Shown one piece after another: positions 1 through 35,902 of a stretch of DNA of 35,902 nucleotides. The DNA is from Clostridia bacterium. Lineage in GTDB: Bacteria > Bacillota > Clostridia > Oscillospirales > Acutalibacteraceae. A program made the position numbers and the translations under genes. Location: NCBI GenBank assembly GCA_017554405.1, contig JAFZIK010000038.1, positions 1 to 35,902 of the forward strand, in the 5' to 3' direction. The first letter of the stretch is position 1. The number at the start of each line of letters is the position of its first letter. Below the pieces are notes generated by a model, which was given only the letters and a program-made list of their open reading frames with translations, ran no database searches and had not been told where the DNA came from.

Positions 1-3
1 CAG

Positions 4-118
4 TTTTGTGTGTAGCAAAAATCTGCTGAGGCGAAGCGAAGAATCGAAGGTATACTGACGTATATCAAGATTTTTCGCAAGTCGTTAAGCGATTTTTGCC
101 ACCCAAAACCTAAATAAT
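4..118. repeat. Imperfect palindromic repeat unit
   Basis: Three nested complementary blocks fold this stretch on itself: 15-23 with 91-99 (9 bp), 36-45 with 69-78 (10 bp including one G-T), and 49-55 with 60-66 (one mismatch) around a 4-base centre. Flanks 4-14 and 100-118 also match imperfectly as inverted copies. No plausible gene overlaps it. It resembles a palindromic intergenic repeat or a short MITE; I cannot name the family. Confidence 0.5.
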
Positions 119-161
119 CCCTATGTGAGCGCGCCCAAGGTGTCTTTTTCACTAAAAAACG

Positions 162-223
162 TAAATAGAAAATAAATATATTTACGCCAAAAATGCCCTA
201 ATAAATAGAAAATAAATATATTT
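162..223. repeat. AT-rich direct repeat pair
   Basis: A 22-base AT-rich word occurs at 162-183 and again, identical, at 202-223, so the period is 40 bases. Nothing coding is seen between 1 and 300; the stretch holds only this pair and the palindromic unit to its left. Confidence 0.6.
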
Positions 224-284
224 TTTCGTATCAAATAATTACATTATAAATCAAACGTGACATCTAAAAAAAGCGCATAAATAA

Positions 285-314
285 AGGGTTTATCGCGTTT
301 TTACGATAAACCCT
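285..314 (-). terminator. Terminator behind tRNA-Pro 3' fragment A
   Basis: Perfect 11-bp stem (285-295 with 304-314) and an 8-base loop. Read on the minus strand it follows the tRNA-like 3' fragment at 317-337 and leads into a T-rich tract. Confidence 0.5.
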
Positions 315-316
315 CG

Positions 317-337
317 TGGTCCGAGTGACAAGACTTG
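317..337 (-). repeat. tRNA-Pro 3'-end fragment, copy A
   Basis: Twenty-one bases identical to the 3' end of the intact tRNA-Pro at 734-809: CCA, discriminator, acceptor strand and part of the T arm. Upstream of that the match stops abruptly. It cannot form a tRNA. Such fragments are typical of attachment-site scars left by tRNA-integrating elements, although partial duplication of the tRNA gene is also possible. Confidence 0.65.
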
Positions 338-423
338 CCCGCCGCAACTGCTGCGCCGGCACGAACCCGGGCTTTGCGACCATTCACCGAAAGGTCGCAA
401 TTTGCCTTTGGCAAACCGCCCTT

Positions 424-442
424 TTCAAGTCTTGTCACACCA
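424..442 (+). repeat. Inverted tRNA-Pro 3'-end fragment
   Basis: Plus-strand copy of the T-loop and T-stem 3' side ending in ACCA, but lacking the four bases TCGG of the acceptor strand. Together with copy A at 317-337 it forms inverted ends around a 126-bp block that contains two small hairpins (374-381/393-400 and 401-406/410-415). Confidence 0.5.
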
Positions 443-451
443 TATAAAAAG

Positions 452-489
452 AACTCCCGAACTGCCGCAAAAGCGGCGGTTCGGGAGTT
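452..489 (-). terminator. Terminator behind tRNA-Pro 3' fragment B
   Basis: A 17-bp stem (452-468 with 473-489, one G-U) with an AAAA loop. On the minus strand it follows fragment B directly and runs into a short T tract (443-451). Its outer bases resemble those of the terminator behind the intact tRNA. Confidence 0.65.
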
Positions 490-524
490 GGTCCGAGTGA
501 CAAGACTTGAACTTGCGGCCTCTT
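489..524 (-). repeat. tRNA-Pro 3'-end fragment, copy B
   Basis: Thirty-six bases identical to the 3' half of the intact tRNA-Pro (acceptor strand, full T arm, variable region), then an abrupt break. In place of the anticodon arm lies an unrelated palindrome (527-537 with 540-550). No D arm or matching 5' acceptor strand can be found, so it is not a functional tRNA. Confidence 0.75.
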
Positions 525-608
525 TCGTCTGCAAGGCAAGCCTTGCAGACTAATGGCGCGGCGACCGAAAACTTGCGTTTTCAGTACCCGCCTTGCCGCT
601 TTTTGCTA

Positions 609-634
609 AAAAAGTGCCGCCGCAGGCACTTTTT
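609..634. terminator. Hairpin with T tract between tRNA-Pro copies
   Basis: A 10-bp stem (609-618 with 625-634), hexanucleotide loop, with A and T runs on either side, so it could terminate in both directions. No gene on either strand obviously uses it. The rest of 525-697 shows no gene. Confidence 0.4.
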
Positions 635-697
635 CTTAACGCAAAAACCCTTCCGGGTCAAGAGTCCGCACAATACAAATTCTACCATACAAACTAA

Positions 698-733
698 ACT
701 CCCGATGAGGTGCAACCGCACCCCATCGGGAGT
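698..733 (-). terminator. tRNA-Pro terminator
   Basis: A 16-bp stem (698-713 with 718-733, one G-U), loop of four, starting at the base after the tRNA CCA when read on the minus strand. Confidence 0.7.
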
Positions 734-809
734 TGGTCCGAGTGACAAGACTTGAACTTGCGGCCTCTTGACCCCCAGTCAAGCGCGCTACCAGCTGCGC
801 CACACCCGG
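734..809 (-). tRNA. tRNA-Pro (anticodon GGG)
   Basis: A 76-base cloverleaf on the minus strand with encoded CCA. The acceptor strand CCGGGTG pairs with CACTCGG (one G-U). The D arm is GCGC/GCGC, the anticodon arm is CTTGA-CTGGGGG-TCAAG with anticodon GGG, and the T arm has loop TTCAAGT. Discriminator is A, as expected for Pro in bacteria. It lies 32 bases downstream of ptsH and may share its transcript. The 3' end recurs in part at 317-337, 424-442 and 489-524. Confidence 0.93.
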
Positions 810-817
810 ATATTTAT

Positions 818-834
818 GCCCCGTATCGCGGGGC
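818..834. terminator. Hairpin between ptsH and tRNA-Pro
   Basis: GCCCCG (818-823) pairs with CGGGGC (829-834) around a 5-base loop. A T7 run follows on the plus strand; on the minus strand the hairpin lies between the ptsH stop and the tRNA and is followed only by an A/T mix. It may be a weak terminator for ptsH, a processing signal, or a barrier to plus-strand transcription. Confidence 0.45.
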
Positions 835-841
835 TGTTTTT

Positions 842-1105
842 TTACTCTGCAAAGCCGGACTCTATAAGCGTAACAAGACCTTCAATCGCCTGTTCGGCAT
901 CGATACCGTCGGCAATAATGCGGATATTGGTTCCGCCTACGATACCGAGCGAAAGAACGCCCAGAAGACTTTTGGCGTTTACCTTGCGCTCATCCTTTTC
1001 GACCCAGATGGACGACTTATACTCGTTCGCCTTCTGAATAAAAAAGGTTGCGGGACGGGCATGAAGACCTACCTGATTATTTATAACAACATCTTTTACG
1101 CACAT
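842..1105 (-). CDS. ptsH: Phosphocarrier protein HPr
   Basis: HPr carries phosphate from enzyme I to the sugar-specific EIIA domains of the PTS in the cytoplasm. The protein is 87 residues, the usual HPr length. His15 sits in the GLHARP motif and Ser46 in the NAKSLLGVLSLG segment, exactly where Firmicutes HPr has its catalytic and regulatory (HPr kinase) phosphorylation sites, so it should also serve in carbon catabolite control. I start at 1105 because AGGAG lies 8 bases ahead; a longer frame upstream would have to read through this site. No enzyme I or EII genes are in the window. It stands alone behind its own promoter, with tRNA-Pro just downstream. Confidence 0.95.
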   Translation of the reverse strand: MCVKDVVINNQVGLHARPATFFIQKANEYKSSIWVEKDERKVNAKSLLGVLSLGIVGGTNIRIIADGIDAEQAIEGLVTLIESGFAE

Positions 1106-1169
1106 ACAGCATACTCCTTTTTGACGCACAAATGTGCCGAAAACGTCAAATTGTTAAACCGATGAATCA

Positions 1170-1197
1170 ATTATACTATATTAAATGCGAATGTCAA
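1170..1197 (-). promoter_or_regulatory. ptsH promoter
   Basis: On the minus strand TTGACA (1192-1197) is followed after 16 bases by TATAAT (1170-1175). A roughly 60-base leader containing a small GCAC/GTGC hairpin precedes the ptsH start. Confidence 0.65.
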
Positions 1198-1298
1198 TGT
1201 GTTGTTAAAAAGTTCTAAATTTAATCCAATTTTTTGAGCAAAAACACTGTCAAATTTGGTCATTTTGTTAGGGCAAAATTTGTAAACACAATATGTTG

Positions 1299-2039
1299 CT
1301 ACTGCTTTTTCTCAGATCCTGCCTCGTTTAGCAATTTTTGCTCCTCTTTTGTAAGAGACAGCTTACAAAACATATCCTCGCGGCGGCGTTTTGTTTCGAG
1401 CAGAGACTCTTTTTTGCGCCACTTGTTTATCTCGGCGTGATTGCCCGAAAGCAACACGGGCGGGACTTCTCTTCCATGCCATTCGGCAGGTCTTGTATAC
1501 TGCGGATATTCGAGCAGCCCGTTAAAGTGGCTCTCCTCGGTAAAGCATTCATCATCAGACAGCACGCCGGGCAACATCCTGCAGACCGCGTCCGCAATTA
1601 TCAGTGCCGGCAGTTCGCCGCCGGTGAGAACGTAATCGCCCACCGATATTTCCTCATCGACTATTTCATCTATAACGCGCTGATCAACGCCCTCATAATG
1701 CCCGGCAAGGATAACTATCCTATCAAGCTTTGAAAGTTCGACCACCCTTTGCTGGGTAAGGGTCTTACCTTTAGGCGACATATATATAAGGTGCGGCTTC
1801 GGCTCGCCTTCGCTGTAAAGGCTCTTATAGCAGGCGTAAATCGGCTGCGCCGCCATTATCATACCCATACCGCCGCCATAGGGCATATCGTCCACCTTAT
1901 TATGCTTGTTGCCGGCGAAATCGCGGATATCGGTGACCCTTATATCCACCTTTCCGGCTTCACGCGCCCTGCCGATGATACTCTCGCCGAGCACCCGCTC
2001 GCACATATCGGTAAAGAGGGTCATTATATCAATTCTCAT
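1299..2039 (-). CDS. trmD: tRNA (guanine-N1)-methyltransferase TrmD
   Basis: TrmD methylates G37 of tRNAs (Leu, Pro, Arg isoacceptors) with S-adenosylmethionine, preventing +1 frameshifts. The N-terminus MRIDIMTLF, the segment KVDDMPYGGGMGM and the knot-forming LAGHYEGVDQRV and EISVGDYVLTGGE motifs are hallmark TrmD signatures of the SPOUT trefoil fold. At 246 residues it has normal length. It overlaps the end of rimM by 11 bases, as in many Firmicutes. An in-frame TTG at 2045 is an alternative start, closer to a weak AAAGG; the ATG at 2039 matches the family N-terminus. The ribosomal gene rplS that often follows trmD is not here; ptsH and tRNA-Pro lie next. It is the last gene of the ffh operon. 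Confidence 0.96.
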   Translation of the reverse strand: MRIDIMTLFTDMCERVLGESIIGRAREAGKVDIRVTDIRDFAGNKHNKVDDMPYGGGMGMIMAAQPIYACYKSLYSEGEPKPHLIYMSPKGKTLTQQRVVELSKLDRIVILAGHYEGVDQRVIDEIVDEEISVGDYVLTGGELPALIIADAVCRMLPGVLSDDECFTEESHFNGLLEYPQYTRPAEWHGREVPPVLLSGNHAEINKWRKKESLLETKRRREDMFCKLSLTKEEQKLLNEAGSEKKQ

Positions 2040-2541
2040 CGTCAAATATACCTTTCATCGGGCTTATTTCGATTCTTTCGTTATCGATATCAACACTTTT
2101 TACAACTTCGTTTACCGCGGGCAAAAGGTATTCTTTCCCGTCCTTTTTAATATGCCAGACATCGTTGGCACCGGTTGCCGATACGTCGCAGAGTATGCCG
2201 TATTCCTCGCCGGTGGCGCTATCGAACACGCGGCAACCCATAAGCTCACCGATAAAATACCTGCCCTCGGGGATATCGGTATCCTCACGCTTTACGGTAA
2301 GCACCTTGCCTCGAAGTTTCTCCGCCTTTTCGATAGTATCTATACCCTTTAATGCGGCTATTACCACGTTGCCGTGGGACTGCGCTTTTTCGACCGTAAG
2401 GGGCATAGCGCCGCCATCCGAATAAAACGTTTTAAAGCCGGATAAAAAATCGCCGTTATCCGCCCAGGGCTGTATGCGCACCATACCGCGCACACCGTGA
2501 GTGCCGACTATTTTTCCGACCTCGATATACTCTTTTCGCAC
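2029..2541 (-). CDS. rimM: 16S rRNA processing protein RimM
   Basis: RimM helps mature the 3' (head) domain of 16S rRNA by binding protein S19 in pre-30S particles. The 170-residue protein has the expected N-terminal barrel (VGKIVGTHGVRGMVRI) and C-terminal PRC-barrel region (GRYFIGELMGCRVFD, then DVWHIKKDGKEYLLPAV). The start codon is GTG at 2541, with GGAG six bases ahead; no ATG lies at this position. A G/C-rich hairpin (2568-2589) lies between it and khpA and could tune read-through. The 3' end overlaps trmD. Confidence 0.95.
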   Translation of the reverse strand: MRKEYIEVGKIVGTHGVRGMVRIQPWADNGDFLSGFKTFYSDGGAMPLTVEKAQSHGNVVIAALKGIDTIEKAEKLRGKVLTVKREDTDIPEGRYFIGELMGCRVFDSATGEEYGILCDVSATGANDVWHIKKDGKEYLLPAVNEVVKSVDIDNERIEISPMKGIFDDEN

Positions 2542-2567
2542 TGTGCACTCCCCCTTTTAAACAGAAT

Positions 2568-2589
2568 GCCCCCTCGGCATTGAGGGGGC
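2568..2589 (-). terminator. Intra-operon hairpin between khpA and rimM
   Basis: Perfect 8-bp stem GCCCCCTC/GAGGGGGC with a 6-base loop, followed on the minus strand by a T-poor sequence and then the rimM ribosome-binding site. It looks like a weak or partial terminator, or a processing site, inside the operon. Confidence 0.4.
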
Positions 2590-2599
2590 GTTTGAAAAA

Positions 2600-2836
2600 T
2601 TACTCGTCGATGTCGACCGCTATCTTCTGATCGTTGCGGTTGGCGGCAGCGCGCATAACGGTGCGGATCGCCTTGGCTATCCTGCCCTGCTTGCCTATAA
2701 CTCTGCCCATATCATCCTGCGCTACGCGAAGGTGATAAACTATAACGCCCTCTTCATTGGGCTCATCAACGGTTACTGTTACCGCATCCGGATTCTCAAC
2801 AAGACCGGCTGCGATGGTTTTAAGAAGTTCACTCAT
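2600..2836 (-). CDS. khpA: KH-domain RNA-binding protein KhpA
   Basis: Small single-KH-domain protein (78 residues) of the KhpA/YlqC family. Elsewhere in Firmicutes it pairs with KhpB/Jag and binds small RNAs and mRNAs. The GXXG loop is visible as GKQG in RVIGKQGRIAKAIRTVM. Its place between rpsP and rimM is the standard Firmicutes arrangement, which supports the call more strongly than sequence alone. An acidic C-terminus and nothing beyond the KH fold are seen. Confidence 0.92.
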   Translation of the reverse strand: MSELLKTIAAGLVENPDAVTVTVDEPNEEGVIVYHLRVAQDDMGRVIGKQGRIAKAIRTVMRAAANRNDQKIAVDIDE

Positions 2837-2874
2837 AGTATTTTCTCCAAACTGAATAATGCTGAATTTTTTAA

Positions 2875-3117
2875 TTAAAGAACGCCGTTCTTTTTAAGAA
2901 GCGCCTTTACCGTATCGGTGGGCTGGGCGCCGTTTTTGATCCACTGCTTGGCCTTTTCGGCGTCTATCTGAACGCTTGCCGGCTCTTTAGTGGGATCATA
3001 ATAGCCGATCTCTTCGATAAAGCGTCCGTCACGCGGATACCTTGAATCGGCAACAACAACGCGATAGAACGGGGCCTTCTTGGCGCCTATTCTGCGAAGT
3101 CTGATCTTAACTGCCAT
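2875..3117 (-). CDS. rpsP: 30S ribosomal protein S16
   Basis: S16 is a small-subunit protein bound to the 5' domain of 16S rRNA, needed for 30S assembly. The N-terminus [19 protein letters not shown] followed by VVADSR is diagnostic, and at 80 residues the length is typical. GGAGGTG precedes the ATG. It is the third gene of the ylxM-ffh operon, followed by khpA. Confidence 0.97.
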
Positions 3118-3167
3118 GTTACTGCACCTCCATTTTAATAATGTGTTATGTTAAAAGGTCATTTACC

Positions 3168-4517
3168 TTATAAACCGAAGCTGCCGGGGTCAAAGCCGCG
3201 CATCATGCGCCGTTTGCCGCCCTTGCCGTTCATCTGTTTGAACATCTTTTTCATCTGCTCATACTGCTTCATAAGGCGGTTTACATCCTCAACGGTCTGC
3301 CCGCATCCCGCCGCTATCCTGCGCCTGCGCGAGGCGTTTATGATATCGGGATGGGCGCGCTCCTTCTTGGTCATGGATTTTATGATCGCCTCAACACGGA
3401 GCATCTGCCGGTCGTCTATATCAACGTCACGGAGTTTCCTATCCATACCGGGGAGCATTGAAAGTATATTTTTAATGCTGCCCATCTTCTTTATCTGACC
3501 GAACTGATCAAGCAGATCGTTCAGATCAAACTTATTCTGCTGCAGCTTTCTTGCCGCTTCCTCCGCCTGCTTTTCATCTATCTCGGTTTCGACCTTTTCG
3601 ATTAGCGAAAGCACATCGCCCATACCGAGTATGCGGGAAGCCATGCGGTCGGGGTGGAACTCCTCGAGCTGATCGAGCTTTTCGCCAACGCCGGCGAACA
3701 TTATCGGCTTGCCCGTGACCGCGCGGACCGAAAGCGCCGCACCGCCTCTCGTATCGCCGTCAAGCTTAGTAAGTATCACGCCGTCGATACTGAGCAGATC
3801 GTTAAACTCTTTGGCAACGTTAACGGCATCCTGACCGATCATGGCGTCAACAACAAGCAGGATATCGTTTACCTCTACCGCCTTTGTTATGCGCACGAGT
3901 TCTTCCATAAGCTCGGTATCTATATGAAGGCGACCGGCGGTATCGAGGATCACGTAATCGTAGCCGTAATCGCGGGCATACGCCACCGCCTCTTTGGCGG
4001 TTTTTTCGGGCGCCTGCGTGCCGCGCTCAAAAACGTAAGCATCCACCGCGGCGCCTACCACCTTTAACTGCTCAATGGCGGCGGGGCGGTAAATATCGCA
4101 GGCAACGAGCATCGGTCTGTTGCCTTTTGTTTTAAGATATTTGGCGAGCTTGGCGCTGTGGGTGGTTTTACCCGAGCCCTGAAGACCGCACATCATAATA
4201 ACGGTCGGTATCCTCGGCGCGGTTTTAAGGCGGGCGCTTTCGCCGCCCATAAGATTAGTAAGCTCATCGCGGACTATTTTAATAACGCTCTGCGCGGCGG
4301 TAAGACTTTCAAAAACGTTTTCGCCAACGCATTTTTCGGTGACAGTGTTGGTAAAATCCTTTGCTACCTTATAGTTAACGTCGGCTTCAAGCAAGCTGAG
4401 GCGGACCTCGCGCATTGCCTCTTTAACGTCGCTCTCGGTCAGTCTGCCTTTATTGCGCAGTTTTTTAAAAACGCCGGCAAGCTTATCGGATAAACTCGTA
4501 AACGCCAACAAAGCCAC
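3168..4517 (-). CDS. ffh: Signal recognition particle protein Ffh
   Basis: Ffh is the GTPase subunit of the SRP; with 4.5S/scRNA it captures signal sequences on ribosomes and docks with FtsY at the membrane. The 449-residue protein shows the N domain, then the G domain with P-loop GLQGSGKTTHSAKLA, the DTAGR motif and TKLDGDTRGGAALS. The methionine-rich M domain (about 300-449) carries RRRRIAAGCG-type RNA-binding residues and repeated Met-Lys pairs. It follows ylxM by 5 bases and precedes rpsP, the usual Firmicutes order. FtsY and the SRP RNA are not in the window. Confidence 0.97.
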   Translation of the reverse strand: MALLAFTSLSDKLAGVFKKLRNKGRLTESDVKEAMREVRLSLLEADVNYKVAKDFTNTVTEKCVGENVFESLTAAQSVIKIVRDELTNLMGGESARLKTAPRIPTVIMMCGLQGSGKTTHSAKLAKYLKTKGNRPMLVACDIYRPAAIEQLKVVGAAVDAYVFERGTQAPEKTAKEAVAYARDYGYDYVILDTAGRLHIDTELMEELVRITKAVEVNDILLVVDAMIGQDAVNVAKEFNDLLSIDGVILTKLDGDTRGGAALSVRAVTGKPIMFAGVGEKLDQLEEFHPDRMASRILGMGDVLSLIEKVETEIDEKQAEEAARKLQQNKFDLNDLLDQFGQIKKMGSIKNILSMLPGMDRKLRDVDIDDRQMLRVEAIIKSMTKKERAHPDIINASRRRRIAAGCGQTVEDVNRLMKQYEQMKKMFKQMNGKGGKRRMMRGFDPGSFGL

Positions 4518-4522
4518 CTCCC

Positions 4523-4831
4523 TTACAGAAAATTATCGGCTATTTCGGAAATGCGAACGACCTTATCGGCGCTATCCGCATCACTTTCACAGATCTTTTT
4601 TATCTCGGATATCTTTTTATAATACCCGCACCCGTTTTCATATTTTTTTATAAGCGCCTCGCCGCGGCGGATTATATCGCTTACCGCCTGGCGGGTGGTG
4701 CCCTCGTTTTCGGCGATCTCGGCAAGAGAAAGATCATCGTTATAATAATGCCCCATGATCTCGCGCTGTTTTTCGCTTAAAAAAGCGCCGTAAACGTCAA
4801 GAAGCGCGGCGATAAACAGATCCTTCGCCAT
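4523..4831 (-). CDS. ylxM: YlxM/p13-like DNA-binding protein
   Basis: YlxM-family proteins (UPF0122) sit upstream of ffh in Firmicutes and in streptococci modulate SRP activity; the fold is a sigma-70 region 4-like helix-turn-helix. The 102-residue protein has the typical core LSEKQREIMGHYYNDDLSLA followed by EIAENEGTTRQAVSDIIRR. The start at 4831 is chosen because GGGAGG lies 9 bases upstream; the longer frame begins with a TTG that lacks a site. It opens the operon behind a strong promoter. The specific function in this organism is unproven. Confidence 0.92.
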   Translation of the reverse strand: MAKDLFIAALLDVYGAFLSEKQREIMGHYYNDDLSLAEIAENEGTTRQAVSDIIRRGEALIKKYENGCGYYKKISEIKKICESDADSADKVVRISEIADNFL

Positions 4832-4875
4832 AAGCGCCGCCCTCCCTGTCAAGATTTTTTCTTTACACCTTGCGT

Positions 4876-4904
4876 ATTATATCACACGTTTTACCGTATG
4901 TCAA
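4876..4904 (-). promoter_or_regulatory. Promoter of ylxM-ffh-rpsP-khpA-rimM-trmD
   Basis: Consensus TTGACA (4899-4904), 17-base spacer, TATAAT (4876-4881) with an upstream TG (extended -10) on the minus strand, 45 bases from the ylxM start. Confidence 0.8.
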
Positions 4905-4930
4905 GAAAAAAACTTGACGAACCGGTTGGC

Positions 4931-5216
4931 AGATGACAGATATCAGACATCAGATACAAGGTGCGGCACAGCCGCATTTTAGATGTTAGACGGTAGACAT
5001 TAGATGTTGGACGAAGGTGCGCTTCGCGCGGATATAAAACGGGACGATGTGGGCATCGTCCCCTACGGATTCAGGCGCCAGACGTCAGATGTCAGACATC
5101 AGATACAAGGTGCGGCTACGCCGCATTTTAGATGTTAGACGGTAGACATTAGATGTTGGACGAAGATGCGCTTTGCGCGGATATAAAACGGGACGATGTG
5201 GGCATCGTCCCCTACG
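4931..5216. repeat. Tandem intergenic repeat, two 124-bp units
   Basis: Units 4944-5067 and 5093-5216 are near-identical with a 149-base offset; the visible differences lie in small hairpin loops and arms. Each unit is a mosaic: CAGACATCAGAT-type words, a GTGCGG/CCGCAT hairpin, TAGACGGTAGACATTAGATG, a second hairpin, and a palindromic module GGGACGATG/CATCGTCCC ending in CTACG. Related words return at 14715-14960. It has no convincing gene. It occupies the gap between the divergent ylxM and DUF3048 promoters. Confidence 0.8.
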
Positions 5217-5274
5217 ATATGACCGTCCGGATCCGCATCCACCGAATCCGGCGCAAAATACTGTAAATTTGCTC

Positions 5275-5303
5275 TTGCAGTATTTAAGAAAAGATATTAT
5301 AAT
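5275..5303 (+). promoter_or_regulatory. Promoter of the DUF3048-galT operon
   Basis: TTGCAG (5275-5280), 17-base spacer, TATAAT (5298-5303), 33 bases ahead of the lipoprotein start. Confidence 0.65.
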
Positions 5304-5336
5304 ATTAAGCGTAAATATTTCCTTGGGGGTAGTTTT

Positions 5337-6455
5337 ATGTTTAAGAAGATCGTGGCTTTGGTTTTATGCGTTATAACGGCCTTTGCCGTTTCGGGGTGCA
5401 GTTTGTTCGGTGCGCCGGGTTCGGTGGATGCGAATCCGGGTTCAACTCCCGCCGCGCCCGCGGAGGACAACACACCGGCCGAGCCGCCGACCTACTACAA
5501 TCCTCTTACGGGAATAAAGAACCTTTCGGAAGAAGAAGCGGAGCTTCGCCCGGTAGCCGTTATGATAAACAATATAACCGACGCGCAGGCGGTGCAGACC
5601 GGTCTTAACTACGCTGATATCATTTATGAAACCGAAGTTGAGGGCGGCATCACCCGGCTTATGGCGGTATTCAAAAACTTTGAGGCGGCGGGTCAGATAG
5701 GCTCGATCCGTTCGGCGAGATATCCTTACGTTGACCTGGCGCTGGCGCACGACGCCATATACGTTCACTGCGGGCAGGATCCCACATACTGCGCGCCTCA
5801 CCTTAAGGACATCAACCACATGAGCGTTGACGATAATATAGAAGGCGCAGAACGCATAAAGAACGGACTGAGCAGAGAGCATACCCTTTACGTTTTCGGC
5901 AACAAATTATGGAAAACGCTTACCTCAAAGTTCAGCGGCACTACTTCGAAAAACGATTTATGGCAGAAGTTTGCCGATGAAAACGAAACGGTGAAACTCG
6001 AGGGCGAAGCGGCGGACAGGGTCGAGATACCCTTCCCCATACTTAAAACCGTTTTTGAATACGACAAAGAGACCGGGCTTTACACTCGCTATTCACGCGG
6101 CAAAAAGCTTGCTGATTACGTAACCAAGGATTCAGTAACGGTTAAAAACGTTTTCATACTTTTGACCAAAATCACCGATTATCCCGACGGAAAGCACCGC
6201 AAGGTAAACCTTAGCGGCGGCGAAGGTTATTACGTTACAAACGGAACGTATATCCCGATAAAATGGCAGAAGGGCGACGGCAACGCGCCGATAAAAATAA
6301 CAGATCAGAACGGCAACGCCGTAAAGGTAAGCGCCGGCAGGTCCTGGGTATGCATACCAAATTCATCCACCTGCAAGCCGGTGTTTGAAGCGGCGGTCCC
6401 GACCGAAACGACCACTACCGAAAAAACCTCCTCTACCGAAACAAAAAAGAATTAA
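5337..6455 (+). CDS. DUF3048 domain lipoprotein (YerB-like)
   Basis: A 372-residue secreted lipoprotein. The signal peptide has a lysine start, a hydrophobic core and lipobox AVSGC with Cys21 as the lipidated residue. A Pro/Ala/Thr-rich linker (about 28-50) leads to the DUF3048 region, seen as LRPVAVMINNITDAQ, DIIYETEVEGGITRLMAVF and IGSIRSARYPYVDLA. YerB of Bacillus subtilis belongs to this family; the biochemical role is not established. The C-terminal end is Thr/Ser/Glu-rich and looks unstructured. GGGGGT precedes the ATG. galT follows after 18 bases in the same direction, but no functional link is evident. Confidence 0.88.
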   Translation: MFKKIVALVLCVITAFAVSGCSLFGAPGSVDANPGSTPAAPAEDNTPAEPPTYYNPLTGIKNLSEEEAELRPVAVMINNITDAQAVQTGLNYADIIYETEVEGGITRLMAVFKNFEAAGQIGSIRSARYPYVDLALAHDAIYVHCGQDPTYCAPHLKDINHMSVDDNIEGAERIKNGLSREHTLYVFGNKLWKTLTSKFSGTTSKNDLWQKFADENETVKLEGEAADRVEIPFPILKTVFEYDKETGLYTRYSRGKKLADYVTKDSVTVKNVFILLTKITDYPDGKHRKVNLSGGEGYYVTNGTYIPIKWQKGDGNAPIKITDQNGNAVKVSAGRSWVCIPNSSTCKPVFEAAVPTETTTTEKTSSTETKKN

Positions 6456-6473
6456 GTTAAAGCGGGTAAAATA

Positions 6474-7961
6474 ATGATTGGTGAAGCGATAAGAAAACTT
6501 GTTTGCTACGGACTTGAAAAAGGACTTTTTTCCGCGAGGGACGAGGTTTACGTTACAAACCTTTTGCTCGACGCGTTAAAGCTTGACGCTATAGAATGCA
6601 ATGAAACTTTCGGCGACGTTGACCTTAAAGCAACGCTTGACGAAATACTCGATTACGCGGTAGAAAGCGGCATTATCGAGGACGGTATCACGGCACGCGA
6701 TCTTTTTGATACAAAGATCATGGGTCTTATGATGCCGCGCCCCTCCGAGGTAACAAACGAGTTTTACCGGCTTTACGCCTCCTCCCCGCTTGAGGCGACC
6801 GATTATTATTATAAGCTTTCCTGCGACAGCAACTATATAAGACGGGACAGGATAGCCCGCGATCTTAAATGGAAAGCCGCCACCGTTTACGGCGAGCTTG
6901 ATATAACCGTTAATCTTTCAAAACCGGAAAAGGACCCGAAAGCGATAGCGGCGGCAAAAACCGCCCCGCAATCGGGATACCCGAAATGCCTTTTATGCCG
7001 CGAATGCGAGGGGTATGCCGGCAGGATAAACTTCCCCGCAAGGCAGAACCACCGCATAATACCCGTTACCATAAACGGGAGCGACTGGTTTTTCCAGTAT
7101 TCGCCCTACGTTTACTATAACGAGCATTGCATAGTTTTTAACGGCAAGCATACGCCCATGGCGATAAACCGCGATACCTTTATAAAGCTTTTTGATTTTG
7201 TTAAGCTGTTTCCGCATTACTTTGTTGGTTCAAACGCCGATCTGCCCATAGTTGGCGGCTCGATACTTTCGCACGACCATTTTCAGGGCGGGCATTACAC
7301 CTTCCCGATGGAGCGGGCTGCCACGGTAAAGGATATTTCCTTTACCGGTTTCACCGACGTTAAGGCAGGTATAGTAAACTGGCCGATGTCGGTCATAAGA
7401 CTTTCGGGCAAGGATACCGGAAGGATAGTAGAACTTGCCGATAAAATACTTAAGAGCTGGCGCGGCTATACCGATAAGGAAGCGTTTATCTTCGCCGAGA
7501 CCGACGGCGTTCCCCACAACACGATAACGCCGATAGCGAGAAAACGCGGCGAGGATTTTGAACTCGATTTAGTTCTTCGCAACAACATAACAACGCCCGA
7601 GCATCCGCTTGGCGTTTATCACCCCCACGCAAAGCTTCACCATATAAAAAAGGAAAACATAGGGCTTATAGAGGTTATGGGGTTGGCGGTTTTGCCCGCC
7701 AGACTTAAAGCCGAAATGGCGGCGCTCGAATCGGCGCTTATCGAAAACCGGGATATAGAAAACGACCCCGAGCTTTCAAAGCACGCCGACTGGGCTAAGG
7801 AGCTTAAAACAAAGTATCAATTCACACCCGAAAACACCGCGGATATAATCAAAAAGGAGATAGGCAACGTTTTTGCCGAGGTTTTATCCGATGCGGGCGT
7901 TTTCAAGAAAACAGACGCGGGCGAAGCGGCGTTTATGCGCTTTGTTTCACAGGTAAAGTAA
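6474..7961 (+). CDS. galT: UTP-hexose-1-phosphate uridylyltransferase, class 2
   Basis: GalT exchanges UMP between UDP-glucose and galactose-1-phosphate in the Leloir pathway. The 495-residue size, the N-terminus MIGEAIRKLVCYGLEKGL and the motif SILSHDHFQGGHYTFPMERA mark the Firmicutes class 2 family, in which the His-Asp-His segment replaces the HPH motif of class 1 enzymes. CLLCRECEGYAGRINFPARQ and GVYHPHAKLHHIKKENIGLI are further conserved blocks. galK and galE are not in the window. The downstream transporter gene starts 3 bases after the stop, so the two are probably cotranslated. Confidence 0.95.
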   Translation: MIGEAIRKLVCYGLEKGLFSARDEVYVTNLLLDALKLDAIECNETFGDVDLKATLDEILDYAVESGIIEDGITARDLFDTKIMGLMMPRPSEVTNEFYRLYASSPLEATDYYYKLSCDSNYIRRDRIARDLKWKAATVYGELDITVNLSKPEKDPKAIAAAKTAPQSGYPKCLLCRECEGYAGRINFPARQNHRIIPVTINGSDWFFQYSPYVYYNEHCIVFNGKHTPMAINRDTFIKLFDFVKLFPHYFVGSNADLPIVGGSILSHDHFQGGHYTFPMERAATVKDISFTGFTDVKAGIVNWPMSVIRLSGKDTGRIVELADKILKSWRGYTDKEAFIFAETDGVPHNTITPIARKRGEDFELDLVLRNNITTPEHPLGVYHPHAKLHHIKKENIGLIEVMGLAVLPARLKAEMAALESALIENRDIENDPELSKHADWAKELKTKYQFTPENTADIIKKEIGNVFAEVLSDAGVFKKTDAGEAAFMRFVSQVK

Positions 7962-7963
7962 TA

Positions 7964-8881
7964 ATGTTTTTAAACGTTTTATCGCAGGTAGCCATTTTGC
8001 TGATACTTATATCGCTCGGCTTTCTGCTTTCTAAGATGAAAATAGTAAACGAGGTCGGCGCCAAGTGTATGACCGACCTCGTGTTATACGCGGCAACGCC
8101 CTGCGTTATACTTATATCATTTATACGCCCGTTTGAAAAGAGCGCGGCGCAGGCGCTGCTTATAAGCTTTGCGGCGGCGGTAGCGGCGCACGTAGGGTTT
8201 ATTCTGCTTAGCCTGCTTATTATACGCGATAAAAACATATCGCGCGAGCGGGTTCTGCGCTTTGCCGCTATCTTCGGCAACTGCGGCTATATGGCTTTGC
8301 CGCTTGAACAGGCGCTTCTCGGAAACGAGGGGGTTTTTTACTGCTCAACGGTGGTTGCGGTTTTCAACATCTTCGTATGGAGCTTCGGCATATTCCTTAT
8401 GAGCGGCGATAAAAAAAGCATAAAGCCGAAAGCTTTGGCTTTAAACCCCAGTATTATTGCAATAATCGTAGGGATCATCGTTTTTGTTTTTTCCCTTCCT
8501 GTTCCCGATATTATTAAAAGCCCCTTGAACTTTTTGGCCGGGCTTAACACGCCGCTTCCGATGATAATAATAGGATATCACCTATCAAAAAGTGATATCC
8601 TAAAAGGTCTTCGTGATAAAGGCACGGTTATCTCCTGTGCAATGAAGCTTATACTCTTACCGCTTATCGCGCTCGGCGTTATGTATCTTTCGGGCATTCG
8701 CGGAACGATGCTTGTAGCTCTATCCGTAGCGTTCAGCGCGCCTGTTGCCGCGATGACGGCGATGTTCTCGGCAAAATATGAAAACGATACCTCGCTTGCG
8801 GCAACTATCGTGAGCACCAGCCACGTATTATGTATACTCACTATGCCACCTATAATATATTTAGCGCAGTTACTTGCCTGA
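7964..8881 (+). CDS. AEC family transporter (auxin efflux carrier-like)
   Basis: Integral membrane protein of 305 residues with about ten hydrophobic segments in two halves. It matches the AEC/PF03547 pattern: an N-terminal QVAILLILISLGFLLSK helix, then LVLYAATPCVILISF, and a C-terminal half with APVAAMTAMFSAKYENDTSLA followed by a final hydrophobic helix. Bacterial members transport small organic acids such as malate, but the substrate here cannot be told. It lies 3 bases behind galT. Its last 12 bases overlap the tail of the convergent EamA gene. Confidence 0.9.
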   Translation: MFLNVLSQVAILLILISLGFLLSKMKIVNEVGAKCMTDLVLYAATPCVILISFIRPFEKSAAQALLISFAAAVAAHVGFILLSLLIIRDKNISRERVLRFAAIFGNCGYMALPLEQALLGNEGVFYCSTVVAVFNIFVWSFGIFLMSGDKKSIKPKALALNPSIIAIIVGIIVFVFSLPVPDIIKSPLNFLAGLNTPLPMIIIGYHLSKSDILKGLRDKGTVISCAMKLILLPLIALGVMYLSGIRGTMLVALSVAFSAPVAAMTAMFSAKYENDTSLAATIVSTSHVLCILTMPPIIYLAQLLA

Positions 8882-9790
8882 TTTTTTAAACTCCGGAAGC
8901 TGCGCGGTTATTATCGCCGCAAAGACAAGAATACAGCCGATTATCTCATACCACCCGAGGGCGTGGGATAAAATGATCCAGCCGCCTATTGCGGCGAAAA
9001 CGCTTTCAAGGCTCATCGCTATTGAGGCGACCGAAGCCTCGGCGTATTTTTGGCCAACTATCTGCAGTGTGTAACCAACGCCGCCCGACATAACGCCTAA
9101 AAACAGTATACTTAAAGTCGCCGATTTTATATCGGCGATATTTATTTTATCAAGCTCGAACACGATCGCGCCGCAAAATGAGAAAAACGAGCAGAAGGAG
9201 AATTCGAGGAACGAAAGGCGAAGCCCGCCCACCGTATCGCAGTAGCGTTCGATACAGAGTATCTGAATGCTGAAGCCGAGCGCGCATGAAAGAAGCAGGA
9301 TATCGCTCGCGTAAAAGCCCGAAAGCCCTTCCCTTGCGCACAGCAAATAAACGCCGACTATCGCCACAAATACCGAAAGCCAAACGAGCGGATGAATTCT
9401 TTTGCCGAATATTACCGATATTATAGGCACAAGTATAACGTAGAGCGCGGTTAAAAATCCCGCCCTTGCCTCCGCGGGAACGTTCCCCGGATACGCGGCT
9501 ATGCCGAACTGCTGCAGATTTGCGGCAAGCGCAAGCATAAAGCCGCATACCGCGCCGGCAAAAAACGCTGTTTTACGAAGCTTTCTGTTTTTAGGAATGA
9601 TCGGCTCGCGGGTCTTTATTGAAAAGACTTTGAGCACAAGGCAAAGGCAAAGCGCGCTTATAAAAAAGCGCAGGAAATTAAGCGTCATCGGAGGGACCGC
9701 CTTTGCCGCCGACTGCGCCACAAAAGCAAATCCCCATATAAGGGCGCCGAAGGTGAGTATCAGCGTCCCCTTTAAATTGCTTTTATTCAT
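8870..9790 (-). CDS. EamA-family DMT transporter
   Basis: Drug/metabolite-transporter protein with about ten membrane helices and two EamA repeats. The first repeat shows GTLILTFGALIWGFAFVAQ and a Pro/Met-rich second helix; the second repeat shows ILCIERYCDTVGGLRLSFLE and a C-terminal SLESVFAAIGGWIILSHALG segment. This last is the signature preceding the final helices. Substrate unknown; the family exports amino acids, nucleobases or drugs. The ATG at 9790 comes one base after the stop of the SGNH gene and has no clear ribosome-binding site, so translation is probably coupled. A TTG at 9799 is an alternative start. Confidence 0.9.
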   Translation of the reverse strand: MNKSNLKGTLILTFGALIWGFAFVAQSAAKAVPPMTLNFLRFFISALCLCLVLKVFSIKTREPIIPKNRKLRKTAFFAGAVCGFMLALAANLQQFGIAAYPGNVPAEARAGFLTALYVILVPIISVIFGKRIHPLVWLSVFVAIVGVYLLCAREGLSGFYASDILLLSCALGFSIQILCIERYCDTVGGLRLSFLEFSFCSFFSFCGAIVFELDKINIADIKSATLSILFLGVMSGGVGYTLQIVGQKYAEASVASIAMSLESVFAAIGGWIILSHALGWYEIIGCILVFAAIITAQLPEFKKSGK

Positions 9791-9791
9791 A

Positions 9792-10433
9792 TCAGCCAAG
9801 CTGTGAAAACGCCTTTAACCACTCGCGGGCGATAAGCTCGTGCCCCATAGCCGAAGGATGAACGCCGTCTACAAGCCAGTAAGCGGTGCCGGTATCGGCT
9901 GACATTTCATCAAGCTTTTGCTGAAGCGGTATAAACGGCAGATTGTATTTTTCGGCTATCGCCTTTGCCTTTTGCGCACGCCTTTTTACCTCGGAGCTAA
10001 ACATTTCCCATTTATCGGGGATGGCTTCGGTATTATCGGTAGCGCTGCCCTTAAGACAGAACGGCTCCATTATCATTATCTTTATATTGGGCAGCTCGGC
10101 TTTTATTTCTTCTATGAGCATTGAATATATCTTCTCGAACTTATCCGCGCTAACGCCGTTTTGCCAATCTATCTCGTGCCATACGTCATTTACGCCGATA
10201 AGGATACTCATATAATCCGGGCGAAGATTTATTATATCCGCCTTGATGCGGGCGTAAACGTCAACAACACGGTTCCCGCTTATGGCGCGGTTTTGGAAAT
10301 CAAACTCGCCGGGATGATCGTATCCGAGTTGTGCTTTTAAAAGCAACGCGTATCCGTGACCGATGTAAGAAGGATTATCACGTCCCCAACCGCAATCCGT
10401 TATGGAATCGCCCTGAAAAAGTATTCTTTTCAT
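9792..10433 (-). CDS. SGNH/GDSL hydrolase
   Basis: Cytoplasmic esterase/lipase-type hydrolase of 213 residues, without a signal peptide. Block I GDSITD puts the nucleophile at Ser10; block II contains Asn-rich NRAISGNRV; block III is GVND; block V is DGVHPSAMGH with the Asp/His pair. This is the complete SGNH set. The substrate is unknown; acyl or acetyl groups on sugars are common targets. I start at ATG 10433, where the motif sits at the normal distance; the longer upstream frame overlaps the promoter. Likely operon with the EamA gene. Confidence 0.9.
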   Translation of the reverse strand: MKRILFQGDSITDCGWGRDNPSYIGHGYALLLKAQLGYDHPGEFDFQNRAISGNRVVDVYARIKADIINLRPDYMSILIGVNDVWHEIDWQNGVSADKFEKIYSMLIEEIKAELPNIKIMIMEPFCLKGSATDNTEAIPDKWEMFSSEVKRRAQKAKAIAEKYNLPFIPLQQKLDEMSADTGTAYWLVDGVHPSAMGHELIAREWLKAFSQLG

Positions 10434-10476
10434 AATTAAACCGACCTTTCTCTTTCTGCATTTAAGCATATATAAA

Positions 10477-10505
10477 AGTATAACACGCATCGCGCGTTAT
10501 TTCAA
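10477..10505 (-). promoter_or_regulatory. Promoter of the SGNH-EamA operon
   Basis: TTGAAA (10500-10505), 17-base spacer, TATACT (10477-10482) with an upstream TG on the minus strand. It diverges from the sufC promoter 14 bases away. Confidence 0.65.
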
Positions 10506-10518
10506 CTAATTTATCGGG

Positions 10519-10547
10519 TTGATTTTTTATTTCAAAGGTTATATAAT
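10519..10547 (+). promoter_or_regulatory. Promoter of sufCB
   Basis: TTGATT (10519-10524), 17-base spacer, TATAAT (10542-10547), followed by an AAGGAAG ribosome-binding site ahead of the ATG at 10577. Confidence 0.65.
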
Positions 10548-10576
10548 CTAATAGAACAAACTAAAGGAAGTAACTT

Positions 10577-11317
10577 ATGCTTGAACTTAAAAACATTTCC
10601 TTTTCCGCTAAAAGCGAAGAGGAAAACAAGGAAATAATAAAAGATATTTCACTTAAATTTGATAACGGGTTTATAGCCATAACCGGTCCTAACGGCGGCG
10701 GCAAATCCACCCTTGCAAAGATAATAGCCGGTATCGAAAAGCCCGATTCGGGCAGTATAATTTTAAACGGCGAGGATATAACCGGTCTTTCGGTGACCGA
10801 AAGGGCAAAAAAAGGCATCAGCTTTGCCTTTCAGCAGCCGGTTCGCTTTAAGGGGATCACGGTCCACGATCTTGTTCGCCTTGCAGCGGGCAGGGATATC
10901 TCGATATCCGAAGCTTGCGATTATCTATCGCGCGTAGGGCTTTGCGCGCGGGACTATATAAACCGCGAGGTAAACGCTTCCCTTTCGGGCGGCGAGCTTA
11001 AGAGGATAGAAATAGCCACCGTTTTAGCGCGCGGCACCGCGGTTTCGATCTTCGATGAACCCGAAGCCGGCATAGACCTTTGGAGCTTTTCGAATCTTAT
11101 AAACGTTTTTGAACGTATGCGCAAAGCAAGCGGCGGCACGATAATCATTATCTCTCACCAGGAACGGATACTGAACATAGCAGATAAGGTAGCGGTGATA
11201 TCCGCCGGAAAGCTTGCGGCTTACGGCGAAAAGAAGGATATACTGCCCGAGCTTTTGGGTTCCTCGGATATCGCCTGCAAGGTGCTTACCGACTGTATGA
11301 AGGGGGCGAAGAAATGA
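10577..11317 (+). CDS. sufC: Fe-S assembly ATPase SufC
   Basis: SufC is the soluble ABC-type ATPase that drives the SufB scaffold during iron-sulfur cluster assembly. The 246-residue protein has Walker A GPNGGGKST, a Q-loop in SFAFQQPVRFKGI, signature LSGGELKR, Walker B FDEPEAGIDLWSF and the switch His in IISHQ. The Glu-Pro-Glu-Ala-Gly-Ile-Asp run after Walker B and the LKR after the signature are SufC features that separate it from transport ATPases. Its stop overlaps the SufB start by 4 bases. No SufS, SufU or SufD gene follows, so this looks like the compact two-gene SUF-like minimal system (SmsC/SmsB type). Confidence 0.9.
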   Translation: MLELKNISFSAKSEEENKEIIKDISLKFDNGFIAITGPNGGGKSTLAKIIAGIEKPDSGSIILNGEDITGLSVTERAKKGISFAFQQPVRFKGITVHDLVRLAAGRDISISEACDYLSRVGLCARDYINREVNASLSGGELKRIEIATVLARGTAVSIFDEPEAGIDLWSFSNLINVFERMRKASGGTIIIISHQERILNIADKVAVISAGKLAAYGEKKDILPELLGSSDIACKVLTDCMKGAKK

Positions 11318-12231
11318 CCGATACCGAAAAGAATCTGCTTAAGATAATAGCCGATATGGACGGCACGCCGAAGGGCGCTTACAATATCCGCGCAAACGGC
11401 GCGCTTGAAGCCCGCGCCACCACGGCGAACATAGATATCCGCACCAAGACCGATAAGCCCGGTATTGATATTATTATCAAACCCGATACCAAGGGTGAAA
11501 CGGTGCATATACCGGTAATAATCGAGGCAACAGGACTTACTGACCTTGTTTACAACGATTTTTATATAGGCGATAACGCCGAGGTCACCATAATGGCAGG
11601 CTGCGGTATACACAACTGCGGCAGCGATGAATCCAGGCACGACGGTATACACACCTTTTACGTTGGCAAAGGCGCCCGCGTTAAATACGTTGAGCGGCAT
11701 TACGGCGAGGGCGAAGGCACCGGCGGCAGAAATATGAACCCCACCACCGTTGTTCATATTTCGGAAAACGGCTATATGGAAATGGAAACCTCCCAGATAA
11801 AGGGTATTGATAACACCTACCGCAAGACCCGCGCCGCGGTAGCCGATGGCGGCACACTTATTATAAAGGAAAAGATCATGACCCACGGCGAACAGAGAGC
11901 CGATACCGATTTTTCGGTCGATTTAAACGGCAAAAACTCGGCGGCAAACGTTATATCCCGCTCGGTAGCAAAGGACAGTTCCGAGCAGCACTTTCTATCC
12001 AACATCAACGGCAATAACGTATGCAACGGCCATACCGAGTGTGACGCGATAATAATGGATAACGCAAAAGTGACCGCCAGCCCTACGCTGGGCGCCAACA
12101 ATATCGACGCCGCGCTTATTCACGAGGCGGCGATAGGAAAGATCGCCGGCGATCAGATAATAAAGCTGATGACGTTAGGGCTTACCGAACAGCAGGCGGA
12201 AGAGGAAATAATAAACGGATTTTTGAAATAG
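11314..12231 (+). CDS. sufB: SufB/SufD-family Fe-S scaffold, short form
   Basis: Scaffold partner of SufC. At 305 residues it is much shorter than classical SufB (about 470) and lacks the long N-terminal region, as in SmsB-type proteins. The beta-helix core is visible from about 95 to 290: CGIHNCGSDESRHDGIHTF, KYVERHYGEGEG and the C-terminal CNGHTECDAIIMDNAK, LGANNIDAALIHEAAIGKIA segment. The latter holds the conserved Glu-Cys-Asp and His-Glu-Ala residues of SufB/D. Cysteines are few: Cys97 and Cys102 by my count, plus two near 239-245. Coupled to sufC by an ATGA overlap and closed by a terminator. Confidence 0.88.
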   Translation: MTDTEKNLLKIIADMDGTPKGAYNIRANGALEARATTANIDIRTKTDKPGIDIIIKPDTKGETVHIPVIIEATGLTDLVYNDFYIGDNAEVTIMAGCGIHNCGSDESRHDGIHTFYVGKGARVKYVERHYGEGEGTGGRNMNPTTVVHISENGYMEMETSQIKGIDNTYRKTRAAVADGGTLIIKEKIMTHGEQRADTDFSVDLNGKNSAANVISRSVAKDSSEQHFLSNINGNNVCNGHTECDAIIMDNAKVTASPTLGANNIDAALIHEAAIGKIAGDQIIKLMTLGLTEQQAEEEIINGFLK

Positions 12232-12241
12232 GATATATGGC

Positions 12242-12277
12242 ACGGGCGGCAGAAATTCTGCCGCCCGTAAGTTTTTA
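12242..12277 (+). terminator. sufCB terminator
   Basis: Perfect 11-bp stem (12242-12252 with 12258-12268), 5-base loop, then AAGTTTTTA. It lies between convergent genes. Confidence 0.8.
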
Positions 12278-12283
12278 TCGCTG

Positions 12284-13681
12284 TTACCGGTTTTTATCCT
12301 GATACTCCGTATCCTCTATTCCGCTATCATTTAAACGCTTGACCATACGGTCAAGTTTGCCCTTCCACATCTTTTTAAACCAATTCGTATTGCCGAACCA
12401 TTTAACAAGCGTAGGGCTTATGGCATAATAGGCTTTGATAAACGCTCTGCCGCGCCGGGTTTGCGCAAGAGTATGATCGCGGTAGCGGCGAAGCGTCCAA
12501 ACCTGCGGGCAATCGTAAGAACCGTAAACGCAGGTGGCAACGTAGCAACCGGATTTCCCTAATTTATTTACCTTTCTCTTTGCTTCGGGGTATTTAGAGA
12601 TAAGATAATCGCGAATAGCCGGATTGGTTTTGTTTGTCAACATTGTTGTAGTTATCTTCCCATAATAGGGCACTTTTTCATCAAAATCCATTTTTGCCCC
12701 GTTGTTGATCAATTCTTTTAATATTTCAACATCTTTGAGGTGACCTTCGGCAATATCAGAAACCCATACATAAGAGTAGACCGGTCTTTTGAGGTTAATA
12801 TCTCCACCCATTTTTACATACACTTCTATAAAACCGGGGATTCTGTAGCCCTGACGAAACCTTTGCCATGTTTTTTCGGGATCTTTATATAGCATTTCTT
12901 TCTGTTCTTCGGGCGATAGTGTTATTTGAGGATAAAGTTCAATTGCTTTCCTTAATATTTGAGTGCCAAATCCATAAATATCATAATAGTATTTGAACTG
13001 TTCATTTATGCTTGCTTCATTAATTAATAAGTTTAAACTATCTCTTCTAAAATTTGAGTAAGAGGAAGCTTTTTCTTCATTTTTATTGATTTTAAGGTTG
13101 ATATCTGCATTATGATTTGAAATTGTTTCATTCAAAATCGCTGCCTGCCCCTCGCCGCCGTTCCAGCCTGTATAATGAGTTTTATTAATACTTGATTTCA
13201 ATGAAAACCGTTCTTTGTCAAGAGGGTCGCAAATGTTATCACAAATTTCAACAATCTTTTTTATGCAATTCAATATTATCTTGTCTTTTTCTATGCTTTT
13301 TTCAGGCGAACTATCAAATAATCTTTTAGCTTTTTCAACACATTTAATTGCGGCTGGTGGAACGGTCTGTTCGGTGTTTTTTCCATATATCGCAATGCCT
13401 TGACCTAAAACACATTCGGGATTTTCGGGCTCTATTTCAACTGCTTTTGTAAAATTATCATACGCCGCATCATAACGCGCATCGTCAATCGCTTCCCATG
13501 CAAGTTTAACATACTTGTCAAAATTGCCGGAATTATCAACAGTAACAGTTACCGTTTCATCACTCATAAGTTTACGCGCGCTTTCAAGTGTATACTTTGT
13601 TCCGCAGGACTGACAAACAAAAAATTCGCCATCTTTTACAATATCGTTGCTGTTGCACATTTCGCATTTGATTGCTTTCAT
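12284..13681 (-). CDS. Zinc-ribbon, TPR/ankyrin-like and CFI-box protein
   Basis: A 465-residue protein of unknown function with three recognizable parts. The N-terminus is a zinc ribbon (CEMCNSNDIV, then CQSCGTKY). Residues about 55-110 resemble a TPR (AWEAIDDARYDAAYDNFTKA). Around 300-360 there are ankyrin-like elements (YVKMGGDINLKRP, LKELINNGAKMDFD). The C-terminus begins GCYVATCVYGSYDCPQVWTL and continues with an Arg-rich stretch; it matches what I know as the CFI-box domain, found at the ends of many Clostridia proteins. The ATG at 13681 is chosen because GGAGG lies 8 bases upstream; an ATG at 13696 overlaps that site. Base composition is more AT-rich than the neighbours in the middle part. 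Confidence 0.75.
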   Translation of the reverse strand: MKAIKCEMCNSNDIVKDGEFFVCQSCGTKYTLESARKLMSDETVTVTVDNSGNFDKYVKLAWEAIDDARYDAAYDNFTKAVEIEPENPECVLGQGIAIYGKNTEQTVPPAAIKCVEKAKRLFDSSPEKSIEKDKIILNCIKKIVEICDNICDPLDKERFSLKSSINKTHYTGWNGGEGQAAILNETISNHNADINLKINKNEEKASSYSNFRRDSLNLLINEASINEQFKYYYDIYGFGTQILRKAIELYPQITLSPEEQKEMLYKDPEKTWQRFRQGYRIPGFIEVYVKMGGDINLKRPVYSYVWVSDIAEGHLKDVEILKELINNGAKMDFDEKVPYYGKITTTMLTNKTNPAIRDYLISKYPEAKRKVNKLGKSGCYVATCVYGSYDCPQVWTLRRYRDHTLAQTRRGRAFIKAYYAISPTLVKWFGNTNWFKKMWKGKLDRMVKRLNDSGIEDTEYQDKNR

Positions 13682-13755
13682 TCTTTTTTCCTCCATAGAA
13701 TTAAAAAAGTGCGCAGCCGAAGCTACGCACCGAAAAACGCATAACTCCGATTGCT

Positions 13756-13859
13756 GCTACACAACTTTCTGCAACTCAAAACGAATGCGAAAGCAGAGAA
13801 TGCATTTTTACCAAAATAAAAATACACTCGTCCCGAGTTGCGTAATTAAGTTGTGTAGC
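13756..13859. repeat. Long imperfect inverted repeat
   Basis: Arms GCTACACAACTT (13756-13767) and AAGTTGTGTAGC (13848-13859) pair perfectly, as do inner arms GCAACTC (13771-13777) and GAGTTGC (13835-13841). The arms enclose about 57 bases. The rest of the 13682-14043 gap holds the zinc-ribbon gene leader and the toxin-antitoxin promoter; no gene is seen. Confidence 0.6.
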
Positions 13860-13982
13860 AAGTTCAGTTTAGCATAGCCGTAATAAAAATGCAAGATAAA
13901 AAAGAAAACCCGCAAGTAGAGGCAGAGAATAGGTAATACCCCGCCAATATATAAATAAATCGATATTTTTGCTTAATTTGTG

Positions 13983-14011
13983 TTGACATTGTGCGTATAA
14001 TGTGATATCAT
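13983..14011 (+). promoter_or_regulatory. Toxin-antitoxin promoter with palindromic -10
   Basis: TTGACA (13983-13988), 17-base spacer, TATCAT (14006-14011) with extended TG. The palindrome TGATATCA (14003-14010) overlaps the -10 and could be the autoregulatory operator. A second possible -10, TATAAT, lies at 13996-14001 with a weak -35. Confidence 0.65.
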
Positions 14012-14043
14012 TTGCATAGAATAAAAGCGGAGGTGTTGAAAAC

Positions 14044-14319
14044 ATGGGCAATCAAACAAATCTGAATATAAGAACCGATGCGGAGATCAAAGCAACTGCG
14101 GAAAAAATTTTTGAACAGTTGGGACTTAATATGTCCACAGCGGTAAATATCTTTTTGCGCCAAGCCATACGTCAAGGCGGGCTTCCTTTTGAAGTAAAAC
14201 TTGATATTCCGAATGAAGCAACCGCCGCCGCTATCCGCGAAGGCAGAGATATAATAAAAGACGGCAAGGCTCAAGGGTATAAAAATATGGACGATTTGAG
14301 GGCGGCACTTGGCGTATGA
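14044..14319 (+). CDS. dinJ: RelB/DinJ-family antitoxin
   Basis: Antitoxin of 91 residues. The N-terminal half is a ribbon-helix-helix DNA-binding domain (beta strand NLNIRTDAEIKATAEKIFEQ, then LGLNMSTAVNIFLRQAI), typical of DinJ. The tail, GLPFEVKLDIPNEATAAAIR and on, is the segment that wraps the toxin in this family. GGAGGTG lies 8 bases before the ATG. The stop overlaps the toxin start by 4 bases. It should repress its own promoter, probably at TGATATCA over the -10, with the toxin as corepressor. Confidence 0.9.
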   Translation: MGNQTNLNIRTDAEIKATAEKIFEQLGLNMSTAVNIFLRQAIRQGGLPFEVKLDIPNEATAAAIREGRDIIKDGKAQGYKNMDDLRAALGV

Positions 14320-14594
14320 AATATGAGATCCGCTTTACAAACCAATTCAAAAAAGACATTAAACTTGCTCAAAAACAGGGAAAAAATATTAATAAGCTTT
14401 TTGATGTTATAGAAATATTAGCGAACGGCGAAACACTTGACGAAAAATACCGTGACCATGATTTGTCCGGTAGTTTTAAGGGTTGCAGGGAGTGCCATAT
14501 TGAATCCGACTGGCTTTTGATTTATGAAATTGATCACAATGTTTTGGTTTTAGTGTTGAACCGTGTGGGCAGTCATTCAGAATTGTTCAAATAA
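14316..14594 (+). CDS. yafQ: YafQ-family mRNA interferase toxin
   Basis: RelE-superfamily toxin of 92 residues that cuts mRNA in the ribosomal A site. Positions matching the catalytic residues of E. coli YafQ are present: His48 (YRDHDL), His61 and Asp65 (CHIESDW) and His87 (VGSHSELF). The residues WLLIYEI precede the final strand as in YafQ. All key residues are intact, so the toxin should be active. It overlaps its antitoxin (ATGA), and a repeat-rich stretch follows directly, with no terminator seen. Confidence 0.92.
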   Translation: MKYEIRFTNQFKKDIKLAQKQGKNINKLFDVIEILANGETLDEKYRDHDLSGSFKGCRECHIESDWLLIYEIDHNVLVLVLNRVGSHSELFK

Positions 14595-14605
14595 AACTTT
14601 ACTTT

Positions 14606-14714
14606 TGTCATTCCGAGGAAGGCGCTGGGCGCCGACCGTGGGAATCCGTTTTCACATAATGCACTGTGATAGAATGGGTTGCGGATTGCCATGCGCTTCG
14701 CGCTCGCAATGACA
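14606..14714. repeat. Interspersed repeat bounded by TGTCATT/AATGACA
   Basis: A 109-bp unit starting TGTCATTCCGAGG and ending CTCGCAATGACA. Inside are GGGAATCCG and CGGATTGCC blocks in opposite orientation and small hairpins (GGCGC/GCGCC; GCGCTTCGCGC). I recall this mosaic repeat type from many Clostridia intergenic regions. No gene. Confidence 0.65.
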
Positions 14715-14960
14715 TATTAGATGTTAGACATCAGATGGTAGATGTTAGACGCGGCGTTGAGAAATCACCGCCGCAAATTTGGTCTTTGTCTGCCTTTCAA
14801 CGTCTAACGTCTAAATCGGTGCGTCGGATCGCCGCACCCTACAAATCAGATTCAGATGGCAGATATCAGATTGCAAACGGTAGGTGCGCCGATGCGCGTT
14901 TATATATCGCGGCTCTGCCGCTCCTTCATCTAACGTCTAACGTCTAATGTCTAACGTCTA
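14715..14960. repeat. TAGACGT/AGATGTTAGAC-type word array
   Basis: Short words such as AGATGTTAGAC, CAGATATCAGAT and, in reverse orientation, GTCTAACGTCTAA recur many times between 14716 and 14960, interleaved with hairpin modules such as GGTGCG/CGCACC. The ends run in opposite orientation, giving a large imperfect palindrome. The word set is shared with 4931-5216. No gene is supported. Confidence 0.65.
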
Positions 14961-14996
14961 AAAAATCGCGGAGCTTGAAATTCAAGCTCCGCGATT
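14961..14996 (-). terminator. htrA terminator
   Basis: A 16-base arm (14964-14979) and its exact complement (14981-14996) flank a single base, so the stem closes to a tight loop; on the minus strand a T run follows. Confidence 0.8.
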
Positions 14997-15019
14997 CTGA
15001 TAAGGGGAAGAAAATTATT

Positions 15020-16288
15020 TTATTTGCTTGCGGTATCCGCCGCAACGGTAACGCTTAGCTCATAGGTCTTGCCGCTTCTGTAGATCTTTAACGAAACGGT
15101 CTGACCGGGATCACATTCATTAAGATAATCATAGAAATAGGTATACTCGGATATTGCTTTACCGTTGAACTCGGTTATGATATCGCCGCGCCTGATGCCG
15201 GCTTCGCTCGCCGGGCTGTCCTCGTAAACGCTCAGGACCACCGCGCCCGCCGGGTAACCGTAGTAATTAAGAAGCTGTGCCGTATAGGTCTCGCTTATCG
15301 AAATACCTATATAAGGATCGGGCTCGTTCTGCTTTGAAATTATCTTGTTTACGACCTCAACTACGGTATTTGAAGGTATCGCAAATCCCATATTCTCATA
15401 TTCATCGGCAACTATCTTTGAACTGTTTATTCCTATAAGCTTGCCGGTAACGTCAAAGAGCGCGCCGCCGGAATTGCCGGGGTTTATCGCCGCGTCGGTC
15501 TGGATAAGGGCTACGGAAGAGCTTGCGGATCTCACCCTATCAAGCCCGCTTATTACGCCGTAGGTAACACTGCCCATAAATTCAAGTCCGCCCGGGGCGC
15601 CGATAGCCACCGCCGACTGACCCGCCTTAAGATCGGAGGAATCGGCGATCTCCACCGTATCGAGATCCTGTGCTTCTATCTTGAGAACGGCAAGGTCGGA
15701 TGAAATATTATATCCGACTACGGTTGCCTGATACGGGGTCGAATCCACACTGCCGACAAATACCTCGATCGTTGAATCCGATGTGGATTTTACGGCGTCC
15801 TCTATAACGTGGTAGTTGGTGATTATATATCCATCGGACGTATAAACAACGCCCGAGCCCTCGCCGGTAGACTTCTGGCTGCCGCCGAAGAAACTGATCA
15901 CCGAGGTAGTGGTCCTTATACCTACAACGCTTTTGCCCGCCTTTTCGGATACCGCCTCGGCGGCGTTTACCGCACTTTTATCAACGTTTATGGTAACGTT
16001 CTGTGCCTTACTCGCTTCACCGCTTTCCGCGCTTTTCTCGGATACCGAGGAACGTTCGCCGCCATTGTTAAACTGAACGTAGGATATCGCGCCAAGTATG
16101 CCGGCGCTTGCGCCTATTATTGCCGCAAGCAAAGCCGAAAGGATAACAACTCCGGTGCTGTGCTTCTTTTTCTGCGGCGGAGGCGGCGCCGCAGAAAATG
16201 AATAGCTGGCAAACGCGCCTTCGCTGTTTTGATTGTATTGATCACCCTGGTTGTATTGATTGTTTTGATTGTTGTAAAAATCGTCCAT
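15020..16288 (-). CDS. htrA: HtrA/DegP-like membrane-anchored serine protease
   Basis: Trypsin-like quality-control protease, anchored to the membrane and acting outside it. Residues 1-45 are a cytoplasmic Asn/Gln/Tyr-rich tail with a proline run and KKK. A membrane helix spans about 46-70. The protease domain has His160 (NYHVIEDA), Asp198 (SSDLAVLKI) and Ser273 (NPGNSGGAL), and one PDZ domain follows (about 328-416, YIGISISETYTAQLLNYYG). This is the usual Firmicutes HtrA design with a single PDZ. It has its own promoter, divergent from rpsO, and a strong terminator. No two-component genes adjoin it, so CssRS-like control cannot be inferred here. Confidence 0.94.
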   Translation of the reverse strand: MDDFYNNQNNQYNQGDQYNQNSEGAFASYSFSAAPPPPQKKKHSTGVVILSALLAAIIGASAGILGAISYVQFNNGGERSSVSEKSAESGEASKAQNVTINVDKSAVNAAEAVSEKAGKSVVGIRTTTSVISFFGGSQKSTGEGSGVVYTSDGYIITNYHVIEDAVKSTSDSTIEVFVGSVDSTPYQATVVGYNISSDLAVLKIEAQDLDTVEIADSSDLKAGQSAVAIGAPGGLEFMGSVTYGVISGLDRVRSASSSVALIQTDAAINPGNSGGALFDVTGKLIGINSSKIVADEYENMGFAIPSNTVVEVVNKIISKQNEPDPYIGISISETYTAQLLNYYGYPAGAVVLSVYEDSPASEAGIRRGDIITEFNGKAISEYTYFYDYLNECDPGQTVSLKIYRSGKTYELSVTVAADTASK

Positions 16289-16324
16289 GTATAACTCTCC
16301 TTTGAAACGTATTCTACAACACTT

Positions 16325-16353
16325 TTATTACGTTTTTTAGAGGATTTTGTTAA
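16325..16353 (-). promoter_or_regulatory. Candidate htrA promoter
   Basis: On the minus strand TTAACA (16348-16353), 17-base spacer, TAATAA (16325-16330). AGGAGAG lies ahead of the ATG at 16288. The region is very AT-rich, so other boxes are possible. Confidence 0.4.
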
Positions 16354-16413
16354 CTCATTATTAAATATTGTTTCAAAATATTTGCGAAAAAACATAAATT
16401 ATAAATAAAAAAC

Positions 16414-16442
16414 TTTACTTTTAGGAGAGTTTGTGCTATAAT
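16414..16442 (+). promoter_or_regulatory. rpsO promoter
   Basis: TTTACT (16414-16419), 17-base spacer, TATAAT (16437-16442) with an extended TG (TGC-TATAAT). Confidence 0.7.
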
Positions 16443-16448
16443 ACTTCG

Positions 16449-16538
16449 GCTACCTGATACTGGGAGTTTGGCGACTGCCGCTTAATGCGGATTCACTTTT
16501 GACCTTACGCTCGGTTTTGGGCGGACATATTATAAAAA
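16449..16538 (+). promoter_or_regulatory. Structured rpsO leader (possible S15-binding site)
   Basis: About 100 bases of untranslated leader between the promoter and the ribosome-binding site. It is less AT-rich than its surroundings and contains the hairpin CCGC-TTAAT-GCGG and other complementary blocks (GGCTAC.., TTGGGCGG). Ribosomal protein S15 represses its own mRNA through leader structures in several bacteria. That this is such a site is inferred from position and structure only. Confidence 0.4.
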
Positions 16539-16551
16539 GGAGTGAAATAAA

Positions 16552-16815
16552 ATGACCAACGAGCAGAAACAGCAGATCATGGCTGAAAACGCTATTCACG
16601 AGGGCGATACCGGTTCACCGGAAGTGCAGATAGCGGTTCTTACGGCGCGTATCAACGAGCTTAACGCTCACCTTGATATCCACAAAAAGGACCACCACTC
16701 ACGCCGCGGTCTTCTTAAGATGGTAGGTCACAGAAGAAATCTTCTCGCCTATCTCCAAAAGAAGGACATCGAAAGATACCGTGCTATCGTTAAGAAACTC
16801 GGTCTGCGTAAGTAA
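16552..16815 (+). CDS. rpsO: 30S ribosomal protein S15
   Basis: S15 binds the central domain of 16S rRNA early in 30S assembly and contacts the 50S subunit. The 87-residue protein has the family landmarks [35 protein letters not shown] and [21 protein letters not shown] precedes the ATG. It is followed by a hairpin that probably attenuates transcription, and then by pnp, the widely conserved rpsO-pnp pair. Confidence 0.97.
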
Positions 16816-16825
16816 TCGGAATTCG

Positions 16826-16864
16826 GCCTGCCGGGCATTTTGCCCGGTTGGCTTTATTCTTTTT
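16826..16864 (+). terminator. rpsO terminator/attenuator
   Basis: Stem GGC-C-x-GCCGGGC/GCCCGGT-x-GGC (16826-16852, one mismatch, one G-U) followed by TTTATTCTTTTT. It lies between rpsO and pnp; partial read-through would link the two genes. Confidence 0.6.
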
Positions 16865-16865
16865 A

Positions 16866-16943
16866 AAGGGATTTTCAAGTTTAGCGGTAAATCGAGCATC
16901 CGAAAAATCGGGTGTTGGCTTTATTGCTAACGGAAAATCTCTT
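16866..16943 (+). promoter_or_regulatory. Long pnp leader hairpin
   Basis: A single hairpin of about 32 base pairs. The outer stem is 16866-16876 with 16933-16943 (11 bp, one G-U), then a small internal loop (16877-16880 against 16931-16932). The inner stem is 16881-16903 with 16908-16930, with two mismatches and a few G-U pairs, closed by an AAAA loop. It ends 14 bases before the pnp ribosome-binding site. In E. coli a long stem at the same place is cut by RNase III and lets PNPase repress its own synthesis; the same role is inferred here. Confidence 0.65.
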
Positions 16944-16972
16944 AAAACAAAAATTTGAAGGAGGTTTTCAGT

Positions 16973-19156
16973 ATGTTTGAAAACTACAAGGTTTATGAAA
17001 CCACCATCGCCGGTCGCCCTTTTAAGCTTGAAACCGGCAAAATGGCAGGGCTTGCAAACGCCGCCTTTATGGCGACCTACGGCGAGACCAACGTGCTTTG
17101 CACCGTTACCGCTTCGGACAAGCCCCGCGAGGGCGTGGACTTTTTCCCGCTTTCCGTTGACTATGAAGAAAAAATGTATTCGGTAGGCCGCTTCCCCGGC
17201 TCCTTCCAGCGCCGCGAAGGCAGAGCCACCGAAAAGGCGATACTCGCTTCGCGTTGTATCGACAGACCGATACGTCCGCTATTCCCGAAGGATATGCGGA
17301 ACGATTGCTCAGTGGTCGCTACCGTTATGTCGGTAGATCCCGACTGCTCACCCGAGATCGCCGCGGCGATAGGCGTTTCCGCCGCTATCGCGGTATCCGA
17401 TATCCCGTGGGACGGCCCGATCTCCAGCACAAGCGTTGGTCTTGTTGACGGCGAGATCGTAATCAACCCCACCCTTGAGCAGAGGGAAAAGTCCGATCTT
17501 AACCTTACCGTTTCTTCAACCGCCGATCTTGTTGCGATGATCGAAGCCGGCGCAAACGAAATATCCGATGAAAAGATGTTCGAGTGCATCATGGCGGGTC
17601 ACGAGGTAAACAAAGAGGTAGTTAAGTTCATCAACGGTATAGTTGCCGAGATAGGCAAGGAAAAATTCACCTTTGAATCCAGCAATCCCGATCCCGAGAT
17701 CATGGCGGAGATCGAGGAATTCTGCATCGAGGACGTAAAACGCGCCCTTGATACCGACGATAAGAACGTGCGCGACGCGGCTTTGCTTCCTATATATAAC
17801 GCGGTCCACGAAAAGTTTGACGAGCGTTTTGAGGGCAACGAAGCCAAGCTTGATGAGATAATGTATCTTGTTCAGAAGCACGTTGTTCGCTCCTGGCTTA
17901 AAGATGAGCACAAGCGCGTTGACGGCAGAGGCATCGACGAGATACGCCCCTTAAACGCGCAGATCGATCTGCTTGCCCGCGCGCACGGCTCGGGTATGTT
18001 CACCCGCGGTCAGACCCAGGTTTTATCGGTTGCAACGTTGGCACCGGTAAGCGAAGCTCAGAAGCTTGACGGTCTTGACGAAGAAACACAGAAAAGATAT
18101 ATACATCACTATAATTTCCCCTCATTCTCGGTTGGCGAAACAAAACCGTCAAGAGGTCCCGGCAGGCGTGAGATAGGTCACGGCGCACTTGCAGAACGCG
18201 CGCTTATCCCGGTTATACCTAGCGTTGAGGAATTCCCCTACGCTATCCGCGTTGTATCCGAGGTTTTATCCTCCAACGGTTCTACCTCGCAGGGTTCTAT
18301 CTGCGGATCCACGCTGGCTCTTATGGCGGCGGGCGTTCCGATAAAAGCCCCGGTTGCAGGTATCTCCTGCGGACTTATCACAGGCGACGAGGGCGTTTAC
18401 GGCGACTTTATGACGATGGTCGATATCCAGGGCCTTGAGGATTTCTACGGCGATATGGACTTTAAGGTAGCCGGCACACACAAGGGTATCACCGCCATTC
18501 AGATGGACCTTAAGGTTCACGGTCTTACCCCCGAGATAATTAAGGAAGCGTTTGCAAAGACCCACAAGGCGAGGGATTATATACTTGATGAAGTAATGTT
18601 AAAATGTATCCCCGAGCCGCGCAAAGAGCTTTCAAAATACGCGCCCAAGATGCTTACAACTACCATTCCGACCGATAAGATCGGCGACGTTATCGGCAAA
18701 CAGGGCAAGGTCATCCAGTCTATCCAGGAGCAGTGCGAATGCACCATCAATATTGAGGAAGACGGTCACGTTTACGTTTCCGGCCTTGATATCGATAAGG
18801 CAAAGCAGGCGATCGATATTATCGAGCTTATCGCAAACGATCCCGAGATAGGTGCGATCTACAGCGGCAAGGTTACCCGCCTTATGACCTTCGGCGCGTT
18901 TGTTGAAATAGCGCCCGGCAAAGAGGGACTTGTTCACATCTCGAAGCTCGACACCAAGAGGGTAGCAAAGGTTGAGGACGTTGTAAACGTTGGCGATCAG
19001 GTGCTCGTTAAGGTAACCGAGATCGACGATCAGGGCAGGATCAATCTTTCCCGCCGTGACGCGCTCGTAGAAGTAAACGGCGCGGTGGTCGAGGATGACG
19101 GCGAGGACGAGCCCCCCAAAAAGCCCCACGGCAAAAGAAGAAACTTTAAGAAATAA
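16973..19156 (+). CDS. pnp: Polyribonucleotide nucleotidyltransferase (PNPase)
   Basis: PNPase degrades RNA from the 3' end with phosphate and can add tails in reverse; it is a trimeric core enzyme of mRNA turnover. The 727-residue protein shows the first RNase PH domain (SVDYEEKMYSVGRFPGSFQR), an all-helical linker, the second RNase PH domain (FTRGQTQVLSVATLA; SNGSTSQGSICGSTLALMAAG), a KH domain with GKQG, and an S1 domain (SGKVTRLMTFGAFVEIAPGK). The tail is acidic then basic. AAGGAGG lies 8 bases before ATG 16973; a TTG 18 bases upstream overlaps this site and is rejected. Confidence 0.97.
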   Translation: MFENYKVYETTIAGRPFKLETGKMAGLANAAFMATYGETNVLCTVTASDKPREGVDFFPLSVDYEEKMYSVGRFPGSFQRREGRATEKAILASRCIDRPIRPLFPKDMRNDCSVVATVMSVDPDCSPEIAAAIGVSAAIAVSDIPWDGPISSTSVGLVDGEIVINPTLEQREKSDLNLTVSSTADLVAMIEAGANEISDEKMFECIMAGHEVNKEVVKFINGIVAEIGKEKFTFESSNPDPEIMAEIEEFCIEDVKRALDTDDKNVRDAALLPIYNAVHEKFDERFEGNEAKLDEIMYLVQKHVVRSWLKDEHKRVDGRGIDEIRPLNAQIDLLARAHGSGMFTRGQTQVLSVATLAPVSEAQKLDGLDEETQKRYIHHYNFPSFSVGETKPSRGPGRREIGHGALAERALIPVIPSVEEFPYAIRVVSEVLSSNGSTSQGSICGSTLALMAAGVPIKAPVAGISCGLITGDEGVYGDFMTMVDIQGLEDFYGDMDFKVAGTHKGITAIQMDLKVHGLTPEIIKEAFAKTHKARDYILDEVMLKCIPEPRKELSKYAPKMLTTTIPTDKIGDVIGKQGKVIQSIQEQCECTINIEEDGHVYVSGLDIDKAKQAIDIIELIANDPEIGAIYSGKVTRLMTFGAFVEIAPGKEGLVHISKLDTKRVAKVEDVVNVGDQVLVKVTEIDDQGRINLSRRDALVEVNGAVVEDDGEDEPPKKPHGKRRNFKK

Positions 19157-19170
19157 TAAGGCATAAAGAT

Positions 19171-19207
19171 CCCGCGTCTGACATCAGTCAGACGCGGGTG
19201 TTTTTTT
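19171..19207 (+). terminator. pnp terminator
   Basis: Perfect 12-bp stem (19171-19182 with 19187-19198), ATCA loop, then a T-rich run. The T run touches the end of the convergent GH13 gene. Confidence 0.88.
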
Positions 19208-21065
19208 ATACCGTTATTACCGCATATCCGTAGGGCGGGAGGGTGAGTTTTCCGTTTTCGGGCGGGGTGCCGAACACCGCCGCTTCTTTAAGCGGAAAAC
19301 CATCGGGCAGGTCTATGACCGCCTCCGATTCCCCGCGGTTTACCGCGATAAACGCTTTGCCCTCTTTACTCTCTCTTACAAATGAGAAAAGGTCGCCGCC
19401 GGAGATAACGGGAACAAAATCGCCGTCTTTGAACGCGGGAGATTTTCTTCGGGCTTTGCCGAGCGCGCGGTAAAATTCAAGCAGTTCTTTGTTTTCCCTG
19501 CCCCAGGGGTAGGTCGCCCTGCAAAACGGATCGCCGAAGCCTTCTATGCCCGCCTCGTCGCCATAGAAAAGCGAAGGAACACCGGGCAGCGTGAAGGATA
19601 GCACCGCGGCAATTTTAAGCCGCTTTATTCCCCTGTCCCATTCCTCGGGTGAAAGGCGGTAATGCGATTGCCACTCGCGGTCGCCTATATAGTCATCGGT
19701 CCTGCCAAGCATTGTAAGCGCCCTTGCGGTATCGTGGGTTCCTATATGATTCATAAGAAGATGTATCGACTCGTTAGGGTAATTCTCCATAACCGACATT
19801 ACGGCGGTTTCAAGCTTCTCGCCGCCCGAGTTGCGGACAAAATCGATAACGGCGTTTGCGAATACGTAATTCATAACGCTGTCAAGCTGCCTGCCTCGAA
19901 GGAACCTGCGCCGCGCGCCGTAGCTTATCTTATTGCTCGCGTCCTCCCAGACCTCGCCGAGCAAAAACGCATCGGGGTTTTCTGCTTTTACGGCGGCGCG
20001 CGCCTTATCGAGGAAACAATCGGGCAGCTCATCGGCAACGTCCAGCCGCCAGCCCGAAACGCCCGCTTTAAGCCAATGCCTTATAACGCCGTTTTCGCCT
20101 GTTATAAACTCGCTGTAATCCTCGTTTGCCTCATCGGTCTCGGGCAGGGACGGCACGCCCCACCAAGCCGAGTAATCATCCGGAAAACGGTTGAACTTAT
20201 ACCAATAATGATATCTGCTCCCGAAATCGTTATAGGCGCCGCCCGCGCCGTAACGGCGCTTGCGGTTAAAATACACGCTGTCGTCCCCCGTATGGGAGAA
20301 AACTCCGTCAAGTATCACCGATATACCGTTTTTCTTTGCCGCCGCGCAGAGGCGTTTCAGATCCTCTTCACCGCCTAAAAGCGGGTCTATCTTCATATAA
20401 TCCGCCGTGTTATAGCGGTGGTTTGAATGGGCTTCAAAGATCGGGTTCAAATAGATACACGTTACGCCCAAGTCCTTTAAATACGGTAGTTTTTGCTCTA
20501 TTCCCTTAAGATCGCCGCAGTAGTAATCGTTACCGAGCGAGCAGGGTTCGTTTACCTGCTTATACTCCGGCTGTTTTTCCCAGTTATCGCAAATGAAGCG
20601 ATCGTCCGGCACGTTTTCTTTCTTTTTGCCCGAACAGAAAAACCTATCGGGAAAAATTTGATAAATAATGCCGCCATTAAGCCAATCGGGGGTTTTAAAA
20701 GCGGCGTCGTAAACCGTTATCTGCCACTTTGCGCCTTCATCGCGCGCAACTATGCCGCGCCCGTTCTTTTCCTTTACAACAAAGAACTGTCCATAAGCGC
20801 TCGTATACCTGAAATCGGACCAGTAAAGCCCGTTTGAAAGGGTTATTTCGCAATCGTAAAAACGGTAATCGTAGAGCCACTCGCGCGGGGTAAGCGGTAT
20901 TTCGTGAACAAGGTTATCATCGTCGTTTCGTATACGCAAAAAGGCATCGAACACGCAGGCGTCCCTATGAAGTAAAAGGCGCAAGGTGAGCCTTTCACCC
21001 TCCTTTACCGCCCCGAACGGTTTACGGTAAAGGGTCTTGAATGAATCAAACGGATAGTATCCCAT
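19206..21065 (-). CDS. GH13 alpha-glycosidase (neopullulanase/cyclomaltodextrinase type)
   Basis: Enzyme of 619 residues hydrolysing alpha-1,4 (and probably alpha-1,6) glucosidic bonds of maltodextrins. An N-terminal beta domain (about 1-125) resembles the module found in neopullulanases. The catalytic barrel has region I DGVFSH (253-258), nucleophile Asp342 in GWRLDVADE, acid/base Glu371 in LLGEVWED and Asp445 in HIGTHDTAR. No signal peptide, so it is cytoplasmic. It starts one base after the stop of glgP, so the two are cotranslated, consistent with joint breakdown of glycogen or imported maltodextrin. The exact subfamily cannot be fixed by eye. Confidence 0.9.
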   Translation of the reverse strand: MGYYPFDSFKTLYRKPFGAVKEGERLTLRLLLHRDACVFDAFLRIRNDDDNLVHEIPLTPREWLYDYRFYDCEITLSNGLYWSDFRYTSAYGQFFVVKEKNGRGIVARDEGAKWQITVYDAAFKTPDWLNGGIIYQIFPDRFFCSGKKKENVPDDRFICDNWEKQPEYKQVNEPCSLGNDYYCGDLKGIEQKLPYLKDLGVTCIYLNPIFEAHSNHRYNTADYMKIDPLLGGEEDLKRLCAAAKKNGISVILDGVFSHTGDDSVYFNRKRRYGAGGAYNDFGSRYHYWYKFNRFPDDYSAWWGVPSLPETDEANEDYSEFITGENGVIRHWLKAGVSGWRLDVADELPDCFLDKARAAVKAENPDAFLLGEVWEDASNKISYGARRRFLRGRQLDSVMNYVFANAVIDFVRNSGGEKLETAVMSVMENYPNESIHLLMNHIGTHDTARALTMLGRTDDYIGDREWQSHYRLSPEEWDRGIKRLKIAAVLSFTLPGVPSLFYGDEAGIEGFGDPFCRATYPWGRENKELLEFYRALGKARRKSPAFKDGDFVPVISGGDLFSFVRESKEGKAFIAVNRGESEAVIDLPDGFPLKEAAVFGTPPENGKLTLPPYGYAVITV

Positions 21066-21066
21066 A

Positions 21067-23469
21067 TTACTTGACCGGTTTTATGTTCCAGATATTTTCC
21101 GCGTAATCCTTTATAGAACGGTCGGCGGCAAATATGCCGGAGGCAGCGATATTCATAAGCGACATTCTGTTCCAGGTCGCCTTATCCGAGTATAGCTCGC
21201 TCGCCCGCTTTTGCGCCGCGCAATAATCGGCAAAATCGGCAAGAGCCATATAGTGGTCAACGTTTTTAAGAACGTTATAGATATTATCAAAACGCCTGCC
21301 GCCGAATCCGGCGCCGATAAAATCAAGAGCGGCGCGCAGGTCGGCGTTGTTGTTATAATACCCCAGCGGAGAATATCCCTGTTTGTTTATCTGCAGGACC
21401 TCAGGGGTGCGCATACCGAAAATAATGATGTTTTGGTCGCCCACAGCCGAGTGTATCTCAACGTTGGCTCCGTCCTCGGTGCCGAGCGTTACGGCGCCGT
21501 TCATCATAAACTTCATATTGCCGGTGCCGCTTGCTTCGGTTGAAGCCAGGGATATCTGCTCGCTGATATCGGCGGCGGGTATCATAAGCTCGGCAAGGGT
21601 AACGCGGTAATCCTCAAGGAAAATCACCTTTATCTTATCGCGGACCGCGGCGTCGGCGTTAATTACCTCGCTTAAGGTATAGATCATCTGTATTATCTCT
21701 TTTGCAAACGCGTAGCCCGGAGCCGCCTTTGCACCGAAAATATAGGTCTTCGGGGTAAAATCGGCATTCGGGTTGTTTTTAAGATAGAGGTAATCGCTTA
21801 TTATATGAAGCGCGTTCATATGCTGGCGCTTATACTCGTGAAGCCGTTTTACCTGCATATCAACGATACTGTCGGGATCAAAGGTTATCCCGCAGTTTTC
21901 GCTTATATATTTGTTAAGGCGCAGTTTGTTTTCGCGCTTGATATCCGAAAGCTTATCGAGCACCGCCTTATCATCGGCGAATTTTGCAAACTCCGAAAGC
22001 TTTGAAGCATCGGTTATAAACGAATCGCCTATAAGCACCTCCAAAAGGGCGCTAAGCCGCGGATTCGCCTGGCAGAGCCAACGCCGGTGCGCTATGCCGT
22101 TCGTAACGTTCGTGAACTTTTCGGGCGTAAGGCGGTAATAATCGTTAAAGAGCTCATCCTTGATTATCTCGCTGTGCAGTTTTGAAACGCCGTTTACGCT
22201 ATGGCAAGCCGCAACGCAGAGGTTTGCCATACGGACAACGCCGTTTGATATAACGGCGGTGCGCTCGGCGAGAGCGAAATCGCCGGTTTGTTCGATCACG
22301 CTCGCGCGATAGCGGCGGTCGATCTCCTCAACTATCTGATATATACGCGGCAAACGCTCGCGGAAAAGGTCTATCTGCCAGCACTCGAGCGCTTCGGACA
22401 TAATGGTATGATTGGTATAAGCAAAGGTGTTCTTTACTATATCCCACGCCTTTTCCCAGGAATAGCCGCATTCATCGAGAAGCAGGCGCATAAGCTCGGG
22501 AATGGCGAGCGTAGGATGGGTATCGTTTATATGGATAGCCACCTTATCGGGCAGATTATCAAGGGTGTTATACCGGCGCATATGGCGGGCCAAAATATCC
22601 TGGACCGAAGCCGAAACCAAAAAATACTGCTGGCGAAGGCGCAGGGATTTGCCCTCGATATGATTATCGGCTGGGTAAAGTATCTTTGAAATGGATTCAG
22701 CCATAGCGCGCTGTTCGAGGGCGCGAACGTAATCGCCCTGATTGAACGCCGACATATCAAAATCCCTGCACTCGGCGCTCCAGAGGCGCAAAACGTCTAC
22801 CGCCTTACCGTCCTTACCCGCGACCTTAAGGTCATAGGCAACGGCGTGAACGTTGTTGTAGTTTTTATGCTCAACGTGGTGCAGACCGTTATCCCACCAT
22901 TCGTCTATATAACCGTCAAAATGAACGTCCACCGAAGCGGAGGGGCGCTCTTCGAGCCAGACCTCGCCGCCGGGCAGCCAAAAATCGGGCATTTCCATCT
23001 GCCAGCCGTCAACCAGTTTCTGGCGGAAAATGCCGAGCTCGTATTTAATGCAGTAACCCATAGCCGAATAGCCGCCGTAGGATAAACTGTCAAGAAAACA
23101 GGCGGCAAGGCGACCGAGACCGCCGTTGCCGAGCCCCGCGTCCGGTTCAAGCTCATAGAGGTTATCAAGGTTTACCTTATACGATTCAAGCGCTTTACGC
23201 ATGGTCTCGGTAAGCCCTAAATTATAAAGATTGTTCTTAAAGGAACGCCCCATAAGGAATTCCATACTGAGGTAGTAGACCGTTTTTGCCTCGGTCTGAT
23301 CCACCCGCTTTCTGAATTTTGCGCGGCAGTCGCGCATTATATCAACAAGCACAAGCGCGCACGCCTTATAGAATATTTCATCCGACGCCTGCTGGGGCGT
23401 TACGCCGAAATTGTGGGAAAGCTTACGCTCGATGGCGCCCTTGAGCGCCGCAACCGAATAATTTGCCAT
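21067..23469 (-). CDS. glgP: Glycogen/maltodextrin phosphorylase
   Basis: PLP enzyme that releases glucose-1-phosphate from the non-reducing ends of alpha-1,4-glucans. The 800-residue size is typical. Conserved blocks are VYYLSMEFLMGRSFKNNL, EPDAGLGNGGLGRLAACFLD, HINDTHPTLAIPELMR, VKRLHEYKRQHMN and EASGTGNMKFMMNGAVTLGT, the last holding the PLP-binding lysine. It lies directly upstream of the GH13 gene in the same operon behind a recognizable promoter. Glycogen synthesis genes are not in the window, so stored glycogen or imported maltodextrin are equally possible substrates. Confidence 0.96.
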   Translation of the reverse strand: MANYSVAALKGAIERKLSHNFGVTPQQASDEIFYKACALVLVDIMRDCRAKFRKRVDQTEAKTVYYLSMEFLMGRSFKNNLYNLGLTETMRKALESYKVNLDNLYELEPDAGLGNGGLGRLAACFLDSLSYGGYSAMGYCIKYELGIFRQKLVDGWQMEMPDFWLPGGEVWLEERPSASVDVHFDGYIDEWWDNGLHHVEHKNYNNVHAVAYDLKVAGKDGKAVDVLRLWSAECRDFDMSAFNQGDYVRALEQRAMAESISKILYPADNHIEGKSLRLRQQYFLVSASVQDILARHMRRYNTLDNLPDKVAIHINDTHPTLAIPELMRLLLDECGYSWEKAWDIVKNTFAYTNHTIMSEALECWQIDLFRERLPRIYQIVEEIDRRYRASVIEQTGDFALAERTAVISNGVVRMANLCVAACHSVNGVSKLHSEIIKDELFNDYYRLTPEKFTNVTNGIAHRRWLCQANPRLSALLEVLIGDSFITDASKLSEFAKFADDKAVLDKLSDIKRENKLRLNKYISENCGITFDPDSIVDMQVKRLHEYKRQHMNALHIISDYLYLKNNPNADFTPKTYIFGAKAAPGYAFAKEIIQMIYTLSEVINADAAVRDKIKVIFLEDYRVTLAELMIPAADISEQISLASTEASGTGNMKFMMNGAVTLGTEDGANVEIHSAVGDQNIIIFGMRTPEVLQINKQGYSPLGYYNNNADLRAALDFIGAGFGGRRFDNIYNVLKNVDHYMALADFADYCAAQKRASELYSDKATWNRMSLMNIAASGIFAADRSIKDYAENIWNIKPVK

Positions 23470-23500
23470 AAATACATCTCCAAAATAAGATTACCGTATT

Positions 23501-23529
23501 ATAATACTATATTATTGGCAATTTTTCAA
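23501..23529 (-). promoter_or_regulatory. glgP-GH13 promoter
   Basis: TTGAAA (23524-23529), 17-base spacer, TATTAT (23501-23506) on the minus strand, 32 bases from the glgP ATG. Confidence 0.6.
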
Positions 23530-23579
23530 GTAGTATATAAAAACAGAAAATACGGGTTTTTATGTTAATTTAAACAAAA

Positions 23580-23609
23580 TTTTCCGCAAAAAAATATTTT
23601 TGCGGAAAA
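23580..23609 (-). terminator. Terminator of the arsR-cadA operon
   Basis: Perfect 13-bp stem (23580-23592 with 23597-23609) and 4-base loop, followed on the minus strand by a T-rich stretch. It separates the metal ATPase operon from glgP. Confidence 0.7.
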
Positions 23610-23656
23610 CTGTTTGTTAAGATTATACAATTTTTGCTTTTTTTGAATATATAACG

Positions 23657-25492
23657 CTATTTAAACAGAACGCGAATACCGTTAAGCACGGCGATAACAA
23701 GAACGCCAACGTCGGCAAAGGAAGCCAACCACATATTCGTTATGCCGAGGACCGAAAGCAGCATGATAACTATCTTTACGCCTATTGAAAAAGCTATGTT
23801 CTGCCAAACGGTTTTTTGCACCTTTTTGGAAAGGCGAACGGCACTTCCGATCTTTCTCGGATCATCGTCCATAAGAACAACGTCCGCCGCCTCGATCGCC
23901 GCGTCGCTTCCGAGGGCGCCCATGGCGATACCCACGTCCGCACGGGCAAGCACAGGGGCATCGTTTATACCGTCCCCCGCAAAAGCGACCTTGCCGTCAT
24001 TGTTTAAAAACCGCTCGAGCTTTTCAACCTTCCCGTCGGGCAAAAGATTGGCGTAAAACTCTTCAAGCGAAAGCTTTTCGGCAATACTGAGCGCCTGGCG
24101 TTCGCCGTCGCCTGTTAGCATAACGGTTTTAATGCCCATACCTTTGAGCGCCGATACAGCGCTTTTGCTCTCGTTTTTAAGGGTATCGGATATAACTATA
24201 TGCCCGTAATATTCGCCGTCTACCGCAACGTGAACTATGGTGCCGGTCTGGTGGCACTCGTGAAAATCAATGCCGCTTTCGCTCATAAGCCTGCCGTTGC
24301 CAACAAGCACCGATCTGTTACCTATTTTTACCGATACGCCCCTGCCGGCGATCTCCTTAACTTCCTCTGCCTTAATGCCGCCGGGCAGTTTTCCGTAAGC
24401 CGCCTTAAGGGATAGGGATATCGGGTGGTTGCTGTGGTATTCAGCCGCCGCCGCTAAACCTAAAAGGGTGCGTTCGTCTATTTTTTGCGGGTGTATAGCA
24501 ACCACCGAAAAATCGCCCTTTGTAAGGGTTCCGGTTTTATCGAAAACCACCGTTTTTACGCGGCTTAAGGTATCGAGCGCGTCGCCGCCCTTTATCAGTA
24601 TACCCGATTTTGAAGCCCTGCCGATGCCGGCAAAGTATGTAAGCGGCACCGATACAACGAGCGCGCACGGGCAGGAGACCACAAGGAACATAAGCGCGCG
24701 ATATATCCAGGTAGAAATATCCTTTGTTATTATCGAAGGAACAACGGCGACTATTACCGCCAGTATCACTACCGCCGGCGTATAATAACCCGCAAACCTT
24801 GTTATGAAGCGCTCGCCCTTTGCCTTGCGGTTCGCCGAGTTTTGGACAAGCTCGAGTATCTTTGAGGCGGTGGAATTTTTAAACTCGGCGGTTACCCTTA
24901 TCTTAACGGCGCCGCTCTGATTAACGCATCCGCTGTAAACGTTATCGCCTATAAAAACGTCAACAGGTAACGATTCACCGGTCACGGCGGAGGTATCCAC
25001 CGATGAACTGCCCTCAAGCACAACGCCGTCAAGCGGGATCGTTTCGCCGGGGTCCACCGATATTATATCGCCTATATTCACGTCTTGCGCCGCAACCGTA
25101 ACGTAACCCGTTTCGGTCCAGAGCCGGGCGGTATCGGGCCTTATGCGCGCTATCGCCTCGATCGATCTTCGGCTGTTATCGGTCGCAATATGCTCGAACA
25201 GCTCGCCAACACCGAAAAACAGCATAACGAAAACCGCTTCGGCGCGCTGACCTATTATAAACGCGCCGATACTTGCTATGCTCATAAGGAAGTTTTCGTT
25301 AAAAACATCGCCCTCTTTTATTCCCTCTAACGCCTCAGCAATAACCTCGAACGCCGCAACGGTATAAGCCGCCGCAAAGGCGATAAACGTTATTACCGGA
25401 GAAAGCGAGAATACGTGCCCTGAAAGAACGCCGAACATAAGCAAAAGGGCGCTGACTGAAAGCTTTAATATATCTCCGATATGCTTTTTCAT
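23657..25492 (-). CDS. cadA: P1B-type metal-transporting ATPase (Zn/Cd/Pb type)
   Basis: Heavy-metal efflux ATPase, 611 residues. The TGES motif is at 171-174, the metal-binding CPC at 274-276 (VSCPCALVV), and the phosphorylated Asp318 is in DKTGT. SNHPIS follows, then the ATP hinge GDGINDAP. CPC with neighbouring ArsR points to Zn/Cd/Pb (P1B-2) rather than copper. Unusually there is no N-terminal heavy-metal-associated (HMA) domain or His/Cys-rich tail; the protein begins almost at the first membrane helix. It starts 4 bases after the stop of the regulator gene. Confidence 0.9.
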   Translation of the reverse strand: MKKHIGDILKLSVSALLLMFGVLSGHVFSLSPVITFIAFAAAYTVAAFEVIAEALEGIKEGDVFNENFLMSIASIGAFIIGQRAEAVFVMLFFGVGELFEHIATDNSRRSIEAIARIRPDTARLWTETGYVTVAAQDVNIGDIISVDPGETIPLDGVVLEGSSSVDTSAVTGESLPVDVFIGDNVYSGCVNQSGAVKIRVTAEFKNSTASKILELVQNSANRKAKGERFITRFAGYYTPAVVILAVIVAVVPSIITKDISTWIYRALMFLVVSCPCALVVSVPLTYFAGIGRASKSGILIKGGDALDTLSRVKTVVFDKTGTLTKGDFSVVAIHPQKIDERTLLGLAAAAEYHSNHPISLSLKAAYGKLPGGIKAEEVKEIAGRGVSVKIGNRSVLVGNGRLMSESGIDFHECHQTGTIVHVAVDGEYYGHIVISDTLKNESKSAVSALKGMGIKTVMLTGDGERQALSIAEKLSLEEFYANLLPDGKVEKLERFLNNDGKVAFAGDGINDAPVLARADVGIAMGALGSDAAIEAADVVLMDDDPRKIGSAVRLSKKVQKTVWQNIAFSIGVKIVIMLLSVLGITNMWLASFADVGVLVIAVLNGIRVLFK

Positions 25493-25496
25493 ACAA

Positions 25497-25871
25497 TCAC
25501 CCCTCGGTTAAATGCTCGATACCCTGACCGATTATGGTTTTAACGTGATCGTCGGCGAGCGAATAAAAGCATACCTTGCCTACCCGGCGAAAGCGAACGA
25601 GGTGCGCGCCGCGAAGCAAGCGCAGTTGGTGGGATACCGCTGAAACGGTCATATTAAGCAGCTCCGCGATATCGCAAACGCATACCTCCTTTTCAAAAAG
25701 GACGTATAATATACGTATGCGGGTGCTATCGGCGAAAATCCGGTAAAGCTCGGCAAGATCGTAAAGAACGGCGATATCCGGCATATCGGCGCGCACGCTT
25801 TCTATAAGATCTTCGTGCACCGCCGTTTCCTCGCAGCAATCGCCCAAAGGCGCGTTCTTTGATTCAGGCAT
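25497..25871 (-). CDS. ArsR/SmtB-family metal-sensing repressor (CadC-like)
   Basis: Winged-helix repressor of 124 residues. The recognition helix region is NMTVSAVSHQLRLLRGAHLV, and the core begins RIFADSTRIRILYVLF. Two possible metal sites are visible. EVCVCDI plus an N-terminal GDCC pair correspond to the cadmium/lead (alpha3N) site of CadC; DDHVKTIIGQGIEH corresponds to the zinc (alpha5) site of SmtB/CzrA. It should bind the palindrome at 25935-25960 and release it when metal rises. ATG 25871 is used; a TTG further up is less likely. Confidence 0.9.
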   Translation of the reverse strand: MPESKNAPLGDCCEETAVHEDLIESVRADMPDIAVLYDLAELYRIFADSTRIRILYVLFEKEVCVCDIAELLNMTVSAVSHQLRLLRGAHLVRFRRVGKVCFYSLADDHVKTIIGQGIEHLTEG

Positions 25872-25934
25872 AATATGACCCCCTGACAATAATCGGCATT
25901 GTTTTCATCAATTCTCTTCCATTCTCATTCGTTT

Positions 25935-25960
25935 ATCATTTGAACGATTGTTCAAATGAT
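25935..25960. promoter_or_regulatory. ArsR operator
   Basis: Perfect inverted repeat with 11-bp arms (25935-25945 and 25950-25960) and a 4-base centre, containing TGAAC-GATT-GTTCA, the form typical of SmtB/CadC operators. It lies just downstream of the -10 box, so bound repressor would block initiation. Confidence 0.85.
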
Positions 25961-25969
25961 TATACGTTC

Positions 25970-25997
25970 ATTATATCACACTGCCGCAGAAAGTCAA
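25970..25997 (-). promoter_or_regulatory. arsR-cadA promoter
   Basis: TTGACT (25992-25997), 16-base spacer, TATAAT (25970-25975) on the minus strand, with the operator starting 9 bases downstream. Confidence 0.7.
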
Positions 25998-26064
25998 GGG
26001 GTCACATTATTAATTTTTAATTATAGGGTAAAAGCCACAGCGTTCTTATCGGCGTTTTCCGCTT

Positions 26065-26730
26065 TCAATTCTCGCCCTTTTTCCGGCTTTTATAGTCGGC
26101 TTCTATGCTTTCGCTCCAGCATTTGCTTACGGGTCTGCTTTTCATTACGCCGCAAACGGTTTTGGCGACCGCTTCAAAAACCACCCTTGTTCCCTTTTTA
26201 TCGGCGTGGTAATTCACCGCCCTATCCTCGGCTATGCCGAAATGCTTTGCGGTTTCCACCGAGTCGATGTTCGCACCGATAAATAAAAACTCCCAGCCGG
26301 ATCCTTCTTTTTTCGCATTGACCATGCTTTTTACCTGATCGCTCGTGAACCTACGGCTCGCATTCTCCTGACCGTCGGTAGTGATAACGAACACGGTATG
26401 CTCTGGCACGTCCTCAGGGCGGGCGTATTTGTGGATATCAGCTATATGCTCTATCGTTTCACCCATAGCGTCGATAAGCGCGGTGCAGCCGCGAACGTAG
26501 TATTCCTTTTCGGTAAGCGGCTTAACGTCGGATAAGCGCACGCGGTCGTGGATAGTCTCAATTTCATTATCGAATAAAACCGTTGTGACAAAGCATTCGC
26601 CGCCCTGCTTTTTCTGTTTTTCGATAAGCGAGTTGAAGCCGCCTACGGTATCGCCCTCAAGCCCTGCCATTGAGCCGCTTCGGTCAAGGATCACCACAAG
26701 CTCTGTAATGCCGTTTTTGTTGTTGTTCAT
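26065..26730 (-). CDS. VWA domain protein
   Basis: Soluble von Willebrand factor A domain protein of 221 residues without signal peptide. The metal-ion-dependent adhesion site is complete: DRSGS near the N-terminus, Thr in CTALIDA, and Asp in ITTDGQEN. The motif predicts a Mg-dependent protein-protein contact; the partner is unknown. ATG 26730 has GGAGG 8 bases ahead. The leader is unusual: the promoter is followed by a strong hairpin with a T run that ends against the ribosome-binding site. Its neighbours on the same strand (acyltransferase, glycosyltransferase) give no clear function. Confidence 0.82.
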   Translation of the reverse strand: MNNNKNGITELVVILDRSGSMAGLEGDTVGGFNSLIEKQKKQGGECFVTTVLFDNEIETIHDRVRLSDVKPLTEKEYYVRGCTALIDAMGETIEHIADIHKYARPEDVPEHTVFVITTDGQENASRRFTSDQVKSMVNAKKEGSGWEFLFIGANIDSVETAKHFGIAEDRAVNYHADKKGTRVVFEAVAKTVCGVMKSRPVSKCWSESIEADYKSRKKGEN

Positions 26731-26740
26731 TCTAAATACC

Positions 26741-26789
26741 TCCAAAAAAAATGTGTTTGTAAAGTCCTTTGAACTTACAAACACATTTT
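26741..26789 (-). promoter_or_regulatory. Hairpin plus T run in the VWA leader
   Basis: Perfect 15-bp stem (26748-26762 with 26775-26789), 12-base loop. On the minus strand the distal arm continues into an uninterrupted T run and then directly into GGAGG. It has the form of an intrinsic terminator placed just ahead of a gene start: either the terminator of the upstream glycolipid genes or an attenuator. Confidence 0.7.
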
Positions 26790-26793
26790 AGAG

Positions 26794-26822
26794 GATATAA
26801 TTCGGTTGGTGGTCGCTTGCAA
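26794..26822 (-). promoter_or_regulatory. Candidate VWA gene promoter
   Basis: TTGCAA (26817-26822), 17-base spacer, TATATC (26794-26799) on the minus strand. A transcript starting here would begin at the edge of the hairpin. Confidence 0.45.
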
Positions 26823-26833
26823 GGCGACATTTT

Positions 26834-27655
26834 TCAAGAGACGGCGCAGGTATCGGCGCTTGCCGCTTCCTTTGCTTCAGGATCCTTTTTAATATATACG
26901 TAATGCGCGTAATTACCGGGTTTTGCCGCTTCGCCGCACATAAAGGCGTATACCTGATCGCGGAGCTTCTGTTTTGCCTCGCGCTCGCCAAGGGAGCTAT
27001 CGGGATAAAAAGGCTCTGATACCGTGACGGTAAGGCAGGGCGGCAGATTTTTAAAGACCTTGCGCCTGCGGTAGGTAGTAACAAAAGCTACCGCGGGAAC
27101 GCCGTCCCTTACAGGATAGGTAAAACTGCCGTTCGGAAAAGGGCGGATACCCGTATACCAGGGCCAGATATGCGCCTCAGGATAGATCGCAACAGCGCGT
27201 TTACAGCGAATGCGAAGCGAAAGAGCGGCAACAAATTCCCGCATACGCTTGATTCCCGGTATCGGGATACCGCCGAGGAGCCGGACCGCGAGGCTCAGCG
27301 GTGCCGAGGATACCGCCTGCGGGCTTACAACAATATGCGCAAACTTCGGGAAGGTTACAAGGGTGGGCGTATAGGCGTCCATCATATCCTGCGTATGGTT
27401 GCCGTATAAATAATATCCGGTGCCGCGCAGTTTGCGAAGGGCTTTACGGTTTTTTATGCGAAGCCCGAAGCCGATTTTACCTATCAGCCATACAAGCGGC
27501 GTTGCAATGATTCGATAGGCGAAAAATTCCGCGATACGCCAGAAAAATCCGGTTTTCGCAAAAACGAGGTTTTCGGGCAGTGGTTTCGGCGCCAGCGCCG
27601 CCGCCGCAAAATCATCGTTTTTCAGATCGTTATAATACAATACCTTTTTAGCCAT
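26834..27655 (-). CDS. PlsC-like acyltransferase
   Basis: Protein of 273 residues resembling 1-acylglycerol-3-phosphate acyltransferases, membrane-associated through a hydrophobic segment at about 38-65. GNHTQDMMDAYTP corresponds to motif I, but the second Asp is six residues after His instead of five; an Asp at +3 is also present. YPEAHIWPW takes the place of the usual motif with Glu-Gly-Thr-Arg. These changes suggest a distinct subfamily, with phospholipid or glycolipid acylation as the likely but unproven role. It overlaps the 3' end of the glycosyltransferase gene by 8 bases. Confidence 0.75.
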   Translation of the reverse strand: MAKKVLYYNDLKNDDFAAAALAPKPLPENLVFAKTGFFWRIAEFFAYRIIATPLVWLIGKIGFGLRIKNRKALRKLRGTGYYLYGNHTQDMMDAYTPTLVTFPKFAHIVVSPQAVSSAPLSLAVRLLGGIPIPGIKRMREFVAALSLRIRCKRAVAIYPEAHIWPWYTGIRPFPNGSFTYPVRDGVPAVAFVTTYRRRKVFKNLPPCLTVTVSEPFYPDSSLGEREAKQKLRDQVYAFMCGEAAKPGNYAHYVYIKKDPEAKEAASADTCAVS

Positions 27656-28799
27656 TATTTACCGTTTCCTTAGTTTGCTTGTGAACTGCGATTATCATTT
27701 TTTCCATACGGTCCATACAGGTATCAAAATCGAATTGCCCTGTATAACCGAGGTATTCCTCGCTTCTTGCCGCCTTTTCGGCGGGATGATCAAGCCAGTA
27801 ATCTATTTTTTCGGCAAGCGCACGGCTGTTATTACACTCAAAGAGGTTGTTTTGATCAAGCGCGAAATAGCGGGTGGCGCTGCGCGGCGAATCGGATATC
27901 ACGGGAACGAGCCCGCAGGATATCGCCTCTAAGCAGGATATCGCCTCGATCTCGATCTCCGCGGGGTGAACGTAAAGGTCCGCCGTATTCAGTATGCGCA
28001 CCATATCCCGCCTTGAAAAGAAGTTGAAGATCGGCGGGTTTTTAAGTTTCCTCGAGCGTTTCTGAAGCTTTTCCTTAAGCGGACCGTCGCCAGCGAAAAC
28101 GAGCTGTATCGTATCCGCGTGGCGGCTCAAAGCGACCGCGTCGATAAGCACGCGGTGAGATTTTTCCTTGCTGTATCTGCCGGTGAAAAGCACCACCTGC
28201 TTACCTTCAAACCGGGGGTCTCTTTCCACTTCTTCGGGATGAAATTCGCGGCTTACGCCGTTCGATATAACGTAAGCGACCGTCTTGCCGCCGTATTTTT
28301 CAAACACACCGCGTATAAATTCCGTTGGATAGTGAACGCCGTCCACGTAGCGGTAAAACTTACGGTAAAAAAAGCGGTAAACAAATTTGTTTATAAAACG
28401 GTTATTCTTTAAAAAGAGATGACTTGTAATATTTTCCGCCTGGCAATGAAATCCCGCCGTTACGGATATATGCGCGTCCTTAGCCATACGAAGCGCCTTG
28501 GTGCCTAAAGCGAACGGGATCATCAGATGAACGTGATCGGCACCGCTGAGCGCGGCGGTCAATACTTTTTTATCGGGCTTTGCTATGGTCACGCCGTTCT
28601 TTTTAACGTAGCTGTTAAACGGTCCGAAGTTGAGGGTTTTAACAACATAGTAATCGGGCTGACCCTTTTTATCCTCATCCGGGCAAACAACGCGAACGGT
28701 ATGCCCCTTTGCGCGAAGCGATCTTATAAGATTCATCGCCGCAATGGTGGTGCCGTTGTTTTCCGCTCCGAGAACGTCGCACACAACACAAATTATCAT
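27648..28799 (-). CDS. GT4-family glycosyltransferase
   Basis: GT-B retaining glycosyltransferase of 383 residues. The N-terminal half has GTTIAAMNLIRSLRAKGH after the first strand; the C-terminal half has VVLFTGRYSKEKSHRVLIDA, LVFAGDGPLKEKL and the nucleotide-sugar-binding EIEAISCLEAISCG (E-x7-E form). Similar enzymes glucosylate diacylglycerol or cell-envelope lipids. The overlap with a PlsC-like acyltransferase fits a membrane glycolipid pathway; this is inference. GGGGG and AGGG stretches precede the ATG. Confidence 0.88.
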   Translation of the reverse strand: MIICVVCDVLGAENNGTTIAAMNLIRSLRAKGHTVRVVCPDEDKKGQPDYYVVKTLNFGPFNSYVKKNGVTIAKPDKKVLTAALSGADHVHLMIPFALGTKALRMAKDAHISVTAGFHCQAENITSHLFLKNNRFINKFVYRFFYRKFYRYVDGVHYPTEFIRGVFEKYGGKTVAYVISNGVSREFHPEEVERDPRFEGKQVVLFTGRYSKEKSHRVLIDAVALSRHADTIQLVFAGDGPLKEKLQKRSRKLKNPPIFNFFSRRDMVRILNTADLYVHPAEIEIEAISCLEAISCGLVPVISDSPRSATRYFALDQNNLFECNNSRALAEKIDYWLDHPAEKAARSEEYLGYTGQFDFDTCMDRMEKMIIAVHKQTKETVNNG

Positions 28800-28843
28800 T
28801 TTGCCCTAACCCCCTGCTTTTCGCCCTGATGACGATCGGTTTT

Positions 28844-29461
28844 TTACACGCCTATAAGGCTCTGGTCAAAGGCGAAAAGCGCCTCGTTTATCTCAAATAA
28901 ATTATAGTTGCCGTTCTTTATGAAATATTCGATAATTATATCAAACTTATTGCTGTGCGAAAGCGCAAAGCCGGCTTTCATAAGCATATCCCGCGTATCG
29001 TCAAGGTTAAGCTCCAACGCGATGGCAAAAGCTATGGCGGTCACCTTGCTCGGGCGGTAATTGCGGTCGCCCCTTATCTTTGAAAAAAGTTTGCGGTCAA
29101 CGTTTGCCTTTTTGTAGCACTCGGCGTCGGTCATACCCTTTTCGTCTATCTTGCGCAAAAGCATTTCGGAAAAGCTTTCGTCTATGGTATCAAGCGCATC
29201 GGTAAGCGATTTATCCTGCGCCCCGCCTTCCGCCTGACTTTTAATGGATACGTTTAAAGCCCTTGCGGGTTTTGCGCGCGAGCCCGCCTTTGCGCAGGGC
29301 TTAAAATCCGCGCTTTCAAGACTCTCCGCCGGACACTTTGCAATAATTTCCTGCTCGGGAAGATCACACCCGTAAATTTCGGTTATAAAGGCGGCGATAT
29401 CATCGAACCTTTTTTTGCCGATGTTAAATGCCGGATTATGCCGGCGCTTTTTAAAAAGCAT
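28844..29461 (-). CDS. Protein with C-terminal XRE-like helical domain
   Basis: Hypothetical protein of 205 residues. The N-terminal 60 residues contain a short basic start and an acidic region; residues about 60-90 look disordered (Ala/Lys/Ser). From about 92 to the end there is a compact helical domain: ESFSEMLLRKIDEKGMTDAE, then KKANVDRKLFSKIRGDRNYR, and FDIIIEYFIKNGNYNLFEIN. I recall this block as common in Clostridia, attached to different partner domains, and it resembles a helix-turn-helix of the Cro/C1 type. A regulatory role is possible but unproven. It precedes the glycosyltransferase gene by 44 bases and probably starts that transcript. Confidence 0.6.
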   Translation of the reverse strand: MLFKKRRHNPAFNIGKKRFDDIAAFITEIYGCDLPEQEIIAKCPAESLESADFKPCAKAGSRAKPARALNVSIKSQAEGGAQDKSLTDALDTIDESFSEMLLRKIDEKGMTDAECYKKANVDRKLFSKIRGDRNYRPSKVTAIAFAIALELNLDDTRDMLMKAGFALSHSNKFDIIIEYFIKNGNYNLFEINEALFAFDQSLIGV

Positions 29462-29498
29462 ATTGCCGCCCCCTCAAACTAAAAACTGTATTAAAAGT

Positions 29499-29504
29499 AT
29501 TTTA
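29499..29504 (-). promoter_or_regulatory. Possible -10 of the XRE-like/GT4 transcript
   Basis: TAAAAT on the minus strand, preceded by TG (extended -10), 38 bases from the ATG at 29461. No convincing -35 box is seen. Confidence 0.3.
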
Positions 29505-29618
29505 CCACATGAAGCCCGAAAATGGAAGCATATTTTACTTTTTTCGACCTCGCCTCCTGAATAAAAGGCCGGTCTTTTAAAATGTTTGCTTGAAAAAAGC
29601 ACCGTTCTGTTGTAGTAT

Positions 29619-29624
29619 TATAAT
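29619..29624 (+). promoter_or_regulatory. Possible -10 of the pqqD-like operon
   Basis: TATAAT 34 bases ahead of the PqqD-like start. TTGAAA at 29590-29595 is too far (23 bases) to be a standard -35, so a regulator or an alternative sigma factor may be needed. Confidence 0.35.
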
Positions 29625-29658
29625 AGATATTTATATTCTTTTTTGCAGTGGTGTTTAT

Positions 29659-29928
29659 ATGAAACTAAAATACGAATTTACGGTAATGGATATGGGCGAT
29701 GAATTTGCCGCGGTCCCGGTGGGTGAAGACGCGGCGAAATTCCACGGTATGCTTAAGCTTAACAAGGCTTCGGCGGAGATTTTAGAACTTTTAAAAGAAG
29801 AAACCGAGCCCATGAAGATACACGAGTATCTTAAGAACAAATATCCCGATTCAACCGATGATGAGATCGGTCATACCCTTGTTGATTTTCTCAACAAGCT
29901 CTTGCGCGAAGGGCTGCTTACAGATTAG
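29659..29928 (+). CDS. PqqD-like protein (possible RiPP recognition element)
   Basis: Small 89-residue protein of the PqqD family. FHGMLKLNKASAEILELL and the C-terminal LLREGLL segment match the winged-helix PqqD fold used in many peptide-maturation systems to hold the leader of the precursor. Free-standing PqqD proteins accompany lasso peptide and radical-SAM systems, but none of those enzymes is seen here. The start is ATG 29659; a TTG further up falls in the promoter region. It opens a six-gene operon and its stop lies one base before the next ATG. Confidence 0.82.
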   Translation: MKLKYEFTVMDMGDEFAAVPVGEDAAKFHGMLKLNKASAEILELLKEETEPMKIHEYLKNKYPDSTDDEIGHTLVDFLNKLLREGLLTD

Positions 29929-29929
29929 T

Positions 29930-30409
29930 ATGGAAAACAAACAGAGTTTTGAAGAGGTCCTGCTCCGCGACGGGCGCCTTATATACACCAACGTTGGCGT
30001 GAGTATGCTTCCGCTTATTCACGAGGGACGGGATATAATAGTTATCGAGAAGCGCGATATATCAAAGCTTAAGCGTTACGATGTTGTGCTGTTCAAGCGT
30101 GAAAACGTAAAGGGCCGCGGCGAATACGTGCTTCACAGGATAATAAAAAAACTGCCGGGTAACGTTTTTTATATCGTTGGCGATAACTGCACCAAAGGCG
30201 AAAAGGTCCACGCCGATCAGATACTGGGCGTTCTGACCGCCGTTAAGCAGGGCGGCAAGGACGTTGACCTTAAAGGTTTTCGCTACCGCGCCTATGTTTA
30301 TTTATGGTGCGCGCCGTATCACCTCAGATTTCTTATACTTCATATCAAGCACTTTTTCAAATACGCCGCGGGGGCCATAGCTTATAAACTCAGAATAAAA
30401 AAGCAGTGA
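29930..30409 (+). CDS. S26-family signal peptidase, SipW-like, compact
   Basis: Serine peptidase of the signal peptidase fold, 159 residues. The nucleophile is Ser25 in VGVSMLPLI. The general base is His69 in YVLHRII, not Lys, as in the SipW/archaeal-eukaryotic branch, and GDN follows at 84-86. No N-terminal membrane anchor precedes the catalytic Ser, which is unusual; the hydrophobic, aromatic C-terminus (about 122-150) may attach it to the membrane. It is translationally coupled to the PqqD-like gene. In this setting it may remove the leader of an exported peptide rather than general signal peptides. Confidence 0.85.
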   Translation: MENKQSFEEVLLRDGRLIYTNVGVSMLPLIHEGRDIIVIEKRDISKLKRYDVVLFKRENVKGRGEYVLHRIIKKLPGNVFYIVGDNCTKGEKVHADQILGVLTAVKQGGKDVDLKGFRYRAYVYLWCAPYHLRFLILHIKHFFKYAAGAIAYKLRIKKQ

Positions 30410-30418
30410 TTGTAAAAA

Positions 30419-31147
30419 ATGGAATTTACTATAAAGATTGCGGACGTAAACATAGGAATAACAAGCGTTTTTGACGGGGTATCGAAGCTTTGCAAGGATT
30501 ATCTGACCGACGAGTGCCCCGATTTTTGCATAAGAACCGACCTTGAAGATATCGCCTTTGAACGCGAAAAGGCAAAGCGCGAAGCGGCTTTTGAGCACAG
30601 GCCGTATTTTGATTTTTCGGACGCCTACCTTGAAACTCTCGCCGCTTACCGCAAAATCGCGGTGGGCATACTCCCGTTTGACGCGTTTTTAATGCACGGC
30701 GCGGTGGTGGGCCGCGGCGGCGAGGCGTATTTGTTTACCGCGCCTTCGGGCGTTGGCAAAACTACCCATACGCGGTTCTGGCTCCAAAATTTCAAAGACG
30801 CGTTTATAGTTAACGGCGATAAACCGATACTGCGTTTTAAGGATGGTGCGGTTTACGCCTGCGGCACACCCTGGGCGGGCAAAGAGGGCGAAAACAAAAA
30901 CGTTATGCTGCCGCTTAAATCGGTTTGCATTCTTTCTCGCGGCAAAACAAACGAAATAGAGCGGGTGGATTTCGGCAGGATATATCCTCTGCTTATAGGG
31001 CAGGCCTACCGCCCCGCCACCGAAAAAGAGTTAAGCAAAACTATGAGTTTGATAAAAAAACTCGGCGAGAGCACGGCATTTTATCTGCTGAAATGCAATT
31101 TGGACCCAAACGCGGCAAAGGTTGCCTTTGAGGGGATGAACGGATGA
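30419..31147 (+). CDS. HPr-kinase-like P-loop protein
   Basis: Protein of 242 residues related to the C-terminal domain of HPr kinase/phosphorylase and PEP carboxykinase-like ATPases. The P-loop APSGVGKTTHTRFW (108-121) is followed by NGDKPIL (132-138) and GTPWAGKEG (149-157). It lacks the N-terminal domain of true HprK, so it is unlikely to phosphorylate HPr. Related proteins occur in lasso peptide clusters, where some phosphorylate the precursor's C-terminal serine. The substrate here is not known. It starts 9 bases after the peptidase gene. Confidence 0.82.
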   Translation: MEFTIKIADVNIGITSVFDGVSKLCKDYLTDECPDFCIRTDLEDIAFEREKAKREAAFEHRPYFDFSDAYLETLAAYRKIAVGILPFDAFLMHGAVVGRGGEAYLFTAPSGVGKTTHTRFWLQNFKDAFIVNGDKPILRFKDGAVYACGTPWAGKEGENKNVMLPLKSVCILSRGKTNEIERVDFGRIYPLLIGQAYRPATEKELSKTMSLIKKLGESTAFYLLKCNLDPNAAKVAFEGMNG

Positions 31148-32292
31148 TAACAAACTGTCAGGCGGCGCTTTTAGAGCTTTTAAAGGCTTCCCTTTTCGGT
31201 ATTAAGCCCGATTTTCCGGCAGATACCGATTGGGACGCAGTATATAATGAGGCAGAGGCGCAAACGGTAGTAGCGCTCGCGGCGCCGGCTGTGCCCGAAA
31301 ATTACGCGGCAAAATGGCAGGTGCCCGCGGCGCAGAGCACCGCGCAATATATGCGCAATATCTTTGAACAAACGAAACTTACAGAACTTTTCTGTTCAAA
31401 CGGTATCCCGCTTGTTATATTAAAGGGCGCGGCGGCGGCGGTCTATTATCCTAAGCCCCAGCTTCGCACAATGGGTGATGTTGATTTTTTGGTGCGTGAG
31501 GATGATTTTGAAACGGCGCGCGCACTGCTTCAAAAAAGCGGTTACATATATAAAGGGGATTACCTCGACGGCAGAGATTACACCTATACAAAAGGCGGGG
31601 TAATATTTGAACTCCACCACCGTTACAGCGATACCGAATACAATATCGAGCCGGCATTGATAAGAGGAATGGAAAACGCCGTTACCCGAACGCTTGGCGG
31701 GCAAAGCTTTAAAATGCTTCCCGATTTTGAAAACGGTCTTGTATTGCTTGATCATATACGCCACCACCTACACGGCGGGCTTGGAATCCGCCAGATGATC
31801 GACTGGGCAATGTTTGCAAACGCTATGCTTGACGACAAGAGCTATGCCGAGCACTTCCTGCCGCTTATAAACGGCGCCGGACTTGTTACCTTTGCCGAAA
31901 CCGTTACAAAAATGTGCAAAATTTATTTAGGTCTGCCTGATACCGTAACCTGGTGCGACGGCGCGGATGCGGCTACAGCCGGAATACTTATGGAAAAGGT
32001 GTTAAACAGCGGCAACTTCGGCAGAAAAACGCCTTATGAATATAAGCCGATGCTCGAGCTTTCCTCGGATATAAAAAAGCACGGCGTATTTAGGGTTTTG
32101 CAAAAAGCCGGTATGGCGAATTTCGGCATTTGCAGAAAATACCGCTTTTTAGGCGCGTTTGCCTGGCTTTTTCAGGCGTTCCGTTTTATCCCGCGCGGCA
32201 TAACCGCACTGTTTCGCGGAGAGAACTTCAAAAAAGATATAAAATCGGGCGGCGAGGAAGCCGACCTGTATATAAAACTCGGCTTGAAATAA
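31144..32292 (+). CDS. NTP_transf_5-family nucleotidyltransferase-like protein
   Basis: Protein of 382 residues with the minimal nucleotidyltransferase fold. VILKGAAAAVYYP is followed by LRTMGDVDFLV, where Asp112 and Asp114 form the catalytic pair. HHLHGGLGIRQMIDWAMF is another family block. Genes of this family accompany HPrK-like and ABC genes in lasso clusters such as the paeninodin cluster, where their role is not established. It overlaps the kinase-like gene by ATGA. Transfer of a nucleotide to a peptide or a small molecule is possible. Confidence 0.83.
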   Translation: MITNCQAALLELLKASLFGIKPDFPADTDWDAVYNEAEAQTVVALAAPAVPENYAAKWQVPAAQSTAQYMRNIFEQTKLTELFCSNGIPLVILKGAAAAVYYPKPQLRTMGDVDFLVREDDFETARALLQKSGYIYKGDYLDGRDYTYTKGGVIFELHHRYSDTEYNIEPALIRGMENAVTRTLGGQSFKMLPDFENGLVLLDHIRHHLHGGLGIRQMIDWAMFANAMLDDKSYAEHFLPLINGAGLVTFAETVTKMCKIYLGLPDTVTWCDGADAATAGILMEKVLNSGNFGRKTPYEYKPMLELSSDIKKHGVFRVLQKAGMANFGICRKYRFLGAFAWLFQAFRFIPRGITALFRGENFKKDIKSGGEEADLYIKLGLK

Positions 32293-32316
32293 GCCGGCAA
32301 ACTTCGGAGGTATACA

Positions 32317-34236
32317 TTGAAAAAGGGTAAATATACCGGGATCAACCGCTTGCTTAAAAGCGACGCTTTACAGGCTATCATAAACAAAATATACGACGGC
32401 ACCTTCAAAGAGTTTTTAGGCGACTGGAAATGGATCTTTTCATTTTCAAAAAAATATCGCGTAATAGTGATTTTCTATACCCTTGTGGGTATTTTCGGCT
32501 CAAGTATGGCGCTCGGTGCCGCATATTTGAGCAAGATACTGATAAACATCATCGTTGGGCAAAAGACCGATAAGCTATGGCTTTTGATCGGCGGCATGGT
32601 GGGTATGACGGTCTTTTCGCTTCTGCTTTCAAGTCTTTCAAGCCGCATATTCACGCGGATATCGATCTACGTTAACAACGATATACAGGGCGAAATATTC
32701 GATAAGATAATCGACGCGCGCTGGAAGGAGCTTTCCGCCTATAAAAGCGGCGACCTTTTAAACCGCTTCAATAATGACGTTGGCACTATAGCGGCAAACG
32801 CCATAGCCTGGATACCTAACCTTATAGTTAATATTTACACCTTTGCGCTGACCTTCTTTGTGCTTTTTAAAACCGACCCGATGATGGCTTGGATAGCGTT
32901 TTTATCGGCTCCCTTCCTGCTTGCGATGAGCCGCTACATAATGCGCAAAATGAAGGAATACCGAAAAAGAGTTTTAGAGCTTAATTCGCAGATGATGAGC
33001 TTTGAGGTTGAAACCTTTTATAACTTTGATATGATTAAATCCTTCGGCGTTTTCGGACACTATTCAAAGCGGCTTCGTATGTGGCAAAAGAAGTTTAAAG
33101 AGTTTAACCTCGATTACAACAAGTTTGAGATAAAATCAAAGATACTTGTAACGCTTGTTTCCACCCTTGTATCGCTTGTAGCGTTCGGCTACTGCCTGTA
33201 TAGGCTTTGGCACGGGCAGATCGGATACGGTGATATGACCTTTTTCCTGCAGCAGCGGTCAAGCCTTTCGACCCGCTTTAACAGCCTTGTTGGAACAATA
33301 CCCGGCATGCTTAATTCGGCGGTATCGGCGCATCGCATAAGGGAGCTTATCGACCTGCCGCGCGAAACGCACGACGAGGCGGCATACGAGAAACTTAAAG
33401 CGATAGCCGATGAAGGCATCGCAGTGGATCTTAACAACGTTACCTTTTCATACGTCAGCGATAAGCAGGTTTATAAAAACGCGAAATTCAGCGCAAAGCC
33501 GGGCGAAATAGCGGCGATCCTTGCCGAATCAGGCGGCGGGAAAACCACCTTCATGCGGTTGCTTCTCGGTATGCTTGACGCCGAGTCGGGCTCGGTAACG
33601 CTGACCGGAGCGGACGGCGAGGCGCTTCCGATAAACGCCGATCTGCGGCGGTTTTTCGCCTACGTGCCGCAGGGCAACACCATTCTTTCGGGCACGATAG
33701 CGGAGAATATGCGCATGATGCGGGAGGACGTTACCGACGAGGAGATAATATCCGCACTCAAAACGGTTTGCGCTTACGATTTTGTAAATGAGCTTAAAGA
33801 CGGAATAAACAGCACCTTGGGCGAGCGCGGCAGAGGCGTTTCGGAAGGTCAGGCACAGCGGCTTTCGATAGCCCGCGCCCTTATAAGAAACTCACCCATA
33901 CTGCTTCTTGACGAGGCGACCAGCGCGCTTGATATAGATACCGAAGAAAAGGTGCTCAAAAACATAATAAAGGCGCACCCGAACAAGGTCATCATTATTG
34001 CGACCCACCGCCCGAGCGCCTTAAAGCTCTGCAAGAGGATTTACCGCATTAACGATGGCGATATAAAGGAAGCCGACGCGGCGGCAGCAGAACAAATGGC
34101 TTGGCGGTATTCGGATATGCCGGCGGAAGGCAATCTGCCCGGCGGCAACGTAAAACTGCCGGATATGCCCCTTACACCTAAGATCGAAACCGATCTTCTC
34201 AAAAACGATAATAACGACGGTTGGTGGAATAATTGA
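32317..34236 (+). CDS. ABC exporter, fused membrane and ATPase domains
   Basis: Half-transporter of 639 residues. Six membrane helices lie within about 50-320 and the ATPase domain within about 370-580. There is no C39 peptidase domain, so leader cleavage must come from another enzyme such as the S26 peptidase upstream. Two motifs deviate: Walker A reads AESGGGKTT (Ala in place of the first Gly), and the signature is VSEGQAQR instead of LSGGQ. Walker B (LLLDEATSALD) and the switch His (ATHR) are intact. The start is TTG with GGAGG six bases ahead. A C-terminal tail of about 50 residues, Pro/Asn/Asp-rich and ending in WWNN, is unusual. Confidence 0.92.
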   Translation: MKKGKYTGINRLLKSDALQAIINKIYDGTFKEFLGDWKWIFSFSKKYRVIVIFYTLVGIFGSSMALGAAYLSKILINIIVGQKTDKLWLLIGGMVGMTVFSLLLSSLSSRIFTRISIYVNNDIQGEIFDKIIDARWKELSAYKSGDLLNRFNNDVGTIAANAIAWIPNLIVNIYTFALTFFVLFKTDPMMAWIAFLSAPFLLAMSRYIMRKMKEYRKRVLELNSQMMSFEVETFYNFDMIKSFGVFGHYSKRLRMWQKKFKEFNLDYNKFEIKSKILVTLVSTLVSLVAFGYCLYRLWHGQIGYGDMTFFLQQRSSLSTRFNSLVGTIPGMLNSAVSAHRIRELIDLPRETHDEAAYEKLKAIADEGIAVDLNNVTFSYVSDKQVYKNAKFSAKPGEIAAILAESGGGKTTFMRLLLGMLDAESGSVTLTGADGEALPINADLRRFFAYVPQGNTILSGTIAENMRMMREDVTDEEIISALKTVCAYDFVNELKDGINSTLGERGRGVSEGQAQRLSIARALIRNSPILLLDEATSALDIDTEEKVLKNIIKAHPNKVIIIATHRPSALKLCKRIYRINDGDIKEADAAAAEQMAWRYSDMPAEGNLPGGNVKLPDMPLTPKIETDLLKNDNNDGWWNN

Positions 34237-35300
34237 ACAAAACAGATTATAACGAAATATATGCCAGAAGAAGGCGCGTAGGCAGCGCGGATACGCTTAA
34301 GCTCCTGCTTATGCCGTTTGTGATGTTTGTGTTTTTCGGGTTCCCCACCGCGGCAGGCGGTTACATTCAAACCCTTTCAAACTTTGCCGCCCCCGCCTTT
34401 TTTATCCTTTCGGGGTTCTTTATCCTTACCCCGGACGACGCCGTGCGCAGAAAAAGGCTTAAAAAAGCCATAAAGCGCAATTTTATTACATTTACGGCAA
34501 TGTTTATAGTTTATTTTTTGATTAACGCGGCGTATTTATCTTACCTCGGAGTAAACTGGGCGCCCGAAATACTGAGAAAACGCATACTGTTTAATTTTCT
34601 GGTATTTAACGTATGGCCTCTTTCCATAGGCGGCGGTATTTGGTTTATGCAAAGTCTTCTTTTCGCGGTAATAATCCTGCTTGCGGCGGATATATGTAAG
34701 CTCCTTAAAAAGCCATATGTTTACATACCCGTGTTTTTGATTTTAGTATGCGTTACGCTTTTCTCCGGCGAGTTTTCAAGATTGGCGGGTTTCCCTCATT
34801 TTGGTTATAATTATATACCCGCCGGCACGGTAACAAGAGCGCTGCCGTATATGCTTATAGGTATGTTTATCCGCTATAAAGCAAACACGATACTTAATAT
34901 TAATCGTTGGCTGTTCCCGGTGTTTTTCGCGGTCGGTTTTCTGCTTGCCGCGGCGGAGCTTAACCTGCTTGCGCATTTTAAGCTTCTTATATACACCGGG
35001 CATACGGTTGGCTTTGCGATCATGGCGATTTCGGCTTGCTGTTTTGCGCTTTCACTAACCGATACGCGCGATTCTTTCCTTACCTCTCACGGCAGAAGCT
35101 TCGCAAAAAGGATATACGTTTGCTGCCAGCCGGTATACTTTATTATGATGTTTACAGTAAGTTACGTTCTCCCTGAATATTACTTTGTTATACGTGCGTT
35201 CAGCCCCTTTATCGTGCTTACGATCTGCCTTATTATCGCATACGTAACAGGCGTTGTAAAATTTGCGCTTAGTGAAATGAAAAAACTTGATAACCAATAG
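34233..35300 (+). CDS. Membrane acyltransferase (acyltransferase 3-like)
   Basis: Integral membrane protein of 355 residues with about ten hydrophobic segments. NFAAPAFFILSGFFIL matches the most recognizable segment of the acyltransferase 3 family, as does the general pattern of short loops with basic residues. The N-terminal His-Arg active-site residues of the family are not evident, so the protein may be divergent or have another role. The start is a TTG overlapping the ABC gene's stop (TTGA), which couples the two. O-acylation of an exported product is a possible role. Confidence 0.7.
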   Translation: MNKTDYNEIYARRRRVGSADTLKLLLMPFVMFVFFGFPTAAGGYIQTLSNFAAPAFFILSGFFILTPDDAVRRKRLKKAIKRNFITFTAMFIVYFLINAAYLSYLGVNWAPEILRKRILFNFLVFNVWPLSIGGGIWFMQSLLFAVIILLAADICKLLKKPYVYIPVFLILVCVTLFSGEFSRLAGFPHFGYNYIPAGTVTRALPYMLIGMFIRYKANTILNINRWLFPVFFAVGFLLAAAELNLLAHFKLLIYTGHTVGFAIMAISACCFALSLTDTRDSFLTSHGRSFAKRIYVCCQPVYFIMMFTVSYVLPEYYFVIRAFSPFIVLTICLIIAYVTGVVKFALSEMKKLDNQ

Positions 35301-35311
35301 AGCATTTTTTC

Positions 35312-35340
35312 TTGACAACTCGCCCCACGAGTGTTAAAAT
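35312..35340 (+). promoter_or_regulatory. Strong promoter of the Tyr-rich protein
   Basis: TTGACA (35312-35317), 17-base spacer, TAAAAT (35335-35340) with extended TG. The spacer contains a short perfect inverted repeat, ACTCG-CCCCA-CGAGT (35318-35332), that could bind a regulator. Confidence 0.75.
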
Positions 35341-35373
35341 TACTTTGTAAATTTATTTTTGGAGGAGATTCCG

Positions 35374-35730
35374 ATGAACAAGTTAGGCAACCTCGAGCTT
35401 AAAGTAGTTCGTTTCGCCAGCCAAGACGTAATAGCAACAAGCTTTTACGTAATTCCCTACAGTCAGTATCATGACGATGTATACGGCTCATTTGATTATG
35501 CTGACTATGTTTTGATGGAGGGTGAGCAGCTCTATTACAGCGATGCGGAAAAAGGTTGGGCCATCGCATCGTATCCTTATTATGGTTTTGATGCGGATGA
35601 ATATCAAGATCTGAAAAACAACCCGGGGTCCTTCGGTTATAATCGTTATAGCATTTATGATGCGTATCAAGGTTCGGACGGTTATTATTACACTAAGGGC
35701 GCAAGCTACGGAGAGCTTAGCGGGCAATAA
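35374..35730 (+). CDS. Tyrosine-rich small protein, candidate exported peptide precursor
   Basis: Protein of 118 residues with 20 tyrosines, all after residue 24, often in YY or YYY runs with Gly, Ser and Asp. The first 23 residues have a different composition (Leu, Val, Lys) and end DVIATS, which resembles leader ends that I recall from small Clostridia peptides encoded near such export genes. Ala21-Thr22-Ser23 would suit a signal-peptidase cut. No hydrophobic signal core or transmembrane helix is present, and no Cys, so disulfide or thioether bridges are excluded. The start is ATG 35374 behind GGAGGAG. It has its own strong promoter and follows the exporter and acyltransferase genes. No function can be assigned. 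Confidence 0.7.
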   Translation: MNKLGNLELKVVRFASQDVIATSFYVIPYSQYHDDVYGSFDYADYVLMEGEQLYYSDAEKGWAIASYPYYGFDADEYQDLKNNPGSFGYNRYSIYDAYQGSDGYYYTKGASYGELSGQ

Positions 35731-35761
35731 TTAGTGATTTTAAAACTCCCAACTCCCCTTT

Positions 35762-35902
35762 TGAACTGCCCCAATTTGTACGGACAGCACAAAAAAGCCC
35801 CCTATGACACGATATTAAGTTTTTAAGCAACGAACTGGCACCGATATTCCATCGGTGTCAGTTTTGTTTTGAGTTGGATGCGCTGATAGTTGTAGAAGTG
35901 GA
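35762..35902 (-). mobile_element. IS3-family insertion sequence, one end
   Basis: TGAACTGCCCC at 35762 looks like the terminal inverted repeat of IS150-type elements and is followed inward by the transposase 3' end on the minus strand. The other end lies beyond the window. The insertion is 31 bases after the stop of the Tyr-rich gene, so downstream genes of the cluster may have been separated or lost. Confidence 0.75.
35823..35902 (-). CDS. IS3-family transposase (OrfB) C-terminal part, partial
   Basis: The reverse strand translates to a C-terminus reading HFYNYQRIQLKTKLTPMEYR followed by six residues and a stop at 35823. The Tyr-Asn..Arg-Ile-Gln-Leu and Thr-Pro-Met-Glu-Tyr-Arg blocks are the standard end of the rve integrase domain in IS3/IS150 transposases, after the last catalytic Glu. 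The gene runs out of the window, so integrity of the DDE triad cannot be judged. Confidence 0.88.
   Translation of the reverse strand, partial: HFYNYQRIQLKTKLTPMEYRCQFVA

What the first reader, a model, noticed from the sequence alone, without database searches (positions are those of the whole stretch)
29659..35730. Peptide maturation/export cluster without known RiPP cyclase
Seen: six nearly contiguous plus-strand genes (PqqD-like, SipW-type peptidase, HPrK-like, NTP_transf_5, ABC exporter lacking C39, acyltransferase) followed by a Tyr-rich protein with leader-like N-terminus. Known: PqqD, HPrK-like and nucleotidyltransferase genes occur together in lasso clusters such as paeninodin, there with asparagine-synthetase-like and transglutaminase-like enzymes. 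These are absent here, and a signal peptidase takes the protease's place. Inference: an undescribed or little-described family in which the peptide is bound by PqqD, modified by phosphate or nucleotide (and perhaps acyl) groups, trimmed by the S26 enzyme and exported.
Basis: partly seen in the sequence, partly recalled or inferred. Interest (0 to 1): 0.85.

Follow-up and report, generated by a model that had tools for sequence, protein, structure and literature searches.

The report
Variant linear phosphopeptide (LPP-like) gene cluster
A gut bacterium carries a gene set that very probably tags, cuts and exports a small ribosomally made protein; the general system was first described in 2026, but this branch differs in its leader code, in its larger, probably folded product and in a steady partner gene for a membrane protein that resembles an acyltransferase but lacks its catalytic residue.

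Summary
The seven genes are there as described. The set PqqD(RRE)-SipW-like peptidase-HprK-like kinase-NTP_transf_5-ABC exporter without a lasso cyclase is no longer undescribed: it is the gene set of the Linear Polyphosphorylated Peptides (LPP; PMC13381572, May 2026). The window is a divergent branch of that kind. Its Tyr-rich 118-aa protein is very likely the precursor: long precursors with the same leader occur in 24 of 36 loci of this RRE subfamily (several contigs are cut), with a leader ending like D-V-I-A-T-S, a variable core and a C-terminal Gln (25 of 27). Differences from published LPPs: no YxxP or Px9FxT in the leader; the RRE Asp that binds that Tyr is lost too (covariation p=2.5e-4, not corrected for relatedness); the core is predicted to fold (pLDDT 84, shallow alignment) without a PDB match; an AT3-family membrane protein accompanies it (30 of 36 loci) but none of 38 rows has the AT3 catalytic His, so acylation is not supported. 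Lasso B2 was not found in the genome. By analogy, invariant Ser23 takes the phosphate and the peptidase cuts just before A21-T-S. In related genomes, short precursors with such leaders often sit just behind genes for large secreted proteins.

The parts
29659..29928 (+). PqqD-family RRE (LppB-like, 89 aa); Asn35 equals LppB N33, but Thr73 stands where LppB has D70
   Evidence: PF05402 34 bits; register checked against PDB 9x8z LppB; alignments
29930..30409 (+). SipW/SEC11-type S26 leader peptidase (LppS-like, 159 aa), Ser25-His69-Asp85
   Evidence: TIGR02228 33 bits, below cut-off; SEC11C best PDB hit of the profile, E 0.002; Ser in 66 (one gap), His in 67, Asp in 67 of 67 rows
30419..31147 (+). 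HprK-like kinase (LppK-like, 242 aa)
   Evidence: P-loop and D-K-P motif invariant in 4 rows; homologues in 91 of 295 genomes of the order
31144..32292 (+). NTP_transf_5 nucleotidyltransferase (LppN-like, 382 aa) with GDVD motif
   Evidence: PF14907 143 bits; motif
32317..34236 (+). MsbA-type ABC exporter without C39 peptidase (LppD-like, 639 aa, TTG start)
   Evidence: PF00664 and PF00005; NCBIfam MsbA/LssB matches below their cut-offs
34233..35300 (+). AT3-family membrane protein lacking the His of the R-x10-H motif (355 aa, TTG start)
   Evidence: PF01757 43 bits; His in 0 of 38 rows, one of them a gap; model pLDDT 86, nearest PDB chains HGSNAT, E 0.14, prob 0.94
35312..35340 (+). predicted sigma-70 promoter of the precursor gene, TTGACA-17-TAAAAT
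   Evidence: 11 of 12 consensus positions; similar promoter before 21 of 27 precursors, this one included, controls
35374..35433 (+). leader of the precursor, residues 1-20 (cleavage after Ile20 inferred from LPP homology, not shown)
   Evidence: leader alignments; low-confidence region of the model
35434..35730 (+). core of the precursor, residues 21-118 (A21-T22-S23...Q118) and stop; Ser23 proposed phosphate acceptor; predicted small folded domain
   Evidence: Ser23 invariant in 27 rows; C-terminal Gln 25 of 27; AlphaFold2 mean pLDDT 84

Best explanation
A divergent, LPP-like RiPP operon. Proposed order of events: (1) the precursor gene, from its own promoter, makes a 118-aa protein; (2) the RRE (PqqD) clamps about residues 4-14 of the leader through an aliphatic [LIM]xxP-type code (LxxL in the window) instead of YxxP; (3) the HprK-like kinase puts one or more phosphates on Ser23, with NTP_transf_5 perhaps capping them with a sugar or nucleotide; (4) the RRE hands the leader to the Ser-His-Asp S26 peptidase, which cuts just before A21-T22-S23 so that the phosphoserine is core residue 3; (5) the MsbA-type exporter releases the core, which probably folds as a small domain rather than staying a flexible linear peptide; (6) the AT3-like protein, without its catalytic His, acts as a dedicated non-acylating partner (immunity, docking or release). 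Shown here: gene set, conservation, co-occurrence, peptidase catalytic residues, leader/RRE covariation, no lasso B2 found. Inferred from the published LPP system: steps 2-4. Inferred only: folding, step 6, biological role.
For: Same gene set as the LPP family, whose kinase, RRE-dependent leader peptidase and linear product are shown by experiment (PMC13381572). A profile of 15 RREs, three of them of this branch, matches LppB in PDB 9x8z at E 9.4e-7. Leader profile found at E<=0.01 in 51 of 295 genomes, 46 of which carry the kinase (91 of 295 overall), p 1e-22; without the seed genomes 41 of 46, p 2e-20. Leader residue versus RRE residue at the D70 position: Tyr/Asp 7 loci, Tyr/other 0, other/Asp 1, other/other 10, p 2.5e-4; in the 36-locus subfamily that residue is not Asp in 35, Asn33 is kept in 36, and no leader in the 25 loci that show one has Tyr there. 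Ser at D+5 in 52 of 55 leaders and 27 of 27 long precursors. Within 8 kb of the RRE: S26 31, HprK 29, ABC 27, AT3 30, leader-bearing precursor 25 (24 long) of 36 loci, several contigs being cut. Precursor promoter with perfect -35: 14 of 26 besides the window, against 0 of 75 for S26, HprK and NTP5, 0 of 36 for PqqD, 4 of 31 for ABC, 2 of 32 for AT3 and 0.7% of random stretches. S26 triad conserved. Core model pLDDT 84.
Against: No biochemistry on this branch. The published leader motif (YxxPxVLxHQxIxFETxxS, Px9Fx[T/A]) and RRE D70 are not met. The RRE profile matches the lasso RREs TbiB1 (2.1e-12), TfuB1 (5.5e-8) and PbaB1 (1.1e-7) better than LppB, so the RRE alone does not place it with LPPs. 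NTP_transf_5 is in only 15 of 36 loci, so its step cannot be essential to the subfamily. The covariation counts related loci: the aliphatic/non-Asp members belong to one RRE subfamily, and L094 (Phe with Asp) breaks the rule. Five genomes have leaders at E<=0.01 but no kinase match, and 45 of 91 kinase genomes have no leader at that cut. Of 40 kinase places fetched, 11 have neither PqqD nor S26 in the stretch. The five structure models range from pLDDT 84 to 58 on a 27-row alignment. HprK-like identity rests on motifs; no solved kinase matched convincingly.
Confidence: 0.8

Rival explanations
1. A lasso-peptide cluster of the paeninodin type whose B2 protease and cyclase lie beyond the contig end.
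For: RRE, HprK-like kinase, NTP_transf_5 and exporter are shared with paeninodin clusters; LPP and lasso clusters co-occur in Bacilli; the RRE profile matches lasso RREs in the PDB best; one relative's genome (L213) has B2 and Asn_synthase hits together on one contig.
Against: No PF13471 match in the window's genome, over cut-off in 1 of 31 genomes, there on a 26,381-base contig while the cluster's contig has 8,900 bases; RRE has Asn where paeninodin RREs have Gly; leader has no WxxP; core of 98 aa.
Confidence: 0.04
2. An exported small protein that is acylated: the AT3 protein is a real acyltransferase with altered catalytic residues, and the RRE/kinase part only regulates processing.
For: AT3 over Pfam cut-off, AT3/TmAT-like model with HGSNAT as nearest solved structure, weakly, AT3 next to the precursor, two AT3-precursor pairs in L035.
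Against: His of the R-x10-H motif in 0 of 38 rows, a residue called absolutely conserved in AT3 and whose Ala mutant of OafA keeps 0.33% of signal.
Confidence: 0.1
3. The Tyr-rich protein is not the substrate but an accessory (for example an immunity or surface protein) that merely shares an N-terminal motif.
For: Core predicted to fold, unlike a typical peptide; no cleavage shown.
Against: Similar leaders head short ORFs next to the same machinery, which have little but a leader and a short tail; leader/RRE covariation; dedicated promoter; duplication with variable cores.
Confidence: 0.07

Closest known systems
Linear Polyphosphorylated Peptides (LPP), lpp cluster of Paenibacillus alginolyticus DSM5050 (PMC13381572, 2026)
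   Same: RRE, SipW-like Ser-His-Asp leader peptidase, HprK-like kinase, NTP transferase, MsbA-like exporter; precursor with conserved N-terminus and variable C-terminus; no cyclase; RRE Asn33; Ser a few residues after the leader; capsule genes nearby in some loci
   Different: Leader code [LIM]xxP (LxxL in the window) with F-x3-D-V-I-A-T-S instead of YxxP with Px9FxT; RRE lacks D70; 87-141 aa precursor with C-terminal Gln and predicted folded core; AT3-like partner. 'Acyltransferase' and 'Clostridi' do not occur in that paper's main text; its supplement was not seen
Paeninodin / pseudomycoidin lasso peptides (seen as passages of PMC8498205 and PMC7533575)
   Same: RRE, HprK-like kinase acting on Ser, nucleotidyltransferase adding hexose in pseudomycoidin, exporter
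   Different: B2 cysteine protease and macrolactam cyclase, WxxP leader, short core with C-terminal Ser; none found here
AT3 / TmAT membrane acyltransferases (OafB, HGSNAT)
   Same: Family match and probable fold
   Different: Catalytic His in none of 38 rows
HprK-like kinases named in NCBIfam (HprK_rel_A; SynChlorMet ScmC)
   Same: Weak kinase similarity
   Different: Matches far below the curated cut-offs

Membership tests
LPP | SpI + discrete RRE + HprK-like + NTP transferase + MsbA-like exporter in one cluster | tested here: met
   Window genes; subfamily counts, (NTP transferase only 15 of 36)
LPP | Leader peptidase with Ser-His-Asp triad | tested here: met
   SEC11C match
LPP | Precursor of 35-200 aa, conserved N-terminus, variable C-terminus, inside the cluster | tested here: met
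   27-row alignment; loci
LPP | Leader motif YxxPxVLxHQxIxFETxxS / Px9Fx[T/A] | tested here: not met
   Window leader MNKLGNLELKVVRFASQDVIATS; in the 27 rows the invariant Phe stands 7 after the Pro position, and no subfamily leader shown has the Tyr (motif)
LPP | RRE Asn33 | tested here: met
   36 of 36, register
LPP | RRE Asp70 | tested here: not met
   Thr73 in the window; not Asp in 35 of 36
LPP | RRE falls in the LPP clade of the RRE tree | not tested
   No LPP sequence set at hand; the profile scores lasso RREs of the PDB above LppB
LPP | Phosphate acceptor Ser near the leader end | tested here: met
   Ser present in 27 of 27; phosphorylation itself not testable
LPP | Polyphosphorylated linear product | not testable with these tools
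   Needs mass spectrometry
Lasso peptide (paeninodin type) | B2 protease and macrolactam cyclase | tested here: not met
   PF13471: no match at E<=0.01 in the genome; the four PF00733 hits of G000 are on C8, C33, C16 and C12, none on the window's contig C32; genome 97.5% complete
Lasso peptide (paeninodin type) | WxxP leader and Gly at the RRE N33 position | tested here: not met
   rules
AT3 acyltransferase | R-x10-H in the first helix | tested here: not met
   Arg/Lys kept in 36 of 38 rows, His in 0 of 38, nor within 3 columns of that place; rule

The most novel reading that the evidence does not exclude
The leader/RRE/HprK/S26 module has been freed from small peptides: in this branch it tags and exports a folded ~10 kDa protein of unknown fold with phospho(-glycosyl)-Ser3 at its N-terminus and a recognised C-terminal Gln, together with a pseudo-acyltransferase as its dedicated membrane partner; in related Clostridia the same module serves, in trans, many scattered short precursors, often encoded just behind a large secreted surface protein, so that LPP-type products would be fittings of the cell surface rather than antibiotics.
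Probability: 0.3. Interest if true: 0.78.

Novelty: new variant of a known kind. Interest (0 to 1): 0.57.

Why it matters
LPPs were defined from about 200 peptidase homologues, mostly of Bacillota, collected in 2019, and their role is unknown. This branch shows the module in many genomes of one order of Clostridia, gives a natural experiment in RRE/leader code switching (two codes in one genome), supplies a precursor that looks like a folded protein, and, through the secreted-protein cassettes, gives a concrete hint of where such products act.

Tried and rejected
Lasso cluster with genes off the contig: very unlikely. Cleavage after ATS by the signal-peptidase -3/-1 rule, my first idea: dropped after the LPP paper showed cleavage before x-x-Ser with Ser phosphorylated; the exact bond here stays inferred. 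Acylation: weakened by the missing His. Viral contigs with the precursor profile: 112 stretches matched a pattern, none confirmed. Single-sequence PDB search of the RRE gave, among the 60 of 185 hits shown, reverse transcriptases only; the profile search worked. Kinase searches of the PDB gave nothing convincing. Fold search of the core: no PDB or viral match at E<=0.001; fold search of AT3: none at E<=0.001 either, HGSNAT first at E 0.14. Pfam on 10 upstream secreted proteins: LRR_5 (two), Big_2, List_Bact_rpt, CHAP and a marginal BBE match; six of ten had none. The 36-locus clusters show no further gene shared by more than 5 loci.

Corrections and dropped rows: alignment A4 had one leader cut by a wrong coordinate and was replaced by A5. 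mis-registered L189 and missed L097 and one L089 leader; one search repeats it with a fixed register. In one search one L035 leader was read as 'D' by a regex slip (true residue Ile, still not Tyr); L174, L177 and L193 were left out because the register could not be set; of these only L174 has an RRE in its stretch (residue His). One search counts only upstream genes within 60 nt by a gene filter of its own: 19 of 50 short precursors have none by that rule. The secreted-like rule there is a home-made hydrophobicity rule, not a signal-peptide predictor. Six of the 17 hits of the shared C-terminal region were its seeds. The 27 long precursors exclude L226 (38 aa) and the 33-aa ORF of L225.

Controls not done: no phylogenetic correction of the leader/kinase or leader/RRE tests; supplement of PMC13381572 not readable here.
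Full report
Observation. The window is a whole contig (G000:C32) of a 1.67-Mb genome, 97.5% complete. The kinase label rests on motifs, the S26 label on a below-cut-off NCBIfam match plus a full triad. NTP_transf_5 relatives occur in 38 of 60 relatives searched, but close ones (62-63%) only in G012 and G020.

Conservation. G012 (L035) keeps the whole set and has two AT3-precursor pairs; G020 (L036) is cut by the contig end behind AT3; G165 (L088), another family, has the full set. The HprK-like profile hits 91 of 295 genomes of the order. Of 40 such places fetched, 24 have both PqqD and S26 in the stretch, 5 one of them, 11 neither.

Precursor. An eight-leader profile hits 51 of the same 295 genomes at E<=0.01, where about 3 chance hits are expected; 46 of the 51 have the kinase, 5 do not (G101, G109, G145, G280, G290). 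Without the five seed genomes: 41 of 46. Of 55 leader ORFs in the fetched loci, 50 are under 80 aa, such as MKQLSYETPELEIIKFEAEDIITTSPTIEGDDNELPVLPLYE; some genomes hold 8 or 9 hits at E<=1.

What is known. PMC13381572 (abstract, Results, Discussion, the Bioinformatics section of Methods, and passages read; supplement not) names this gene set Linear Polyphosphorylated Peptides. There LppK phosphorylates core Ser3 several times, LppS cuts the leader only with LppB, and LppB D70 and N33 hold YxxP. Its sequence set was collected in February 2019. In the listings I recognised no other paper that describes the cyclase-free set.

Difference 1, the code. In LppB register, confirmed by a profile alignment to PDB 9x8z, the window RRE has Thr73 at D70 and Asn35 at N33. 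The same profile scores lasso RREs (TbiB1 2.1e-12, TfuB1, PbaB1) above LppB (9.4e-7), so this is a check of register, not of clade. At 18 loci with both parts, Tyr leaders pair with Asp (7), non-Tyr with non-Asp (10), one exception (L094), none the other way; Fisher 2.5e-4, relatedness not corrected. The Phe leaders of L095, L157, L186 and L192 (four families by the listing) meet Ala or Ser. A scan of genome contigs (84,980 species) gave 36 loci of the window's RRE subfamily and its fringe (37-78% identity), mostly Clostridia MAGs, many with ruminant gut sites in their titles, plus NK3B98 and, at 47%, Ruminococcus albus KH2T6; four of the 36 are L035, L036, L088 and L171 again. The D70 residue is not Asp in 35 of 36, Asn33 in 36 of 36. 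The window's own genome holds a second RRE-S26 pair with a Phe leader and Ser at that place (L003), so two codes in one cell.

Difference 2, the product. The 27 long precursors share Ser23 (27 of 27) and a C-terminal Gln (25 of 27); all but one have a net negative charge and none has more than one Cys. They match nothing in Pfam or NCBIfam. AlphaFold2 on the 27-row alignment gives pLDDT 84 with an ordered five-strand core and a low-confidence leader; the other four models are 80, 78, 66 and 58. No solved structure matches at E<=0.001. A promoter pattern precedes 21 of 27 precursors. With a perfect -35 it precedes 14 of 26 besides the window; controls: S26, HprK and NTP5 0 of 75, PqqD 0 of 36, ABC 4 of 31, AT3 2 of 32, random stretches 0.7% (loose pattern: PqqD 4, ABC 6, AT3 3, random 3.5%).

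Difference 3, AT3. Present in 30 of 36 loci. The R-x10-H His that PMC9833829 calls absolutely conserved (passages) and whose Ala mutant is inactive in OafA (PMC7448272, passages) is in none of 38 rows, duplicates and one gap included, while the Arg/Lys stays in 36. The column was found by counting from that Arg/Lys; no His lies within three columns. The model resembles HGSNAT weakly (E 0.14, prob 0.94). So a fold kept and a catalytic residue lost: a partner rather than an enzyme, by inference.

Lasso. PF13471 was not found in the window's genome and is over cut-off in 1 of 31 genomes (L213's), with Asn_synthase hits on the same 26-kb contig, which is not the cluster's contig. Besides the set, the clustering of neighbours within 8.5 kb found a Wzz-type gene in 5, Polysacc_synt_2 in 3 and UDP-glucose dehydrogenase in 3 of 36 loci, and three further genes each shared by L229, L233 and L234 only (family checks of representatives), which recalls the capsule loci around LPPs in Bacilli.

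Verdict. Works like an LPP system and may share its origin, but two published hallmarks (YxxP/Px9FxT leader, D70) were tested and not met, so it is filed as a divergent variant, not as a plain member.

Noticed in passing
L164, L173, L156, L162, L185, L188, L154, L176, L097, L167 and others: Of 50 short (<80 aa) leader-bearing precursors, 31 start within 60 nt behind a same-strand gene; of the 24 complete such genes 22 look secreted by a simple hydrophobicity rule (median 818 aa) against 147 of 812 other genes (p 3e-14). A two-gene cassette: secreted protein plus LPP-type precursor.
   Followed up: partly
17 ORFs, e.g. L097 10495-11487, L164 2592-6173: A shared C-terminal region of up to ~240 aa: nine of the 17 ORFs are such upstream genes, L095, L157 and L192 also lie directly before a leader, L089 about 1 kb before one. 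Six of the 17 were the seeds, and the stretches were chosen around leaders or kinases. No Pfam match over that region in the five members scanned.
   Followed up: partly
L003 (G000:C12:56500-76400) 7847-10490 and G000:C54:44472-45149: Second RRE-S26 pair of the same genome beside a 35-aa precursor (MFKKADLEIYEIDVEDIIMASSGDYPGEEEDPFAS) and a 494-aa secreted protein; its kinase may be the HprK-like gene on C54, which has no RRE or S26 in the stretch fetched (L085). RRE, precursor and secreted gene have the same layout in G079 (L154).
   Followed up: partly
genomes G116, G290, G314: Eight or nine scattered leader hits per genome at E<=1; those listed for G116 and G314 are on other contigs than the kinase, which suggests one machinery serving many precursors in trans. 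G290 shows no kinase at 81% completeness.
   Followed up: no
L204, L206, L220, L224, L231, L216, L232, L227, L090, L118: Capsule genes (Wzz/kinase type, Polysacc_synt_2, UDP-glucose dehydrogenase) close to the clusters, as reported for LPPs in Bacilli.
   Followed up: partly
G716 contig C116 (L236; genome of L213): Lasso B2 and Asn_synthase hits within about 3 kb: a genome with probably both a lasso cluster and this LPP-like variant.
   Followed up: partly
window 35832-35864: Strong 14-pair hairpin with T-rich tail close to the contig end, in what may be the edge of a mobile element.
   Followed up: no
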